A stretch of 64,000 bases of DNA. Origin: Comamonas badia DSM 17552. GTDB lineage: Bacteria > Pseudomonadota > Gammaproteobacteria > Burkholderiales > Burkholderiaceae_C. A model generated the notes under the pieces. It ran no database searches. It worked only from the letters and a program-made list of their open reading frames with translations, and was not told the origin of the DNA. A program made the translations under genes and the position numbers. Location of the stretch: contig NZ_AXVM01000001.1 of NCBI RefSeq assembly GCF_000484635.1, forward strand, positions 248,001 through 312,000. The letters run 5' to 3'. Position 1 is the stretch's first letter, and each line of letters starts with the position of its first letter. Shown here piece after piece: positions 1-64,000 of this stretch.

Positions 1-248
1 AGCGAGAAGCGCTGCCAGCCCAGGTGGTCGGCCAGCGCCAGCGCGTCCTGCGCGATCTGCTCCACGGTGTAGGGCCCGCCCGAGCCGCGCATGCCGCCGT
101 AGCCGCGGTAATCCATGAAGGCATAGCTGAAGGCCTTGCCATCGAGGTGCTGCGGCAAGCCGCCCCAGCCGTTCGCATGGCCGAACCAGCCATGCAGCGC
201 GATGACCTTGTGCGCGCCGTCGCCGACGAGAAGATGGGTGTTGGGCAT
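1..248 (-). CDS. Alpha/beta hydrolase, partial (C-terminus beyond window)
   Basis: The first 82 codons of a minus-strand gene are visible. The protein begins MPNTHLLVGDG and has the strand-turn HGWFGHANGW, which is the oxyanion region of alpha/beta hydrolases, followed by DYRGYGG and a helix leading towards the nucleophile elbow, which lies outside the window. The start is supported by an AGGAG ribosome site about 8 bases upstream. The substrate cannot be judged. It is divergent from the flavin-dependent oxidoreductase gene to its right, across a gap of about 120 bases. Confidence 0.75.
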   Translation of the reverse strand, partial: MPNTHLLVGDGAHKVIALHGWFGHANGWGGLPQHLDGKAFSYAFMDYRGYGGMRGSGGPYTVEQIAQDALALADHLGWQRFS

Positions 249-370
249 GCGTCTGTCTCCTGAAAAGCCTTGTGGATGATCTGCATCATACGCAGGCTGG
301 CCCGCACGAAAAACACCATCGCTACACTGCGGCAAACGCCACGCACGCACGCAAAAACAGGAGACAGGCC

Positions 371-1390
371 ATGCGTTTTTCGATCTTTTCCGTCAACGAC
401 CATTACCCGCCGGAGAAATTCCCGGGCTTCAGCCGCACGGTGGCCGACATCTACAAGGAAATCACCGACCAGGCCGCGCTGGCCGACCGGCTTGGCTACG
501 ACACCTTCTTCGTCGCCGAGCACCATTTCCACGAATACGGCGCCATCCCCAATGCCGCCATCATGATGGCGCACCTGGCCAACCACACGCAGCGCATCCG
601 CGTGGGCTCGGCGATTTCGGTGCTCACGCTGCACAACCCGCTGGAGGTGGCCGAGAATTTCGCGATGGTCGACGTGCTCTCGGGCGGGCGGCTGTTCCTG
701 GGCGTCGGCTCGGGCTACCTCAAGCACGAGTTCGAGGGCTATGGCATTGCGCTGGAGGAAAAGCGCGACCGCTTCGACGAGAACCTGGAAATCGTCACCC
801 GCCTGCTGGCCGGCGAGCGGCTGACCTACCACGGCAAACACAACCACATTGATGCGGTGCAGCTCAATGTGCTGCCACTGCAAAAGCCCCCGATGATCGC
901 CGTAGCCATCCTGCGCCGCGAGGCGGCCTTCCATGTCGGGCGCGCAGGGCACGCCATCATCTCCGTCCCTTATGCCTCGGTCGATGACTGGGCCGATGTG
1001 GCGCAGATCGTGGACGAATTCAAGCGCGGGCGAGCCGAGGCGGGCAAGCCCTATCAGCCGGGCGATGCCGTGGTCAGCCTGCACACGCATGTGGCCGAGA
1101 CCGACGAACGTGCGCGTGCGCTCGCGGCCGATCCGTTTGATCTGTACGTCAAGACCCGGCTGTATGCCAGGCGCCAGACCTATGACGACATCCTCCAAAG
1201 CGGCCTGTCGCTGTTCGGCTCGGTCGATCGCGTCGTGGACAAGGTGGTTCAGCTGCACCAGATGGGCGTGGATCACCTGATGACGCAGCATTATTTCGGC
1301 GGTCTGGCGCCCGAGCACGTCGCGCATTCCATGCGTCTTTTTGCTCTGGAAGTCATGCCGCGTGTGCGCGTCAAGCTCTCAAAAGCATAG
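371..1390 (+). CDS. LLM-class (luciferase-like) flavin-dependent oxidoreductase
   Basis: The protein has 339 residues from the ATG at 371, chosen because CAGGAGAC lies just upstream; the open frame reaches further 5' but without family sequence. It looks like the bacterial luciferase-like TIM-barrel family that uses reduced FMN. The segments VAEHHFHEYG, the strand around RVGSAISVLTLHNP and GRLFLGVGSGYLKHEF are typical of these proteins, and the length fits. The substrate is unknown. The neighbours (hydrolase, acyl-CoA-binding protein) give only a weak hint of acyl or lipid metabolism. Confidence 0.8.
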   Translation: MRFSIFSVNDHYPPEKFPGFSRTVADIYKEITDQAALADRLGYDTFFVAEHHFHEYGAIPNAAIMMAHLANHTQRIRVGSAISVLTLHNPLEVAENFAMVDVLSGGRLFLGVGSGYLKHEFEGYGIALEEKRDRFDENLEIVTRLLAGERLTYHGKHNHIDAVQLNVLPLQKPPMIAVAILRREAAFHVGRAGHAIISVPYASVDDWADVAQIVDEFKRGRAEAGKPYQPGDAVVSLHTHVAETDERARALAADPFDLYVKTRLYARRQTYDDILQSGLSLFGSVDRVVDKVVQLHQMGVDHLMTQHYFGGLAPEHVAHSMRLFALEVMPRVRVKLSKA

Positions 1391-1519
1391 TAATGAAGCC
1401 ATAACCGGGTGGGCTCGTTGCGTGCATAACAGCCCCCGGCTCCGGCAGAATCCGCATGCGCCAGCCGGTCAGAAAGGCCGGCGATTCCGCCCCCCGCACC
1501 ACACGCAAGGAGACTCTCC

Positions 1520-1774
1520 ATGGCCACTTTGAAAGCCCAGTTCAAGACCGCCGTCGCCAACTCGAAGAAACTTTCCGAGCGGCCGGACAACAAAACGCTG
1601 CTGAAAATCTATGCGCTGTACAAGCAGGCCACCGAGGGCGACAGCAGCGGCAAGCGCCCCGGGCTGCTCGACCCGGTGGGCCGCGCCAAATGGGATGCGT
1701 GGGACGGCCTCAAGGGTACCAGCGCCGATCAGGCGATGCAGGGGTATGTGGACCTGATCGAATCGCTGAGCTGA
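1520..1774 (+). CDS. Acyl-CoA-binding protein
   Basis: A small 84-residue protein of the ACBP family, which binds medium- and long-chain acyl-CoA esters in the cytoplasm as a four-helix bundle. The hallmark YALYKQATEGD and the later KWDAWDGLKG are present, and the length matches the family almost exactly. The start is set by an AAGGAGA ribosome site. It precedes the PHA/neutral-lipid gene region, where an acyl-CoA pool protein would be useful. Confidence 0.9.
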   Translation: MATLKAQFKTAVANSKKLSERPDNKTLLKIYALYKQATEGDSSGKRPGLLDPVGRAKWDAWDGLKGTSADQAMQGYVDLIESLS

Positions 1775-1795
1775 AAACCGCCCGACAGACCCGGA

Positions 1796-2143
1796 TCAGG
1801 CCTTTGCCCTGGGCCTGGCCCTGGGTTTTGGCTTGGCCTTGGATTCGGCCGCGTGCGCGCTCAGCAGTTGATCGAGGTTGTCGATGATCTCGCTCTCGAT
1901 GCGCTGCTTGAAGACACCCATCAGCAGGCCCAGCTGCACCTGCAGATCAAAGTGCGACGCGGTCACCCGCAGCCGCCCTTTCAGGCCCGGGCGCTCGAAA
2001 GCAATGCTGTCCTGGGCCTTGCCCTTCTCCACCGCGCAGCGCATGTCGAATTCCTGCTCCACCCGCGCCTGCCACTGCGCCGCCATGCGCCGCGCCTGTG
2101 CCATGCCGAGCTGGTGTTCACGCTGAAGCTGAATGACGGCCAC
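1796..2143 (-). CDS. Polyhydroxyalkanoic acid system family protein
   Basis: A 115-residue protein resembling the short PHA granule-region family, starting MAVIQLQREHQLGMAQAR with a central WQARVEQEFDMRC and a hydrophobic LGLLMGVFKQRIESEI stretch. Homologues are usually found with PHA or phasin genes and their exact role is not settled. The last residues (SKAKPKPRARPRAKA) form a short basic Pro/Ala/Lys/Arg tail like those on other proteins of this region. It lies downstream of the TetR gene on the same strand, with a gap of about 40 bases. Confidence 0.7.
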   Translation of the reverse strand: MAVIQLQREHQLGMAQARRMAAQWQARVEQEFDMRCAVEKGKAQDSIAFERPGLKGRLRVTASHFDLQVQLGLLMGVFKQRIESEIIDNLDQLLSAHAAESKAKPKPRARPRAKA

Positions 2144-2182
2144 GGTGGCTCCTGAAGGGGTGGTTGAGGATGGCGGCCCGCA

Positions 2183-2857
2183 TCAGCGCGGCGGGCCGCC
2201 GGCAGGCAGCCGGTAGAGCTGCATCAGGCGGTCCAGCTCCTGGCGGGCATCGCTGCGAACGTAGGGAGCGAGCAGCCCCAGCAATTGCCAGGCGCCGCGC
2301 ACCAGGCATTGTTGCGCATGCTCGGGCTGCTCGTCCAGCCGCGGCTGCAGCGCGTATTCAAAATTGAGCCAGTAGTTGATGGTGAACACCAGCTGGCCGC
2401 TCAGGCGCTCGCGTTCACCACCCGCGATGTCGATGACGCCATGGCGCTCCAGCCCGCCGACCATGGCCTGCATGGCCTGCTGCTTGCGGTCCAGCAGATG
2501 CCGGAATTGCTGCTCCAGATGCCGGTTGCGCGAAATCAGGTCGCTGATGTCGCGGTAGATGAAGCGGTAGTCGCGGATATGTTCCAGCCAGGTGTGCAGC
2601 AGGAACCACGCGTCCTCCAGACCGCTCACCTCGGCAGCCGCCTGCACCAAGGGTTCGACGGTGCGCATGTAGCGCTCCAGCAGCGCATTGGTCAGTTCTT
2701 CCTTGGCCGGGAAGTGGTAATAGAGGTTGCCGGGACTGATGCCCAGCTCGCTGGAGATGAGCCCGGTGGAGACGTTGGCCTCGCCAAAGCGGTTGTACAG
2801 CGCCAGCGTCGCCGCCAGGATGCGCTCCGCCGTGGGGTGGGCCTTGCGCGGCTTCAT
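2183..2857 (-). CDS. TetR/AcrR family transcriptional regulator
   Basis: A 224-residue regulator. Residues about 8-55 form a TetR helix-turn-helix: ILAATLALYNRFGEANVS, then LGISPGNLYYHFPAKEEL. The C-terminal ligand-binding half contains ENIRDY-like helices and a long Leu-rich end. Its start overlaps the stop of the upstream patatin gene by four bases (ATGA), so the two are probably co-transcribed and translationally coupled. It may respond to a fatty acyl ligand and control this lipid region, but that is inference from the neighbours. Confidence 0.85.
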   Translation of the reverse strand: MKPRKAHPTAERILAATLALYNRFGEANVSTGLISSELGISPGNLYYHFPAKEELTNALLERYMRTVEPLVQAAAEVSGLEDAWFLLHTWLEHIRDYRFIYRDISDLISRNRHLEQQFRHLLDRKQQAMQAMVGGLERHGVIDIAGGERERLSGQLVFTINYWLNFEYALQPRLDEQPEHAQQCLVRGAWQLLGLLAPYVRSDARQELDRLMQLYRLPAGGPPR

Positions 2858-4083
2858 GCGGGCGCGCGCCTGTGTGCAAGCCCGGTCTTCATGGCCGCTT
2901 CCAGTGCATCCAGCACCGCATTCAGACGTGCGGCGGGTGCGGGGCTCTGGAGCATGCCAGCGACCAGATGGCGGTTTTTGTCATGCAGCGTTTCAGCATC
3001 GAAGCCCATGCCATGGCGCGCGAACAATTGCGTGAGCCGCACCGCGTTCAGGCGCAGCCAGTGCCGGGTCTGCTGGTAGGCATGCTCGGCCAGCTCGCGG
3101 CGCTGGCGGTAGCTGAAGGTGTTGGCCAGGAACATCTCCGCATCGCGGTGGTCGGGTTCGAGCAGCACGATGTCGGTGTCGGGGTAATCCTGCGCGTAAT
3201 GCTTCATGCCCAGTTCGAGCCGCGAATGGATCAGCGAGCGGAAGGTCTGGTTCAGCACCACGGGCAGGCCGCCACGCACCAAGGGCGGAATGCGCTCGCG
3301 CTCCGCCACGCCCGGGTTGGCCAGGAACGGCACCAGCGGGTTGAGGCAAATCAGGATATCCACGCCACGCTCCAGCGCGATCGAGGCGTGCATGGTCTTC
3401 TTGAGCGCGCCGTCGGCATAGTGGCGCCCGTCGATCCGCACCGGCGGGAACAGCCCGGGCAAGGCCGCGCTGGCGACGATGGCGCGCGAGATGGGCACAT
3501 GGTCCCAGCCCGGCTGGCCAAAGGGCGCGGCGTCGCCGCTGTCAAGATCGGTGGCCACCAGAGTAAGGCTGGCCTTGAGCTTGCGGAAATCGTTGCAGCG
3601 CCCCTTGCGCGTGAGCAGCGCCTCGATCTCGCGGTGCACGGCCTCGTTGTCCAGCAGGCCCGTCGGCAGCGCCGGGCCCAGCGTTTCCAGGATGCTGCCC
3701 AGCGAATGGCCTTGCGCGGCCCAGCCCCACAGGCCCTGCGCCAGCAGCCAGGGCGCGCGCGCCGCACGGCCCTGCATCTCGCCCCAGGCCGGGCGCAGCA
3801 GCGCGTTCAGGTTGAAGTCTTCGTCGGCCAGCGGGTCGTCGATGAACATGTGGCACATGTCCCGCGGGCGGATGCCGTTGGCCAGGCCTGCCGCGATGAA
3901 GGCCCCGGCCGATACGCCGATGTAATCGCTGCACTGGTGCAGCCTGAGGCCCCGCAGGCACTCATCGAGCGCGCACAGCGCGCCGATTTCGTAGATCGCC
4001 CCCAGCGGGCCGCCGCCGGCCAGCGCCAGCGCAACCCGGGGCTTTTTCAGCGGTTCAGACAAGGCCTTGGCTTTGGTGGGCAT
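2854..4083 (-). CDS. Patatin-like phospholipase
   Basis: A 409-residue protein of the patatin family of serine lipid acyl hydrolases, which use a Ser-Asp dyad. The oxyanion loop LAGGGPLGAIYE is near residue 20. The nucleophile elbow is GVSAG (about residue 60), and DGALKK carries the catalytic Asp. No signal peptide is evident, so it is probably cytoplasmic. The C-terminal half has the SYRQRRELAEHAYQQT helix seen in proteobacterial homologues near PHA genes. It heads an operon with the TetR gene, overlapping by 4 bases. Confidence 0.85.
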   Translation of the reverse strand: MPTKAKALSEPLKKPRVALALAGGGPLGAIYEIGALCALDECLRGLRLHQCSDYIGVSAGAFIAAGLANGIRPRDMCHMFIDDPLADEDFNLNALLRPAWGEMQGRAARAPWLLAQGLWGWAAQGHSLGSILETLGPALPTGLLDNEAVHREIEALLTRKGRCNDFRKLKASLTLVATDLDSGDAAPFGQPGWDHVPISRAIVASAALPGLFPPVRIDGRHYADGALKKTMHASIALERGVDILICLNPLVPFLANPGVAERERIPPLVRGGLPVVLNQTFRSLIHSRLELGMKHYAQDYPDTDIVLLEPDHRDAEMFLANTFSYRQRRELAEHAYQQTRHWLRLNAVRLTQLFARHGMGFDAETLHDKNRHLVAGMLQSPAPAARLNAVLDALEAAMKTGLAHRRAPA

Positions 4084-4218
4084 GCGCTGGTATCAGGGGT
4101 TCAGATAGACAGACGGCGGCACAAAGGGTGTCCTTCATGCCGCCGAAATGCATTCTCGGGGGTGCCGCCGCGCAGGTCAACCGCAAGCGGTGCCCGCGCG
4201 CGTTCATGCACGGCTGGC

Positions 4219-4902
4219 TCAGGCCTTTTGAACCTCGTCAAACGCCGTCTTCGGCTTGGCTTGCCTGGCGGCGCTTTTCTTGGCAGCTGCCTTTTTTGCG
4301 GCAGGCGCCTTGGCGGCCGGCTTGGCCGTGGCGGCACGCGCCTTCTTCACGGGGGCCACGGCCTGGCCGGTGATGGCCTGGGTCAGCTGCACCACGCGCT
4401 CGTTGAGCTCTTCGATGCGCGAGAGCAGCTGGCCCATTTCACGCGCCGAGGGCACGCCGAACTTGTCCATCACGCGCTCCACGCGACCTTCGAAAATGCC
4501 TTCGAAGCGGTCCAGCTTGCCCGCGGCGGTGGCGGTGATGTCCTTGGCCAGGGAGTTGATGCGGTCCTGCGCCTTCTGCACGCGCATGCCGGCCAGGTCC
4601 TGCGCCTTGCGCTGCAGCGACTGGCCTTCCTGGACCAGCGTTTCAAACAGCTGGCCCACCTTGCCGCCCTCGGCCTGCGCGTTGGCAAAGGCCGCGAGGC
4701 CGGCGGCCCAGATCTGCTGCGCCTTCTCGTTGAGCGGCGCGGGCAGCGGCAGGTTGGCGAAGGGATAGGGCAGCGTCTTCCTGCTGGCCGATGCCTTCTT
4801 TCCAGCTGTCTTGCCAGCCGTCTTGGAAGTGGTTTTGGAAGCCGTCTTGGAGGCGGCGGGACGCTTAGCCGAAGCGGTGGAGGCAGTCTTCTTGGTGGCC
4901 AT
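4219..4902 (-). CDS. Phasin family protein with Lys/Ala-rich ends
   Basis: The protein has 227 residues and seems to be a PhaF/PhaI-type granule-associated protein. A central amphipathic helical region (about 45-180, including FANLPLPAPLNEKAQQIWAA and a coiled coil LLSRIEELNERVVQL) is flanked at both ends by repetitive Lys/Ala/Thr/Pro sequence with many AAKK and KTASK units. In PhaF such a tail binds DNA and helps granules to segregate with the nucleoid. The start has CAGGAGA upstream. The gene faces away from the plus-strand lipid operon. Confidence 0.8.
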   Translation of the reverse strand: MATKKTASTASAKRPAASKTASKTTSKTAGKTAGKKASASRKTLPYPFANLPLPAPLNEKAQQIWAAGLAAFANAQAEGGKVGQLFETLVQEGQSLQRKAQDLAGMRVQKAQDRINSLAKDITATAAGKLDRFEGIFEGRVERVMDKFGVPSAREMGQLLSRIEELNERVVQLTQAITGQAVAPVKKARAATAKPAAKAPAAKKAAAKKSAARQAKPKTAFDEVQKA

Positions 4903-4995
4903 GGAAATCTCCTGTGAAAAAGGTAGTGCGATGGAGGGAACTGTAGTGGCGGCGTTGGCTGTTTGGTAGAGCGTGCAGTCTAGAAAATGCGCCCC

Positions 4996-5802
4996 TTACC
5001 CGTCGCCCATCTGCGAGCGCAGCCAGGCAAGCGCGGCGGCGCGGTCGCTCTGGAACAGGCTGCGTATGCCCTGCGTTTCACGCTCGTGGACCAGCGACAG
5101 AAAGGCCTGCGCATCGGGCAGCGCGGCAAACGCATCAAAGCCCGCCTCCAGCGTGCGCTGCAACGCTGCCAGGCCCGCCGCCCTGGCCGGGGCGCGCATC
5201 ATGCGCAGCGCCAGGCGCAAGGGCTTCATGCGCGTGAGCTGCGAAAGCGATTGGCCAAGCTCGGTCGCCAGCTGCAATTGCTCCTCGCGCCGCCGGGCAG
5301 CGCCGGTCTGCTGCCAGCTGGCCACATAGCGTTCGTCCGGGGCAGATGCGGGCGAACATGACAGCCAGTGGCGCGCCATCTCCAGGTCCAGGGTTTCCGA
5401 CAGGCAATGCAGGCGTGCCAGGTTTTCGGCGAGCTGTCCCACATGCGCCGGAAACAACCGCTCTATGCTGCCGGCGATGCGGTCGAACTGCGCGTCGCGC
5501 TGCGAAAAATCATGCGGGCCGTAGAGCTCGTCCAGGAAGAACTGCGCTGCCGGGCACATCGGCCCGCCCCGCAGGCAATCGGCATAGGTGGCCGCGAAAC
5601 GGCGGGTCTGAAACTGCTTGATGGCGGTGACGGCATCCAGCAGTCCGTCGTCCGCCGCCAGCACCCGCAAGCGCCGGATTTCCTTCAGGTGCTCGCGGAT
5701 GGCCTGGGCATGGCCGGGTGAAAGGGCAGAAGACATGGTGCGCAGCGTTGAAACAAGGGCAAAGAGCGACAAGGGCATCATGGGCCGCAAGCCCTGCGGC
5801 AT
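4996..5802 (-). CDS. FFLEELY-motif family protein of unknown function
   Basis: The protein has 268 residues if started at 5802, or 246 from the ATG at 5736 (MSSALSPGH), which looks as likely. The striking motif AQFFLDELYGPHDFSQRD, after FQTRRFAATYADCL, places it in the FFLEELY-motif family found in proteobacteria. No enzyme fold or catalytic residues are recognised; the rest is predicted to be alpha-helical with many Leu and Ala. Function is unknown. It lies between phasin and lipase genes, so a link to lipid storage is possible but unproven. Confidence 0.65.
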   Translation of the reverse strand: MPQGLRPMMPLSLFALVSTLRTMSSALSPGHAQAIREHLKEIRRLRVLAADDGLLDAVTAIKQFQTRRFAATYADCLRGGPMCPAAQFFLDELYGPHDFSQRDAQFDRIAGSIERLFPAHVGQLAENLARLHCLSETLDLEMARHWLSCSPASAPDERYVASWQQTGAARRREEQLQLATELGQSLSQLTRMKPLRLALRMMRAPARAAGLAALQRTLEAGFDAFAALPDAQAFLSLVHERETQGIRSLFQSDRAAALAWLRSQMGDG

Positions 5803-5869
5803 GTAGAGTGTCCACTCTAGAGTTGACCCTTGAAAGCCTGCGGTGCACTGACTACGCTACGCACCCAAC

Positions 5870-6871
5870 ATGCAGCCAGCAACGAACCCCACCCGTTCCG
5901 CACGCTCCGCCCTCGCTCTGCGCGAGCGCTGGATGCTGCTTTGCGGCGTGCTTTTTTTCGTGCTGCTGCTGCGCCTGTGGCCCCGCACGGCCGACCTATC
6001 CCTCTGGCTGCTGCTGCCCGTGGCCGCGCTGCTGCTGCTGGCCGTGCTCGCGCTCAGCCAGGTACTGCTCATGCTGTTGGCGCGCAGCATCAGCCGGCGA
6101 TGGGCAGACCCCACGCCCGCAGTCGCCTGGCCCGGCCTCTGGGGGGCCGCGCTGCGCGAAGCGCGGGCCTGCCTGAGGGTCTTCACCTACGAACAGGCCA
6201 TGCGCTGGCGCGACTACCCCGACAGCCTGCCGGGCGGATCGCACGACAGCACGAAATCCCCGCTGGTGCTCATCCATGGCTATGTCTGCAACCGCGGCAT
6301 CTGGCGGCGCTGGATGCGCGAGCTCAGCGAGCAAAGATGGCCCTATGCCAGCGTCAATCTGGAGCCGGTGTTCGGCTCCATCGATGCCTACATTCCGCTG
6401 GTGGAAGAAGCCGTCACGCGCGCCCAGGCGCTGGGCGATGCAAAGCCCTGGCTGGTGTGCCACAGCATGGGCGGCCTGGTGGCGCGCGCCTGGGCCGCGG
6501 CAACGCCCGATGCCGAGCAGCGCATCGCCGGCATCGTGACGCTGGGCACGCCGCACCGCGGTACCTGGCTGTCCAGGCTCGCCCGCACGCCCAACGGACG
6601 GCAGATGCACCCGGACAGCCCCTGGCTGCAGGCCTTGCAGCAACGCGAAACCGAGCAGAGCGAACGCCTGTCGGAGCTTGCGCGGCTGAGTGTGCATGCG
6701 CAGACGGACCAGATCGTTTTCCCGCCCGCCACGGCGACCTTGGCAACCGGACAGAACTGGCTGGTTGCAGGTGTCGGCCATGTCGCCATGGCGCGCGATC
6801 CGCGGCTCCTGGCCCGCATCCTCACGTGGATCGAAACCCGCCGCGGCGCAAAAGCGGCAGAGGGCGTCTGA
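5870..6871 (+). CDS. Membrane-anchored alpha/beta hydrolase (lipase/esterase)
   Basis: A 333-residue protein. Two hydrophobic segments near residues 20-70 (CGVLFFVLLLRLW and LLLPVAALLLLAVLAL) suggest an N-terminal double membrane anchor. The catalytic domain follows, with VLIHGYVCNRGIW (oxyanion region), CHSMGGLVARAW (nucleophile Ser in the GxSxG-type elbow), GTPHRG and GVGHVAM, which supplies the catalytic His. It leads the plus-strand run of lipid genes; the next gene is about 60 bases downstream. It may release acyl groups from stored esters. Confidence 0.8.
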   Translation: MQPATNPTRSARSALALRERWMLLCGVLFFVLLLRLWPRTADLSLWLLLPVAALLLLAVLALSQVLLMLLARSISRRWADPTPAVAWPGLWGAALREARACLRVFTYEQAMRWRDYPDSLPGGSHDSTKSPLVLIHGYVCNRGIWRRWMRELSEQRWPYASVNLEPVFGSIDAYIPLVEEAVTRAQALGDAKPWLVCHSMGGLVARAWAAATPDAEQRIAGIVTLGTPHRGTWLSRLARTPNGRQMHPDSPWLQALQQRETEQSERLSELARLSVHAQTDQIVFPPATATLATGQNWLVAGVGHVAMARDPRLLARILTWIETRRGAKAAEGV

Positions 6872-6930
6872 GTTTGGGTATCGTCACGCCTGGGACATAA
6901 AAAAACCATCGCCATCGCAGGAGACACCCA

Positions 6931-7668
6931 ATGCCCCCATCCGTCAAGAAGCAAGCCCCGGAAGACCCGCGCTGGCTGAGCCTGATCCACCAGGCCAAAG
7001 GCTGGGCCGGCACCTTTTTGCAGACCGCGGGCCAGCTCACGGACCTGAGCCTGAACGTGACGCAATCGAGCCTGAGCGACCCGAAGAAAAAGGCCGCCGT
7101 GGCCCAGGCCGGGCAGCAGCTGCGCCAATGGCGCGAATCCGCCGGGATGACACTGGCGGAGCTGGGCACGGCCATCGACCTGAAGGACCCCAGCCTGATC
7201 GAACAGGCCGAGCAGGGCAAGGTGGCGCTGCCCTTTGAGGTCATCTTGCGGCTGGCGGCGGTGCTGGGGCGGCGCGACCCGCTCTCGCTGGTGATGACGC
7301 TCACGCGCAAATACAACCCCAGGCTCTGGCGCACGCTGGAAGACATGGGCATTGGCCTTTTGGTGGTGCAGGGCTTGCGCGAGCGCGAGATGGCCAACCT
7401 CTACCGCGCCAACGACATGGCGCGCAAGCTCAGCGACGCGCAATTCGCCGAGGTGCTGGAATTCACGCGCAAGGGCTTTGACATGGCGGTGGATTTCAGC
7501 CAGAACCGCCCTCCTGCCAAACCTGCCAAGGCTTCAGGCAAGAAAGTCGAATCGCCTGCCGCCGCATCACCCACTGCCACCACCCAACGCGCACCCGCCG
7601 CCAAGCGCGCAACGACGGCGCGCAAGTCCCCTCCCAAGAAAACCGGAACCCGCAAAAATGCTGCTTGA
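6931..7668 (+). CDS. XRE-type helix-turn-helix protein with basic Ala/Pro/Lys tail
   Basis: A 245-residue protein. Residues about 65-115 form a Cro/CI-type helix-turn-helix (LRQWRESAGMTLAELGTAI, then LKDPSLIEQAEQGKVALP). Before it lies a hydrophobic-aromatic N-terminus. The last 55 residues are a low-complexity tail rich in Ala, Pro, Lys and Arg. The start has CAGGAGAC. The stop overlaps the start of the iron-dependent alcohol dehydrogenase gene by 11 bases, so they are surely one transcript. It could be the local regulator, or a DNA-binding structural protein like the other tailed products. Confidence 0.75.
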   Translation: MPPSVKKQAPEDPRWLSLIHQAKGWAGTFLQTAGQLTDLSLNVTQSSLSDPKKKAAVAQAGQQLRQWRESAGMTLAELGTAIDLKDPSLIEQAEQGKVALPFEVILRLAAVLGRRDPLSLVMTLTRKYNPRLWRTLEDMGIGLLVVQGLREREMANLYRANDMARKLSDAQFAEVLEFTRKGFDMAVDFSQNRPPAKPAKASGKKVESPAAASPTATTQRAPAAKRATTARKSPPKKTGTRKNAA

Positions 7669-9022
7669 TCTCATCCCCGAATCGGCCCAGAAGGCGGGCC
7701 TGGGCGCCCTGATGAAAGGCGCCGGCAAAGTCACCCGCTGGCTGCCCATTCCGCAGCCGACGCTGCTGGTCGGACCGGATGCCAGCATCCGCCTGGGCCA
7801 GTCGATTGCCGGCTTTGGCCACCAGAAGCTCCTCATCGTCACCGACAAGGTGCTGGTGCAGCTGGGCCTGCACCGTGGCCTGACCGGGGAGCTGGCCAAG
7901 GCCGGAGTGGCGTTCGCCCTGTTCGACGAAATCACGCCCGACGCGCCGATTCCGCTGATCGAACGCGGCATCCAGTGCTTTCAGGAAAACGATTGCGATG
8001 CCATCGTCGCCATCGGCGGTGGCTCGTCGATAGATGCTTCCAAGGCGATAGCGCTGGCGATCAGCAACCCCGGCAAGCGGCTGCGCCAGCTGGCGGGCTA
8101 CTTCAAGGGCCTGCACGGCCCAGTGCCGATCTATGCCGTGCCCACCACCGCGGGCACCGGCTCGGAGGTGACCGTGGCCGCCGTGGTGGCCGATCCCGAG
8201 CGCCAGTCCAAGCTGGTCATCGTCGATACCCGCATGGTGCCGCGCATGGCGGCGCTCGATCCGGTGCTGATGGCGGGCCTGCCGCCCGCGGTCACCGCCG
8301 CCACCGGCGTGGACGCGCTCACCCACGCGGTCGAGGCCTTCATCGGCCGCTGGGCCAGCCCGCAGACCGACAGCTTGGCGCTGGCGGCCGCCGGCATGAT
8401 CTTCAAAAACCTGCCCACGGCGTATTCCACCGGCACGGATCTGCAGGCGCGCGAGCAGATGGCGCTAGCCTCCACCTTTGCCGGCATGGCGTTCACGCGC
8501 GCCAACGTCGGTTATGTACACGCCATCGCGCACCAGTTCGGCGGGCGCTACCACACGCCGCACGGCCTGGCCAATGCCATCGTGCTGCCGCATGTGCTGC
8601 GGTTTTCCGCCCCGGCCATCGAAGACCGGCTGGCGCTGCTGACCGAGAAGACGGGCAAGGACGTGGCAGGCCTTTCAAGGACGCAGCGCGCGCAGGCCTT
8701 CCTGGATGCGGTCGATGCGCTGCTGCACACCCTGAACATTCCCAGGCACCTGCAGGCGCTGCGCAAGGAAGACATTCCATCGCTTGCGCGCGCCGCGCTG
8801 AAAGAAGCGCACACCGGCTACCCCGTGCCGCGCTACATGACGCAAAGCCAGTGCGAGGCGCTGATACGCAGCCTGCTGCCCCTCGAAGCCGAAAAGCCCG
8901 CCGCCGCCAAGGCCAAGCCCACCAAAGCCGGCGCGGCGCCCAAGGCAGCCCGCAAGGCAACTACCAAAAAAGGAGCTGCAACCGCAGCACCCAAGCGCGC
9001 TGCAGCCAAAAAAGCATCATAA
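7658..9022 (+). CDS. Iron-containing alcohol dehydrogenase with basic C-terminal tail
   Basis: A 454-residue group III (Fe-dependent) NAD(P)-alcohol dehydrogenase from the ATG at 7658; the open frame upstream is read-through in the preceding gene. IVAIGGGSSIDASKA binds the cofactor. Metal ligands are expected in GVDALTHAVEAF, HAIAHQFGGRYH and TPHGLANAIVLPH. Residues from about 412 on are an added Lys/Ala/Pro tail not usual in this family. In this operon it probably interconverts fatty aldehyde and fatty alcohol; that is inference from its position before the reductase and acyltransferase genes. Confidence 0.85.
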   Translation: MLLDLIPESAQKAGLGALMKGAGKVTRWLPIPQPTLLVGPDASIRLGQSIAGFGHQKLLIVTDKVLVQLGLHRGLTGELAKAGVAFALFDEITPDAPIPLIERGIQCFQENDCDAIVAIGGGSSIDASKAIALAISNPGKRLRQLAGYFKGLHGPVPIYAVPTTAGTGSEVTVAAVVADPERQSKLVIVDTRMVPRMAALDPVLMAGLPPAVTAATGVDALTHAVEAFIGRWASPQTDSLALAAAGMIFKNLPTAYSTGTDLQAREQMALASTFAGMAFTRANVGYVHAIAHQFGGRYHTPHGLANAIVLPHVLRFSAPAIEDRLALLTEKTGKDVAGLSRTQRAQAFLDAVDALLHTLNIPRHLQALRKEDIPSLARAALKEAHTGYPVPRYMTQSQCEALIRSLLPLEAEKPAAAKAKPTKAGAAPKAARKATTKKGAATAAPKRAAAKKAS

Positions 9023-9043
9023 ATACCCATCAGGAGACACACC

Positions 9044-11308
9044 ATGAAAAAAATCGTCACCGTATCGCTCGGTTCTTCCAGACAGGATTTCAGCTTCACC
9101 ACCGACTTCCTTGGCGAGAGCTTCCAGGTCAAGCGCCTGGGCGCCGACAACGACACCACCAAGGCCTGGGAGCTGCTGCGCCGCCACCAGAACAGCGCGG
9201 ATGCCATTGGCCTGGGCGAAATCGGTGACCACTGGCATGTGGGCCAGAACACGCTGATCAACGCCGAGACGCGGCGCCTGCTCAACGTCGTCACGCGCGT
9301 GCCGGCGACGACGGGCGCCACGCTGCGCCGCCTGCTGCAGGTGCGCGCGGTGCGCCAGGTGCAGCATGAGCTCAAGGACTATTTCAACAACAACATCGTG
9401 CTGTTCCTGAGCGGCATGCGCAATTACGACATGGCCGTCGCGCTGTCGGACTACACGCCCAACCTGCAGTTTGCCGACGCGCTGGCGCAGACCGGCGCGC
9501 CCAAGCTGCTGACCTCGCTCACGCAGCTGGAGCTGTACGCCAAGGGGCGCGATCTGGTGCTCTCGGGCAAGCCCGGCGAGCTGCTGGAATCGATGCTGAC
9601 CGCCTTCAAGAACAACCGCCTGGCCGCGGCGGTGCAGAAGTCGCATGTCATCGTCGGCACCTTCCACGAGATCAAGGCGGCGGGCAGCCCCGCCAACCTG
9701 GAGGGCAAGACCGTCATCACCTCGGCGGTGGACGACGACCGCCTGGCCTTCTTCAAGCATTGCAAGGTCAACCTGGTGATCGATGTCTCGCCCATGTTGT
9801 TCGAACATGTGGTGGGCGTGAACGTGATCGAGGCCATGATCCTGGCCAAGCTCGGCAAGTCGCCCGAGGATGTGTCGGACGACGATTTCACCGAAATCAT
9901 GGACGAGCTCGATCTGAAGCCGCGCCTGCTGCACCCCACCGGCAAGTTCCGCGACATCCGCCGCTTTGCCTTCGTGATCCACCCGCTGAGCCAGGAGTTC
10001 ATCCGCAAGGGCCTGCCCATCCCCAAGGCCACGCCCAAGTTCATCATGAACCGGGTCGAGAGCATGGCCGCGCACATGCCGCCCTGGGTCTATTGCAAGA
10101 TGGAGAACATCATTTCGCCCACGGGCGCCGAGGCCGAAGGCTGGCTCATCACCGTGGGCGGCACGCCGCGCGAGATGCTCGCGCGCAGCCCCGAGTTCAC
10201 CTACCGCCGCCTGCTCGCCGCCTCGCGCCTGGCGGAGAAGATGGGCGCGCAGATCATGGGCCTGGGCGCCTTCACCAAGGTGGTGGGCGATGCGGGCGTC
10301 ACCGTGGCCAAGCGCTCGCGCCTGCCGATCACCACGGGCAACAGCTATTCGGCCTCGGGCGCGCTCTGGGCCGCGGCCGACGCGATGAAACGCATGGGCC
10401 TGGTGCAGCTCGATCCCAAGACCAAGAAGGTGATGGCCAAGACCATGGTGATAGGCGCCTCGGGCTCCATCGGTTCGGTCAGCGCGCGGCTGCTGGCGAT
10501 GGCGTTTGACGAGGTGGTGATCGCCGGGCGCGACATGAAGAAGCTGGAGCAGCTCAAGAAATCCATCCTGGAGGACACGCCCGACGCCAAGGTGGTCTGC
10601 TCGACCGATTACGAATCGCTGCTGAACACCATGGACATGATCGTCACCTCCACCTCGGGGGCCGGCAAGAAGATTCTGGACATCACCAAGGTCAAGCCCG
10701 GCTGCGTCATCACCGACGTGGCCCGCCCGCTCGATCTGCCGCCCGAGGAAGTGGCCAAGCGCCCGGACGTGCTGGTGATCGAATCGGGCGAGATCGAGCT
10801 GCCGACCAAGGTCAAGGGCCTCAAGAACATCGGCCTGCCACCCAACGTGGTGTACGCCTGCCTGGCCGAGACCATCGTGCTGGCGCTGGAAGGCCGCTTC
10901 GAGGTCTTCACCGTCGGGCGCGATACCGAATGGGAGAAAGTCAAGGAGATCTACAAGCTCGGCCTCAAGCACGGCATGAAGCTCTCGGCCATCTCGGGCG
11001 TCAAGGGCATGTACACCGACGAGGACATCGCCAACGTGGTCAAGCTCGCGCGCAAGGCGCTCAAGACCTGGGACAGGGCCACACCCGTCAAGTCCGCCAA
11101 GCCCGCACCGCGCAAGCGCGCCGCCACCCCGGCCAAGAGCAAGGCCGTGGCCAGCACTCCGGCGAAAAAGACCGCCGCGCCTGCAAAAAAGGCCGCCGCA
11201 CCGGTCCAGAAGGCCGCCGCCAAAGCACCCGCCAAGGCACCGGCCACGCCGCCCGCCAGGAAGGCGCGCCCGGCCGCTGGCCGCAAGACCGCTGCAGCAG
11301 CGGCATGA
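9044..11308 (+). CDS. Acyl-ACP/acyl-CoA reductase-like protein (AAR-type) with N-terminal extension and basic tail
   Basis: A 754-residue protein. Residues about 310-672 resemble cyanobacterial long-chain acyl-ACP reductase: MGLGAFTKVVGD (like TALGGFTSI), PITTGNSYSA (like FTTGNTHTA), the dinucleotide-binding VIGASGSIGS near residue 470, and VVYACLAET, whose Cys606 aligns with the active-site Cys of the cyanobacterial enzyme (FACFAEA). About 305 extra N-terminal residues look like a second alpha/beta domain of unknown role. Residues 678-754 are a Lys/Ala/Pro tail. It should reduce acyl thioesters to fatty aldehyde. CAGGAGAC precedes the start. Confidence 0.75.
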   Translation: MKKIVTVSLGSSRQDFSFTTDFLGESFQVKRLGADNDTTKAWELLRRHQNSADAIGLGEIGDHWHVGQNTLINAETRRLLNVVTRVPATTGATLRRLLQVRAVRQVQHELKDYFNNNIVLFLSGMRNYDMAVALSDYTPNLQFADALAQTGAPKLLTSLTQLELYAKGRDLVLSGKPGELLESMLTAFKNNRLAAAVQKSHVIVGTFHEIKAAGSPANLEGKTVITSAVDDDRLAFFKHCKVNLVIDVSPMLFEHVVGVNVIEAMILAKLGKSPEDVSDDDFTEIMDELDLKPRLLHPTGKFRDIRRFAFVIHPLSQEFIRKGLPIPKATPKFIMNRVESMAAHMPPWVYCKMENIISPTGAEAEGWLITVGGTPREMLARSPEFTYRRLLAASRLAEKMGAQIMGLGAFTKVVGDAGVTVAKRSRLPITTGNSYSASGALWAAADAMKRMGLVQLDPKTKKVMAKTMVIGASGSIGSVSARLLAMAFDEVVIAGRDMKKLEQLKKSILEDTPDAKVVCSTDYESLLNTMDMIVTSTSGAGKKILDITKVKPGCVITDVARPLDLPPEEVAKRPDVLVIESGEIELPTKVKGLKNIGLPPNVVYACLAETIVLALEGRFEVFTVGRDTEWEKVKEIYKLGLKHGMKLSAISGVKGMYTDEDIANVVKLARKALKTWDRATPVKSAKPAPRKRAATPAKSKAVASTPAKKTAAPAKKAAAPVQKAAAKAPAKAPATPPARKARPAAGRKTAAAAA

Positions 11309-11346
11309 AGCGGCTGCCGCAGGCATGACCCCAGAGGCATAGCACC

Positions 11347-12888
11347 ATGGAAAAAAAGCGGCTCAACCCGGTCGACCTCTCCTGGCTGGTGACCGATTCG
11401 CGTGTCACGCCCAACCACGTCGGCGGGCTGCTGGTGTTCCAGCTGCCCGAAGACGCGCCGCGCGACTACCTGCGCACCATGCTGACGGATTTCCGCGCGC
11501 ACAACCGCTTCACCGCGCCGTGGAATCTGAAACTCAAATCCGCCGTCACGATCAACCCGCTGGCCACCTGGGTGCAGACCGAGGACATCGATCTGGAATA
11601 CCACATCCGCCATGCCGCCCTGCCCTGGCCCGGCGGCGAGCGAGAGCTGGGCGAGCTGGTGGGGCGCCTGCAGAGCACCCCCATCGACCTCACGCGACCG
11701 CCCTGGGAGTGCACCCTCATCGAGGGGCTGGAAGACAACCGCTTCGGCCTGTTCATCAAGATGCACCATGCGCTGATCGATGGCGTCAGCGGCATGAAGC
11801 TGTTGCAGAAGGCCATGTCCGCCAGCCAGAAGGCCAGCCTTCAGCAGGCGCCTTTCTGGGACCAGGGGGCATCGGTGAACCCCGCCAGGGAAAGAAGGGA
11901 GCGCCCCGAGCCCTCCATCGCGCAGGCCACTGCCATGGCGATGAAAGCCCTGAACCTGAGCGTGGAAACCCTGCCGCATCTGGCATCCGCCTTCGGCAAG
12001 ATCGTGCGGCGCATCGGCGACCCCTCCGAGGGGCTGGCCGTGCCCTTCAACACGCCGCAATCCCTCTTCAACGGCCGGGTGCACGGAAAACGGCGCTTTG
12101 CCACCCAGCAGGTGCCGCTGGAACGCATGCGCGCCGTCTGCGAAGCCTCCGGCGCCACGCTCAACGACGTGGTGCTGACGCTGTGCGGCACCGCCCTGCG
12201 GCGCTTCCTGCTGGAGCGGGACGCGCTGCCCGACAAGCCTCTGACGGCCGGCATCCCGATTTCCGTGCGTCCCAGCGACGACGACGGCACGGGCAATGCC
12301 ATCAGCTTCATCGTGGCCACCATGGGCACGGATATCGAGGATGCCAGGCTGCGCCTGCAGACCGTCCAGGCTTCCGCACACGAAGCCAAGGCCCATGTGC
12401 AAAGCCTGCCGCGCCTGGCGATGACGCAGTACACCATGCTACTCATGGCGCCCACCATCCTGGCCCTGCTGCTGGGCATGGGCGGGCGTACTCCGCCCAT
12501 GTTCAACATGACGATTTCCAACGTGCCCGGCCCCGCCAAGCCGCTGTACTTCATGGGTGCCCAGCTGCTGGCGGTGTACCCCGCTTCCATCGTGACGCAT
12601 GGGCAGGCGATGAACATCACCTGCCAGAGCTACAACGGGCAAATGAACTTCGGCTTCACCGCCTGCCACGCCTCGGTGCCCAGCGTGCAGCGCATCGCCG
12701 TGTATCTGGGCGAGGCGATGGATGAACTGGAGCAGGCCTTCCGCCCCAGGAAGGCCGCACCCGCCAAGAAAACGGCCACCGCGAAGAAGACCACCCCGGC
12801 GAAGCAAGCTGCACCCGCGCAAAAAGCGGCGCCGCGCAAGCGCGCTCCCCGCAAACCGGCCGAGGCCGCCCCGACCGAGAATCCATGA
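11347..12888 (+). CDS. Wax ester synthase/diacylglycerol acyltransferase (WS/DGAT)
   Basis: A 513-residue acyltransferase. It has the family active-site motif HHALIDG (HHxxxDG) near residue 140, preceded by RPPWECTLIEGL, and the C-terminal WES domain with MTISNVPGPAKPLYFMG and YPASIVTHGQAMNIT. The family joins acyl-CoA to a fatty alcohol (wax ester) or diacylglycerol (triacylglycerol) at the membrane or lipid-body surface. A Lys/Ala/Pro-rich tail starts near residue 466, longer than usual. The stop overlaps the next start (ATGA), so coupling with the aldehyde dehydrogenase gene is tight. Confidence 0.9.
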   Translation: MEKKRLNPVDLSWLVTDSRVTPNHVGGLLVFQLPEDAPRDYLRTMLTDFRAHNRFTAPWNLKLKSAVTINPLATWVQTEDIDLEYHIRHAALPWPGGERELGELVGRLQSTPIDLTRPPWECTLIEGLEDNRFGLFIKMHHALIDGVSGMKLLQKAMSASQKASLQQAPFWDQGASVNPARERRERPEPSIAQATAMAMKALNLSVETLPHLASAFGKIVRRIGDPSEGLAVPFNTPQSLFNGRVHGKRRFATQQVPLERMRAVCEASGATLNDVVLTLCGTALRRFLLERDALPDKPLTAGIPISVRPSDDDGTGNAISFIVATMGTDIEDARLRLQTVQASAHEAKAHVQSLPRLAMTQYTMLLMAPTILALLLGMGGRTPPMFNMTISNVPGPAKPLYFMGAQLLAVYPASIVTHGQAMNITCQSYNGQMNFGFTACHASVPSVQRIAVYLGEAMDELEQAFRPRKAAPAKKTATAKKTTPAKQAAPAQKAAPRKRAPRKPAEAAPTENP

Positions 12889-14321
12889 CGATTGCCTGCG
12901 ACACCCAAGAACAACACCTCGATCGGCTGCAAGAGCTTTTCACCCTCAAGCACCAAGCCACCCGCTCCCAACCCGAGACCCCGCTGGCCCTGCGCAAGGA
13001 CCGCCTGCGGCGCCTGCGCACGCTGGTGCAGGACAACGCCCAGGCGCTGACCGAGGCCGTGCAGCAGGATTTCGGCATGCGTTCGGCCGCGCTCACCGAA
13101 ATCGCCGACCTCTTCGTGCTGCGCGCCATGCTGCACCAGCTCGATAGCCACGTGGAGCAGTGGATGCAGCCGCGCGCGGTCTCCACGCCCTTCTACCTGC
13201 AGCCCGCCAAGGCCTGTGTGATGCGCCAGCCGCTGGGCGTGGTGGGCGTGATGTCGCCCTGGAACTATCCGGTGCAGCTCGCGCTGGGGCCGGTGGCGAC
13301 GGCACTGGCCGCGGGCAACCGCGTGCTGCTCAAACCCAGCGAGCACACGCCCGAGACCTCAGGCCTGCTGGCCAGGCTGATCCACAGCCATTTTTCCGAT
13401 GAGGAGCTGAGCGTGCACCTGGGCGGCGCCGAGATGGCGCAGGCCTTCGCCGCCCTGCCGTTCGATCACCTGGTCTTCACCGGCTCCACCGCCACCGGGC
13501 GGCTGGTGGCGCAGGCCGCGGCGCGCAACCTCACGCCAACGACGCTGGAGCTGGGCGGCAAATCGCCCTGCATCGTCGATGCCTCGGCCTCGGTCAAGGA
13601 GGTGGCGCTGAAGATTGCCCATGGCAAGCTGCTGAACGCCGGGCAGACCTGCATCGCGCCCGACTACCTGCTGCTGCCCAAGGCGCAGCACGACGCCTTG
13701 GCGCAGGCCATGCGCGAGGCGGTGGCGCGGCTGTTTCCCAGCATCGCCGACAACCCGGACTACGCCGCCATCATCAATGACGCGCAATACGAACGCCTGC
13801 AGAAAGCCATTGCTGAAGCGCGCAGCCGGGGCGCCCACATCATCGATATCGGCCCGGACAGCGCTGGCAAGGGCACAGCACGCCAGCTCAGGCCGCTGCT
13901 GGCCTTTGACGTGCCCGAAGACTGCGCGCTGATGCGGGAGGAAATCTTCGGCCCCATCCTGCCAGTCATCGCCTGCGAAAGCCCGCAGGAGGCCATCGCC
14001 CACATCAACGCGCGGCCAAGGCCGCTGGCGCTGTACTGGTTCGGAACCGATGCCAAGGCGCAGGAGCGCATCCTCTCGGGCACCGTGAGCGGCGGCGTGT
14101 GCATCAACGACACGCTGATGCACTTCGCGCATGAGAACCTGCCGTTTGGCGGCGTGGGCCACAGCGGCTGGGGCGCCTACCACTCGGAAAGCGGCTTTGC
14201 GCGCCTGAGCATGGAAAAGCCGGTGTTCACCCAGTCACGCTTCAACGTGGGCGAGGTGTTCTACCCGCCCTATGGCCCGAAGTTCGGGCAGATCATGGCG
14301 ATGATCAAGCGCTTTGTCTGA
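12885..14321 (+). CDS. Aldehyde dehydrogenase (coniferyl/long-chain aldehyde type)
   Basis: A 478-residue NAD(P)-dependent aldehyde dehydrogenase. MSPWNYPVQLALGP and LKPSEHTPETSG form the cofactor site; LELGGKSPCIV holds the general-base Glu; NAGQTCIAPDY holds the catalytic Cys; and INDTLMHFAHENLPFGGVGHSG is near the C-terminus. The sequence is of the class often named coniferyl aldehyde dehydrogenase, which has a short C-terminus and accepts many hydrophobic aldehydes. It overlaps the WS/DGAT gene by 4 bases and would remove excess fatty aldehyde. Unlike its operon partners it has no basic tail. Confidence 0.88.
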   Translation: MTIACDTQEQHLDRLQELFTLKHQATRSQPETPLALRKDRLRRLRTLVQDNAQALTEAVQQDFGMRSAALTEIADLFVLRAMLHQLDSHVEQWMQPRAVSTPFYLQPAKACVMRQPLGVVGVMSPWNYPVQLALGPVATALAAGNRVLLKPSEHTPETSGLLARLIHSHFSDEELSVHLGGAEMAQAFAALPFDHLVFTGSTATGRLVAQAAARNLTPTTLELGGKSPCIVDASASVKEVALKIAHGKLLNAGQTCIAPDYLLLPKAQHDALAQAMREAVARLFPSIADNPDYAAIINDAQYERLQKAIAEARSRGAHIIDIGPDSAGKGTARQLRPLLAFDVPEDCALMREEIFGPILPVIACESPQEAIAHINARPRPLALYWFGTDAKAQERILSGTVSGGVCINDTLMHFAHENLPFGGVGHSGWGAYHSESGFARLSMEKPVFTQSRFNVGEVFYPPYGPKFGQIMAMIKRFV

Positions 14322-14423
14322 TTCCCAGTCCAGATCATTCGAGTACGCGAAGGCGAAGCGAAGACAGTGCTGTAGCACGGCGAGCGAAGCCGACAAAGTC
14401 ATCGGTTGATCTGGAATGGGAAT
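14321..14423. repeat. Inverted-repeat element (REP-like or terminator structure)
   Basis: Two 17-base arms, 14321-14337 and 14407-14423, are reverse complements with one mismatch. The first arm begins on the last base of the aldehyde dehydrogenase stop codon. The enclosed 69 bases contain a shorter hairpin GTGCTGTAGCAC and GCGAAG-type direct repeats (GCGAAGGCGAAGCGAAG and GCGAGCGAAGCC). The design recalls intergenic repeats of Comamonadaceae. It lies between two convergent genes and could end both transcripts, although no U-tract follows. Confidence 0.6.
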
Positions 14424-14434
14424 GGCACGCAATT

Positions 14435-15748
14435 TTATGCGTGTACCGGCCTGTGGCCCGCCACCACCATGCGCCTGCCGCTATCGCCATCGTAGCGGTC
14501 CAGACCCAGGCCGGAGGTGGAGATATCCGGGGTGTGGCCCAGCGTGATGTCCGCCACCAGCTTGCCCGAGCCGGCCGCCATGGTCCAGCCCAGCGTGCCG
14601 TGGCCGGTGTTCAGCAGCAGATTGGGGATGCGCGTGGCGCCGACGATGGGCGTGCCGTCGGGCGTCATGGGGCGCAGGCCGGTCCAGAACTGCGCAGCGG
14701 GCAGATCGCCGCCGCCAGCGAACAGGCCGTTGGTGACCATCTCCAGCGTGGCACGGCGCCTGGGGTTCAGGCGCAGATCAAAACCGCCGAGTTCGGCCAT
14801 GCCGCCCACGCGGATGCGCTGGTCAAACCGGGTGATCGCAATCTTGTAGGTCTCGTCCATCACGGTGGAGACCGGCGCACGGCTTTCATCGACCAGCGGG
14901 ACGGTGAGCGAATAGCCCTTGACCGGATAGACCGGCAAATCAAGGCCCAGGGCCTGCGCCATCGCGCGTGAATAGCTGCCCAGCGCCAGCACGTAGCGGT
15001 CGGCGGTCAGCAGCTCGCGCGCATCGCCCGCCAGCCGCACACCGCTGATCTGGCCGCGGCGCTGCTGCACCTCGGCAATCTGAACGCCAAAACGGAACTT
15101 CACGCCCAGCGCCTTGGCTTTCTCGGCCAGTTCGGTGGTGAAGCGCTGGCAATCACCCGTCTCATCGCCCGGCAGCTGCAGGCCGCCGACCAGGCCTTTG
15201 GCATGGGCCAGCGCGGGTTCGTATTCAGTGAGCGCGCCCGCATCGGTCATCATGCGGTAGGGCACGCCGCATTCATCCAGCACCTCGGTGTCGCGGTGCG
15301 CGGCGGCAAGCTGTTTGGCGGTGCGAAACACCTGCAGCGTGCCCTGGGTGCGCTGCTCGTAGGCTATGCCGGTGTCCTGGCGCAAGCGGCGCAGGCAATC
15401 GCGGCTGTATTCGGCGATGCGCGTCATGCGCTCCTTGTTGACGGCGTAGCGCGCATCGGTGCAGTTGCGCAGCATCTGCGCCATCCAGCGCAACTGGAAC
15501 AGCGAACCATCCATGCGTATGGCCAGCGGCGCATGCTTCTGGAACATCCACTTGAGCGCCTTCAGCGGAATGCCGGGCGCCGCCCAGGGCGTGCTGTAGC
15601 CCGGCGACACCTGCCCGGCGTTGGCAAAGCTGGTTTCCAGCGCCACACCGCTCTCGCGTTCGAGCACCGTCACATCCGCCCCGGCGCGCGCCAGGTAGTA
15701 CGCGGTGCTGACCCCGATCACCCCACCGCCCATTACCAGAACTTTCAT
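14435..15748 (-). CDS. dadA: D-amino acid dehydrogenase small subunit-like FAD oxidoreductase
   Basis: A 437-residue FAD-dependent DadA-type protein that oxidises D-amino acids (D-alanine after racemisation) at the inner membrane, passing electrons to the respiratory chain. The FAD-binding [19 protein letters not shown] is at the very N-terminus, followed by [22 protein letters not shown], typical of DadA, and [14 protein letters not shown] and [14 protein letters not shown] at the end. The start at 15748 has GGAGG upstream; the open frame continues 35 codons further without family sequence. It is divergent from an Lrp regulator. Confidence 0.92.
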
Positions 15749-15825
15749 GGTGTGCCTCCACCGCTTTGGACTATCTTGAATTGCTGAAAGTTTAGGCAAA
15801 ACAGCGCAGAAAGACTCACTGAAAC

Positions 15826-15845
15826 TGCTAGCCAAATGCTTAGCA
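15826..15845. promoter_or_regulatory. Possible Lrp-type operator between dadA and lrp
   Basis: The 139-base gap between dadA and the Lrp/AsnC gene holds the inverted repeat TGCTA-N10-TAGCA. It also holds related AT-rich stretches with repeated TTCAG/TGCTGAA elements. Lrp proteins bind degenerate repeats of this kind in the intergenic region of the gene they control. The exact sites cannot be fixed from one sequence. Confidence 0.35.
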
Positions 15846-15887
15846 TTCAGCAAAAATCACTTTCATTCAGGCATTTCAAAGGTAACC

Positions 15888-16355
15888 ATGATTGAGCTTG
15901 ATCGTCTTGACCAGAAAATCATCGATGCGCTGCAGCGCGAGGGACGGCTGCCGATGACCGAACTGGCGCAGCGCATTGGCCTGACCACCTCGCCCTGCAC
16001 CGAGCGCGTCAAGCGCCTGGAGCGCGAAGGCGTGATCACCGGCTACCAGGCGCGCGTGGCCCCCGAGGCGCTGGGCCGCGGACTGCTGGTGTTCGTCGAG
16101 CTCACGCTGTCGTCCAAGTCTGCCCAGACCTTCGAGGCGGTGCGCCAGGCGCTGCTGCTGGAGCCGCGCGTGATCGAGTGCCACTTGATCTCGGGCAGCT
16201 TCGACTACCTGGTGAAAGTGCGCCTGACGGCGATGCGCGAATACCGCGAGCTGCTGGGCCATATCCTGCGCCAGATTCCGGTGCCGGCGCAGAGCAACAG
16301 CTATGTGGTGATGGAGGAAATCAAGGAAAACGGTGTGCTGCCGGTAGCGGTTTGA
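15888..16355 (+). CDS. Lrp/AsnC family transcriptional regulator
   Basis: A 155-residue regulator. The N-terminal helix-turn-helix has LDRLDQKIIDALQREGRLP and LAQRIGLTTSPCTERVKRLE; the C-terminal RAM (amino-acid binding) domain has ECHLISGSFDYLVKVRL and EIKENGVLPV. The arrangement, divergent from dadA, is common in proteobacteria, where Lrp-type proteins activate D-amino acid or alanine catabolism in response to the amino acid. Regulation of dadA is therefore the likely role. Confidence 0.9.
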   Translation: MIELDRLDQKIIDALQREGRLPMTELAQRIGLTTSPCTERVKRLEREGVITGYQARVAPEALGRGLLVFVELTLSSKSAQTFEAVRQALLLEPRVIECHLISGSFDYLVKVRLTAMREYRELLGHILRQIPVPAQSNSYVVMEEIKENGVLPVAV

Positions 16356-16380
16356 CATCTTTTGCCGGCATTTTTTTCAG

Positions 16381-16402
16381 GAATACGAATAATTCTTGTT
16401 TA
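16381..16402. promoter_or_regulatory. Possible Fur box / promoter of the iron ABC operon
   Basis: An AT-rich stretch containing the near-palindrome GAATAATTC lies about 40-60 bases before the ferric-binding protein gene. Fur boxes are AT-rich repeats of GATAAT-like hexamers and iron-uptake operons are usually Fur-controlled. The match is loose, so this is a suggestion only. Confidence 0.25.
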
Positions 16403-16438
16403 AAATACCGCAAGCCAACCACTTTTCCCATCCACTCC

Positions 16439-17467
16439 ATGCACCACTCCACCCGCCGCACCGTGCTTCAGCGCGGCCTCTCCCTGGGTATCGCCGGCGC
16501 CCTGCCCGGTTGGACCGCCAGCGCCTTCGCTGCCGACCAAGGCCCCATCGTTCTGTACAACGGCCAGCACAAGGCGACCACGCAGAAGCTGCTGGACGCC
16601 TTCACGGCCGCCACCGGCATCAAGGTGGAAAGCCGCAAGGGCAGCAGCATCCAGCTGGCCAACCAGATCATCGAAGAAGGCGCGCGCTCACCCGCCGACC
16701 TGTTCTTCTCCGAGGAAAGCCCGCCCGTGGCGGCGCTGGCCGAGCGCGGTCTTCTGGCCAGGCTCGCGCCCGCCACGCTGGAGCAGGTACGTGCCGGCTA
16801 CCGCGACCCCGACGGGTACTGGAGCGGCGTGACGGCGCGCTGCCGCGTCACCGCCTACAACAGGAAGATGGTCAAGGAAAGCGAACTGCCAGCCTCCGTC
16901 CTCGACATGGCCACCGCCGCCTGGAAGGGGCGCGTCGCCTACGTGCCCACCAGCGGCGCCTTCCAGCAGCAGATCGTCGCGATCAGCGCGCTCAAGGGCC
17001 GGGATACGGCGCTGGCCTGGCTCAAGGGCCTGAAGCAATACGGCGAGGCTTATGGCAGCAACAAGGCCGCGATGACGGCGGTGGAGCGCGGCGAGATCGC
17101 GACGGCGCTGATCAACAACTATTACTGGTACAACCTGGCACAGGAAAAAGGCGCGGACAAGATGCAGTCGGCGATCCATTTTTCCGGCAACGGCGACCCC
17201 GGTGCGCTGGTCACCGTCTCCGCCATGGGCATCCTCAAGACCGCCAAGAATGTCGAGGCGGCGCAGAAGCTGGCAGCCTTCATGGCCGGGGTGCCCGGCC
17301 AGGAAATCCTCACCAGGGCGGCGGCCGAGTGGCCGATGAACCCACAGGTCCAGCCCTCGTTCGGCCTCAGGCCCTTCGGCGATCTGCATCCCCCAAAAGT
17401 GAACCCGCCCAGCCTCAAGGGCGCCGAAGAGGCCCTGGAACTGCGCCGCGAAGCCGGCCTGGCGTAA
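16439..17467 (+). CDS. Fe(3+) ABC transporter periplasmic substrate-binding protein
   Basis: A 342-residue FbpA/FutA-like binding protein from the ATG at 16439. The N-terminus has RRTVLQRGLSLGIAGALPG then ASAFAADQ, a twin-arginine-like or Sec export signal. The mature part has VLYNGQHKATTQKLLDAF, EEGARSPADLFFSEE and LINNYYWYNLAQEKG; the adjacent Tyr residues (NNYYWY) are those that bind ferric iron in this family. It is followed by the permease and ATPase genes, forming a full ferric uptake operon. Confidence 0.9.
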   Translation: MHHSTRRTVLQRGLSLGIAGALPGWTASAFAADQGPIVLYNGQHKATTQKLLDAFTAATGIKVESRKGSSIQLANQIIEEGARSPADLFFSEESPPVAALAERGLLARLAPATLEQVRAGYRDPDGYWSGVTARCRVTAYNRKMVKESELPASVLDMATAAWKGRVAYVPTSGAFQQQIVAISALKGRDTALAWLKGLKQYGEAYGSNKAAMTAVERGEIATALINNYYWYNLAQEKGADKMQSAIHFSGNGDPGALVTVSAMGILKTAKNVEAAQKLAAFMAGVPGQEILTRAAAEWPMNPQVQPSFGLRPFGDLHPPKVNPPSLKGAEEALELRREAGLA

Positions 17468-17506
17468 GGCCAGGCGCAGCGCCACGGCAACACGCGAATC
17501 GCCGAC

Positions 17507-19096
17507 ATGGACAGCCCGGCTGCTTCCTTGCCCCTGAGCTCCTCTGCGCCACCGCCAGCCGCAGCGCCGCGCCACCGGCGCCGGCGCCTCTCATGGCTGC
17601 CGCTGGCGGCGCTGGTGCCGGTGCTGCTGATCTCGCTGCCGCTGGTCTATGTGGCCGTGCGCACGGCGCAGGCGGGCCTTGCGGACGTGCTGGCGGAGCT
17701 GCTGCGGCTGCGCACCTTGCAGTTGCTTATAAATACCGTAGCGCTTGGCGCAGGTGTGACGCTGCTTACCATTGGAATTGGGCTTGGCGTGGCCTGGTGC
17801 GTGGAGCGCACCGATCTGCCGCTGCGCAACTTCTGGCGCGTGGCCGCCGCGCTGCCGCTGGTGCTGCCGGCGTTTGTCGCCAGCTACGCCTGGGCGTCCA
17901 TCGGCACCCTGTTCCAGAACCTGGGCGGCGCCATCATGGTGCTGACGCTCACCAGCTACCCTCTGGTGTACCTGCCGGTCGCGGCGGCGCTGCGCAGCAC
18001 CGATCCGGGGTTCGAAGACATCTCCCGCTCGCTCGGCGCCGGGCCCTGGCAGACCTTCCGGCGCGCCCTGCTGCCGCAGCTCATGCCGGCGCTCGGCGGC
18101 GGGGCGCTGCTGGTGCTCACGCACATGTTTGCCGAGTTCGGCGCGCTCGCCTTCCTGCGCGTGCAGACCTTCACGACGGCCATTTTCGAGTCGTACGAGC
18201 TGCACTTCGACAGCGCCACCGCGGCCGCGCTCTCCATCGTTCTGATGCTGCTGTGCCTGCCCGCCGCCTGGCTGGAGATGCGTCTGCGCGGGCAGCGGCG
18301 CATCGCCCATGTGGGGCGCGGCGCGGTACGCCAGCCGCATCTGGTGCGCCTGCGCGGCTGGCGGCTGGCCGGGGTGCTCGCGGCTTTCGCGCTGCTCGGC
18401 GCGCTTTCGCTCGGCATGCCGCTGGGAACGCTGGGCTACTGGCTGCTCACCGGCAGCTCGGCCGGCGGCGGTCATGAAGCGCTCTGGCCCGCCATCCGCG
18501 GCTCCATCACCTTTGCCACCAGCGGCGCGCTGCTCACCAGCGTGCTGGCGATTCCGCTGGTGCTGCTGGCGGTGCGCCAGCGCAGCAAGTGGGCGCAGGC
18601 GGCCGAACGCCTGCCCTACATCGTGCACGGCCTGCCCGGCGTGGTCGTGGCGCTGGCGCTGGTGTTCCTGTCGCTGCGCCTGGTGCCCGGCATCTACCAG
18701 AGCCTGCTGGTGCTGCTCATCGCCTACGCCATCCTCTACCTGCCGCTGGCACAATCGTCGCTGCGCGGCTCGATCGAGCTGCTGCCCCCCCAGATTGAAA
18801 ACGTGGCGCGCAGCCTTGGCAAACGGCCCCTGCAGGTGTTTTTCTCCATCGTTCTTCCCAACATCGCCCCCGGCATCGCCGCGGCGCTGGCGCTGATGGC
18901 GCTGCAGATGGTGCGCGAACTCACCGCCACATTGATGCTCGCGCCCACCGGCACGATGACGCTCGCGACCGAAGTCTGGTCCTACACCAACGACGGCGAA
19001 TACGCCGCTGCCGCGCCCTTTGCCGCCATGCTGGTGGTGCTCTCGATCGCTCCCGTCTGGGTGTTTGCGCGGCGCATGCTGCATCCCACGCGATGA
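17507..19096 (+). CDS. Fe(3+) ABC transporter permease (two fused halves)
   Basis: A 529-residue inner-membrane protein with about 12 hydrophobic helices in two similar halves, as in FbpB/FutB permeases. Each half has an EAA loop that contacts the ATPase: one around DPGFEDISRSLGAGPWQTFRR and one around PPQIENVARSLGKRPLQVF. The first 25 residues are Pro/Ala/Ser-rich and probably cytoplasmic. It lies 39 bases after the binding-protein gene, and its stop overlaps the ATPase start by 4 bases. Confidence 0.9.
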   Translation: MDSPAASLPLSSSAPPPAAAPRHRRRRLSWLPLAALVPVLLISLPLVYVAVRTAQAGLADVLAELLRLRTLQLLINTVALGAGVTLLTIGIGLGVAWCVERTDLPLRNFWRVAAALPLVLPAFVASYAWASIGTLFQNLGGAIMVLTLTSYPLVYLPVAAALRSTDPGFEDISRSLGAGPWQTFRRALLPQLMPALGGGALLVLTHMFAEFGALAFLRVQTFTTAIFESYELHFDSATAAALSIVLMLLCLPAAWLEMRLRGQRRIAHVGRGAVRQPHLVRLRGWRLAGVLAAFALLGALSLGMPLGTLGYWLLTGSSAGGGHEALWPAIRGSITFATSGALLTSVLAIPLVLLAVRQRSKWAQAAERLPYIVHGLPGVVVALALVFLSLRLVPGIYQSLLVLLIAYAILYLPLAQSSLRGSIELLPPQIENVARSLGKRPLQVFFSIVLPNIAPGIAAALALMALQMVRELTATLMLAPTGTMTLATEVWSYTNDGEYAAAAPFAAMLVVLSIAPVWVFARRMLHPTR

Positions 19097-20118
19097 GCCA
19101 GGTGACGGCGCACGGGCTGCGCAAGGCGTATGGCGCGACCGAGATATTGCGCGGCGTGGATCTGCGGCTGGCCTCGGGCTCGGTGCTGGCGCTGCTGGGC
19201 CCTTCGGGCTGCGGCAAGACCACGCTGCTGCGCCTCATCGCCGGTTTCGAGCCGGTGGATGCGGGCAGCATCGCGTTTGACGGCACCGTCGTGGCCTCGC
19301 CCAGCCGCTTCATGCCGCCGGAGCGGCGCAGCATTGGCTACGTGCCACAGGAAGGCGCCCTGTTCCCGCACCTGACGGTGGAAGAAAACATCCGCTACGG
19401 GCTGGCGCGCGGCAGCGACTGGCGCCAGCGCCTGCAGGAGGTACTGGCGCTCACGGGTCTCACCGGCCTGGGCGAGCGCTACCCGCATGAGCTCTCGGGC
19501 GGGCAGCAGCAGCGCGTGGCACTCGCCCGCGCCCTGGCGCCCAAGCCGTCGCTGATGCTGCTCGATGAACCCTTCAATGCGCTTGATCTGGATCTGCGCC
19601 ACAACCTGTGCGAAGAGGTGGTGCAGATCCTGCGCGGCACGGGGGCGACCACGATCCTCGTGACACACGACCCGATCGAGGCCTTCAGCACCGCCGACCA
19701 GGTGGCCGTGATGCAAAACGGCCACATCCGCCAGTGCGCCAGCCCCGAAGAGGTCTACTGGTGCCCGGCGGATGCGACGGTGGCGCGTCTGACGGGCTCC
19801 ACCATCTTCTTGCCGGGCGAGGCACGGGGCACGACGCTGCAATGCGCGCTGGGCAGCCTGCCTCTGCACGAGAAAGCCGGCACGCTGCAGGCCGCGGTTC
19901 AGGTGATGCTGCGGCCCGAACAGGTGTGCTGGAGCGACGGCACGGACGGCGTCGCCGCCCAGGTGCTGCACCGCTCGTTCCGGGGCGACCACACGGTGGT
20001 GAGCCTGCAGGCCGGCGGCCTGCCATTGCGCCTGCGCATGCCCACGCTGCAGGCACCGGCACACGACACGCAGGGCAGCGTGCGCGTGCAGGGCCGGTGC
20101 ATGGCCTGGCCGGCCTGA
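19093..20118 (+). CDS. Fe(3+) ABC transporter ATP-binding protein
   Basis: A 341-residue FbpC-type ATPase. Walker A is GPSGCGKTT near residue 37; the Q-loop is YVPQEGALFPHLT; the signature is LSGGQQQR; Walker B is LMLLDEPFNALD; and the switch His is in ILVTHDPIEAF. The C-terminal 100 residues form the regulatory TOBE-like domain (VMLRPEQVCWSDG). It completes the iron-uptake operon and is convergent with the MFS gene with only 4 bases between stops, so no terminator fits between them. Confidence 0.92.
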   Translation: MSQVTAHGLRKAYGATEILRGVDLRLASGSVLALLGPSGCGKTTLLRLIAGFEPVDAGSIAFDGTVVASPSRFMPPERRSIGYVPQEGALFPHLTVEENIRYGLARGSDWRQRLQEVLALTGLTGLGERYPHELSGGQQQRVALARALAPKPSLMLLDEPFNALDLDLRHNLCEEVVQILRGTGATTILVTHDPIEAFSTADQVAVMQNGHIRQCASPEEVYWCPADATVARLTGSTIFLPGEARGTTLQCALGSLPLHEKAGTLQAAVQVMLRPEQVCWSDGTDGVAAQVLHRSFRGDHTVVSLQAGGLPLRLRMPTLQAPAHDTQGSVRVQGRCMAWPA

Positions 20119-20122
20119 CGGT

Positions 20123-21298
20123 TTACGCGGGTGCGTGGGCCAGCACCGCGTCGATGTGGTTCAGATGCCGACGGCTGGACGCCAGCATCGCCACGGCTGC
20201 CAGCACCGCCGCCGCGCCCACCCAGTACGGCACGTGGTCGTTGATGCGCTCGCCCAGAAAGCCGGCCAGCCACGGCGCCACCGCACCACCGGCAAAACGC
20301 ACGAAGCTGTAGGCGGCCGAGGCCACGCCGCGCTGCACTGGCGCGGCGTTCATCACCATTTCGGTCACCAGCGTGTTGTTGATGCCCAGGAACAGCCCGG
20401 CCACCACCACGCCACCCGCCAGGACGGCCTTGTTCTGCGTCCACAGCGCCATCGCCGCCAGCACCAGTGCAAAGCCCATCAGCGCCAGCAAGGCCGCGGA
20501 CAGCGTGCCCAGGCGCTCCTGCAGGCGCGGTGCGATGAAGACCGAGGCCACCGCCAGCGCCGCGCCCCAGCCGAAGAACACCAGCCCCACCTGCTGCGCG
20601 CCCATGGCCAGCGGAAATGGCGTGTAGGCCAGCAGCGTGAAGAAGCCGAAGTTGTACAGGAGCGCCGTGAAGGCGACCCCGCGCAGGCCCGGGTGCGCCA
20701 ATGCGCGGAAGGGGTCGCGCAGCGAGCTGGGCTGCGGGCGCGTGCCGCCTTCTGGAAGAATGAAAGCCGTCACCAGGAAAGCAAGGGCCATCAGCACGGA
20801 AACACCGAAGAACGGGCCACGCCAGGAGATGGAGCCCAGCACCCCGCCGATCAACGGCCCGGCGGCGATGCCCACACCCAGGGCGGCTTCGTAAAAGATG
20901 ATGGCCTCGCGCACCGAGCCGTGCGAGCTGGTGACGATGGCGGTGAGCGCCGTCGCCACGAAAAGCGCATTGCCCAGGCCCCAGAGCGCGCGCCAGCCGA
21001 CGATGGCGCCGATGGAGTCCGACGCGCCTGCCAGCCCCGCGCCGAAGATGATGACGACCAGACCGATGAGCAGCGTGCGCTTCACGCCCAGGCGGCTGGA
21101 GACCACGCTGGTGATCAGCATCGCCAAGCCCATCACCGCCATGTAGCTGGTGAACAGCAGCGAGGTCTGCGAGGGCGTCGCGCCCAGTTCGTCGGCAATG
21201 GGCTTCAAGATGGGATCAACGAGACCTATGCCCATGAAGGCGATGACGCAGGCAAAGGCCACGGCCAGCACGGCCTTGGGTTGATGAAAAAAGTTCAT
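20123..21298 (-). CDS. MFS transporter (drug/solute exporter type)
   Basis: A 391-residue member of the major facilitator superfamily with about 12 transmembrane helices. The start at 21298 (MNFFHQPKAVLAVAFACVI) overlaps the MarR stop (ATGA). Motif A-like SSRLGVKRTLLIG follows helix 2, and LGVGIAAGPLIGGVLG resembles motif C of exporters. As a MarR-MFS pair it probably expels a toxic compound sensed by the MarR protein. The substrate is unknown. Confidence 0.85.
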   Translation of the reverse strand: MNFFHQPKAVLAVAFACVIAFMGIGLVDPILKPIADELGATPSQTSLLFTSYMAVMGLAMLITSVVSSRLGVKRTLLIGLVVIIFGAGLAGASDSIGAIVGWRALWGLGNALFVATALTAIVTSSHGSVREAIIFYEAALGVGIAAGPLIGGVLGSISWRGPFFGVSVLMALAFLVTAFILPEGGTRPQPSSLRDPFRALAHPGLRGVAFTALLYNFGFFTLLAYTPFPLAMGAQQVGLVFFGWGAALAVASVFIAPRLQERLGTLSAALLALMGFALVLAAMALWTQNKAVLAGGVVVAGLFLGINNTLVTEMVMNAAPVQRGVASAAYSFVRFAGGAVAPWLAGFLGERINDHVPYWVGAAAVLAAVAMLASSRRHLNHIDAVLAHAPA

Positions 21299-21759
21299 GG
21301 TGCTTTGGAATCTTCGGGAAGATCGGTGTAGGCAAGCTGCAGCAGCGCAGCGAGCGCCTCGGTGGCATCGCGCAGGCGCTCGCGCTCGCTGGCGTCCATC
21401 TGCGCCATCAGCGCCTGCAGCACGCGCGCACGCGCGCCCCGCGCATCGGCCAGCACCGCGCGGCCCTCGTCGGTCAGCGTGAGCATGGCGGCGCGGGCGT
21501 CCTGCGGATCGGTGCTGCGTGCGATCCAGCCCTGCGCCTGCAGATGCTGCACGCGCGTGGTCATGGTCGGCTGGCTGCAGCGTTCGGCCCGTGCCAGATC
21601 GCTGGTGCGCGCCTGCCCCCATTCGGCAATCTGGGAAAGCACCCGCACCTGCGCCCATGGCAGTGCCCAATCGGAATGGTGGGTGACCCAGCGGTTGAGC
21701 CGCACCACCACATCCAGCAGTTCGGCCGCACCCCAGGGGTTGGGGACGGATTTCGGCAT
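21295..21759 (-). CDS. MarR family transcriptional regulator
   Basis: A 154-residue winged-helix regulator. RTSDLARAERCSQPTMTTRVQHLQAQGWI is the recognition region (seen in two parts) and DARAAMLTLTDEGRAVL forms the wing. It is the first gene of a pair with the MFS exporter and overlaps it by four bases. A palindrome lies right before its start codon, which fits autorepression of the operon, relieved by a ligand that the transporter exports. Confidence 0.88.
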   Translation of the reverse strand: MPKSVPNPWGAAELLDVVVRLNRWVTHHSDWALPWAQVRVLSQIAEWGQARTSDLARAERCSQPTMTTRVQHLQAQGWIARSTDPQDARAAMLTLTDEGRAVLADARGARARVLQALMAQMDASERERLRDATEALAALLQLAYTDLPEDSKAP

Positions 21760-21765
21760 GAAGCC

Positions 21766-21794
21766 TTAATTACATAGTTTGCCTATGTAATAAA
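21766..21794. promoter_or_regulatory. Palindromic operator of the marR-MFS operon
   Basis: Left arm 21766-21777 and right arm 21783-21794 are inverted repeats with one mismatch in twelve; the inner nine bases (ATTACATAG / CTATGTAAT) are perfect, with a 5-base spacer. The right side lies in an AT-rich block. The site ends 7 bases from the marR start codon on the minus strand, so binding would block transcription or initiation. Confidence 0.7.
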
Positions 21795-21806
21795 TTATAG
21801 CCCACG

Positions 21807-22289
21807 CTACCAGTCGCGTGCGGGGTGGTCGCGGCGCAGTACAAACGGCGTATCCACCGCTCGCTGGCCGGGAACGGGCAACCGCTGCACGCTGCCGCGA
21901 ATCTCACGCCCGCAACTGGCCGCATCGAGCCGCCCGGTCCAGAACGCCGACAGACGCTTGCCATCGCGTGATTCGTCGAGGTTGAATTCGCCCTCTTCCA
22001 CGTCGCCCGAGGCGATCGAGTGCACGCCGGCAATATTGAATTCGCCGCGCAGGCTGGCGGCGAATTCCGGGTGCTGGCGCAGTACCAGCGTCCCGCGTTC
22101 ACCCAGCTGCGACAGTTCCACGCGCCAAAGCCCATACAGTTCGCGCGCCTGCCAGCGGGCGAGATCGGGGCAGGCGGGGTTGGCCTCCGCGGCGGCCGCG
22201 GAGGCGACCGAAGAATTCAAGCCTTTTTGGCCTGTAGCGCAGGCGGATACAGAGCAAACCACTATCAGAACAATAGAAAAATACCTCAT
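21807..22289 (-). CDS. Putative lipoprotein of unknown function
   Basis: A 160-residue protein started at MRYFSIVLIVVCSVSACATGQ (22289), which reads as a lipoprotein signal with lipobox VSAC. The mature part has two Trp/Leu-rich strands (ELYGLWRVELSQLGERGTLVLRQHPEF; seen in parts), then FNIAGVHSIASGDVEEGEFNLDE and FWTGRLDAASCGREIRGSV. It suggests a small beta-rich periplasmic domain. No family is recognised. It follows csaA by 19 bases on the same strand. Confidence 0.6.
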   Translation of the reverse strand: MRYFSIVLIVVCSVSACATGQKGLNSSVASAAAAEANPACPDLARWQARELYGLWRVELSQLGERGTLVLRQHPEFAASLRGEFNIAGVHSIASGDVEEGEFNLDESRDGKRLSAFWTGRLDAASCGREIRGSVQRLPVPGQRAVDTPFVLRRDHPARDW

Positions 22290-22308
22290 CGGCTGGCGAC
22301 GAGTCCGA

Positions 22309-22647
22309 TCAGAGCAGCCGGGTGCCCAGCGGCACTTCGGCATCGGGGACGCACAGGGCCACATGCCCATCGGCACCGTGAAAACCCGTCACCAGGCATT
22401 CGGACATCAGCGGCCCGATCTGCTTGGGCGGGAAGTTGACCACGGCCACCACGAGGCGCCCCACGAGCGCCTCGGGCTGGTAGCGCTGCGTGATCTGCGC
22501 GCTGGATTTCTTCACGCCGATCTCCGGGCCGAAATCCACCTGCAGCTTGTACGCCGGCCTGCGCGCCTCCTTGAACACCTCGGCGGCCACGATGCGGCCC
22601 ACGCGCAATTGCACCTTGGTGAAATCGTCCCAGCTGATCGGCTCCAC
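22309..22647 (-). CDS. csaA: CsaA-type tRNA-binding protein
   Basis: A 112-residue protein from a GTG start at 22647, preceded by GAGAGGA. FTKVQLRVGRIVAAEVFKEAR and VVAVVNFPPKQIGPLMSECL match the EMAP/CsaA oligonucleotide-binding fold, and the length equals that of CsaA dimers. CsaA binds tRNA and was described as an export-related chaperone; its physiological role remains unclear. It starts 11 bases downstream of the transglutaminase stop. Confidence 0.85.
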   Translation of the reverse strand: MEPISWDDFTKVQLRVGRIVAAEVFKEARRPAYKLQVDFGPEIGVKKSSAQITQRYQPEALVGRLVVAVVNFPPKQIGPLMSECLVTGFHGADGHVALCVPDAEVPLGTRLL

Positions 22648-22658
22648 TCGTTTTCCTC

Positions 22659-23771
22659 TCAGATCGTGACCTGCCGCGCGCTGATGCGGTAGATGAAGGT
22701 GGCCGGGTCGTACTGGTCCAGCCAGCCGTCCGCATCTTCCGCCATCGGGTACATCAGAAAGCCCGGCGCCTTGCCATGGCTGCCGGGCAGCTTCACGTCG
22801 TGCGCGGTGTTGTACGCCACCCAGTTGCCCTCCCAGGCGCCGTAGAGCCCGGCCATCACCGGTGCGATCAGCGGGTGCGCGGTGTCCTTGATCCACTCGG
22901 GTTTTTCCTGGCGCATCACCTTGGCAACGTCGGCCGGGTCCATTGCCGTCCAGCCATGCGCCTGCAGATAGACCTCGGCGCGGCAGTGCTGGGCGCCGGT
23001 CAGGCTCTCGCTCTGGCTGCCCAGCTGCCGGTAGCCAAAGGCCGACGGCGCCACGCGGATGCCGTACACATCGCGCGCCGGCACGCCCACGGCGCGGCAC
23101 AGGCCGACGAAGAGCGCGTTCAGGTCGGCACATTTGCCGCCCAGGTTGCCCGTCTGCAACATGGTGCGGATGTCGCCCTCGCCGCAGCCCTTCACCTCGG
23201 GCTCGCGCCAGGCGTTGGCCACCACCCAGTCGTAGATGGCGCGCACCTTGGCCTCGTCGCTGCGCGCGCCCTGCGTGGCCTTGAGCGCCGTCTGGCGCAC
23301 GATGCCGTCCGTGGGCAGCAGCCGCGTGGCGCGCAGCGCGTGGCGCAGCGTGGCCGGGTCTTCAGGCTGCCTGTGGCGCGCGCGTTCGCGGCTTTGCGTG
23401 CTCACGCGGCTGGTCACCTCCACATGGGGCTGCTGCACGCCGTCGGCAAACTCCACCGCCAGCATGCGCACGCCCTGCTCGCCATCCGCGATCAGCCGCG
23501 CCTTGCCGTTGCTTGTGAACGCGTCGTTGATCGGCAGCTGCCAGCTGGTCTGGACCGCGGGCAGCGGCACCCAGACGCGCGTGGCGCTGGCAGTCGCGGG
23601 CAGATCAATGCGCGTGGTGACGTCGAAGGTGCGCCAGTCACCGGCGCGCGGCGCGAAATGGGGGCTTTCTGCAGCCTGGGCACGGGCGGAGACGGCCCAG
23701 GTGACGGGGAAGGCGGCGGCCATGCCTACGCTGGCCACGCGCCGCACGAGAGAGCGACGATGCAAGTCCAT
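22659..23771 (-). CDS. Exported transglutaminase-like cysteine protease
   Basis: A 370-residue protein. Its N-terminus (RRSLVRRVASVGMAAAFPVTW then ASARAQAAE-type cleavage) is a Tat-like signal, so it is probably periplasmic. The transglutaminase core is complete: GGKCADLNALFVGLCRAVGVP holds the catalytic Cys, GAQHCRAEVYLQAHGW the His and MDPADV the Asp. An N-terminal beta domain (VWVPLPAVQTSWQ) precedes it. Such proteins in bacteria are often proteases or peptidoglycan-linked; the substrate is unknown. Confidence 0.82.
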   Translation of the reverse strand: MDLHRRSLVRRVASVGMAAAFPVTWAVSARAQAAESPHFAPRAGDWRTFDVTTRIDLPATASATRVWVPLPAVQTSWQLPINDAFTSNGKARLIADGEQGVRMLAVEFADGVQQPHVEVTSRVSTQSRERARHRQPEDPATLRHALRATRLLPTDGIVRQTALKATQGARSDEAKVRAIYDWVVANAWREPEVKGCGEGDIRTMLQTGNLGGKCADLNALFVGLCRAVGVPARDVYGIRVAPSAFGYRQLGSQSESLTGAQHCRAEVYLQAHGWTAMDPADVAKVMRQEKPEWIKDTAHPLIAPVMAGLYGAWEGNWVAYNTAHDVKLPGSHGKAPGFLMYPMAEDADGWLDQYDPATFIYRISARQVTI

Positions 23772-23794
23772 GAAAGAGAACCTTTTGATTGCGG

Positions 23795-23831
23795 AAGACA
23801 ACACCTGTCGGCGCATACGGGGCGTTGTCTT
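23795..23831. other. Inverted repeat upstream of the transglutaminase gene
   Basis: Arms AAGACAAC (23795-23802) and GTTGTCTT (23824-23831) are perfect reverse complements and extend by three more bases with one mismatch. The element lies in the 125-base gap between the thioredoxin and transglutaminase genes and would form a stem-loop in the leader. It has no following U-tract on either strand. It could be an operator or an RNA structure. Confidence 0.4.
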
Positions 23832-23896
23832 GCAAACACCCATGCCTCGAAGGCAGGTGATCGGCACAGCACGGGCGCTGCGCGCGACGGCGCCGA

Positions 23897-24426
23897 TTAT
23901 GTGCGCCGCACGGACGGCATTCGTAACGTTTTGAGCCAGCGGGCCGCCTCGGGCCCGGTCCAGTCCACGGCACCGAGCACCACCTGGCGGGCCCGGCCCT
24001 GCGTGTCGATGAGCACCGTGGTGGGAAACACCGTGGCCCCCCAGGCGCGGGCAATGTCGCCCTCGGGGTCGCGCAGCACGGTGAGCTGCAGTCCGGTTGC
24101 CTGCAGGTAGCGGCGCACGCGCGCCACCGGCTCGGCCACGTCGATGGCCAGCACCGCCAGAGCGTCGCCCTCGATCTCGGCGAGGGTCTGCAGCGTGGGC
24201 ATTTCTTCCTTGCAGGGGCCGCACCAGGTGGCCCAGAAGTTGAGCAGCACCACGCGGCCCTTCAGATCCGAAAGATCCCAGGTCTTGCCTTGCAGGTCTT
24301 GCGCCGCAAGGCCAGGCCGCGCCTTGCCTGCGGGCCAGGGAGACGAGCGGAACTGCGCCTGGAGGGACAGCACTGGCGCGCTGGCGAGCAGCAGGGCCAG
24401 CCAGTCACGCCTTGACAGCTTCGGTG

Positions 24427-24430
<4 letters not shown>
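23897..24430 (-). CDS. TlpA/ResA-like thiol-disulfide oxidoreductase
   Basis: A 177-residue thioredoxin-fold protein. The N-terminus [20 protein letters not shown] is an export signal (Tat-like RR) and the active site is [11 protein letters not shown] near residue 72. [19 protein letters not shown] carries the conserved cis-Pro region. It probably reduces periplasmic disulfides, for example in cytochrome c maturation. Its start overlaps the alaS stop by four bases, so the two are co-transcribed. Confidence 0.85.
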
Positions 24431-27057
<2,627 letters not shown>

Positions 27058-27169
27058 AGGGTTTTTCGGCTTCAGCGCTTGTCCAACCTGCGCAAGCAGC
27101 TATATCAAATATAGCAAACGGCACCCCCTCGCGAACCACTGCCGCAGTGCGGGTGCAAAGCCTGCGATT

Positions 27170-27889
27170 TTATCTGCCCGGCTCGATGCAGCCTCCCACC
27201 TGCTTGGTCACCGCGGCGAAGGGGCTGCCCGGCAGCCAGGCGCGCAACTCGGCTTCGTGCTCGTGCGCACCCGTCAGGCGCAGCGCGCCGCTGTCCATGG
27301 CGCGCTGCCAGCTGCTGTAGCCCAGCCACACCTCGGTCAAGGTGCGCAGGTCGGTGCTGACGTATAGGTCGACGTCGAAACCCGGGTCCACGGTGCACAG
27401 GTCGGGCTCGTGCTCGGGCTCGATCACCAGCCAGTAGTTGCGGTGCGGCGGCGCGCGGTCGCCGAAGATGAATTCGATGGTGGTGCGCGCCGCCGGCGCC
27501 GGCTCGGGCCGCACGTTGCGGCGGATGTCCCACATCAGCAGATTGGCGTCCAGGTGGCGCAGCGTGGCCTCGGTCGTCACCCAGCGCTGGCCCCACACGC
27601 CCACGGCCTCGACGATGGGGCGCAGCTCCTGGCCAGCCGCCGTCAGGTGATAGGCGTGCGTCTCGGCGGCGCGCGCCGGCGCCGCGCGCGCCACGATGCC
27701 GCAGGCCTGCAGCTCCTTCAGGCGCTTGGCCAGCAGCGCCGAGGACATGCGCGGTACGCCGCGGCGCAGGTCGTTGAAGCGGCTGGAGCCCAGCATCAGC
27801 TCGCGCACCAGCAGCAGCGTCCAGCGGTTGCACAGCACCTCGGCGGCCATGGCCACGGGGCAGAACTGGCGGTAGCTGAGGTTGGACAT
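27170..27889 (-). CDS. HxlR-family winged-helix transcriptional regulator
   Basis: A 239-residue protein started at 27889 (MSNLSYRQFCPVAMAAEVL), where GGAGA lies upstream; an earlier ATG gives a poly-Arg start that seems false. FCPVAMAAEVLCNRWTLLLVREL and SRFNDLRRGVPRMSSALLAKRLKEL (in parts) are HxlR helix-turn-helix hallmarks. An added C-terminal half (TIEFIFGDRAPPHRNYWLVIE onward) resembles an SCP2-like lipid-binding domain. It is divergent from the methyltransferase gene and probably controls it. Confidence 0.82.
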   Translation of the reverse strand: MSNLSYRQFCPVAMAAEVLCNRWTLLLVRELMLGSSRFNDLRRGVPRMSSALLAKRLKELQACGIVARAAPARAAETHAYHLTAAGQELRPIVEAVGVWGQRWVTTEATLRHLDANLLMWDIRRNVRPEPAPAARTTIEFIFGDRAPPHRNYWLVIEPEHEPDLCTVDPGFDVDLYVSTDLRTLTEVWLGYSSWQRAMDSGALRLTGAHEHEAELRAWLPGSPFAAVTKQVGGCIEPGR

Positions 27890-28062
27890 GGACGTTCTCC
27901 GGCGCCGGCGGCGGCGCGCAGCCATTCAATCTACGCCGCTTCACACGGGCGCGCCAGTTCAGATGCAGAACCACCGTGGTTCACAAGCAGAACTTGAATG
28001 CGGCCGCGCCCAGCGCGCAGCATGAGCATCCCGGTTCACGCCGTTTCTTTCAGGAGAGCTTC

Positions 28063-28893
28063 ATGTCCACCGCCACCCTCGAAACGCCCGCCCTCGACTA
28101 CGCCGCCCTCAAGCAGCGCCAGCACGGCGTCTGGTCCTCGGGCGACTACGCCATCCTGGGCACCACCTTGCAGATCATGGGCGAGAGCCTGTGCGAGGCG
28201 GTCGACCTGCGCGCCGGCAGCCAGGTGCTGGACGTAGCCGCCGGCAACGGCAACGCCACGCTGGCGGCGGCGCGCCGCTTTGCCCACGTCACCTCCACCG
28301 ACTACGTCGATGCGCTGCTCGAGCACGGGCGCGAACGCGCCGCCGCCGAGCGCCTGCAGGTCAGCTTTCGCCACGCCGACGCCGAGGCGCTGCCCTTTGC
28401 CGACGCGCATTTCGACGTCGCGCTGTCGACCGTGGGCGTGATGTTCACCCCCAACCAGGCGCAGGCCGCCGCCGAGCTGCTGCGCGTGGTGCGCCCCGGC
28501 GGGCGCATCGGCCTGGCCTGCTGGACGCCCGAGGGCTTCATCGGCCAAGTGCTCAAGGCCGTGGGCCGCCACCTGCCGGCGCCGCCCGCCGGCCTGAACT
28601 CGCCCCTGCGCTGGGGCACCGAGGCCGGCCTGCGCGAGCTGTTTGCCGGCCAGCGCATCCAGGCCACGCCGCGCGAGTTCATGTTCCGCTACGAGTCGGC
28701 CCAGCACTGGGTGGACGTGTTTCGCGCCTTCTACGGCCCGGTGCACCGCGCCTTTGCCGCGCTGGCGCCCGACGAGCAAAAGGGGCTCGAAGGCGAGATG
28801 CTGGAGCTGCTGGCGCGCTTCAATCGCGCCGGGGCCGACTCGCTGGTGGTGCCCGGCGCGTATCTCGAAGTGGTGATCGACTGCGCAGGATGA
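28063..28893 (+). CDS. Class I SAM-dependent methyltransferase
   Basis: A 276-residue protein from the ATG at 28063 (CAGGAGAG upstream). The SAM-binding motif I is VLDVAAGNGNATLAAARRF near residue 51, followed by STDYVDALLEHGRERA, FRHADAEALPFADAHFDV and LLRVVRPGGRIGLACW. It resembles UbiE/Methyltransf_11 enzymes. The substrate is unknown. It faces away from the HxlR gene, which suggests an inducible pair. It is the last core gene before the tRNA-Gly-like repeat. Confidence 0.85.
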   Translation: MSTATLETPALDYAALKQRQHGVWSSGDYAILGTTLQIMGESLCEAVDLRAGSQVLDVAAGNGNATLAAARRFAHVTSTDYVDALLEHGRERAAAERLQVSFRHADAEALPFADAHFDVALSTVGVMFTPNQAQAAAELLRVVRPGGRIGLACWTPEGFIGQVLKAVGRHLPAPPAGLNSPLRWGTEAGLRELFAGQRIQATPREFMFRYESAQHWVDVFRAFYGPVHRAFAALAPDEQKGLEGEMLELLARFNRAGADSLVVPGAYLEVVIDCAG

Positions 28894-28970
28894 TGCGCTT
28901 TCAGCAGGTTGGACCGGTCCTGCAAATCCCGGAGCAGCTGCGGCACTTCGCGGGGTGATGACGCCATATG

Positions 28971-29021
28971 AATGGGTGAATTGGAGCGGGTGAAGTGAAC
29001 GGCAACTTCACTTCACCCATT
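28971..29021. repeat. Nested inverted repeats around the first att-like site
   Basis: The sequence AATGGGTGAA (28971-28980) is the exact reverse complement of 29012-29021, and inside it GGGTGAAGTGAA (28988-28999) is the reverse complement of 29007-29018. Two alternative stem-loops are therefore possible. The region ends in TTGATTTATAA. The similar layout at 31117-31157 shows that this arrangement belongs to the element end rather than to chance. Confidence 0.55.
28982..29000 (-). other. tRNA-Gly 3'-end-like attachment site, copy 1 (island left boundary)
   Basis: TGGAGCGGGTGAAGTGAAC reads, on the minus strand, like the acceptor-stem end of a tRNA (…CACCCGCTCCA), and matches the 3' end expected of betaproteobacterial tRNA-Gly with anticodon TCC. 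No tRNA body is present. Integrases of the ICEclc kind use an 18-base tRNA-Gly 3' end as core site. A second short match, TGGAGCGGGAAT, lies at 29048 and resembles the tRNA-Gly(GCC) end. Together with copy 2 at 31104 it suggests an integration boundary. Confidence 0.6.
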
Positions 29022-29118
29022 GATTTATAAAAGGTTATTTCCATTCATGGAGCGGGAATAGGCCGCATTGCGTACCAGTTTCTCGCTCGCTGGCAAGCTC
29101 TAGTCACCCGCTTCATAT

Positions 29119-29164
29119 TTCGCTATCATGGACAAATGTATTGACGTTTGACTTTAATAGCGAA
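29119..29164. promoter_or_regulatory. Likely HipB operator half-sites in the hipBA promoter
   Basis: TTCGCTAT (29119-29126) and ATAGCGAA (29157-29164) are perfect inverted repeats spaced by 30 bases just before the hipB start. HipB dimers bind inverted repeats in their own promoter, so these look like a split operator. Between them are TTGACG (29141) and AT-rich stretches usable as promoter elements. Confidence 0.45.
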
Positions 29165-29165
29165 C

Positions 29166-29519
29166 ATGCCTCGCAAATCACCCATTGTCTTTCCACAGGA
29201 GCAGCGCCTGCTCTCCGAGCTCGGCGAACGGCTGCGCCTTGCCCGCAAGAGGCGCAAGCTGAGCAACGCGGTGATAGCGCAACGCGCAGGGGTTTCCAGG
29301 ACCACGGTGTACAAAGTCGAGGCAGGCGATCCTGGCGCTACCCTGGGTGCCTATGTCCGGGTGCTGGCCGTGCTGGGCCTCGAAGGCGATCTCAATCTGC
29401 TGGCAGCCGACGACCGCATTGGGCGCAAGCTGCAGGACTTGGCGCTGGAGCCGTCACCCGGTACCAGGCGCCGCAAGGTCACCCCTTCACCCGTCCAGAA
29501 TCGCGAGGGGTCTGCATGA
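29166..29519 (+). CDS. hipB: HipB-like antitoxin (XRE DNA-binding)
   Basis: A 117-residue protein from the ATG at 29166; a TTG six codons earlier is possible. Residues 18-75 form a Cro/CI helix-turn-helix: LGERLRLARKRRKLSNAVIAQ, then RAGVSRTTVYKVEAGDPGATL. The C-terminal 40 residues are polar and Arg-rich. HipB represses its own operon and neutralises the HipA kinase. Its stop overlaps the hipA start by four bases (ATGA), the normal layout. Confidence 0.88.
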   Translation: MPRKSPIVFPQEQRLLSELGERLRLARKRRKLSNAVIAQRAGVSRTTVYKVEAGDPGATLGAYVRVLAVLGLEGDLNLLAADDRIGRKLQDLALEPSPGTRRRKVTPSPVQNREGSA

Positions 29520-30772
29520 CCAAGCAGGACAACACCCTGGAAGTCTGGCTGGACGATGACCTTGGCCCTGCACGCCAAGTCGGCACGCTTTCCCATGACC
29601 GCGGCCAGATCCGCTTTCACTACGAACCGGATTGGCTCAGGGATCCTCGCGCTTTTGCGCTGGACCCCGATCTCTCCCTGGACGAACACCCCTTCTTTCC
29701 GAGGCCGGAACTGGGCAACTTCGGCATCTTCCTGGATTCATCGCCTGACCGCTGGGGCCAGACGCTGATGAAGCGCCGTGAAGCCTTGCAAGCCAAGGAC
29801 GAGAAGCGGCCGCCTCGCACGCTCTACGCCTGGGACTTCCTCATCGGCGTGCAGGACCAGACCCGCCAGGGCGCATTGCGCTTTCGCAGGCCGGGTACGG
29901 AAACCTTCCTCGGTGACGAGAAGATGGCCGCTCCGCCGGTGACGACCTTGCGCGAACTGGAAGCGGTCGCCTATCAGCTCAGCAACCGGCGCATTGACGA
30001 CCTCGATGCCCTGCGCAGGTGGCTGGCCGTGCTTGTCGCTCCGGGTGCCTCGCTGGGCGGGGCCAGGCCAAAGGCCAACTTCACGGAGGCCGACGGCTCG
30101 CTCTGGATCGCCAAGTTCCCCGCGCGTGACGATGACCGGGACGTTGGGGCCTGGGAGTACGCTGTTCACCAACTGGCTCGTAAAGCCGGCGTGGATGTAC
30201 CCGCAGCAAGGCTGATCAGGCTGGGCAACGATTTTCACACCTTCTGCGTCCAGAGGTTCGATCGCGCGCATGGTGCCAGGCGCTTCTATGCCTCGGCGAT
30301 GACACTGCTGCGCAAGACGCAGAGCGAGGGCACGAGCTACCTGGAATTGGCTCAGTTCATCCGAGCCCAGGGCGATGCAGAGCATGCAGATGCAGACTTG
30401 GCACAGCTATTCCGACGCGTGGCATTCCACGTCGCGGTCGGCAACCGGGACGATCACCTGCGCAACCATGGCTTCGTGCTGGGCAAGACAGGGTGGCGCC
30501 TCGCGCCAGCGTTTGATGTCAACCCGAACATCGACAAGGCGGAACATGTCCTGAACATCGACGATGTCGACAATCGGCCGAGCATGAAGACGGTTATCAG
30601 CACGGCGGCGTTCTACGGGCTCGATGACGGCTCTGCTCGGCAGGTGATGGAGGAAGTGGCTGCAGCGGTCGATGGCTGGCAGGACGCGGCGCGCAGGGCC
30701 GGCATCTCAGGCGCTGACATTGACCTGACGGCGGGTGCTTTCTCGGCTCATGCGGAGCTTCGTACGCAGTAG
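29516..30772 (+). CDS. hipA: HipA-like serine/threonine kinase toxin
   Basis: A 418-residue HipA family kinase. The N-terminal Couple_HipA part runs from LEVWLDDDLGPARQVGTL to FPRPELGNFGIFLDSSPDRWG. The kinase core has GASLGGARPKANF (the P-loop-like phosphate-binding region), DGSLWIAKFP, the catalytic GNRDDHLRNHGF near residue 310, and LAPAFDVNPN with the metal-binding Asp. HipA of E. coli phosphorylates GltX and causes persistence. Key residues look intact, so it is probably active. It lies between the two att-like sites. Confidence 0.9.
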   Translation: MTKQDNTLEVWLDDDLGPARQVGTLSHDRGQIRFHYEPDWLRDPRAFALDPDLSLDEHPFFPRPELGNFGIFLDSSPDRWGQTLMKRREALQAKDEKRPPRTLYAWDFLIGVQDQTRQGALRFRRPGTETFLGDEKMAAPPVTTLRELEAVAYQLSNRRIDDLDALRRWLAVLVAPGASLGGARPKANFTEADGSLWIAKFPARDDDRDVGAWEYAVHQLARKAGVDVPAARLIRLGNDFHTFCVQRFDRAHGARRFYASAMTLLRKTQSEGTSYLELAQFIRAQGDAEHADADLAQLFRRVAFHVAVGNRDDHLRNHGFVLGKTGWRLAPAFDVNPNIDKAEHVLNIDDVDNRPSMKTVISTAAFYGLDDGSARQVMEEVAAAVDGWQDAARRAGISGADIDLTAGAFSAHAELRTQ

Positions 30773-31103
30773 GGTCGACGCACGCCAGTAGAGGCCGTCG
30801 AAATCGGCGATTGCATACGACTTGCCAGTCATCTTGGCTTGTCCAGCTTTGAGGCCTGTCAGCATGAGCTCAACTCTGCGAAGCGAGTTGGATGCATGTT
30901 CCTCAGGGGGGTAGCAGCTCCTCCAGCAACAATGCGGATTGGGAACCTCTCACATTGTTTGGGCCACTTTTTGTACCAGTTTGAGCTGGCTGCCAGTGGA
31001 TTTCGCTGGATGTCAGTAGATCGAGGTTTGGTGAAAATTCTCAATCCTGACAATGACTTACGACGTTCCCTGGCGTTCTGTGGAAGTCCCTGGAAAGTCG
31101 AAG

Positions 31104-31122
31104 TGGAGCGGGTGAAGGGAAC
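31104..31122 (-). other. tRNA-Gly 3'-end-like attachment site, copy 2
   Basis: TGGAGCGGGTGAAGGGAAC differs from copy 1 at 28982 by one base, and its first 18 bases agree with the 3' end of a tRNA-Gly(TCC) gene on the minus strand as I know it from related bacteria. No tRNA body follows. It lies in the same orientation as copy 1, so the 2.1 kb between them would be a unit carrying hipBA, and the metal-resistance element would begin here. Confidence 0.6.
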
Positions 31123-31157
31123 ATCATCGTGTTCCCAACTCGTTGATTAATAACGAG
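31117..31157. repeat. Two hairpins adjoining att-like copy 2
   Basis: GGGAACA (31117-31123) pairs with TGTTCCC (31130-31136), and CTCGTT (31139-31144) pairs with AACGAG (31152-31157). The second loop contains TTGATTAATAA, which echoes TTGATTTATAA beside copy 1. These structures probably belong to the end of the mobile element, for example as integrase or accessory-protein sites. Confidence 0.5.
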
Positions 31158-31290
31158 TCTTCCGCACTCGGCGAACCGAGATGGACGTTATTGTGGACTA
31201 AAAAACCTCGCTTGGTCAACGCATGCTCCGGGCAGGTCCAATGCGAGCTGCGGACAGCCAGCAGTAGCCAATGTATCCGAGCGCTCAACG

Positions 31291-32199
31291 TCACGAGGCC
31301 GGTTCATCTCCCTTCGGCCCGAATTCCTCGCGTGCGCGCTCCAGGAACCGCTTCGTGGGCTCAGAGGGTTCGGCACGGCGGCGCAACAGGTAGGTGGACA
31401 GCATGGGCGGCGTGCCTGCCAGGGGACGGACGGCTATGTCGGGTCGATTTAGGGTCTGCACCTGCGAGGCAATGGCGAAGCCGATGCCGTAGCCGGCGCC
31501 CACCAGCGTCAGCATCACGCCCAGGCTCGTTACGTGGTCTGCTACCTTGGGCGGTATGGTCGCGCCATTGAGCACCGCTTGGATCTGGTTGTGGCAGCCC
31601 GAGCCTGCGTCGGGATGGCACAGCACCAGCGGGAACTTCAAGGCGTCCCGTAACTTGACTTGGACATGCTCCAGCAGAGGATGGCGTGCCGGCACGATCA
31701 CAGACAGCGGATCGCTCCAGGCCAGTTCGGCCACCAGCCCGTCGTTGACCCCATCCGACAGCGCAAAGCCGATATCCAACAGGTCATTGTGCAGGCCCTT
31801 GAGTTGCTGCGCGAATGGCAGCTCAAAGACCCGGATGTTCAGCTCAGGCTCCTCCTCCCGGCTGCGCGCCAGCAGCGAAGCAATGCGCGGCTGGGCCAGG
31901 CTGTCGCAGATACCGATGCGCAAAACGCCCTGATAGCCCTGGGCCGCGCCCTTGGTCGCCTGCACCGCATGATCGACCGCGGCCAGTACACACCGGGCTT
32001 CGCCAAGCAGCACCTTGCCAGCCCAAGTCAACCGCGTTTGACGCGTGCTGCGGTCGAACAACTGCACGCCGAGCAAGCGTTCGAGGTCGCGCATCGCGCG
32101 CGACACTGGTGACTGCTCAATGCCCAAACGCTCGGCCGCGCGGGCCAAGTGCAATTCTTCCGCTACGACGATGAAGTAGCGCAGCAACCTGAACTCCAT
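31291..32199 (-). CDS. LysR family transcriptional regulator (left flank of cargo)
   Basis: A 302-residue LysR-type regulator. The helix-turn-helix is FIVVAEELHLARAAERLGIE followed by QSPVSRAMRDLERLLGVQLF; the ligand-binding part includes GVLRIGICDSLAQPRI, LVLCHPDAGSGCHNQ and VGAGYGIGFAIA. It closely resembles the LysR protein at 61706 in helix-turn-helix and end sequence (LSTYLLRR versus LTTYLLRP). Proteins of this type are common on integrative elements. It is divergent from the RcnR-like gene; the ligand is unknown. Confidence 0.88.
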   Translation of the reverse strand: MEFRLLRYFIVVAEELHLARAAERLGIEQSPVSRAMRDLERLLGVQLFDRSTRQTRLTWAGKVLLGEARCVLAAVDHAVQATKGAAQGYQGVLRIGICDSLAQPRIASLLARSREEEPELNIRVFELPFAQQLKGLHNDLLDIGFALSDGVNDGLVAELAWSDPLSVIVPARHPLLEHVQVKLRDALKFPLVLCHPDAGSGCHNQIQAVLNGATIPPKVADHVTSLGVMLTLVGAGYGIGFAIASQVQTLNRPDIAVRPLAGTPPMLSTYLLRRRAEPSEPTKRFLERAREEFGPKGDEPAS

Positions 32200-32315
32200 A
32201 GCGGCCTCCTATTCGCGTTGTTCTGGTCCAGCCGAGCCGATCCGCTCCGCTAAATTTCCCCCGATGTCTTGACCTCGGGGCGCTGGATGCCCGTCCTTGT
32301 CCCAGAGTTCAGGTT

Positions 32316-32340
32316 AATATACCTTACCCACCTATCCTAA
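32316..32340. promoter_or_regulatory. Possible RcnR-type operator
   Basis: Just before the RcnR-like gene the sequence ATACCTTACCCACCTAT has an A/T-rich inverted end (ATA…TAT) around a C-rich core, which recalls RcnR/CsoR-type operators with a G/C tract flanked by AT inverted repeats. It is followed 17 bases later by the start codon. The position supports autoregulation, but the match is by eye. Confidence 0.35.
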
Positions 32341-32356
32341 CAATAAACATCTACCT

Positions 32357-32635
32357 ATGAGTCATACCGTCAAGGAAAAACCGAAACTCCTCGCTCGTGT
32401 GCGTCGCATCCGTGGACAACTTGAGGGGATCGAGCGTGCTCTGGAAGCCGAAAAGGGATGTGCCGATGTTTTGCACCAGATCGTCGCCGCGCGCGGTGCG
32501 CTGACGGGCTTGATGCGCGAAGTGATGGAGGAACACATCAACTCGCACATCACCCATCCGCAAGACCCCGGCGACGGCACGCGCGAACAAGGGGCAGCCG
32601 AGCTGATTGCGATTCTGCGCAGCTACATGAAGTGA
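32357..32635 (+). CDS. RcnR-like nickel/cobalt-responsive repressor (CsoR/RcnR family)
   Basis: A 92-residue all-helical DUF156-family repressor: ARVRRIRGQLEGIERALEAEKG, then VAARGALTGLMREVMEEHI. The metal ligands decide the class: His3, Cys35, His60 and His64 are all present by count, which is the RcnR set for Ni(II)/Co(II) and not that of the formaldehyde sensor FrmR. It probably represses the downstream P-type ATPase and EamA exporter genes, with release on metal binding. It is 49 bases before the ATPase gene. Confidence 0.85.
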   Translation: MSHTVKEKPKLLARVRRIRGQLEGIERALEAEKGCADVLHQIVAARGALTGLMREVMEEHINSHITHPQDPGDGTREQGAAELIAILRSYMK

Positions 32636-32684
32636 ATCCAAAGTCGCCTATGGGCGGCAAATCTCCCTCGGACGATCAAACCCC

Positions 32685-34670
32685 ATGTCTATTTCTCTAC
32701 ACAACCGGCCGCATGGCCAAGATGGGCACGCCGATCAACACCACGAGGATCATGACCATGATCACGATCATCACGAGCACGAGTACCCATTCGATTGGAA
32801 TGAGGCTCTGCGCATCTGTCTGGTGGCGGTCGCAGCCGTTGCCGTCTGGTTCAAATGGTGGGAGCCGTATCCAGCGGTCAGTGTGATCGGCGTCATTGGC
32901 TTGGTGATCGGCGGTTGGCCGATCTTCAAGGAAGCGCTGGAGAACCTGCTGGCTCGGCGCATGACGATGGAGCTGTCAATGACCATCGCCATCGTTGCCG
33001 CAGCCGCGATCGGTGAATTCTTCACAGCGCTGGTGATCACGCTGTTCGTGCTGATCGCGGAAGTGCTGGAGGGTCTGACGGTCGGCCGCGGCCGCAAGGC
33101 GATCCGGGACCTGCTGGAGTTTTTGCCGCGTGAGGTGTCGGTGCGTAGGGCGGGTTCTATCAAGACCGTCTCGGCCGAGGAACTGTCAGTGGGTGACGTG
33201 ATTCTGGTTTCCCCAGGCGGCGGCCTCCCGGTCGACGGTGTTGTGGTCTCCGGCCACTCATTCACCGACGAATCGCGGATCACCGGCGAGTCGATGCCAG
33301 TCGAAAAGACTGAGGGTTCTCGCGTCTATGCTGGCGCGATCAACCAGTCGGGCGCACTGGAAATTCGAGCCGAGCGGATCGGGCGCGATACCAGCTACGG
33401 CCGCATCATCGAGGCGGTAGAGCGAGCCGAGCGCTCGCGGGCTCCCGTGCAGCGGATGGCCGATCGGCTCGCCGGCTATCTGGTGTACTTCGCGCTCGGC
33501 GCCGCCGTGCTGACTTGGCTCATCACGCGAGACATGCGTTCGACCATTTCAGTGATCATCGTTGCCGGCGCGTGCGGCATTGCTGCGGGAACACCGCTGG
33601 CGATCCTGGGCGGTATCGGCCGCTCTGCTCGGCTTGGGGCCATCATCAAGGGCGGGGTTCATCTCGAAACGCTGGGCAAGGTCGATACCGTTGTGTTCGA
33701 CAAGACCGGCACGCTGACCTACGGCCGGCCGGAAGTACAAGCTGTCTTGCCAGTCGATGGCGTGTCGGCCACAGCGCTGCTCGACGCCGCGGCGACTGCG
33801 GAAGTCCGCTCGGAGCATCCGCTCGGCAAAGCCATCTTGAGCCGCGTGAAGACGGAGGGACGCGAAGTCCGAGAACCGGAGCACTTCGGCTACACGCCAG
33901 GACGCGGCATCTCGGCACGATTGGGCGACGCCACGATCCTCGTCGGCAACCGCGCCTGGATGGCCGACAACCGAATCGACCTGCCACCGCCTCGCGACCT
34001 TGGTGCGTGCACCGAGGTCGTGATCGCCAAGGACGGACGCCTGCTGGGCACCATCGACATCGCCGACACGATCAGGCCCGAGGCGAAGCGGGCCATCGCT
34101 GCGCTGGATGCGATGGGCGTGCAGACGGTTCTGTTGACTGGCGACAACCGGCAGGTCGCGACAGCCGTGGCAACAGAACTCGGCTTGAAGAACGTTGAAG
34201 CCGAATTGCTGCCCGAGGACAAGCTGGCCCGGCTGGCCGACATGGTGAAGAAAGGCCGGACAGTCGCGATGGTTGGCGATGGTGTGAACGATGCGCCTGC
34301 TCTGGCCGAGGCCAGCGTCGGCGTGGCAATGGGTTCCGGCACCGACGTGGCGCAGGAGAGTTCCGACATCGTGCTGCTGGGCAACGACCTGGCGTGTTTC
34401 GTCGAGACGATGAAAGTGGCGCGGCGCACGCGCGCCATCATCTGGCAGAACTTCGCGGGCACGATCGGAATCGATCTGGTGGGTATTGCGCTGGCCGCAT
34501 TCGGACTGCTGGGCCCCCTGCTGGCCGCCTTCATCCACGTCGCTTCAGAGCTGACCTTCATTCTGAACTCTGCACGTCTCCTGCCGCAGGCCCGCCGCAC
34601 GTCGTTTGGCTCTCCAGGCGATGCGTCGACGGCTGGCCTTGCCGACGTCGCACCCGCAGGCCGCCATTGA
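32685..34670 (+). CDS. Heavy-metal P1B-type ATPase with non-canonical GAC transmembrane motif
   Basis: A 661-residue inner-membrane P-type ATPase. The first 35 residues are very His-rich (HADQHHEDHDHDHDHHEHEY) and there is no CxxC metal-binding domain. ITGESMPVEK (actuator), DKTGTLT with the phosphorylated Asp339, the ATP-domain HPLG and GDGVNDAP are intact. In helix 6, where copper/zinc pumps have CPC or SPC, it has VAGACGIAAGTP, with Cys297 only and no proline. Its place between an RcnR-like repressor and a His-tailed exporter suggests nickel or cobalt efflux. Confidence 0.85.
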   Translation: MSISLHNRPHGQDGHADQHHEDHDHDHDHHEHEYPFDWNEALRICLVAVAAVAVWFKWWEPYPAVSVIGVIGLVIGGWPIFKEALENLLARRMTMELSMTIAIVAAAAIGEFFTALVITLFVLIAEVLEGLTVGRGRKAIRDLLEFLPREVSVRRAGSIKTVSAEELSVGDVILVSPGGGLPVDGVVVSGHSFTDESRITGESMPVEKTEGSRVYAGAINQSGALEIRAERIGRDTSYGRIIEAVERAERSRAPVQRMADRLAGYLVYFALGAAVLTWLITRDMRSTISVIIVAGACGIAAGTPLAILGGIGRSARLGAIIKGGVHLETLGKVDTVVFDKTGTLTYGRPEVQAVLPVDGVSATALLDAAATAEVRSEHPLGKAILSRVKTEGREVREPEHFGYTPGRGISARLGDATILVGNRAWMADNRIDLPPPRDLGACTEVVIAKDGRLLGTIDIADTIRPEAKRAIAALDAMGVQTVLLTGDNRQVATAVATELGLKNVEAELLPEDKLARLADMVKKGRTVAMVGDGVNDAPALAEASVGVAMGSGTDVAQESSDIVLLGNDLACFVETMKVARRTRAIIWQNFAGTIGIDLVGIALAAFGLLGPLLAAFIHVASELTFILNSARLLPQARRTSFGSPGDASTAGLADVAPAGRH

Positions 34671-34711
34671 AGGCAATGGTGAATGTGGCATCTTCCGGGA
34701 AGGATTGGTTA

Positions 34712-35782
34712 ATGAATCGCTTGCATTTCTCACCGCCGGTTGCCGCCGCGCTTGCCGCCGCGCTGCTCTTTGGCGCGAGTACGCCGTTTGCCAAGCAGTT
34801 GCTGCGCGACCTGTCGCCGGTGCTGCTGGCTGGCCTCTTGTATCTGGGCAGTGGCATCGGCTTGGGGTTGATCCGCTTGGCACGCGACCGCGGCTGGCGC
34901 AAGCCCGTGATGCCTGCGCGCGAGTGGCTGTGGCTGCTGCTCGCCACCGGCTTTGGCGGCGTGCTGGCGCCGCTCGCGCTCATGCTGGGGCTCATGACCA
35001 CCCCGGCTGCCACCGCATCGCTGCTGCTCAATCTGGAAGCGGTGCTGACCGCCGTCATCGCCTGGGTCGTGTTTCGCGAAAACACCGACCGTCACATCGT
35101 TCTCGGCATGCTGGCGATCGTCGCCGGCGCTGTGTTGTTGGCGTGGCCCGATGCGTCGCCAGCCACCGGCCGTCTGGGTTCGGGCACGCTCCTGATTGCC
35201 GGCGCCTGCCTTGGCTGGGCGCTGGACAACAACTTCACTCGCAAGGTGTCGGCCACGGACGCGCTGTTTGTGGCAGGCCTCAAGGGCGGCGTAGCGGGCA
35301 TCGTCAACACCGGCATCGCGCTGGCACTGGGCGCTGCGCTGCCTGCCGCACCCGTGCTGGTCGAAGCCATGCTGGTCGGGCTCTTGGGCTACGGCGTCAG
35401 CTTGGTGCTGTTCGTTCTCGCCTTGCGCGGCCTTGGCACGGCGCGCACCGGCGCCTACTTTTCCACCGCGCCATTCTTGGGCGCGGCCATTGCTGTCTTT
35501 GCCCTCGGCGAGCACGCCGCGCCGCTGTTCTGGCTGGCAGCGGCGCTGATGGCCACCGGGGTATGGCTGCACCTGACCGAGCGCCACGAGCACACGCACA
35601 CCCACGAGACCATGACCCACACCCACCGCCACGTGCACGACGTGCACCACCAGCACACGCACGATTTTCCGTGGGATGGCCGCGAGCCGCATTCGCATGA
35701 GCACGCACATGCGCCGATCACCCACTGCCACCCGCATTACCCCGACATCCACCACCGGCATCGGCACGATCGAGCAGCATGA
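34712..35782 (+). CDS. EamA/DMT-family exporter with His-rich C-terminal tail (CnrT-like)
   Basis: A 356-residue inner-membrane protein of the drug/metabolite transporter family, with about 10 helices in two EamA halves (VAAALAAALLFGASTPFAKQ at the start of the first; LGWALDNNFTRKVSATD of the second). Residues from about 288 onward form a cytoplasmic tail with about 23 histidines in HxH repeats (HTHTHETMTHTHRHVHD). CnrT-like DMT proteins export nickel and cobalt, which fits the RcnR-like repressor upstream. An ATG at 34676 is an alternative start; 34712 has GGAAGG upstream. Confidence 0.78.
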   Translation: MNRLHFSPPVAAALAAALLFGASTPFAKQLLRDLSPVLLAGLLYLGSGIGLGLIRLARDRGWRKPVMPAREWLWLLLATGFGGVLAPLALMLGLMTTPAATASLLLNLEAVLTAVIAWVVFRENTDRHIVLGMLAIVAGAVLLAWPDASPATGRLGSGTLLIAGACLGWALDNNFTRKVSATDALFVAGLKGGVAGIVNTGIALALGAALPAAPVLVEAMLVGLLGYGVSLVLFVLALRGLGTARTGAYFSTAPFLGAAIAVFALGEHAAPLFWLAAALMATGVWLHLTERHEHTHTHETMTHTHRHVHDVHHQHTHDFPWDGREPHSHEHAHAPITHCHPHYPDIHHRHRHDRAA

Positions 35783-35810
35783 TGGGCCTTGTCCGCGGTA
35801 ACCGGTCGGC

Positions 35811-36053
35811 TCAAACCGGAAGGTCGGGAAACCGGCGCGCCGGCCAGCGCGCGAATGCAATGACGTAGAGGACGATCAGGTTGACCACGGGCACGAGCAG
35901 CAGCAGACTGAGCCAGCCGGAAAAACTTGCCTTGGAAAAGATTTTCCAGAAGGGCAGGATGATGACCGCCGCCCAGAGCAGCAGGATCAACCCGTGGGCG
36001 CCGAACCAGCCGCCCATCCCCGTCATTGCGCCCATTTGCATTCCGCTCATCAT
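35811..36053 (-). CDS. Small membrane protein (paralogue of 54380-54637)
   Basis: The protein has 80 residues: MMSGMQMGAMTGMGGWFG, then two hydrophobic helices with the loop PFWKIFSKASFSGWLSLL between them, ending FARWPARRFPDLPV. The other copy at 54380 keeps WKIFAKAGFSGWLGLL and LYVLAFSDWP. The PFWKI-F-KAGF motif recurs in small metal-island proteins; the role is unknown but both copies sit with copper genes. Before the insertion sequences arrived it lay directly downstream of the multicopper oxidase gene on the same strand. Confidence 0.65.
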   Translation of the reverse strand: MMSGMQMGAMTGMGGWFGAHGLILLLWAAVIILPFWKIFSKASFSGWLSLLLLVPVVNLIVLYVIAFARWPARRFPDLPV

Positions 36054-36191
36054 GATGTGCGACCTTTCTTGAGTTGTTTCAAAACGCGCTGGCAACTGCT
36101 TTGCACGGCGCGGCCTGAGCTTGCCGGGCCGAATGGACTTGACCCTGTTCCGCGGACGGGTTGGGGCTTGATTCTCAAGTGTTCCCGAAGG

Positions 36192-36560
36192 TCACGATGC
36201 AGGGTTATCCACCGGCGGCGTGGCGCATGCCACGCAAACGCCGACGGTGGGTAACCCGTGTTCGTGGCTCGGTGCTTCGATGTGAATGTCGTCGATATGG
36301 ATCCTCTCGAAAGTTGCCGGAGAGCGCTGACCGAGCGCCGAGTGGCGCCGACATGGGTTGTACCAGCCCTCGATCCAGGTGAACAGCGCCAGGCGTGCTT
36401 CCGTCTTGGTCTTGAAGACGCGCCGATCGATCAGTTCGCACTCCAGGCTGGCGAAAAAGCTCTCGGCCATCGCGTTGTCGTAGGCATCGCCCACTGATCC
36501 CATGGAGGGGCGCACGCCCATCTCGCCGCAGCGCTTGCCAAAGCTGATGCTCGTGTACTG
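36192..36560 (-). pseudogene. IS3-family transposase OrfB, C-terminal fragment
   Basis: The downstream part of the IS3 integrase: TSISFGKRCGEMGVRPSMG, then GDAYDNAMAESFFASLECEL and RLALFTWIEGWYNPCRRHSAL, which includes the last acidic residue (E of AESFFASLE) of the DDE triad and the YNxxRxHS end. Removing the inserted 1450-base element plus its 3-base duplication joins it in frame with the N-terminal part at 38011-38583. It is thus a recently split gene. Confidence 0.85.
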
Positions 36561-38010
36561 GGCGGATTCAACCGGTCGTCGCAACACCTTGAATCGAGGG
36601 GGTGTTTATGGGACGACCAGCAGGGTGGATGTACGAACTGACAGGACGCGCACCAATGCGCTCACCGGGTGCGCCATCGCATCGGCGCGAGGTTGAGCGG
36701 CAATTCTGGGCACAGATTGCCACCGGCATTACGAGCGAGAAAGCGGCCGAAGCGGTCGGCGTGTCGCAAGCAGTGGGTACGCGCTGGTTCCGGCATCGTG
36801 GCGGCATGCCGCTATTCATGTCCAAGCCCGTGTCGGAGCGTTACCTGTCGTTTGCCGAGCGCGAGGAGATTGCACTGCTGCGCATCCAGGGCGTGGGTGT
36901 GCGCGAGATTGCGCGTCGCATTGCACGCAGCCCATCGACGGTGTCGAGGGAGCTCAGGCGCAATGCCGCCACGCACGGTGGCACGCTTGACTACCGGGCA
37001 TCCGTGGCGCAGTGGAAGGCAGAACTGATGGCCCGCAGGCCGAAGCCGGCGAAACTGGTGGGCAATGCGCGGTTGCGTGAGTATGTTCAAGACCGCTTGG
37101 CCGGCAAGATTCATGATGCCCAACCACGAGATCAGCGGTCCACGAGAGGCATCATTCAAGGGGCGCAACAAGCCACACCGTAGCGACCGCAAATGGGTCA
37201 AAGGCTGGTCGCCCGAGCAGATTGCTCGCCGGCTGAAGGTCGATTTCCCTGGTGATGCATCGATGCATATCTGCCATGAAGCCATCTACCAAGCGCTCTA
37301 CATTCAGGGCCGTGGGGCGCTCAAGCGCGAGTTGGTGACCTGTCTGCGCACGGGACGGGCGTTGCGCGTGCCGCGAGCCAGAGCCCAGGCGAAGACTTGG
37401 GCGCACGTGAACGCCGACGTGATGATTTCCGAGCGACCGGCTGAGGCGTCAGACCGCGCTGTGCCCGGGCACTGGGAGGGCGACCTGATCATCGGGCTGA
37501 ACCGCTCGGCGATCGGCACGCTGGTCGAGCGCTCCAGCCGCTTCACGCTGCTCGTGCACCTGCCGCGCGAGGCAGGCTATGGCGTGATTCCACGCAGAAA
37601 GAACGGACCCGCACTTGCAGGCTACGGTGCCATCACCATGGCCAACGCGCTGAAAGCAACGGTGGCGACGTTGCCCGCCCAGCTGTGGCGCTCGCTCACC
37701 TGGGACCGCGGCAAGGAGCTCTCGGATCACGCCCGGTTTACCGTGGAGTCTGGCGTGCGGGTCTTCTTCGCCGACCCGCACAGCCCTTGGCAGCGCGGCA
37801 CCAATGAGAACACCAACGGGCTGCTGCGGCAGTACTTCCCGAAGGGCACTGACCTGTCGCGTTGGGGTGCCGAAGAAATCGAGGCGGTCGCGCACACGTT
37901 GAACACGAGACCACGAAAGACGTTGGGCTGGAGGACGCCTGCCGAGGTCCTGGATGGCTACCTAAAATCTGCCCGACAGACCAACGTTGCGACGACCGGT
38001 TGAATCCGCC
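36561..38010 (+). mobile_element. IS30-family insertion sequence nested in the IS3 element
   Basis: The element is bounded by perfect 25-base inverted repeats (36561-36585 and 37986-38010, beginning GGCGGATTCAACC) and by a 3-base target duplication CTG (36558-36560 and 38011-38013). Length is 1450 bases. It carries one IS30-type transposase gene on the plus strand, opposite to the IS3 host. The perfect repeats and clean duplication point to a recent insertion. Confidence 0.9.
36608..38003 (+). pseudogene. IS30-family transposase, frameshifted
   Basis: The N-terminal half reads from 36608 (MGRPAGWMYELTGRAPMRSPG) with helix-turn-helix LSFAEREEIALLRIQGVGV and RRIARSPSTVSRELRRNAA. Near 37110 the frame breaks; the catalytic half continues in the +1 frame from about MPNHEISGP, with PGHWEGDLIIGLN, SLTWDRGKEL and SPWQRGTNENTNGLLRQYFPKG, all conserved in IS30 (DDE residues). 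Either one base was gained or lost, or there is a sequencing error. IS30 elements normally use one open frame, so it is called broken. Confidence 0.75.
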
Positions 38011-38583
38011 CTGGCTGCCCTGGTCGCTGTGGTGAATGACGTTGCCGGGGCGGCACTGCGCGATGGCCATGTTCAGCGCCGCGAGCACCAGTTCGGTATC
38101 GATGCACTCTCCTATCGACCAGCCCACCACCCGACGGCTCCAGACATCGAGCACGATCGCCAGGTACACGAATCCGGCCCAGGTCGGCACGAAGGTGATA
38201 TCGGCTACCCACAGCCGGTTCGGCTCGTCGGCGACGAACTGGCGGTTCACCAGATCCGGCGCCGGGCGCCGCTTGGGCTCGCGCTGCGTCGTCACGACAA
38301 AGCCACGACGCCGGCTCATGCCGCGCAAGCCGTGCAGGCGCATGAGGCGTGCGACCCGCTTGCGGCTCACCCGCGCGCCCTGATCGATGAGCTTGGCACG
38401 CACCCGCGGCATGCCGTAGGTCGCATCCGAGGCGGCGTGAATCGCCCGAATCCGCTCGACCATCACAGCATCCTCCATGGCGTGCTTCGACGGCGCGCGA
38501 TCGCGCCAGGCGTAAAAGCCGCTCACCGAGACTCCCAGTACGCGGCACATCGTGTGCACGGCGAAGGCGGCCTGGTGGGCCAT
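38011..38583 (-). pseudogene. IS3-family transposase OrfB, N-terminal fragment
   Basis: It starts at ATG 38583, overlapping the orfA stop (TGATG). It shows MCRVLGVSVSGFYAWRDR, then GMPRVRAKLIDQGARVSRKR, the first DDE residues in LWVADITFVPTW and the second in VIHHSDQGSQ, where the frame is cut by the IS30 element. A ribosomal frameshift in the orfA/orfB overlap may have made the full transposase. The remainder is at 36192-36560. Confidence 0.85.
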
Positions 38584-38906
38584 CACGAGCTCGAAGACGG
38601 CGTGAACGTCTTCTCGCCCCTGGCGGCGAGCCAGGCCGTAGCCTTTGCCAATATATCTCGCTCGGTCTGCAACTGGCGCACTTGGCGGCGCAGCCGATGC
38701 AGCTCCTCGCGCTCGGCGTTGGTCAACCCTTCCTTGCTTGTCGAGGGCTTGCCGCGGTCCACGGCGGCATGTCCCACCCAGTTCGAGATGGTCTGTGCCG
38801 TGCAATCGAACTGTCGCGCCAACTGTGCAGGCGTGTTGCCGGCTGCAACCAGCTCGATCATCTGCTGGCGAAATGCCGCCGGGTACGGAGGGCGGGTCTT
38901 GGGCAT
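38583..38906 (-). CDS. IS3-family transposase OrfA
   Basis: The 107-residue OrfA of the IS3 element. YPAAFRQQMIELVAAGNTPAQ is the helix-turn-helix that binds the inverted repeats, with DCTAQTISNWV as recognition helix. The C-terminal ELHRLRRQVRQLQTERDILA is the leucine zipper that pairs OrfA and OrfB. It is intact, but its partner orfB is split. Confidence 0.9.
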   Translation of the reverse strand: MPKTRPPYPAAFRQQMIELVAAGNTPAQLARQFDCTAQTISNWVGHAAVDRGKPSTSKEGLTNAEREELHRLRRQVRQLQTERDILAKATAWLAARGEKTFTPSSSS

Positions 38907-38990
38907 AGCGAACTCCTTCTTCCATAAGGATCAGGTGTCCGCGAAAACGGGTCAACTTCAGAAAGACATTTGCACACCTACCACCGGCAT

Positions 38991-40670
38991 TCAAGTCTCG
39001 ATGCGGTAATTGCGCATCAGGCCCAGATCCTCATGCTCCAGCATGTGGCAGTGATAAAGGTAGAGCCCCGAATAGTCGGCGAAACGCATCAAGAGCTTCA
39101 CGCGATCACCCGGCATCACCAGCACAGTGTCTTTCCAGCCTTGATCGACATAGCCATCGCGTACGCCGCTGCTGCCCGCGCCGTGGCGCCGCTCCAGCAC
39201 CTGAAATTGCTGATCGTGCACGTGGATTGGATGCGCCATCGTCATCATGCCGCCGTCGTTGGCGAACTCCCAAACCTCCGTGGTTCCCAGCTTCACAACT
39301 TCAGTGGGCGCCACAGCCGTCATCTGGAAGCTGCGGCCGTTGAAGCCCCATTGCATCTGCGCCATCGTGATGCGGAACGTTCTTGGCTTCGCACGGTTGA
39401 CTGCATCCTGCAGGCGCGGCCAGGAGATCGCAGACAGCCGATCGGGCAGTTGGAGCGACCCGTTTACCTTGCGCGCAACCTTGACCGTGAATATCGGAAA
39501 CCGTGCACCAGCGGCCAGCGACGAGCCGCCCATCGCGTCCCCCATGGAGCCGCCACCCATCATGTCCATCATGCGCCCCATGGCGCCTTCAAACGCAAGA
39601 CTTATCATCGTGAGCTGCGTGCCCAGATCGTCCTTGCTGAAGTCGGCCCACAGTTCAACGCGCTCGGCGGGGGCCAGCATCACGTAGTCCTTGTGCACCG
39701 GCCGCTCCAGCAGCCCGCCATCGGTGCCGATCACGGTGAGTGGCCGGCCGTCCTGCCACGCCAGCTTGTAGATGCGCGAGTTGGAGCCGTTCAGGATACG
39801 CAGCCGATAGGGGTGCGTGGCGACCTCGATCAATGACTCCGGGCGGCCGTTGACCAGGACGGTGTCGCCAAGGAACCCCATCATGCGCGTCATCATGTCG
39901 CCCATGCCGCCCGACATCATGGCCCCGCGGCTCATCATGCCGCCCATCATTCCCCCACCGCCCATCGTGTTGCCCGGTGCAGACGGCGCGCCGGATGCGT
40001 CGCCGCGCGCAGTCGGCCCGGTGCCGCTGAGGTAGCGGAGTTGGTTGCCGTCGTCGAAGCTGCGATCCTGAATGACGATCGGCAGATCGTATTGGCCGCG
40101 TGGCAGCGGCAGCGCCTGCTCCTCCTCATCGCTCACCAGGAGCAGGCCGGCAAGGCCGAAATACACCTGCTCGCCCGTATGGCCGTGGGGGTGGGGGTGA
40201 TACCAGTAGGTGCCGGCGCGGTTGCGCACTTCGAACTCGTAGCGATAGCGCTCGCCCCGCCCGATCGCAAAGCGCGGATGCCCGTCCATGGTGTCGGGGA
40301 CGTGCAGGCCGTGCCAGTGCACGGTGCTCGGCTGGTCCAGCCGGTTGATGAAATCGATGCGGACTTTTTGGCCGCGCCGCAGGCGCAGGATCGGGCCCAG
40401 GTAGCTGTCGGGTAGCGCCTGCACGCTTGCTGGATCCCCTTTCAGCACGCGCGACTGGTACGACCACACGGATGTTGCTCGCCCCGGTCGCAGCGAAACA
40501 CTGCGCGGTAGGGCGATCAACTCCAGAGCAACGTCCGGTTCAAAGGTATCGCTTGCGCTTTGCATTGCGGGCGCGGCTTCGACTTGCGGCAAACCAGCCA
40601 GCAGTGCCGCAGTGCCCATGCCGACGCCGTTCATGAAGTCGCGGCGGGTGAGGGATTCGTGGTTCGTCAT
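38991..40670 (-). CDS. Tat-exported multicopper oxidase (CueO/CumA-like), Met-rich
   Basis: A 559-residue periplasmic oxidase, likely oxidising Cu(I). The signal LTRRDFMNGVGMGTAALLAG is twin-arginine. Copper ligands are HWHGLHVP, YWYHPHPHGH, HPIHVHDQQF and YHCHMLEHEDLGLM, so all type 1, 2 and 3 sites are present. Two Met-rich segments (GGGGMMGGMMSRGAMMSGGM and MGRMMDMMGGGSM) resemble the CueO insert for Cu(I). Start 40670 is chosen over the open-frame start because GGAG lies upstream and it begins the signal. An IS3 element sits 36 bases past the stop. Confidence 0.88.
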   Translation of the reverse strand: MTNHESLTRRDFMNGVGMGTAALLAGLPQVEAAPAMQSASDTFEPDVALELIALPRSVSLRPGRATSVWSYQSRVLKGDPASVQALPDSYLGPILRLRRGQKVRIDFINRLDQPSTVHWHGLHVPDTMDGHPRFAIGRGERYRYEFEVRNRAGTYWYHPHPHGHTGEQVYFGLAGLLLVSDEEEQALPLPRGQYDLPIVIQDRSFDDGNQLRYLSGTGPTARGDASGAPSAPGNTMGGGGMMGGMMSRGAMMSGGMGDMMTRMMGFLGDTVLVNGRPESLIEVATHPYRLRILNGSNSRIYKLAWQDGRPLTVIGTDGGLLERPVHKDYVMLAPAERVELWADFSKDDLGTQLTMISLAFEGAMGRMMDMMGGGSMGDAMGGSSLAAGARFPIFTVKVARKVNGSLQLPDRLSAISWPRLQDAVNRAKPRTFRITMAQMQWGFNGRSFQMTAVAPTEVVKLGTTEVWEFANDGGMMTMAHPIHVHDQQFQVLERRHGAGSSGVRDGYVDQGWKDTVLVMPGDRVKLLMRFADYSGLYLYHCHMLEHEDLGLMRNYRIET

Positions 40671-41113
40671 GTGACGGTCTCCAGAGTTCAATGGTGATTT
40701 CTCGCGGGTGCATGCACACAATCTGGGCGCGCCCCAAGAATCGACCATCATCCTGTTCCAACCGAGACGGTTCGCTGCGGTCTGTGCCTGATTCGTTTGG
40801 AGCCGCCGCCAGCCGCGACGCCAGCTGGCCAGTCGATTCGACCATCATATGCCCGGGCTGCTGTGATCCACCAGCACCAGCAGCGTGCCGTTGGGGGCGC
40901 GCCGGCAGCTATCGGCGGAGCCGTCCACGCCAGGCGAACCAACGGGTATGCGGGGCATGGCGAGGCTCTTGCTTTACGGTTTCTGGCGCAGGTGGCGCTT
41001 GAGGTCGCTTGCCGGGCATGGTCACAAGCAGCACTGTTTCAAGAGACATCGGATATCGCCCTCGCATGTCCCTTGAATGGCCGCCCAATGATGCCGACGT
41101 AGCAGCAGGAGAA
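40671..41113. other. Intergenic region without a recognised gene
   Basis: These 443 bases separate the multicopper oxidase gene and the DUF4148 gene on the same strand. Short open frames exist on both strands (for example a 47-codon minus-strand frame starting MSLETVLLVTMPGKRPQ), but none shows a known family, a good ribosome site or a copper motif. The promoter of the oxidase gene should lie near 40680-40750. Confidence 0.4.
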
Positions 41114-41461
41114 TCAACCTGCGGAGTAAAGGCGCAGACGCGCGTCGCGTTCGGCAGGCGACTCGCTGCGCAGTTCGTTGGTCACTTGCTCACGCGTCTT
41201 GCCAGGACCTGCATCGGGCGTGCGGATCGGGTAGTTGCTCTCGCCGTAGGAAAGACGGCCTTGCTGCATAGCAGCCTTGGTCTCCGCGATGACCTGCTCT
41301 CGCGTTTTCTCGCTCTTGAAGTGTTCTGGATGAACGATGACGCCCTGTTCGTTGTTGGCGGGATGCTCGTACGCTGCCGAGGCCATCCCTGGAAGGCCCA
41401 GGGCAGCCACTGCGGCTGCGGCGGCGATCATCGAAGAAAGGGAGAGGCGTTGTTGGGTCAT
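41114..41461 (-). CDS. DUF4148-type small exported protein
   Basis: A 115-residue protein with signal peptide (LSSMIAAAAAVAALGLPGMASA). The mature part has two TREQV repeats (KTREQVIAETKAAMQQGRLSYGE and KTREQVTNELRSES), the hallmark of DUF4148 proteins of Burkholderiales. It is probably periplasmic. Function is unknown, but such genes are often next to metal-responsive two-component systems, as here. GGAGC precedes the start. Confidence 0.75.
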   Translation of the reverse strand: MTQQRLSLSSMIAAAAAVAALGLPGMASAAYEHPANNEQGVIVHPEHFKSEKTREQVIAETKAAMQQGRLSYGESNYPIRTPDAGPGKTREQVTNELRSESPAERDARLRLYSAG

Positions 41462-41586
41462 GGTTGAAGCTCCTAACGAGGGTGGATGAAACTTGCATCT
41501 CCCATGCCTTGGTTAGGCGCTGAGGAGATGTGTTCATCGTAGGGAGCGCACCCCAACAGAATCTGGACAGCCCGATGAGTTTGTTG

Positions 41587-42996
41587 TCAGCTTGAAGGCT
41601 TTGCAATGTGATGTGGAAACACCAGGGTGAAACAGGTGCGTCCCTGACCCGAGCTTGCCGTGACGCCGCCGCCGTGGGCCTCGGCGATAGCGCGCGTAAT
41701 GGCCAGACCCAAGCCCGATCCGTCAGTGTCCGGATGGGTCCTGGAAGCATCGGCGCGGTAGAAACGGTCGAACAGCCGGGGCAGAATCTTGGCGTCGATG
41801 TCGGCACCGGTGTTCTCCACGGCCACCGTCGTGGCCTGTGCGGTGGCGGCGATGCGGATGGTGACGTCACCGGCCTCGGGCGCGTGGCGCAGGGCGTTGG
41901 ACAGCAGGTTGCTAACCGCGCGGCGGAACATCAGGCGGTCGCCTTCGATCTCGCCATCGCCTTCCACCCGCAGCCGGATGCGCTTTTCCTCGGCCACGGC
42001 CTCGTAGAAGTCGAGCAGCGCCAGCGCATCCTGGCGCACGGAGAACCTCTCCACGCGCGGCAAATCCACGCCGCGCTCGGTCTTGGCCAGGAACAGCATG
42101 TCGGACACCATGCGCGCCAAACGCTGAAATTCCTCGGCGTTCGATGCCAGGATGTCGCGGTAGGTTGCGGCATCGCGCTTGGTCGCCAGCGCCACCTGCG
42201 TTTGCGTCAACAGATTGCTGATGGGAGTGCGCAGTTCGTGCGCCAGGTCCGACGCGAAATCAGTCAGGCGCTGGAAGTCCTCCTGCAGCCGATCCAGCAT
42301 GCGGTTCAGCTCTTGCGCCAGGTCGGCCATTTCTACCGGCACGGCCTGCACGGGCATGCGCTCGCCGAGCTTCTGGCCCGTCACCTTGGCAGCCCGTGAC
42401 TTCATGTCGCGCAAGGGCGCCAGCCCCTGGCGCGCGGCGAACCACGAGAGCAGGCCGCAGATGGCGATGGCGGCGAGCACATACAAGGCCAAGCTGCGCC
42501 GCAGGCCGTCGAGAAACTGCGTGTGGTGATCCGTATCCGCGGCGATCCAGACGGTAAGGGGAGCGGGGGAGTAGGCCGGGGCGGCCTTGAAGACCAGTGT
42601 ATGGAACCGGGCACCGTCGTGCCGCAACATCCCAAACACCTGGTTTTCACCGGCGTGCGGGGTCTTGTCGCCGCGCATGGTGGGGATGAACCCGCGGGAT
42701 TGAAAGACCACTGCTCCTTGTCCATCCTGGACTTGGGCGTAGAGATCATGGTGATAGCTCAGCGCCTCGCCCAGTCGCCGGCGAGTGTCGTCCGCCGAGT
42801 TGGCATTGCGCAGAATTTCCTCGATCAGGTGTTGCTTGTCTTGCAGCGCCATCCGATCGAGCTCGACGAAATGCCGCTCGGTCTCGACCAGAAACAAAGC
42901 GCCCAGCCCCAGCACCACCGAGGCCGCCACCGCAGTGAAGAGCAGGGTCAGGCGCTGCGTCAGCGGCAACCGGCCCCAACGAACCCGAAACAACAC
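41587..42996 (-). CDS. copS: Copper-responsive sensor histidine kinase (CopS/CusS-like)
   Basis: A 469-residue kinase starting with GTG. Helix LTLLFTAVAASVVLGLGALF, a periplasmic sensing loop of about 140 residues, a second helix around LAAIAICGLLSWF, a HAMP domain (LRDMKSRAAKV), the phospho-His box FASDLAHELRTPISN, and ATP-binding N- and G-boxes (NLLSNALRHAPEAG; GSGLGLAITRAIAEAHGG). CusS/CopS kinases sense periplasmic Cu or Ag. Its start codon directly follows the regulator stop, which indicates coupling. Confidence 0.9.
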   Translation of the reverse strand: MLFRVRWGRLPLTQRLTLLFTAVAASVVLGLGALFLVETERHFVELDRMALQDKQHLIEEILRNANSADDTRRRLGEALSYHHDLYAQVQDGQGAVVFQSRGFIPTMRGDKTPHAGENQVFGMLRHDGARFHTLVFKAAPAYSPAPLTVWIAADTDHHTQFLDGLRRSLALYVLAAIAICGLLSWFAARQGLAPLRDMKSRAAKVTGQKLGERMPVQAVPVEMADLAQELNRMLDRLQEDFQRLTDFASDLAHELRTPISNLLTQTQVALATKRDAATYRDILASNAEEFQRLARMVSDMLFLAKTERGVDLPRVERFSVRQDALALLDFYEAVAEEKRIRLRVEGDGEIEGDRLMFRRAVSNLLSNALRHAPEAGDVTIRIAATAQATTVAVENTGADIDAKILPRLFDRFYRADASRTHPDTDGSGLGLAITRAIAEAHGGGVTASSGQGRTCFTLVFPHHIAKPSS

Positions 42997-43680
42997 CTAT
43001 TCCTCCTGCGGTACGTCGAGCACATAACCCATGCCGCGCACGGTCTGGATGAGCTTGACCGGGTGCCCCTCGTCGATCTTCATGCGCAGTCGTCGCATCG
43101 CCACTTCGATGACGTTGGTGTCGCTGTCGAAGTTCATGTCCCACACCTGCGATGCGATCAGGGAGCGTGGCAACACCTCGCCGTGGCGACGCATCAGCAG
43201 TTCCAGCAGGCCGAACTCCTTGGCCGTCAGGTCCACGCGCTTGCCATTGCGCGAGACCCGGCGGCGCAGCAGGTCCAGTTCCAGGTCGGCCACGCGCAAC
43301 GTGGTGCCTTCGTTGCCCGCCGGGCCGCGGCGCAAGATGATGCGCACGCGGGCCAGCAGTTCCGCAAACGAGAACGGCTTGACCAAATAGTCGTCGGCGC
43401 CAAGCTCCAGCCCCTTGACGCGGTCTTCGACCTGGTCGCGGGCGGTCAGGAACAGCACTGGCATTTGCAGGCCGCGCTCGCGCAACGATTGCAGCACCTG
43501 CCAGCCGTTCAGCCCGGGCAGCATGACATCCAGGATCACGAGGTCGTAGGCGCCGTGCAAGGCCATGTGCAGCCCATCGGTGCCATGGGGCACCAGGTCC
43601 GCGACGTACCCGGCCTCGCTCAAGCCCTGGCGCAAATACTCGCCCGTCTTGGGCTCGTCTTCGACGATCAATATCTTCAC
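42997..43680 (-). CDS. copR: Copper response regulator (CopR/CusR-like, OmpR class)
   Basis: A 227-residue regulator starting with GTG at 43680 with AGGAG upstream; the longer open frame beyond it is not regulator sequence. The receiver has [32 protein letters not shown] (phospho-Asp) and DYLVKPFSF; the DNA-binding winged helix has [20 protein letters not shown] and [11 protein letters not shown]. It should activate the divergent copA operon when copS is triggered by copper or silver. Confidence 0.92.
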
Positions 43681-43743
43681 CGGTTCGGCTCCTATGCGGT
43701 TCTGGCGCAAGTGTGCCGCGTGTAAGGCCTGCCGACATGAAGC

Positions 43744-43762
43744 TGACAGGAATGTAATGTCG
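43744..43762. promoter_or_regulatory. Candidate CopR/CusR box
   Basis: In the 124-base gap between divergent copR and copA, TGACAGGAATGTAATGTCG shows an inverted TGACA…TGTC(G) design with an internal AATGTAAT, the kind of sequence bound by CopR/CusR/CzcR regulators. It is placed about 45 bases before the copA start. The exact box should be checked by alignment with other copR-copA gaps. Confidence 0.45.
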
Positions 43763-43804
43763 CAAACATCTTTCTGAAAGGGCGGGCTCTTCAGAATCTG
43801 CGGC

Positions 43805-45664
43805 ATGCGATTCCAAATCCCTTCCTTTTCCGTCTCCCCAGGCCAGGCAATCCAGCGCCGGCGCTTTCTGAGGGCGCTAGCGGCGGGTACCGCATTGGGC
43901 ACGCTCGATGCCGCACTGCCCGCCTGGGCACTGCAAGACCTGCCAGCAGCCCGTACGGGAACGCCACCCGAGTTGCGTGGCCCCGTCTTTGACCTGACGC
44001 TGGCCGAAACCCGCGTCGACTTCGACGGCCGCACGGGCATCGCCACCACCATCAACGGCAGTCTGCCCGGGCCGACGCTGCGCATGCGCGAAGGCGAGAC
44101 CGTGACGATTCGCGTCACCAACCGCCTGCGCGAGACGGCATCTATCCACTGGCACGGCATCATCCTGCCATTCCAGATGGACGGCGTACCGGGCGTGAGC
44201 TTTGCCGGCATCGCGCCCGGTGAGACCTTCACCTACCGCTACACGCTGGAGCAAAGCGGCACCTACTGGTACCACTCGCACAGCGGCATGCAGGAGGTGA
44301 CCGGCCTGTATGGCGCGCTCATCGTCGAGCCGCGCGATCGTGAAACCATTCGCACCGACCGCGAGCACGTCGTGCTGCTGTCGGACTGGACCGGCACCGA
44401 CCCGATGCGCGCGTTGGCCAAGCTCAAGGCGCAAGGCGACGTGTTTAACCAGCACCGGCCCACCTTCGTCAAATTCCTGCGTGACGTCCGCGAGCAGGGC
44501 CTGGGCGCGGCGCTGCAGGAGCGTGACATGTGGTACGCCATGCGCATGAGCCCGAGCGACATGGCCGATTTGTCCTCGACCGTGCTCAGTTACCTCGTCA
44601 ACGGCAGCGCGCCTGGCGCCAACTGGACGGCGCTCTTCAAGCCCGGCGAGCGCGTGCGCCTGCGCTGCATCAACGGCAGCGGCAATACGTTCTATGACGT
44701 GCGCATTCCGGGCCTCAAGCTCACCGTGGTGCAGGCCGACGGGCAAGACGTGGAGCCAGTGACGGTGGATGAGTTCCGCTTCGGCCCCGGCCAGACCTAC
44801 GACGTGATTGTGCAGCCCAAAGACGATGCCTACACGCTCTTTGCGCAATCGATGGATCGCACCGGCTACGCGCGCGCCACACTGGCGGTACGCCCGGGCC
44901 TGAGCGCGCCGGTGCCCGCGCTGGATGCGGTGCAGTGGCTCACCATGGCCGACATGATGGGCGGCATGGCGCGAGGCGGTGGCCACGACATGGCGGCGAT
45001 GGGCCACGGCCCCATGGCTGGGATGAACCACGCTGGCATGGCCGGCATGCAGGGCATGGGCGGCGGGCACGACATGTCGGCCATGGGCGGCATGCCCGGC
45101 ATGGCGCACAGCATGGCGTCCAATCCGTTGCAAAAGCCCGGCACCGCCGTGCGCCACGCTCGCACCGAATGGGGCCCCGGCGCCGACATGCGCGTGGACA
45201 TGCCGCGCACCAACCTGGATGACCCCGGCGTCGGACTGCGCGGCAACGGCCGGCGCGTGCTCACGCTGGCCGATCTCAAGACCGTCGGCGGATCGCTCTA
45301 TGCCGGCGGGCCCGAGCGCGAAATCGAGTTGCATCTGACGGGCAACATGGAGCGCTACACCTGGTCGTTCGACGGCCTTGACTTCACCGACAGTCGCCCC
45401 GTGCATTTCCGCTACGGCGAGCGCCTGCGCGTAATCCTGCACAACGACACCATGATGACCCACCCCATGCACCTGCACGGCATGTGGCAGGAGCTGGAAA
45501 ACGCCTCGGGCGAATTCGTCGCGCGCCTGCACACCATCCCCGTGCAGCCGGCGCAGCGCGTGAGCTTTCTCGTCAGCGCCGACGCGCTCGGCCGCTGGGT
45601 CTGGCACTGCCACCTGATGTTCCACATGGAAATGGGCATGTTCCGCGAGGTGGTGGTGGCATGA
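43805..45664 (+). CDS. copA: Copper resistance multicopper oxidase CopA
   Basis: The protein has 619 residues. A twin-arginine signal ([18 protein letters not shown]) sends it folded to the periplasm. Copper ligands: [28 protein letters not shown] and [14 protein letters not shown] Met/His-rich insert at about 395-440 ([20 protein letters not shown]) binds additional copper, as in PcoA/CopA. It oxidises Cu(I) to the less toxic Cu(II). First gene of the operon controlled by copRS; its stop overlaps the copB start (ATGA). Not the same as the P-type CopA at 51948. Confidence 0.95.
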
Positions 45665-46869
45665 GAAAGAACCTGAAAATGAACCGACTTGCCCCGCACA
45701 CTTTGGCCTTGCGACTGGTGCCGCTGGCCACGGCCCTGATCCTCACGGCCACTGCCACGTCCGCCCTGGCTCAGGATCACGATGCGCATGGCGCACACGA
45801 CGCTGCGGCACAGTCCAGCACCGCGCCTGCGGCCGGGTCCATGGCTGGCATGAATCATGAGGGCATGCCGATGCCGGCGGGCAGTGCGCCGACAGCGGAT
45901 GAAGCGTCTGCCATGAATCACGGCAGCATGCCCATGCGAGGCAGCGTCCCGGCTGCAAATCCTGGAGCGCCAACCATGGATCATGGCGCCATGCCGGGCA
46001 TGGATCACGGCCCCGCGCCATCCCAAGGTGCCGACAGCGGCCCCGCTTCCGCGATGAACCACGGCGCTGCGCCAGCTTCCAGCGGCTCCATGGCGGGCAT
46101 GGATCACGGCGACATGCAGATGCAAGGCGGCAGCCCGCCCGCCGATGCGCGCGACCCCAACGGCTATTCCGACGGCTTCGAGCGCGGCAGCGGCAAGTAT
46201 TCGCTCACGGGCGTGCCGCGCCTGCAACTGGGCGACCAGATGAGCTTTGCGAACCTGAGGGTCAACCGCTTGGAGCGCGCCTGGGCGCGCCACGGCGATA
46301 ACGCCACGACGTATGACCTGCAAGCGCGCATCGGCCGCGACTTCAATCACCTGGTCATCAAGGCCGAGGGCGACGTCGCCCAGGGCAAAGTACAGGATTC
46401 GCGCACCGAACTGCTCTGGGGCCACGCCATCGCCGCCTTCTGGGACAGTCAACTCGGCGTGCGCTTCGACCACGGCACAGGCAAGGATCGCCAGTGGCTT
46501 GCGGCTGGCGTGCAGGGCCTCGCGCCCTACTGGTTTGAGCTCGATGCCACGGTCTATCTGGGCAGTGGCGGCCGCACCGCGCTGCGGCTCGAAGGGAGCT
46601 ATGACTGGCTTCTCACGCAAAAGCTGATTCTGCAGCCGCGCACCGAATGGAATTTCTACGGCAAGAGCGATCCGGCCAACGCCATCGGCAGCGGCCTTGC
46701 CAACGCCAGTGCGGGTTTGCGCCTGCGCTACGAAATCACGCGCCAGATCGCACCCTACATCGGCGTCGAATGGCAACACAGCTTTGGCCTCACGGGAGAC
46801 TTCGTGCGCGCCTCGGGTGGCAGTGCCACCCAGACGCGCTGGTTGGCGGGCTTGAATTTCTGGTTCTGA
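45661..46869 (+). CDS. copB: Copper resistance outer-membrane protein CopB
   Basis: A 402-residue protein. It has a signal peptide (ATALILTATATSALAQ) and then about 130 residues of Met/His-rich repeats (MAGMNHEGMPMPAG, MDHGAMPGMDHGP) that probably bind copper. The C-terminal beta-barrel domain follows, typical of CopB (GVPRLQLGDQMSFANLRVNRL; LLWGHAIAAFWDSQLGVR), ending in the aromatic residue F for outer-membrane insertion. It starts within the copA stop codon. Confidence 0.93.
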   Translation: MRKNLKMNRLAPHTLALRLVPLATALILTATATSALAQDHDAHGAHDAAAQSSTAPAAGSMAGMNHEGMPMPAGSAPTADEASAMNHGSMPMRGSVPAANPGAPTMDHGAMPGMDHGPAPSQGADSGPASAMNHGAAPASSGSMAGMDHGDMQMQGGSPPADARDPNGYSDGFERGSGKYSLTGVPRLQLGDQMSFANLRVNRLERAWARHGDNATTYDLQARIGRDFNHLVIKAEGDVAQGKVQDSRTELLWGHAIAAFWDSQLGVRFDHGTGKDRQWLAAGVQGLAPYWFELDATVYLGSGGRTALRLEGSYDWLLTQKLILQPRTEWNFYGKSDPANAIGSGLANASAGLRLRYEITRQIAPYIGVEWQHSFGLTGDFVRASGGSATQTRWLAGLNFWF

Positions 46870-46891
46870 TTTTTCCCAAGGAGTCGTTTGA

Positions 46892-47398
46892 ATGAAGAAA
46901 AGCATCCTCATTTCCCTGTTTGCCGCGGCGGCGTTTCCGCTCGCTGCGCTGGCTGCCGGCACGCACGCTGGTGGCCACGACATGCCCGCCTCGCACGGCA
47001 ACATGAGCATGTCGGAGCACAGCGCCATGTTCGGCCAGCCCGGTGACCCGGCCAAGGTCACGCGCACGATCGACGTGGTGATGAACGACAACATGCGCTT
47101 CGATCCCTCAAGCATCAATGTGAAGGAGGGCGAGACCGTGCGCTTCATGGTGCGCAACGCCGGCAAGATAAGGCACGAAATGGTGCTCGGCTCGCTGGAC
47201 GAATTGAAGGAGCACGCCAAGGAAATGCGCGCCAATCCCGGCATGGTGCACAGCGAGCCTAACCAGGTGAACCTCAAGCCCGGCCAGCGCGGCACGATGG
47301 TGTGGCAGTTCACCCAGCCGGGCAAGGTCGATTTTGCTTGCACCGAACCGGGACACCTTGAAGCCGGCATGGCCGGGCAAGTCGAGGTTGCTCGCTGA
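46892..47398 (+). CDS. Periplasmic cupredoxin CopI-like
   Basis: A 168-residue blue-copper-type protein. Signal LISLFAAAAFPLAALAAG, a Met/His-rich N-terminus (HDMPASHGNMSMSEHSAM), then a plastocyanin-like fold with IRHEMVLGS (first His), and DFACTEPGHLEAGM holding the Cys-His-Met ligands. In Pseudomonas and Vibrio, CopI confers Cu tolerance in the periplasm. It follows copB by 22 bases and is in the same operon. Confidence 0.85.
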   Translation: MKKSILISLFAAAAFPLAALAAGTHAGGHDMPASHGNMSMSEHSAMFGQPGDPAKVTRTIDVVMNDNMRFDPSSINVKEGETVRFMVRNAGKIRHEMVLGSLDELKEHAKEMRANPGMVHSEPNQVNLKPGQRGTMVWQFTQPGKVDFACTEPGHLEAGMAGQVEVAR

Positions 47399-47452
47399 AC
47401 TGATCTTGCAAGTCTTTTTGAACCCCCATCGATTATTCCTTCAGAGATCATC

Positions 47453-47794
47453 GTGACCACCATCCAACGTCTACTCACCATCTCCGCCCTGGCCATGGGC
47501 GTTGCCCTGCCGATGGCGGGCCATGCCCAGGTCAGCCCCAGTCCAGGTCAGGTGGCGGCGCCTGCGTCGGACTCGATAACCAATGGCGAGGTCAAGAAGG
47601 TCGATCCGGACAACGGCAAGGTCACCCTCAAGCACGGCGACATCAAGAACCTGGACATGCCCGGAATGACCATGGTCTTCACCGTTCGCGACAAGGGTCA
47701 GATCACCAAGCTCAAGCCCGGCGACAAGGTGCAATTCACGGTCGTCCAGGAAGGTGGAAAGATGGTTGTCACCGACATCCAACCCGCGCGCTGA
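47453..47794 (+). CDS. CusF-like periplasmic copper-binding protein
   Basis: The protein has 113 residues and starts at GTG 47453. A signal peptide ends near GHAQVSP. The OB-like CusF fold has NGEVKKVDPDNGKVTLKHGD, LDMPGMTMVFTVRDKGQI and LKPGDKVQFTV. The ligands His and MxM (GMTM) of CusF are kept, but the Trp that caps copper in E. coli CusF is replaced (NLDMPGM). It probably carries Cu(I)/Ag(I) to the efflux pump. Confidence 0.82.
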   Translation: MTTIQRLLTISALAMGVALPMAGHAQVSPSPGQVAAPASDSITNGEVKKVDPDNGKVTLKHGDIKNLDMPGMTMVFTVRDKGQITKLKPGDKVQFTVVQEGGKMVVTDIQPAR

Positions 47795-47869
47795 GCAGAG
47801 TCACCACCGCATCATGCCGCCGGACGCGGCAGCCCGAGTCTCCCCCCTCCACCGCAAGAAGGAAGCATC

Positions 47870-48340
47870 ATGATTCACATTCGCCACTCCCTGATCGGCC
47901 TCTGTGTCGCCGCCGCCTCCGTGGGCGTGCTGGCGCAAGGCTCCGACGAGCACAAGGACCACCATCCAGCGGAAACGACCGCCCCTGCGGCGGCAGCTCC
48001 GGCGCCGGCTGCAGCACCGCTATCGCAGGCCATGAACCCGGCCATGATGGCCGCGATGGAACAACGCATGCGAGCCATGCACGAGAAGATGGCCGCCGCC
48101 AAGACGCCCCAGGAGCGGCAGGCATTGATGGCCGAACACATGAAGACCATGCAGGACGGCATGCGCATGATGGAGTCGATGCACGGCCAGATGGCATCGG
48201 GCAACCCGCCCGCCGGTATGGCTGGCATGCAGCACGACCCGCAGATGATGGAAAAGCGCATGGCCATGATGGAGTCGATGATGCAGATGATGATGGATCG
48301 AATGTCCATGCCGCAAACCTCCACTCCCGGCACAAAGTGA
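47870..48340 (+). CDS. Met/His-rich exported protein of unknown fold
   Basis: A 156-residue protein with signal (LIGLCVAAASVGVLAQG), an Ala/Pro linker and about 30 methionines in helical MxxM patterns (MNPAMMAAMEQRMRAMHEKM; MMESMMQMMMDRMSM). It looks like a periplasmic Cu(I)/Ag(I) sponge. GAAGGAAGC lies before the start. No named family is recognised; the content resembles the CopK/SilE idea of disordered metal buffering but not in sequence. Confidence 0.65.
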   Translation: MIHIRHSLIGLCVAAASVGVLAQGSDEHKDHHPAETTAPAAAAPAPAAAPLSQAMNPAMMAAMEQRMRAMHEKMAAAKTPQERQALMAEHMKTMQDGMRMMESMHGQMASGNPPAGMAGMQHDPQMMEKRMAMMESMMQMMMDRMSMPQTSTPGTK

Positions 48341-48350
48341 GGAGGCCGTC

Positions 48351-48629
48351 ATGACCCATGACCATGCATCCCATCCGCAGAGTGTGCAGACCGGCGGGTT
48401 CTGGCGCTCGCGCTATGCCATCGGCCTGCTCGTGTTCGGCGCTGCCGCCGGGTACTTTCTATGGACCGAGCACCGTGCCCACTTGGCGCAATGGTGGCCC
48501 TATGCCTTCCTGCTGGCCTGCCCGCTGATGCATGTCTTCATGCACAAAGGCCATGGTGGTCATGGCGGCCACGGTGGTGGCTCCGGAGCCACTGGCCAGG
48601 GCACTGGACAAAACTCCGACAGGGGCTGA
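48351..48629 (+). CDS. DUF2933-type small membrane protein
   Basis: A 92-residue protein: polar N-terminus, two hydrophobic helices (YAIGLLVFGAAAGYFLW and WWPYAFLLACPLMHVFMH), and a Gly/His-rich tail (HGGHGGHGGG). The LLACPLMHVFMHKGHGGH segment is the DUF2933 hallmark. These proteins accompany copper-efflux genes, and the CPLMH motif with its His tail suggests metal binding at the membrane. It lies 10 bases after the preceding gene and 4 bases before the next. Confidence 0.75.
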   Translation: MTHDHASHPQSVQTGGFWRSRYAIGLLVFGAAAGYFLWTEHRAHLAQWWPYAFLLACPLMHVFMHKGHGGHGGHGGGSGATGQGTGQNSDRG

Positions 48630-48633
48630 GGCC

Positions 48634-49281
48634 ATGGAGCACACGGGATCGTCGTATGGCCTGTGGACTCTGGTGGTGCTCAACGTGGCGATCTTCGTCA
48701 TGTTCGCCTTCAGCTTCTTCAAGCCGGCCAGCGCGCGCGACTGGCGCAGTTTCGGGGCGTTCACAGCGTTCATCGTGGCGCTGTTCGTGGAGATGTATGG
48801 CTTCCCGCTGACCATCTACTTCCTGTCGGGCTGGCTGGGCCAGAAGGTCCCGGGCGTGGACCTGCTGAACCACAACGCCGGTCACCTGCTGGAGCTGCTG
48901 TTCGGCTGGGGCGGTGATCCGCACCTTGGGCCGTTCCACATTCTCAGCTACCTGTTCATTGGCGGTGGCTTCTGGCTGCTGGCCGCGGCTTGGCCCGTGC
49001 TCTACGAGGCCCAGCGGCAGGGGCGGCTGGCGCGCACCGGTGTTTACGCTCGGGTGCGGCATCCGCAGTACATCGCCTTCGTGTTGATCATGTTCGGCTT
49101 TCTCCTGCAATGGCCGACCTTGCTGACGCTGTTGATGTTCCCGGTGCTTGTGGTGGTGTATGCCCGCCTGGCGCACAACGAGGAGCAGGAAAGCGGACGT
49201 CGTTTTGGACAGGCTTGGCAGGAGTATGCGCAGCATGTCCCGCGTTTCATTCCGCGCTGGGGCGCATGGGTCCAGCCTTGA
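48634..49281 (+). CDS. ICMT/NnrU-like membrane methyltransferase family protein
   Basis: A 215-residue inner-membrane protein with five or six helices. The C-terminal half has GVYARVRHPQYIAFVLIMFGF and LAHNEEQESGRRFGQAWQEY, the isoprenylcysteine carboxyl methyltransferase-type signature (RHPxY and E…F). In bacteria the role of these enzymes is mostly unknown. In copper islands it regularly follows a DUF2933 gene, as here, so the two probably work together. Confidence 0.78.
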   Translation: MEHTGSSYGLWTLVVLNVAIFVMFAFSFFKPASARDWRSFGAFTAFIVALFVEMYGFPLTIYFLSGWLGQKVPGVDLLNHNAGHLLELLFGWGGDPHLGPFHILSYLFIGGGFWLLAAAWPVLYEAQRQGRLARTGVYARVRHPQYIAFVLIMFGFLLQWPTLLTLLMFPVLVVVYARLAHNEEQESGRRFGQAWQEYAQHVPRFIPRWGAWVQP

Positions 49282-49336
49282 GCGACGCATCCGATGACCA
49301 GAATGTGACCATCAGCATGAAATCAAGGAAGTTGCG

Positions 49337-49840
49337 ATGACGTTGAAACCGCTGATCCTGGGGGCCGTAGGATTGCTGGCCTTGCTGCTGGTCGCAGGGG
49401 CGGGTTACTTTTCCCTGCGCGCCAGCGACCGGCAGGCGATGCCGCCGCTGCACAGCCTGCACCCCGATGATCCCCAGGTGCTGCGCGTCGGCGCCCGCAT
49501 CTACGCGCAACAATGTGCGGCCTGCCATGGCGCCAAGGGCGAGGGCCAACCCAGTTGGCGTGATCGCGGGCCCGATGGCCTGCTACCGGCACCGCCCCAC
49601 GATCCCAGCGGCCACACCTGGCACCATCCCGACGAGCAGCTGTTCGCCATCACCAAGCAGGGACTAGCCCAGTTGATCGATCAGCCCGACTACCGTACGG
49701 CTATGCCCATCTACGGCGGTGTACTGAGCGACGACGAGATCGTGGCCGTGCTGTCATGGATCAAGGCGCAATGGCCGCCCGAGATACGGCGCCGCCACGA
49801 TGAAATCAATGTCCAGTACCGCTTGTCTTTGTCCCGCTAG
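49337..49840 (+). CDS. Membrane-anchored c-type cytochrome
   Basis: A 167-residue protein with one N-terminal helix (LILGAVGLLALLLVAGAGYF, probably an uncleaved anchor) and a single haem site: Cys60, Cys63 and His64 in YAQQCAACHGAKGEG. The likely Met ligand is in YRTAMPIYGGVLSDDEI. It faces the periplasm and could take electrons from Cu(I) oxidation or give them to a partner. It follows the ICMT-like gene by 55 bases. Confidence 0.85.
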   Translation: MTLKPLILGAVGLLALLLVAGAGYFSLRASDRQAMPPLHSLHPDDPQVLRVGARIYAQQCAACHGAKGEGQPSWRDRGPDGLLPAPPHDPSGHTWHHPDEQLFAITKQGLAQLIDQPDYRTAMPIYGGVLSDDEIVAVLSWIKAQWPPEIRRRHDEINVQYRLSLSR

Positions 49841-49891
49841 CCATCGGGGCATGGGCCAGTACGGGCCGGATGCGTCCACAAGGAAAAGGGC

Positions 49892-49922
49892 TTGACCTTG
49901 CCGCGATGGCAAGGTCAAGAAT
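49892..49922 (+). promoter_or_regulatory. CueR-type promoter before the DUF3141 gene
   Basis: The sequence has -35 TTGACC (49892-49897), a 19-base spacer, and -10 AAGAAT (49917-49922). The spacer and -35 include a perfect inverted repeat: CTTGACCTTGCC (49891-49902) and GGCAAGGTCAAG (49908-49919) around 5 bases. The over-long spacer and ACCTTGCC…GGCAAGGT palindrome are the hallmark of MerR-family Cu(I) regulators (CueR). No merR-type gene is in the window. Confidence 0.75.
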
Positions 49923-49948
49923 CGAGATAACTCCACAAAGGCATGGGC

Positions 49949-51811
49949 ATGAACCAACACCTGCATCACCACGGCCATGCCGCGGGCGAACAGACCCCGG
50001 CAACTCAGGCACCGTCGGCGCTGGACTTTTTCGACTACCAGCGGGACTTCCTCGAACGCACGGTACTTTTCTGGGACACGCTTCGCCAGCGCGCGAACAA
50101 CATGCTTGAGCACGAGCGAGCCGGGTTGCCGCCGCTTCTGGATTTCAAGCACGAAACGCTGCTGGACGCGCGCCGCTTCGAGCGGCCAGTCAACTATGCA
50201 CTGCTGCGCATCACCGAAATCGACACGCATTGCTGGGATGACTGCGTCGATCCTGACAAACCGCCGGTCATCGTCGTCGATCCACGCGCCGGCCATGGCC
50301 CCGGCATTGGCGGCTTCAAGCGCGACTCCGAAGTCGGAATGGCCATGCGTGAAGGCCATCCGGTCTATTTCGTCATCTTCTTTCCGGAGCCGACTCTGGG
50401 GCAGACCCTGGCAGACGTGTTGCATGTGCTGCGGAGCTTCGTCGAAGAGGTCGCACTACGCCATCCTGGCAAGCCTCCTGTGCTCTATGGCAACTGTCAG
50501 GCCGGGTGGGCGGTGACGCTGCTGTCCGCAGACTGCGCCGGTCTGGTCGGGCCGGTGGTGCTCAATGGTTCACCCTTGTCGTATTGGGCCGGCGAGTCCG
50601 GTGTCAATCCGATGCGTCTTTCCGGAGGGCTTCTTGGCGGCAGTTGGTTGGCGCATCTGACGGCCGACCTGGGCAATGGCCGCTTCGACGGGGCCTGGCT
50701 AGCGCAGAATTTCGAGAACCTCAAGCCCGAAAAGGCCGTTTGGGAAAAGTACGCCCAACTCTTCACCAACGTTGACAGTGAGCAGGGGCGCTTTCTGGAG
50801 TTCGAACGCTGGTGGAACGGTTTTTATTTCCTGAGCCGAGAAGAGATTCTCGCGATCGTTGAGAACCTGTTCATCGGCAATCAGATTGAACAAGGTCTTT
50901 TCCGGATTTGCCAGGGTTGCACTGCTGACCTGAGGCGGATCACGAATCCAATCGTCATCTTTGCATCCTACGGCGACAACATCACGCCACCGCACCAGGC
51001 GCTTGGATGGATCCCCGCTGTCTACAGCGACACAGAGAATCTCAGGCAAGCCGGGCAGCGCATCGTCTACCTCACGAACCCGCATGTTGGCCATCTCGGC
51101 ATTTTTGTCTCTGCCAGGGTGGCTCGTTTAGAGCACCGGGCCATCCTGGAGAGCCTGGCTGACATTGAAGCGCTGGCCCCGGGCCTCTATGAAATGAAGA
51201 TCGACAATCCGTCGGGTGACCCGGACTGCCATAAACCCAGCTACAGCATCCGCTTCGAACCCCGTCAGGTGCAAGACCTGAAAACGGATTACCCGCAGGA
51301 AGCTTTTGAGCGCGTGAAACAAGTCTCGACGGTCAACGAAGCACTTTACCGGGCATTCGTCAGTCCTTGGGTGCAAGCGCTGGCCACGCCCTGGACAGCC
51401 GAAATGCTCAAGTGGCTCCATCCGATGCGCACCAGCCGTTATTTGCTCTCTGAAGCGTTCAGTCCATGGATGCGCGGCGTTGCCTTGCTGGCCGAGTCGC
51501 TTAGCAAGAACCGCCAACCGCTTGCGCAGAACCACCCGTTCATCAAGCGGGAGCGTGAAGCCGTAGGGGAAGTAACCCATGCGATGGGACAACTGCGCGA
51601 AGGCCGCGACGCTGCGAGGGAGCAGGCGTTTCGCCTGATGTTTCAAAACCCTGACTTGTTCTCAAGCGTTCTGAGCATGATGGGAAAAAAGGTCGGTGAT
51701 GGCAATCTAGGGCGCCCCAATTCAGTTTCTGTGCTCGATGTGAAAGACGATCAGGTCGTGAAAACCGTTCCAGTGGGTAAGACGCCCAACGGCATCAGCG
51801 TTACGCCTTGA
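49949..51811 (+). CDS. DUF3141 protein, chimeric at both ends
   Basis: A 620-residue protein from the ATG at 49949 (the ATG at 49943 has no room for a ribosome site). Residues about 26-585 are DUF3141, an alpha/beta-hydrolase-like family related to PHA synthases: VDPRAGHGPGIGGFKRDSE, the elbow GNCQAGW with a Cys nucleophile, GSPLSYWAGESG and GDNITPPHQALGW. The first 18 residues ([15 protein letters not shown]) repeat a linker of the copper ATPase at 52174. The last 30 (NSVSVLDVKDDQVVKTVPVG…) are a YVTN beta-propeller repeat. It may act on acyl or PHA-like substrates. Confidence 0.8.
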   Translation: MNQHLHHHGHAAGEQTPATQAPSALDFFDYQRDFLERTVLFWDTLRQRANNMLEHERAGLPPLLDFKHETLLDARRFERPVNYALLRITEIDTHCWDDCVDPDKPPVIVVDPRAGHGPGIGGFKRDSEVGMAMREGHPVYFVIFFPEPTLGQTLADVLHVLRSFVEEVALRHPGKPPVLYGNCQAGWAVTLLSADCAGLVGPVVLNGSPLSYWAGESGVNPMRLSGGLLGGSWLAHLTADLGNGRFDGAWLAQNFENLKPEKAVWEKYAQLFTNVDSEQGRFLEFERWWNGFYFLSREEILAIVENLFIGNQIEQGLFRICQGCTADLRRITNPIVIFASYGDNITPPHQALGWIPAVYSDTENLRQAGQRIVYLTNPHVGHLGIFVSARVARLEHRAILESLADIEALAPGLYEMKIDNPSGDPDCHKPSYSIRFEPRQVQDLKTDYPQEAFERVKQVSTVNEALYRAFVSPWVQALATPWTAEMLKWLHPMRTSRYLLSEAFSPWMRGVALLAESLSKNRQPLAQNHPFIKREREAVGEVTHAMGQLREGRDAAREQAFRLMFQNPDLFSSVLSMMGKKVGDGNLGRPNSVSVLDVKDDQVVKTVPVGKTPNGISVTP

Positions 51812-51889
51812 CGGTTTAGCCGTCGCGTGCAGCCGCCGGGCAAGCATACAAAAAGTAGAACAAGCCAGATTCGTCCAATAAAAACAGCC

Positions 51890-51920
51890 TCGACCTTGCC
51901 ATGCTGAACAGGTCAAGGGT
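51890..51920 (+). promoter_or_regulatory. CueR-type promoter before the copper ATPase gene
   Basis: The sequence has -35-like TCGACC (51890-51895), a 19-base spacer and -10-like AAGGGT (51915-51920). GACCT…AGGTC form the inverted repeat. It is a weaker version of the site at 49892, and the two leaders remain alike up to the start codon (CTCCACAAAGGC versus CTCCACAAGGAC), so one was copied from the other. Confidence 0.6.
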
Positions 51921-51947
51921 CGAGCCAAACTCCACAAGGACATTGAC

Positions 51948-54341
<2,394 letters not shown>

Positions 54342-54379
54342 CCCGCATCGAAACAATCAAAAAGAGGTTACCGATCCTG

Positions 54380-54637
54380 ATGAACGGAATGTATATGAAC
54401 GATATGGGGTGGTGGTTGGGTGCCCACTGGCTGACGATGCTGCTGGGTGCGGTGGTGATCGTGCTGCCGTTTTGGAAGATCTTTGCCAAGGCGGGCTTTT
54501 CCGGCTGGCTCGGCCTGCTGATGATCGTCCCCATGGTCAACCTGATCGCACTGTACGTGCTCGCGTTCTCGGACTGGCCGAGATTGAGACGCGCCGACAA
54601 GTTGGATTCCGGTGAAATGAATCCAGGGATTCGGTGA
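54380..54637 (+). CDS. Small membrane protein (paralogue of 35811-36053)
   Basis: An 85-residue protein, MNGMYMNDMGWWLGAHWL, then two helices linked by PFWKIFAKAGFSGWLGLL and ended by LYVLAFSDWPRLRRAD. It follows the copper ATPase by 38 bases and probably shares its transcript. The common PFWKI-F-KA-FSGWL core with the 35811 protein indicates a family tied to metal pumps, perhaps as a small subunit. Confidence 0.7.
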   Translation: MNGMYMNDMGWWLGAHWLTMLLGAVVIVLPFWKIFAKAGFSGWLGLLMIVPMVNLIALYVLAFSDWPRLRRADKLDSGEMNPGIR

Positions 54638-54758
54638 CCTCGCATGCGCGGTGACTGGGCCGCCTGCGGGTAGATGGGCCATGAAGGCACTTCCTTCCCG
54701 GGACGGCTCTCTGATCCGCGGCAAGTTGTCACACATCCAGCACAGCGAACATCCCACC

Positions 54759-55212
54759 ATGGTTTCCATCCGACGCATCGTCACGCAATGGGGCCGCCGG
54801 ATCGTCGGCGGCCTCATCGTGGCCTTGCTGTTCTCGCAGATGGCGCTGGCGATGTATGCCTGCCCGAAGCTGGATGCGGATACGCACGCGGCATCGATGC
54901 AGATGGCGGGCATGGCCATGGACGAAGCCACCGGCATGTCCGCCATGCCGGACTGCCATGCCCGGGACGATGGACGACGAGTCTCCGCAGTTGTGCCGTG
55001 CCCATTGCAGCGGTGACGGCAAGCCCGCGCCTTCTCCGCAAGGACTTGACGGTCTATCTACTGCGGCGGCGCATGCGGTCTGGATTGCCTACCTGCTTCC
55101 AGTGGTGCCCGACCCGCAATCATCGACCGACGCCAGGGCTGATCCGGCGTGGCTCGACCACCGAACGGGCTCTTTCCCCTTCCATCTCACTTTCCAAGTC
55201 CTGCGTAATTGA
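54759..55212 (+). pseudogene. Copper-island Met/Cys-rich membrane-anchored protein, frameshifted
   Basis: From the ATG at 54759 the frame reads VSIRRIVTQWGRRIVGGLIV (signal/anchor), CPKLDADTHAASMQMAGMAM and MSAMPDCHA, then runs into unrelated sequence to a stop at 55016. The +1 frame from about 54970 continues plausibly: MDDESPQLCRAHCSGDGK, ending QVLRN at 55212. Related proteins have the DCH… and LC-AHC Cys/His motifs in one chain, so the two parts were probably joined. A GC-rich CCCGGG run marks the likely shift point. Confidence 0.55.
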
Positions 55213-55287
55213 CACACCAAGTCGTGCCCGCCGTGCATTGGCACGGCAGAACACGTGACTTCGTGGCTATCAATTTCGAGGACCATC

Positions 55288-56604
55288 ATGCTTATTTCTT
55301 CCTCCGGCGCTCCCGGCGAGCGTCGCCCCGCGCCTGGCCGTGGCGTAGTGCGTGCGACCTCGTGCCGCACATGGACGCATCGACTGAGCGTTTTGAGCAT
55401 CGCCCTGGCCGGCAGCATGCTCGCCGCCAGCGGGGCCTACGCGCTCAGCTTTGTCGAAGCGAGGGAAATCGCTGAACAGCAAAGCCCGCGCGTTTCCGCG
55501 CAGCGATTGCAGATCGATGCGGTCGAGTCCGCGCAGAAGGCCGCCGGCACGCTGCCGGACCCCAAGCTTTCCATCGGCCTCGAAAGCTTCCCCATCAGCG
55601 GCATGGACCGCTGGAGCCTGACGCGCGAATCCATGACCGGGCAGCGCCTGGCCCTGATGCAGGAGGTTCCCAACCAAGCCAAGCGTGCGGCCAAGGTGGC
55701 CAGCGCCCAGGCGCGCGTGGAACGCGAGCGCGCGGCGCTGGTCTTGCAACGCCTGCAGATACGGCAGGAGCTCGGCCTGGCGTGGATTGCCGCGCAGGCC
55801 GTGGAACAGCGTGATCAACTGCTCGCGGAACTGCTGGCCGAGAACCGGCGCCTGCAAGACAGCCTACTCGCGCGGGTGGCGGGCGGATCGGCTCAGGCGG
55901 GCGACCTGCTGACCGCGCAGCAGGAGGCGCTGGCGCTGTCGGACCGGCGCGACGACCTGCAGCGCGACCGGTCCAAGGCACGAGCCATGCTGCGGCGCTG
56001 GGTCGGGCCGCGCGCCGACGAATCGCTGCAGGGCGGCACCGGTCCGCTCATCCATCCCGTTGCGCAGTTGCGCGCCGAGCTGTCCAGCCATGCCGAGCTG
56101 GCGCTGTACCCGACCATGCAAAGCATGGCACGGGCGGAGTCCCACGAGGCGCAGTCGGAATCGCGTGGCGATTGGTCTTGGGAAGTTGCCTATACCCGAC
56201 GCGATCGTCGCTGGGGCGACATGGTGTCGTTCCAGTTGACCTTCGACCTGCCCTGGCAGAAGGAGCGGCGCCAGACCCCGATGATCCAGGCCAAGCAGCG
56301 CGAGCTGGAGCGCCTGGAGGCTGAACAGGAAGACGTGACCCGCAAGCACCTGCAGGAGCTCGACGACAGCGCGGCCGAACTACAGGCCCTGGACAGCCAG
56401 ATCGAGCGCCTGCAGTCCACCGGGCTGCAGTTGGCGCAGGGGCGCGCGGAGCTTGCGCTGAGCAATTACCGCTCCGCCAAGGGCGACCTCAGCGCCGTGC
56501 TCGGCGCGCGCGCCCAGGTGCTGGAGGCACGCCTGCGCCTGATTGACCTGCAAGCCCAGCGCGATGGCGTGACGACGCGCCTGAACAGCCTGATCGCCGA
56601 TTAG
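55288..56604 (+). CDS. cusC: TolC-family outer membrane protein (CusC-like)
   Basis: A 438-residue protein from the ATG at 55288; the signal is around LSVLSIALAGSMLAASGAYA, so the true start may be a few codons later. The body is the coiled-coil outer-membrane channel: ALSFVEAREIAEQQSPRVSA, ARVERERAALVLQRLQIRQEL, WEVAYTRRDRRWGDMVSFQL and QLAQGRAELALSNYRSAKGDL. It forms the exit duct for the CusBA pump encoded next; the gap to cusB is 14 bases. Confidence 0.88.
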   Translation: MLISSSGAPGERRPAPGRGVVRATSCRTWTHRLSVLSIALAGSMLAASGAYALSFVEAREIAEQQSPRVSAQRLQIDAVESAQKAAGTLPDPKLSIGLESFPISGMDRWSLTRESMTGQRLALMQEVPNQAKRAAKVASAQARVERERAALVLQRLQIRQELGLAWIAAQAVEQRDQLLAELLAENRRLQDSLLARVAGGSAQAGDLLTAQQEALALSDRRDDLQRDRSKARAMLRRWVGPRADESLQGGTGPLIHPVAQLRAELSSHAELALYPTMQSMARAESHEAQSESRGDWSWEVAYTRRDRRWGDMVSFQLTFDLPWQKERRQTPMIQAKQRELERLEAEQEDVTRKHLQELDDSAAELQALDSQIERLQSTGLQLAQGRAELALSNYRSAKGDLSAVLGARAQVLEARLRLIDLQAQRDGVTTRLNSLIAD

Positions 56605-56618
56605 TGGAGCCCATCACC

Positions 56619-58103
56619 ATGAACAACTCTCTGAAAAAATCCCTCGCGGGCCTGACGCTGATCGCTATCGGCGTGGCCGCGGGCTGGGGCCTGGCCCAAT
56701 GGCGCACCGATACCACACACGCTGGGAATACGACAGTGCCCCAAGCCGGCGCGGCGGCCGAGCGCAAGGTGCTGTACTGGTACGACCCCATGTCGCCGAC
56801 GCAGAAGTTCGACAAACCTGGCAAGTCCCCCTTTATGGACATGGATCTGGTGCCCAAGTACGCGGACGAGGACGCCCAGGGCAGCACAGGCATCAGCATT
56901 TCCCCCCAGACCGTGCAGGCGCTGGGCCTGCGCACGGCCGTGGTGGTGCAGCGCGCCATCGGCGCTGACGTAGACGTCGTCGGCAACGTCCTGCTGAATG
57001 ACCGCGATGTCAGCATCGTGCAGGCACGCTCCGCAGGCTTCGTGGAGCGGGTCTATGCGCGCGCGCCGGGCGACGTGATCGGTGCTGGCGCGCCGCTGGC
57101 AGACCTGCTGCTGCCCGAATGGGTGGCGGCGCAGCGCGAATTCCTGGCGGTGCGTGCGCTCAAAGACGGGTCGCTGACGACGGCCGCCCGCCAAAGGCTG
57201 CTGCTGCTGGGCATGCCGCAAACCCTGGTGGCCCAAGTGGAGCGCACGGGCGAACCCAGGGGCATCTACACCGTGACCACGCCCCAGGGCGGGCTGGTGG
57301 CCGAGCTCATGGTGCGCCAGGGCATGACTGTCTCTGCGGGCGCAAGCCTGGCGCGCGTGAATGGCTTGGGCACCGTCTGGATCGAGGCCGCAGTACCCGA
57401 GGCGCAAAGCGGCCCGCTGCAACTGGGGCAAGAAGCCCAGGTGCGCCTGGCGGCGTTTCCCGGCGAGGTGCTGCGGGCGCGCATCGTGAGCATCCTGCCG
57501 CAGGCCAACAGCGACACCCGCACCGTGCGCGTGCGGCTGGAGCTGGCCAATCCCGGCCAGCGCCTGAAGGCTGGCATGTCCGGCCAGATCACGCTCAAGG
57601 GCCGCGAGCAGCCCGCACTGCTGGTTCCCAGCGAAGCCGTCATCCGCACCGGCAAGCGCGCCCTGGCCTATGTGGTCGATGGCCCTGGCAAATTCCACCC
57701 CGTGGAGGTGCAGCTGGGGGCGGAGATCGGCGACCAACTCGTGGTGCAAGGTGGACTGGAGGCGGGGCAGCAGGTGGTGGCCTCGGCACAGTTCCTGATC
57801 GACTCCGAGGCCAGCCTGCGCGGCCTGTTGCCCGCATCGCCGGGGGCGACGCCGGAGCATGGGGCGCATGGCGCGGCCCCGGCCTACACGGTGCGCGGTG
57901 TGGTGGAAGAAGTCTCCACTGCCGAGCTGACGCTGGCGCATGACGCCATCCCCGCCCTCAAGTGGCCCGCCATGACCATGGGCTTCAAGCTGGCCGACCC
58001 CCGCCTCGCCGCAGGCCTGGCACCCAAGCAACAGGTGCGCTTCACCTTCTCCAAGCAGGGAGAGGACTACGTGATCACCGCCATCGAAGGGATCAAGCCA
58101 TGA
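56619..58103 (+). CDS. cusB: RND periplasmic adaptor CusB with fused CusF domain
   Basis: A 494-residue membrane-fusion protein. Anchor or signal: [17 protein letters not shown]. Residues 46-80 are the metal-binding [20 protein letters not shown], then MDMDLVP. Next come the barrel-sandwich and beta-barrel domains ([36 protein letters not shown]). The last 75 residues form a CusF-like domain ([19 protein letters not shown], then [12 protein letters not shown]) with the Cu(I) ligands Trp, Met and Met. It hands Cu(I)/Ag(I) to CusA. Overlaps cusA by 4 bases. Confidence 0.93.
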
Positions 58104-61100
58104 TTGCCAAATTGATCCGCTGGTCGGTGGCGAACCGCTTTCTGGTGCTGCTGGCCACGGCTATGCTTACGGCCTGGGGGGTGTGGGGCGTGCGCAGCAC
58201 GCCCGTGGATGCCTTGCCGGACCTGTCCGACGTGCAGGTCATCATCCGTACCAGCTACCCCGGCCAGGCGCCGCAGATCGTGGAAAACCAGGTCACCTAT
58301 CCCCTGGCCACGACCATGCTGTCGGTGCCGGGGGCCAAGACGGTGCGCGGCTTTTCGTTTTTCGGGGACTCGTTCGTCTATGTCCTGTTCGAGGATGGCA
58401 CCGACCTGTACTGGGCGCGCTCGCGGGTGCTGGAGTACCTGAACCAGGTTCAGGGACGCCTGCCGGCCACGGCCAAGCCGGCCCTGGGGCCCGATGCGAC
58501 GGGGGTGGGCTGGATCTTCCAGTACGCGTTGGTGGATCGCACGGGCAAGAACGATCTGGCGCAGTTGCGCGCGCTGCAGGACTGGTTTCTGAAATTCGAG
58601 CTCAAGAGCCTGCCCAATGTGGCAGAGGTAGCCTCGGTGGGCGGCATGGTCAAGCAGTACCAGGTTGTGCTCGACCCGGTCAAGCTCGCCTCCTACGGAC
58701 TGAGCCAGGAGCAGGTGCGCGCGGCGCTGGTGGCCGCCAATCAGGAAACTGGCGGCTCGGTGCTGGAGCTGGCGGGGGCCGAATACATGGTGCGCGCCAG
58801 CGGCTATCTGAAAACCCTGGATGATTTCCGTGCCGTGCCGCTGGTGGCGCGCGGCGGTGTGCCGGTGCGCCTGGGCGACGTGGCCACGCTGCAGATCGGG
58901 CCGGAGATGCGGCGCGGCATCGCCGAACTCGATGGCGAGGGCGAGGTCGCCGGCGGCGTGGTCATCCTGCGTTCGGGTAAGAATGCCCAGGAGACGATTG
59001 CCGCCGTCAAGGCCAAGCTGGACGAGCTGCAGGCCAGCCTGCCGCAGGGGGTGGAGATCGTCACCACCTACGACCGCAGCGCGCTCATCGAGCGCGCCAT
59101 TCGCAACCTCACCATCAAGCTGGGGGAGGAGTTTCTGGTGGTGGCGCTGGTCTGCGTGCTCTTTCTGTGGCACCTGCGCTCGGCGCTGGTGGCCATCATC
59201 TCGTTGCCGCTGGGGGTGATGATGGCCTTCCTCATCATGCGCTACCAGGGGATCAATGCCAACATCATGTCGCTGGGCGGCATCGCCATCGCCATAGGCG
59301 CGATGGTGGATGCGGCCGTGGTCATGATAGAGAACGCGCACAAGAAGCTGGAAGCCTGGCAACACGCGCATCCGGATCAGCGGCTGCAAGGCAAGGAGCG
59401 CTGGGAGGTGATCACGCGGGCCGCGGAGGAAGTCGGTCCGGCGCTGTTCTTCTCGCTGCTCATCATTACCTTGTCCTTTATTCCCGTCTTTACCCTCGAA
59501 GCCCAGGAGGGGCGCCTGTTCGGGCCACTGGCGTTCACCAAGACCTACGCCATGGCGGCGGCGGCGGGGCTGTCGGTGACGCTGATCCCGGTGCTCATGG
59601 GCTATTGGATTCGCGGACGCATTCCCGACGAGCAGAAGAATCCCATCACCCGCATGTTGATCGCGGTCTACCGGCCCAGCCTGGAATGGGTGCTGCGCTG
59701 GCCCAAGGCAACCTTGCTGATCGCGGTGCTGGCATTGGCGACCACAGCCTGGCCGCTGGCCCGGCTTGGAGGCGAATTCCTGCCCCGGCTGGATGAGGGG
59801 GATCTGCTCTATATGCCGTCGGCCTTGCCGGGGCTGTCGGCGCAACGCGCCGCCGAGCTGCTGCAGCTCAGCAACCGCATGATTAAGACCGTGCCCGAGG
59901 TCGAACGCGTGTTCGGCAAGGCGGGTCGTGCGGAAACCGCGACCGACCCCGCGCCGCTGGAGATGTTCGAGACCTCGGTGAAGCTCAAGCCCCGAGAGCA
60001 ATGGCGCGCCGGCATGACGCCCGAGAAGCTCATCGAGGAGCTGGATCAGGCGGTGAAAATCCCCGGCCTGTCCAACATCTGGATTCCGCCGATCCGCAAC
60101 CGCATCGACATGTTGGCTACCGGCATCAAGAGTCCGATCGGCGTCAAGGTGACGGGCAACGACCTGCATGTGATCGATCGCATCGCGGCAGAGGTGGAGC
60201 AGGTCGCGAAGGGCATTCCAGGCGTGTCGTCATCGTTGGCGGAGCGGCTGACCGGCGGCCGGTATGTGGACGTGCAGATCGACCGCGTGGCGGCGGGGCG
60301 CTATGGGCTGAACGTGGCCGATGTCCAGGCGGTCGTCGCCGGTGCCGTCGGTGGCGAAAACGTGTCGGAGACCGTGGAGGGGCTGGCGCGCTTCCCGATC
60401 AATCTGCGATACGCGCGTGAATGGAGGGATTCACCGGAAAGGCTGAAGCAACTGCCCATCTTCACCCCCATGGGGCAACAGATCACGCTGGGCACGGTGG
60501 CGCGCATCGCCATCACCGATGGCCCGCCCATGCTCAAGAGCGAGAACGCCCGCCCGTCCGGTTGGGTGTACGTGGATGTGCGCGGCCGCGATCTGGCCTC
60601 GGTGGCCAACGAGTTGCGCGATGCGATTGGCCGTCAGGTCAAGTTGGAGCCAGGGGTGAGCATTGCGTACTCGGGACAGTTCGAGTACATGGAGCGGGCC
60701 AATGCACGCCTGAAGGTCGTGGTGCCGGCGACTCTGTTGACCATCTTCGTCTTGCTGTACCTGACGTTCAGTCGTCTCGACGAAGCCGGCTTGATCATGG
60801 CTACCTTGCCATTTGCCCTCACGGGAGGCATTTGGTTCCTGTATCTGCTGAACTACAACCTGTCCATCGCCACAGGGGTCGGGTTCATCGCGCTGGCGGG
60901 TGTAGCGGCGGAGTTCGGCGTGGTCATGCTCATCTATTTGAAGCACGCTTTGGATGAGCGTTGCCCCGGCGGCCGACGGCCAACGCAGGAAGAACTGCTG
61001 GAGGCGATCCGGGAGGGCGCCGTGCTGCGCGTGCGGCCCAAGGCGATGACTGTAGCGGTCATCCTGGCAGGCCTGGTGCCGATCGTCTGGGGCAGTGGCA

Positions 61101-61219
61101 CGGGTTCGGAGGTCATGAGCCGCATTGCGGCGCCGATGCTCGGAGGCATGGTGACGGCGCCGTTGCTGTCGCTGTTCGTGATCCCCGCTGCTTATGTATT
61201 GATGCGCAAGCCACGCTAA
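58100..61219 (+). CDS. cusA: Heavy-metal RND efflux pump CusA
   Basis: A 1039-residue inner-membrane pump for Cu(I)/Ag(I), driven by protons. It has 12 helices and two large periplasmic loops. The N-terminus [19 protein letters not shown] and [14 protein letters not shown] are HME-RND signatures, as are the helix-4 [17 protein letters not shown] (proton-relay Asp) and [19 protein letters not shown]. It is complete and completes the cusCBA set. After its stop no further gene of the pump is seen. Confidence 0.95.
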
Positions 61220-61705
61220 TTTGAAGGATTGGCAGCGGTTTGTTATGAACCCCTGCGCTTCTTCAAAGAATGACCTGATTAATGAGCAGTCATCACCAGA
61301 TAGCCGAGCAGTGCGCGCAGATGGCCCCCGAGAACGCCAGGCCCGGCCAGCGGGCCTATGGTTTTGGCAAGGGAAATCTGGAATTACTGCTGCCACTGCG
61401 TCGGCAATCCGTTGGCCCTGTCGGCGCATCGCTTTCATCCCACATGGAGACGTTGAAAGCGCGTGTGATCGGCAACTGATTGACGGCCATCTGATTTTGG
61501 AGTCGGTCTATGGGTGAGGCCACATCGCTGCGCTGCGTGCCATTTCGAACGATCAAGTTGCTCTTTGGCTTGAAGTTGCCGGAAAGCCGTTCCCGGCCTT
61601 GAAGCAGGAAGTGTGGGATGCAAGGTAGAACCGCAGGGCAGCTCAGGCGCGCATTCATGTTGGTTCTTCGAGTCACAAGCAGTGGCTCTATGGAGACGAG
61701 GAAAC
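61220..61705. other. Region without a recognised gene
   Basis: These 486 bases lie between cusA and the right LysR gene. Short open frames exist on both strands (61221-61517 and 61356-61676), but they overlap in conflict and show no family motif, signal or ribosome site. The base composition is less GC-rich than the flanking genes. It may be a remnant of another gene. Confidence 0.4.
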
Positions 61706-62602
61706 ATGGATTTACGCCATATCCGGGCCTTTGTCGCGGTGGCCGAGGAACTGCACTTCGGCCGTGCTGCCAAGCGCCTGCACATTGAGCAGTCGCCTTT
61801 GTCCCGCACTATTCGCGCGCTGGAGACAGACTTGGGAGTGGTGCTGCTCCGGCGCACGGCGCGCGGTGCCAGCCTGACTTGGGCCGGACAGATCTTCCTG
61901 CAGGATGCCCGCCGCATCATGCTGGCCGTCGAGCAGACTGAAGCCAGAGCGCGCGCCGCGGCCGAGGGGTGTCAGGATACGCTGCGCATTGCACTTGCAG
62001 GCGACATCGGACGGTCTCGGTTGTCGACGTTGCTCGCACTGTGCCGGCAGGAAGCTCCGCAGGTGAACATCCGTCTATCCGAGATGCCAATAGCCCAACT
62101 GGTGCATGGATTGAACTCGGACTTGTTCGATGCCGGCTTTGCAATGATCGACGACGTGGGCGCGGGGATCATTGCTACGCCGGTGTGGGTAGACCCATTG
62201 ATGGTCGCACTGTCCGCACGACATCCGCTGCTGGTCTTCAAGGAGGTACCGCTGGAAGAAGTGGTGAGATACCCGCTGGTGCTGTGCGATCCACAGAGCT
62301 GTAAAGGCTGCAGGCAGCAGCGTGAACGCCTATTCCGGTCATTCGAGGTGCGGCCGATGGTGGACGAGTACATCACCACCCATGGTCTGATGCTGACGTT
62401 GGTGGCGGCGGGGTACGGGGTCGGCTTTTCGAGCGCTGCACATTTTGCGGGCTGCCAACAGGCAGACGTGGTGGCCCGGCCGCTGGTTGATCGGACGGCA
62501 TCGCTGACCACCTATCTGCTGCGACCAGAAAGAGGCATGGGAAAAGCGTTGAGGCAGTTCATCGAACATGCGAAGCGTGTCGGGTTGCCTTCAGGCGCTT
62601 GA
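61706..62602 (+). CDS. LysR family transcriptional regulator (right flank of cargo)
   Basis: A 298-residue LysR-type protein. Helix-turn-helix: FVAVAEELHFGRAAKRLHIE, then QSPLSRTIRALETDLGVVLL. The effector domain has DTLRIALAGDIGRSRL, LVLCDPQSCKGCRQQRE and VAAGYGVGFSSAA. It closely resembles the LysR protein at 31291, with the same Cys/His-type insertion site (LVLC-P…GC). The start at 61706 has GGAAAC. It is one of two outward-facing regulators that bracket the metal genes; its ligand is unknown. Confidence 0.88.
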   Translation: MDLRHIRAFVAVAEELHFGRAAKRLHIEQSPLSRTIRALETDLGVVLLRRTARGASLTWAGQIFLQDARRIMLAVEQTEARARAAAEGCQDTLRIALAGDIGRSRLSTLLALCRQEAPQVNIRLSEMPIAQLVHGLNSDLFDAGFAMIDDVGAGIIATPVWVDPLMVALSARHPLLVFKEVPLEEVVRYPLVLCDPQSCKGCRQQRERLFRSFEVRPMVDEYITTHGLMLTLVAAGYGVGFSSAAHFAGCQQADVVARPLVDRTASLTTYLLRPERGMGKALRQFIEHAKRVGLPSGA

Positions 62603-62605
62603 CGA

Positions 62606-62625
62606 ACGGTCTTTGTAAAGACCGT
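62606..62625. terminator. Perfect 20-base inverted repeat after the LysR stop
   Basis: ACGGTCTTT-GT-AAAGACCGT, with 9-base arms and a 2-base centre, begins 4 bases after the LysR stop codon at 62602. It may serve as a transcription terminator, though no U-tract follows and the loop would be tight; a protein-binding palindrome is also possible. Confidence 0.4.
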
Positions 62626-63164
62626 CTATCGGACGGCGTGATTCCTTTTCGGTCTTACGCCTGACCCAAATTGCATCACGGCCAGGCAGCTACCTATCGC
62701 TCCTTTGCGAGCCGCTGCACATGTCGATCTGATGCCGGTGCGTGACGCACCCATCTCTGCCGGGCAAGTCAGTGAAGTGACGCGGAACGCATGCGCCGTT
62801 GCTGAGTGCAAACCGGCTCGGAGAGGTGACGCATTAGTTCTTTACCCTCAGACGGTTTCGGGCGAAAACCTTGTCGAAAGTTTCCGGGTGGAGCACGGTG
62901 CCACTCATGTCCTTTTGATGAGTTAGGGCGCGCGACCTTTCGGGCTGTTGCCCAGGTAATAGGGTATTTGTCCGGGGCATTATGGTGGAGGACTGCGCGG
63001 CGTCTTAAGGCGCAACCGTCCAATTTTGATTTAGGGCATAACCGACGGGCAGCATCTTCACCACGATGCCGGCCGCGCGGTTCATCCGGGTTCCTGGGTC
63101 ATCGCCGCGCCCACGTGGGTCGGGCGCGACTGCCGGAGTTTGATCCGACGATGAGAAGCGCGAT
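62626..63164. other. Region without a recognised gene
   Basis: About 540 bases between the LysR gene and the last gene. Small frames occur on both strands (for example plus 62705-62926 and minus 63005-63199, the latter containing MNRAAGIVVKMLPVGYALNQ). None has a family motif that I recognise. A promoter for the gene at 63165 should lie near its right end. Confidence 0.35.
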
Positions 63165-63923
63165 ATGCAGAAATCAAGCTGCCTTTCCTTTGGCGCCAAG
63201 ACGTACTACCGACCGATCGAGGCGGCGATCCGTTGGGCGGGCCTGTTGCGCTTCGAGTTGCGTATTCTGGAAACGCTCGGGCCGCGTGCTATCCCCGAGA
63301 CGAGCGATTTCCCGCGCTGGCCGGTGTTGCGGCTTTTCGCGGAGCGAATCTTTGACGCGCTGGCACACGATGAACTGCGCTTTGGCAAAGCCGGCATCGC
63401 ACAAGAATCGCAGCGCCCCGCACTCGATGACCCTGACTTGATCGTGCGCCATGTCGATCTGAAGGCGTGGATGTCGTATTACTACCCTGGCGAGCGGCCG
63501 CCGTTCCTGTTCGACGAAATCGAACGCGAGTTGCATCCCGCTGTGAACCTGGCAACGCTGAACGTGCTGTTGGCAGACCGCGAAGCGACCAAGGTGCAAC
63601 TCGCAGAACTCACACAACTGCATGCGGCGTCGCATGCGCAGCACGAAGCGTTGGTGAAGGAATATGCCATCCGTACAGCCGAGGGTGACGGCGCACGTGA
63701 GCCGGGACTGCGCAGCGAGTCGACCTATCTGAACATCATTGGCGGCTTGCTGAATTTGCTGTTAGGCAAGTCACCCGCCGGCACATCCTATTCATCCTTC
63801 GACAACGTGGGCGCCGTGGTCAGCGCGCTGCTGGCCCACCATGAAGGACGGCCCGGCATCAGTGAGCGGACGCTGTGGAGCAAGCTTGCCCAAGCGCGCC
63901 GCCACCTGGAAGCATCGCGCTGA
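63165..63923 (+). CDS. Island-associated conserved-type protein of unknown function
   Basis: A 252-residue protein. The first half, YRPIEAAIRWAGLLRFELRI, then DFPRWPVLRLFAERIFDAL, looks helical; a coiled-coil-like part around TQLHAASHAQHEALVKEYAI follows. The last 65 residues (STYLNIIGGLLNLLLGKSPAG, SALLAHHEGRPGISERTLWSKLA) resemble short C-terminal modules seen in hypothetical proteins of integrative elements. No enzyme motif is visible. It probably belongs to the element backbone rather than to the metal cargo. Confidence 0.6.
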   Translation: MQKSSCLSFGAKTYYRPIEAAIRWAGLLRFELRILETLGPRAIPETSDFPRWPVLRLFAERIFDALAHDELRFGKAGIAQESQRPALDDPDLIVRHVDLKAWMSYYYPGERPPFLFDEIERELHPAVNLATLNVLLADREATKVQLAELTQLHAASHAQHEALVKEYAIRTAEGDGAREPGLRSESTYLNIIGGLLNLLLGKSPAGTSYSSFDNVGAVVSALLAHHEGRPGISERTLWSKLAQARRHLEASR

Positions 63924-63937
63924 ACCTGCGGCGGCGC

Positions 63938-63972
63938 ACTGCAATTGCAGTTGTGCGTTCTGCAGTTGCAGT
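63938..63972. repeat. Clustered palindromes after the last gene
   Basis: ACTGCAATTGCAGT (63938-63951) is a perfect 14-base palindrome, followed at 63960-63971 by a second, CTGCA-GT-TGCAG. The unit TGCAGTTG is repeated in direct order. Paired palindromes like these often bind a regulator or mark a replication/transfer region in integrative elements. The window ends 28 bases later. Confidence 0.5.
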
Positions 63973-64000
63973 GAATTCCGCAGCGGCAGCGTATGGAATA

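Follow-up and report, generated by a model that had tools for sequence, protein, structure and literature searches.

In copA and actP units controlled by CueR or HmrR, a palindrome lies within a 19-bp promoter spacer ahead of the copper ATPase gene, and the accessible part of PMC1526738 gives the CueR signal as ACCTTCCC-(5)-TGGAAGGT with a 19-bp spacer. A promoter of this type, P1, is present in the 64,000-nucleotide stretch of the Comamonas badia DSM 17552 genome analyzed here (contig NZ_AXVM01000001.1, positions 248,001 to 312,000; hereafter, the window), but there it precedes the gene for a putative hydrolase, whereas the ATPase gene has a second, degenerate site. The hydrolase belongs to DUF3141 (PF11339). 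On the Acidovorax sp. T1 plasmid NZ_CP021649, a DUF3141 protein with a core 89 to 90% like that of the window is encoded in the same type of island, together with a copper-binding protein, DUF2933, an ICMT-like gene, a P-type ATPase, and a cytochrome D1 protein. In Acidovorax, DUF3141 follows the ATPase gene by 20 bp and has its own start; in the window it lies before the ATPase gene, has lost its native N terminus, is fused at both ends, and carries a CueR-type promoter directly upstream. Class I and class III PhaC and other Cys-triad alpha/beta hydrolases share a putative Cys-Asp-His triad with the DUF3141 protein. When resistance islands exchange alleles by homologous recombination, a sharp switch of sequence type is left within a shared gene, as is seen here; unlike ordinary allelic exchange, the segment in the window brings a foreign gene, in frame, into the 5′ end of a pump gene.

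The copper island of the window extends from about 39 to 61 kb and encodes a CueO-like oxidase, CopS, CopR, CopA, CopB, a cupredoxin, and CusF, as well as an ICMT-like protein, a cytochrome c, the DUF3141 ORF, a copper ATPase, and CusCBA. Among long ORFs, two forward frames cover 49943 to 52211, those of DUF3141 and the ATPase. The ORF-finding tool placed the DUF3141 start at 49943; by our reading of the sequence, the ATG at 49949 is preferred, as it fits the AAAGG at 49937 to 49941. The stop codon ends at 51811. The copper P-type ATPase gene (51948 to 54341, + strand; 797 aa; TIGR01511, 580.7 bits, cutoff 397) has a chimeric 5′ end. Elsewhere in the window, an ORF at 29141 to 30772 weakly matches the model of the HipA-family toxin YjjJ (32.4 bits, cutoff 401).

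A preliminary description of this DNA had noted that 49965 to 50002 and 52174 to 52211 are identical at 37/38 bases. Self-comparison of the window bore this out: the next best place for the 38-mer on either strand reached 25/38, a difference that rules out chance similarity. BLASTN recovered the same relationship as a repeat block (39/41, 2e-15) and added a second block linking both promoter/leader regions (81/112, 4e-12). The left copy (49965 to 50002, + strand) falls within a grafted head of 18 codons (49949 to 50002, + strand), the first 18 of a copper ATPase, which now encode the N terminus of the DUF3141 protein. The right copy (52174 to 52211, + strand) encodes the linker between the two metal-binding domains of the ATPase. 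Together, the copies form a direct repeat that bounds extra DNA. They are identical at 38/38 bases in the three other genomes that carry the fusion (G002, G004, and G381), the element is single (36/38) in the unfused genomes G001, G232, and G383, and the ATPase of G262 contains two 32/38 copies. Several of these ATPases have a His-rich segment at their N terminus and a similar one in the linker that separates the metal-binding domains; such segments are a possible origin of the repeat. The His-rich repeat also suggests a route by which heavy-metal-binding domains may be lost or gained.

The operon of G001, a genome of the same genus, aligns collinearly with the window to the left and to the right of this place, where it lacks 2,209 bp and has no DUF3141 gene. 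Positions 1 to 1563 of the G001 stretch (L086) correspond to window 48437 to 50005 and positions 1523 to 3075 to window 52174 to 53726, so that the two matches overlap by 41 bp. The same empty-site pattern was found in G232 and G383. At six further loci (G262, G005, G183, G185, G006, and a second place in G004), a similar leader stands directly on an ATPase gene whose product has one or two metal-binding domains. Among the ATPases behind this leader, L087, L120, L121, and L126 differ from L122 to L125 and L127 in having one or two heavy-metal-binding domains. These nine unfused loci form the comparison set, weaker-matching family genomes being left out. A cytochrome c gene lies upstream, as in the window, at seven of the nine; it was unmatched at the other two, G006 and the second G004 place. 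None of the genomes compared showed a complete intermediate. Comparison with the unfused islands thus shows, at the level of sequence, that the 5′ end of the ATPase gene in the window contains 2,209 additional bp, which are bounded by the 38-bp direct repeat and extend to 52173, farther than previously described. That the promoter, the leader, and the first 18 codons of the DUF3141 ORF are of copper-ATPase type, as had been proposed, agrees with the nine loci at which such a leader stands directly on an ATPase gene. The further proposal that DUF3141 had captured this promoter holds insofar as the ATPase promoter and 5′ end do stand on DUF3141; simple capture at the native DUF3141 locus is ruled out by the empty site in G001.

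The extra DNA is shown by its matches to be a composite of a 5′-truncated DUF3141 gene, a D1-like tail, and a second copper-ATPase promoter with its N terminus. Native DUF3141 homology begins at window 50000, and the DUF3141 core does follow the 18 codons directly, as first described. This core (50003 to 51716, + strand; alpha/beta hydrolase; 3′ boundary somewhere in about 51694 to 51722) matches PF11339 over residues 35 to 573 of 622 with 687.1 bits (gathering score 29.7 bits), the single DUF3141 match in the genome. The native N-terminal extension is absent, with 18 ATPase residues in its place; Acidovorax-type relatives have about 60 other, variable residues there, outside the Pfam match, and the extension is a trait of the closest relatives and no Pfam criterion. 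A comparison with DUF3141 genes elsewhere, as the preliminary description had advised, found the His-rich start at none of 79 other loci (best, 6/13 residues), which rules out a general DUF3141 N terminus as the source of the head.

Both Acidovorax sp. T1 and G300 have the gene order ATPase, DUF3141, cytochrome D1 protein. Against Acidovorax T1, the extra DNA aligns in two pieces, window 50000 to 51868; because these 1,869 bp correspond to 2,867 bp in Acidovorax, about 1 kb is missing, the gap falling where DUF3141 ends and the last ~30 D1 codons begin. Those codons and the DNA downstream form a cytochrome-D1/YVTN beta-propeller remnant (51717 to 51868, + strand) in frame with DUF3141. The remnant DNA matches G300 and the Acidovorax T1 plasmid; its tail scores 25.2 bits with NCBIfam TIGR02276, under the cutoff of 27.85, and tblastn matched it (87% over 30 aa) in two carriers, L002 and L003, which appear identical to the records G381 and G004. 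The ORF ends in NSVSVLDVKDDQVVKTVPVGKTPNGISVTP, resembling the end of a D1 protein. From about 51.87 kb onward, a second ATPase leader and N terminus follow. This N terminus (51948 to 52173, + strand) derives from another lineage and contains the first heavy-metal-binding domain (...CPMHSEV...), one of two PF19335 stretches in the window ATPase; its closest named relative found is an ATPase on a Comamonas antarctica plasmid (L155). The Acidovorax T1, G300, and C. antarctica sequences are relatives of the donors, and the donors themselves are not among them. Reading frames are kept at the junctions: DUF3141 now begins with the resident leader (P1, ribosome site, and 18 codons), and the ATPase begins with the other one (P2).

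The DUF3141 ORF is thus grafted at its start and at its end, the C-terminal graft being absent from the preliminary description, and the double-ended in-frame gene fusion is real. In each of the four carriers the fused frame is uninterrupted; dN/dS is 0.062 to 0.173 across the six carrier pairs (on a small number of changes), and the four proteins do not differ over their last 60 residues. The fused ORF looks to be under selection. The putative Cys-Asp-His triad, assigned by motif as C183/D343/H382 (numbered from the ATG at 49949), is invariant in 38/38 aligned sequences, and such a triad is named for a DUF3141 cluster in the accessible part of PMC11878206. A structure model built from 37 sequences (mean pLDDT 74.7, pTM 0.75) has low confidence in the head (residues 1 to 18, pLDDT < 50), the tail (578 to 620), and some core segments. 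In the fold search it matched alpha/beta hydrolases in general, PHA synthases such as PhaC (6k3c, 9knk) among them, with TM-scores on the query of 0.24 to 0.36 in the 50 matches listed; by fold, generic alpha/beta hydrolases are no worse a match to the model than PHA synthases. The protein differs from PhaC in these low query TM-scores, in a class III PhaC score (TIGR01836) of 22.5 bits, far under the cutoff of 365.3, and in the lack of a meaningful match in the PDB sequence search, which returned two matches at E values of 0.88 and 0.89 that we take as chance.

P1 (49891 to 49919, + strand), located by dyad search and box match, is a perfect dyad, CTTGACCTTGCC-GCGAT-GGCAAGGTCAAG, with 12-bp arms paired at 12/12 positions. 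As read from the sequence, the −35 (TTGACC, 49892 to 49897) and −10 (AAGAAT, 49917 to 49922) elements are separated by a 19-bp spacer, and the palindrome lies within it, as in CueR/HmrR promoters; by our own count, P1 fits 13/16 positions of the CueR signal as given in the accessible text of PMC1526738. It is the sole exact match in the genome to the box TTGACCTTSC-N7-GSAAGGT; a two-mismatch box lies 5′ of a copZ-like gene (identified by reading of its motif) and cueR, and three more two-mismatch boxes lie elsewhere. A CueR regulator is encoded in the genome (158.3 bits, cutoff 147.4), with four more matches under the cutoff. Across the four fusion carriers the dyad pairs at 11 to 12 of 12 positions, and G381 shows a symmetric TTTACC..GGTAAA change. 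P2 (51888 to 51918, + strand) is a second CueR-like site with a degenerate right half (dyad 8/12). Its letters are identical in all four carriers, and its leader had no match outside them among the matches listed for 399 family genomes at E ≤ 0.001. The three terminator-like sites detected in 49800 to 52200 all lie off the + strand.

CueR-type boxes are rare ahead of other DUF3141 genes. With up to two mismatches, none was found within ~500 bp upstream at 79 other loci; with up to three mismatches on the + strand over the same ~500 bp, 4/81 loci had one, namely, two fusion carriers (1 mismatch) and two others (3 mismatches), and the same scan gave a box in 16/1,390 random control stretches. 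A CueR-type promoter as a general DUF3141 trait was therefore not found at these loci. In the window, CueR with Cu(I) or Ag(I) would activate P1, and because of this activation DUF3141 would be copper induced; the fusion probably makes the hydrolase copper inducible. P1 would also contribute to ATPase transcription, since P2 is degenerate and no + strand terminator-like site lies between the genes. Because P1 would transcribe the ATPase as well, a one-gene CueR unit would have become a two-gene operon driven mainly from P1.

Among the matches listed for 399 family genomes, the fusion is carried by four, the window genome, G002, G004, and G381; within the genus it is present in 3/9 genomes, the window's included. 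When 399 genomes of the order were searched at the DNA level, no further fusion was found; the best other match reached 77% and covered part of the DUF3141 core, and there were short matches to the leader. In 400-base steps across 50201 to 53000, the other carriers are 95.8 to 100% identical to the window, except for G002 at 51801 to 52200 (86.5%), where part of its ATPase start is missing. Near flanks are lower (about 90 to 91% at 49401 to 49800; 81 to 86% at 53401 to 54200). Farther left, at 43 to 49 kb, G002 is again mostly 93 to 100% like the window (one step, 89.8%); because identity rises again there, the island is a mosaic, and it is not plain that the cassette is younger than the island as a whole. 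The 160-nt leaders are 67 to 91% alike between carriers, save for the G002/G381 pair (99%), and since they diverge more than the cassette, one cassette stands behind differing leaders.

Recombination between islands is also visible inside the ATPase gene. At diagnostic sites that separate the fused G002 and G004 from the unfused G001, G232, and G383, the window is of fused type at 9/9 sites up to 52532 and of unfused type at 126/126 from 53030. This right switch (52532 to 53030, + strand) is seen also in the identity profile and in codon counts: silent changes between the window and G002 affect 27/167 codons in cytochrome c, 21/575 in DUF3141, 2/275 in the first part of the ATPase, and 57/245 in the last. 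The sharp switch therefore indicates that fused and unfused islands recombined inside the ATPase gene. On the left, where sites are few, the window is of unfused type at 49903 to 49957 and of fused type at 49979, with a mixed patch (67 sites) upstream; fused and unfused islands have perhaps recombined at the 38-bp element too. As to the recipient, the right side is G001-like, and 43.8 to 47.0 kb is unmatched in the G001 stretch and 90 to 100% identical in G002. Window 45001 to 46600 is 99.8 to 100% identical to L124 from G183, a genome of another genus (G002 and G004, 90 to 99%), a likeness that points to another recent exchange within the island.

Because the leader stands directly on the ATPase gene at nine unfused loci and G001 lacks the 2,209 bp and has a single element, we favor a course in which the composite segment would have been inserted in the copper ATPase gene at the 38-bp element, leaving the direct repeat. 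Such insertion of a composite cassette is the most likely origin of the fusion. The opposite direction, in which the fused form is old and G001-type loci arose by excision, has in its favor that recombination between the repeats would yield the one-domain ATPase of G001, whose joint, GGCAACTTCTGC, is a plausible crossover product. However, none of the six other unfused loci, which also lack DUF3141 at this place, has that joint; five of their leaders have diverged from the window to 63 to 75% (G262, 92%), and homologues of the individual parts of the extra DNA occur separately in other islands, so that we consider excision quite improbable. A tandem ancestor (leader-ATPase_A-DUF3141-cytD1-P2-ATPase_B) that underwent two local deletions, one of the ATPase_A body with the DUF3141 5′ end and one of most of cytD1, would give an identical end product. 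The order ATPase-DUF3141-cytD1 exists on the Acidovorax T1 plasmid and in G300, and, compared with that plasmid, ~1.0 kb is missing where DUF3141 meets the cytD1 tail. Against this, no such arrangement was apparent among the matches listed, in family searches that were not aimed at tandems, and the 38-bp repeat would then be merely the ATPase's own internal repeat; the deletions are a possible course, if an unlikely one.

Four other DUF3141 frames (L061, L063, L070, and L072) do have His clusters close to their start, as they might if the 5′ likeness had arisen by convergent His-rich coding behind a common promoter type, with DUF3141 outside copper control. This is highly improbable given DNA identity of 37/38 that includes silent positions, a leader and upstream cytochrome c gene contiguously homologous to the unfused ATPase locus, and a dyad preserved across carriers. 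Assemblers can be misled by a 38-bp repeat, but the four assemblies are alike while truly diverged, and the G002 locus lies on a single 3.33-Mb contig; the likelihood of an assembly chimera is close to negligible. Insertion at the 38-bp element, followed by recombination between islands and giving a CueR-driven two-gene unit with an acyl or polyester hydrolase, is as a whole an explanation that we hold to be probable.

The relatives of the DUF3141 gene bear on its function. The preliminary description had regarded a copper-inducible protein of this kind as a new type of copper response. The copper link itself is not new with the fusion, a copper-island marker being present in the flanks of 53/78 unfused DUF3141 loci versus 1/60 control stretches; what is special here is the CueR-type promoter directly upstream, seen with up to two mismatches at none of 79 other loci within ~500 bp. 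The 78 loci are a nonrandom draw of nearest relatives, with the two fusions left out, some near-duplicates, and flanks of varying length, and the 60 controls are stretches taken at even spacing from G002, G300, and G232. A P-type ATPase match lies near 41/78 of the unfused loci and is strong in 28. Genes for DUF5676 (47/78) and YHS-domain proteins (34/78) also lie near DUF3141, mostly upstream, and a second alpha/beta hydrolase lies near 16/78. Polyphosphate kinase 2, found near DUF3141 on Roseibium and Methylocystis plasmids (L157, 11218 to 12024; L158, 9879 to 10655) and also at 4/78 loci, is a second storage-polymer gene near copper genes.

Enoyl-CoA hydratase/phosphate acetyltransferase genes were found at 40/78 of these loci and acetate/propionate kinase genes at 36/78, often downstream of DUF3141, compared with 0/60 controls for both. 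On a Halomonas sp. KO116 plasmid (L246), a DUF3141-pta-like-kinase set lies inside a copper island. With these acetyltransferase and kinase neighbors, DUF3141 would be part of an apparent route from acyl-CoA to ATP. Because such genes often adjoin its relatives, the enzyme, a cysteine-type alpha/beta hydrolase, would most likely act on (hydroxy)acyl thioesters or polyester, our best guess from gene context, and under copper stress it could supply acyl-CoA to ATP formation or repair. No ackA/pta-like genes were found in the flanks of L004 to L006, and none are listed beside DUF3141 in Acidovorax T1; since these are the closest unfused relatives, the acyl-CoA pathway is perhaps inapplicable here. 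The flanks of L007 and L009 stop short, so that ackA/pta presence is not readable in them.

The accessible parts of the open-access literature gave no copper link for DUF3141, and a search of it for copper together with polyhydroxyalkanoate synthase and CueR found nothing. A landing cassette of the kind proposed would give its passenger the resident promoter and the pump a new start and would therefore confer CueR control without disabling export. We suggest tentatively, as a generalization rather unlikely to hold in full, that the 38-bp repeat is a recurrent landing site at which passengers gain CueR control while export is kept, and from which they exit by repeat recombination; here, copper stress would be tied to acyl-CoA or storage polymer, and the head may bind or sense copper. 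With relatives of the donor parts, empty and filled sites, the repeat, and later recombination all at hand, the locus is an unusually readable record of gene entry into an apparently metal-responsive unit. It also draws attention to a family of cysteine-type alpha/beta hydrolases that accompanies copper islands in alpha-, beta-, and gammaproteobacteria, a pattern not found in the literature as far as it was accessible. The company that DUF3141 keeps with copper islands therefore makes a link between copper and acyl-CoA or polymer metabolism directly testable.
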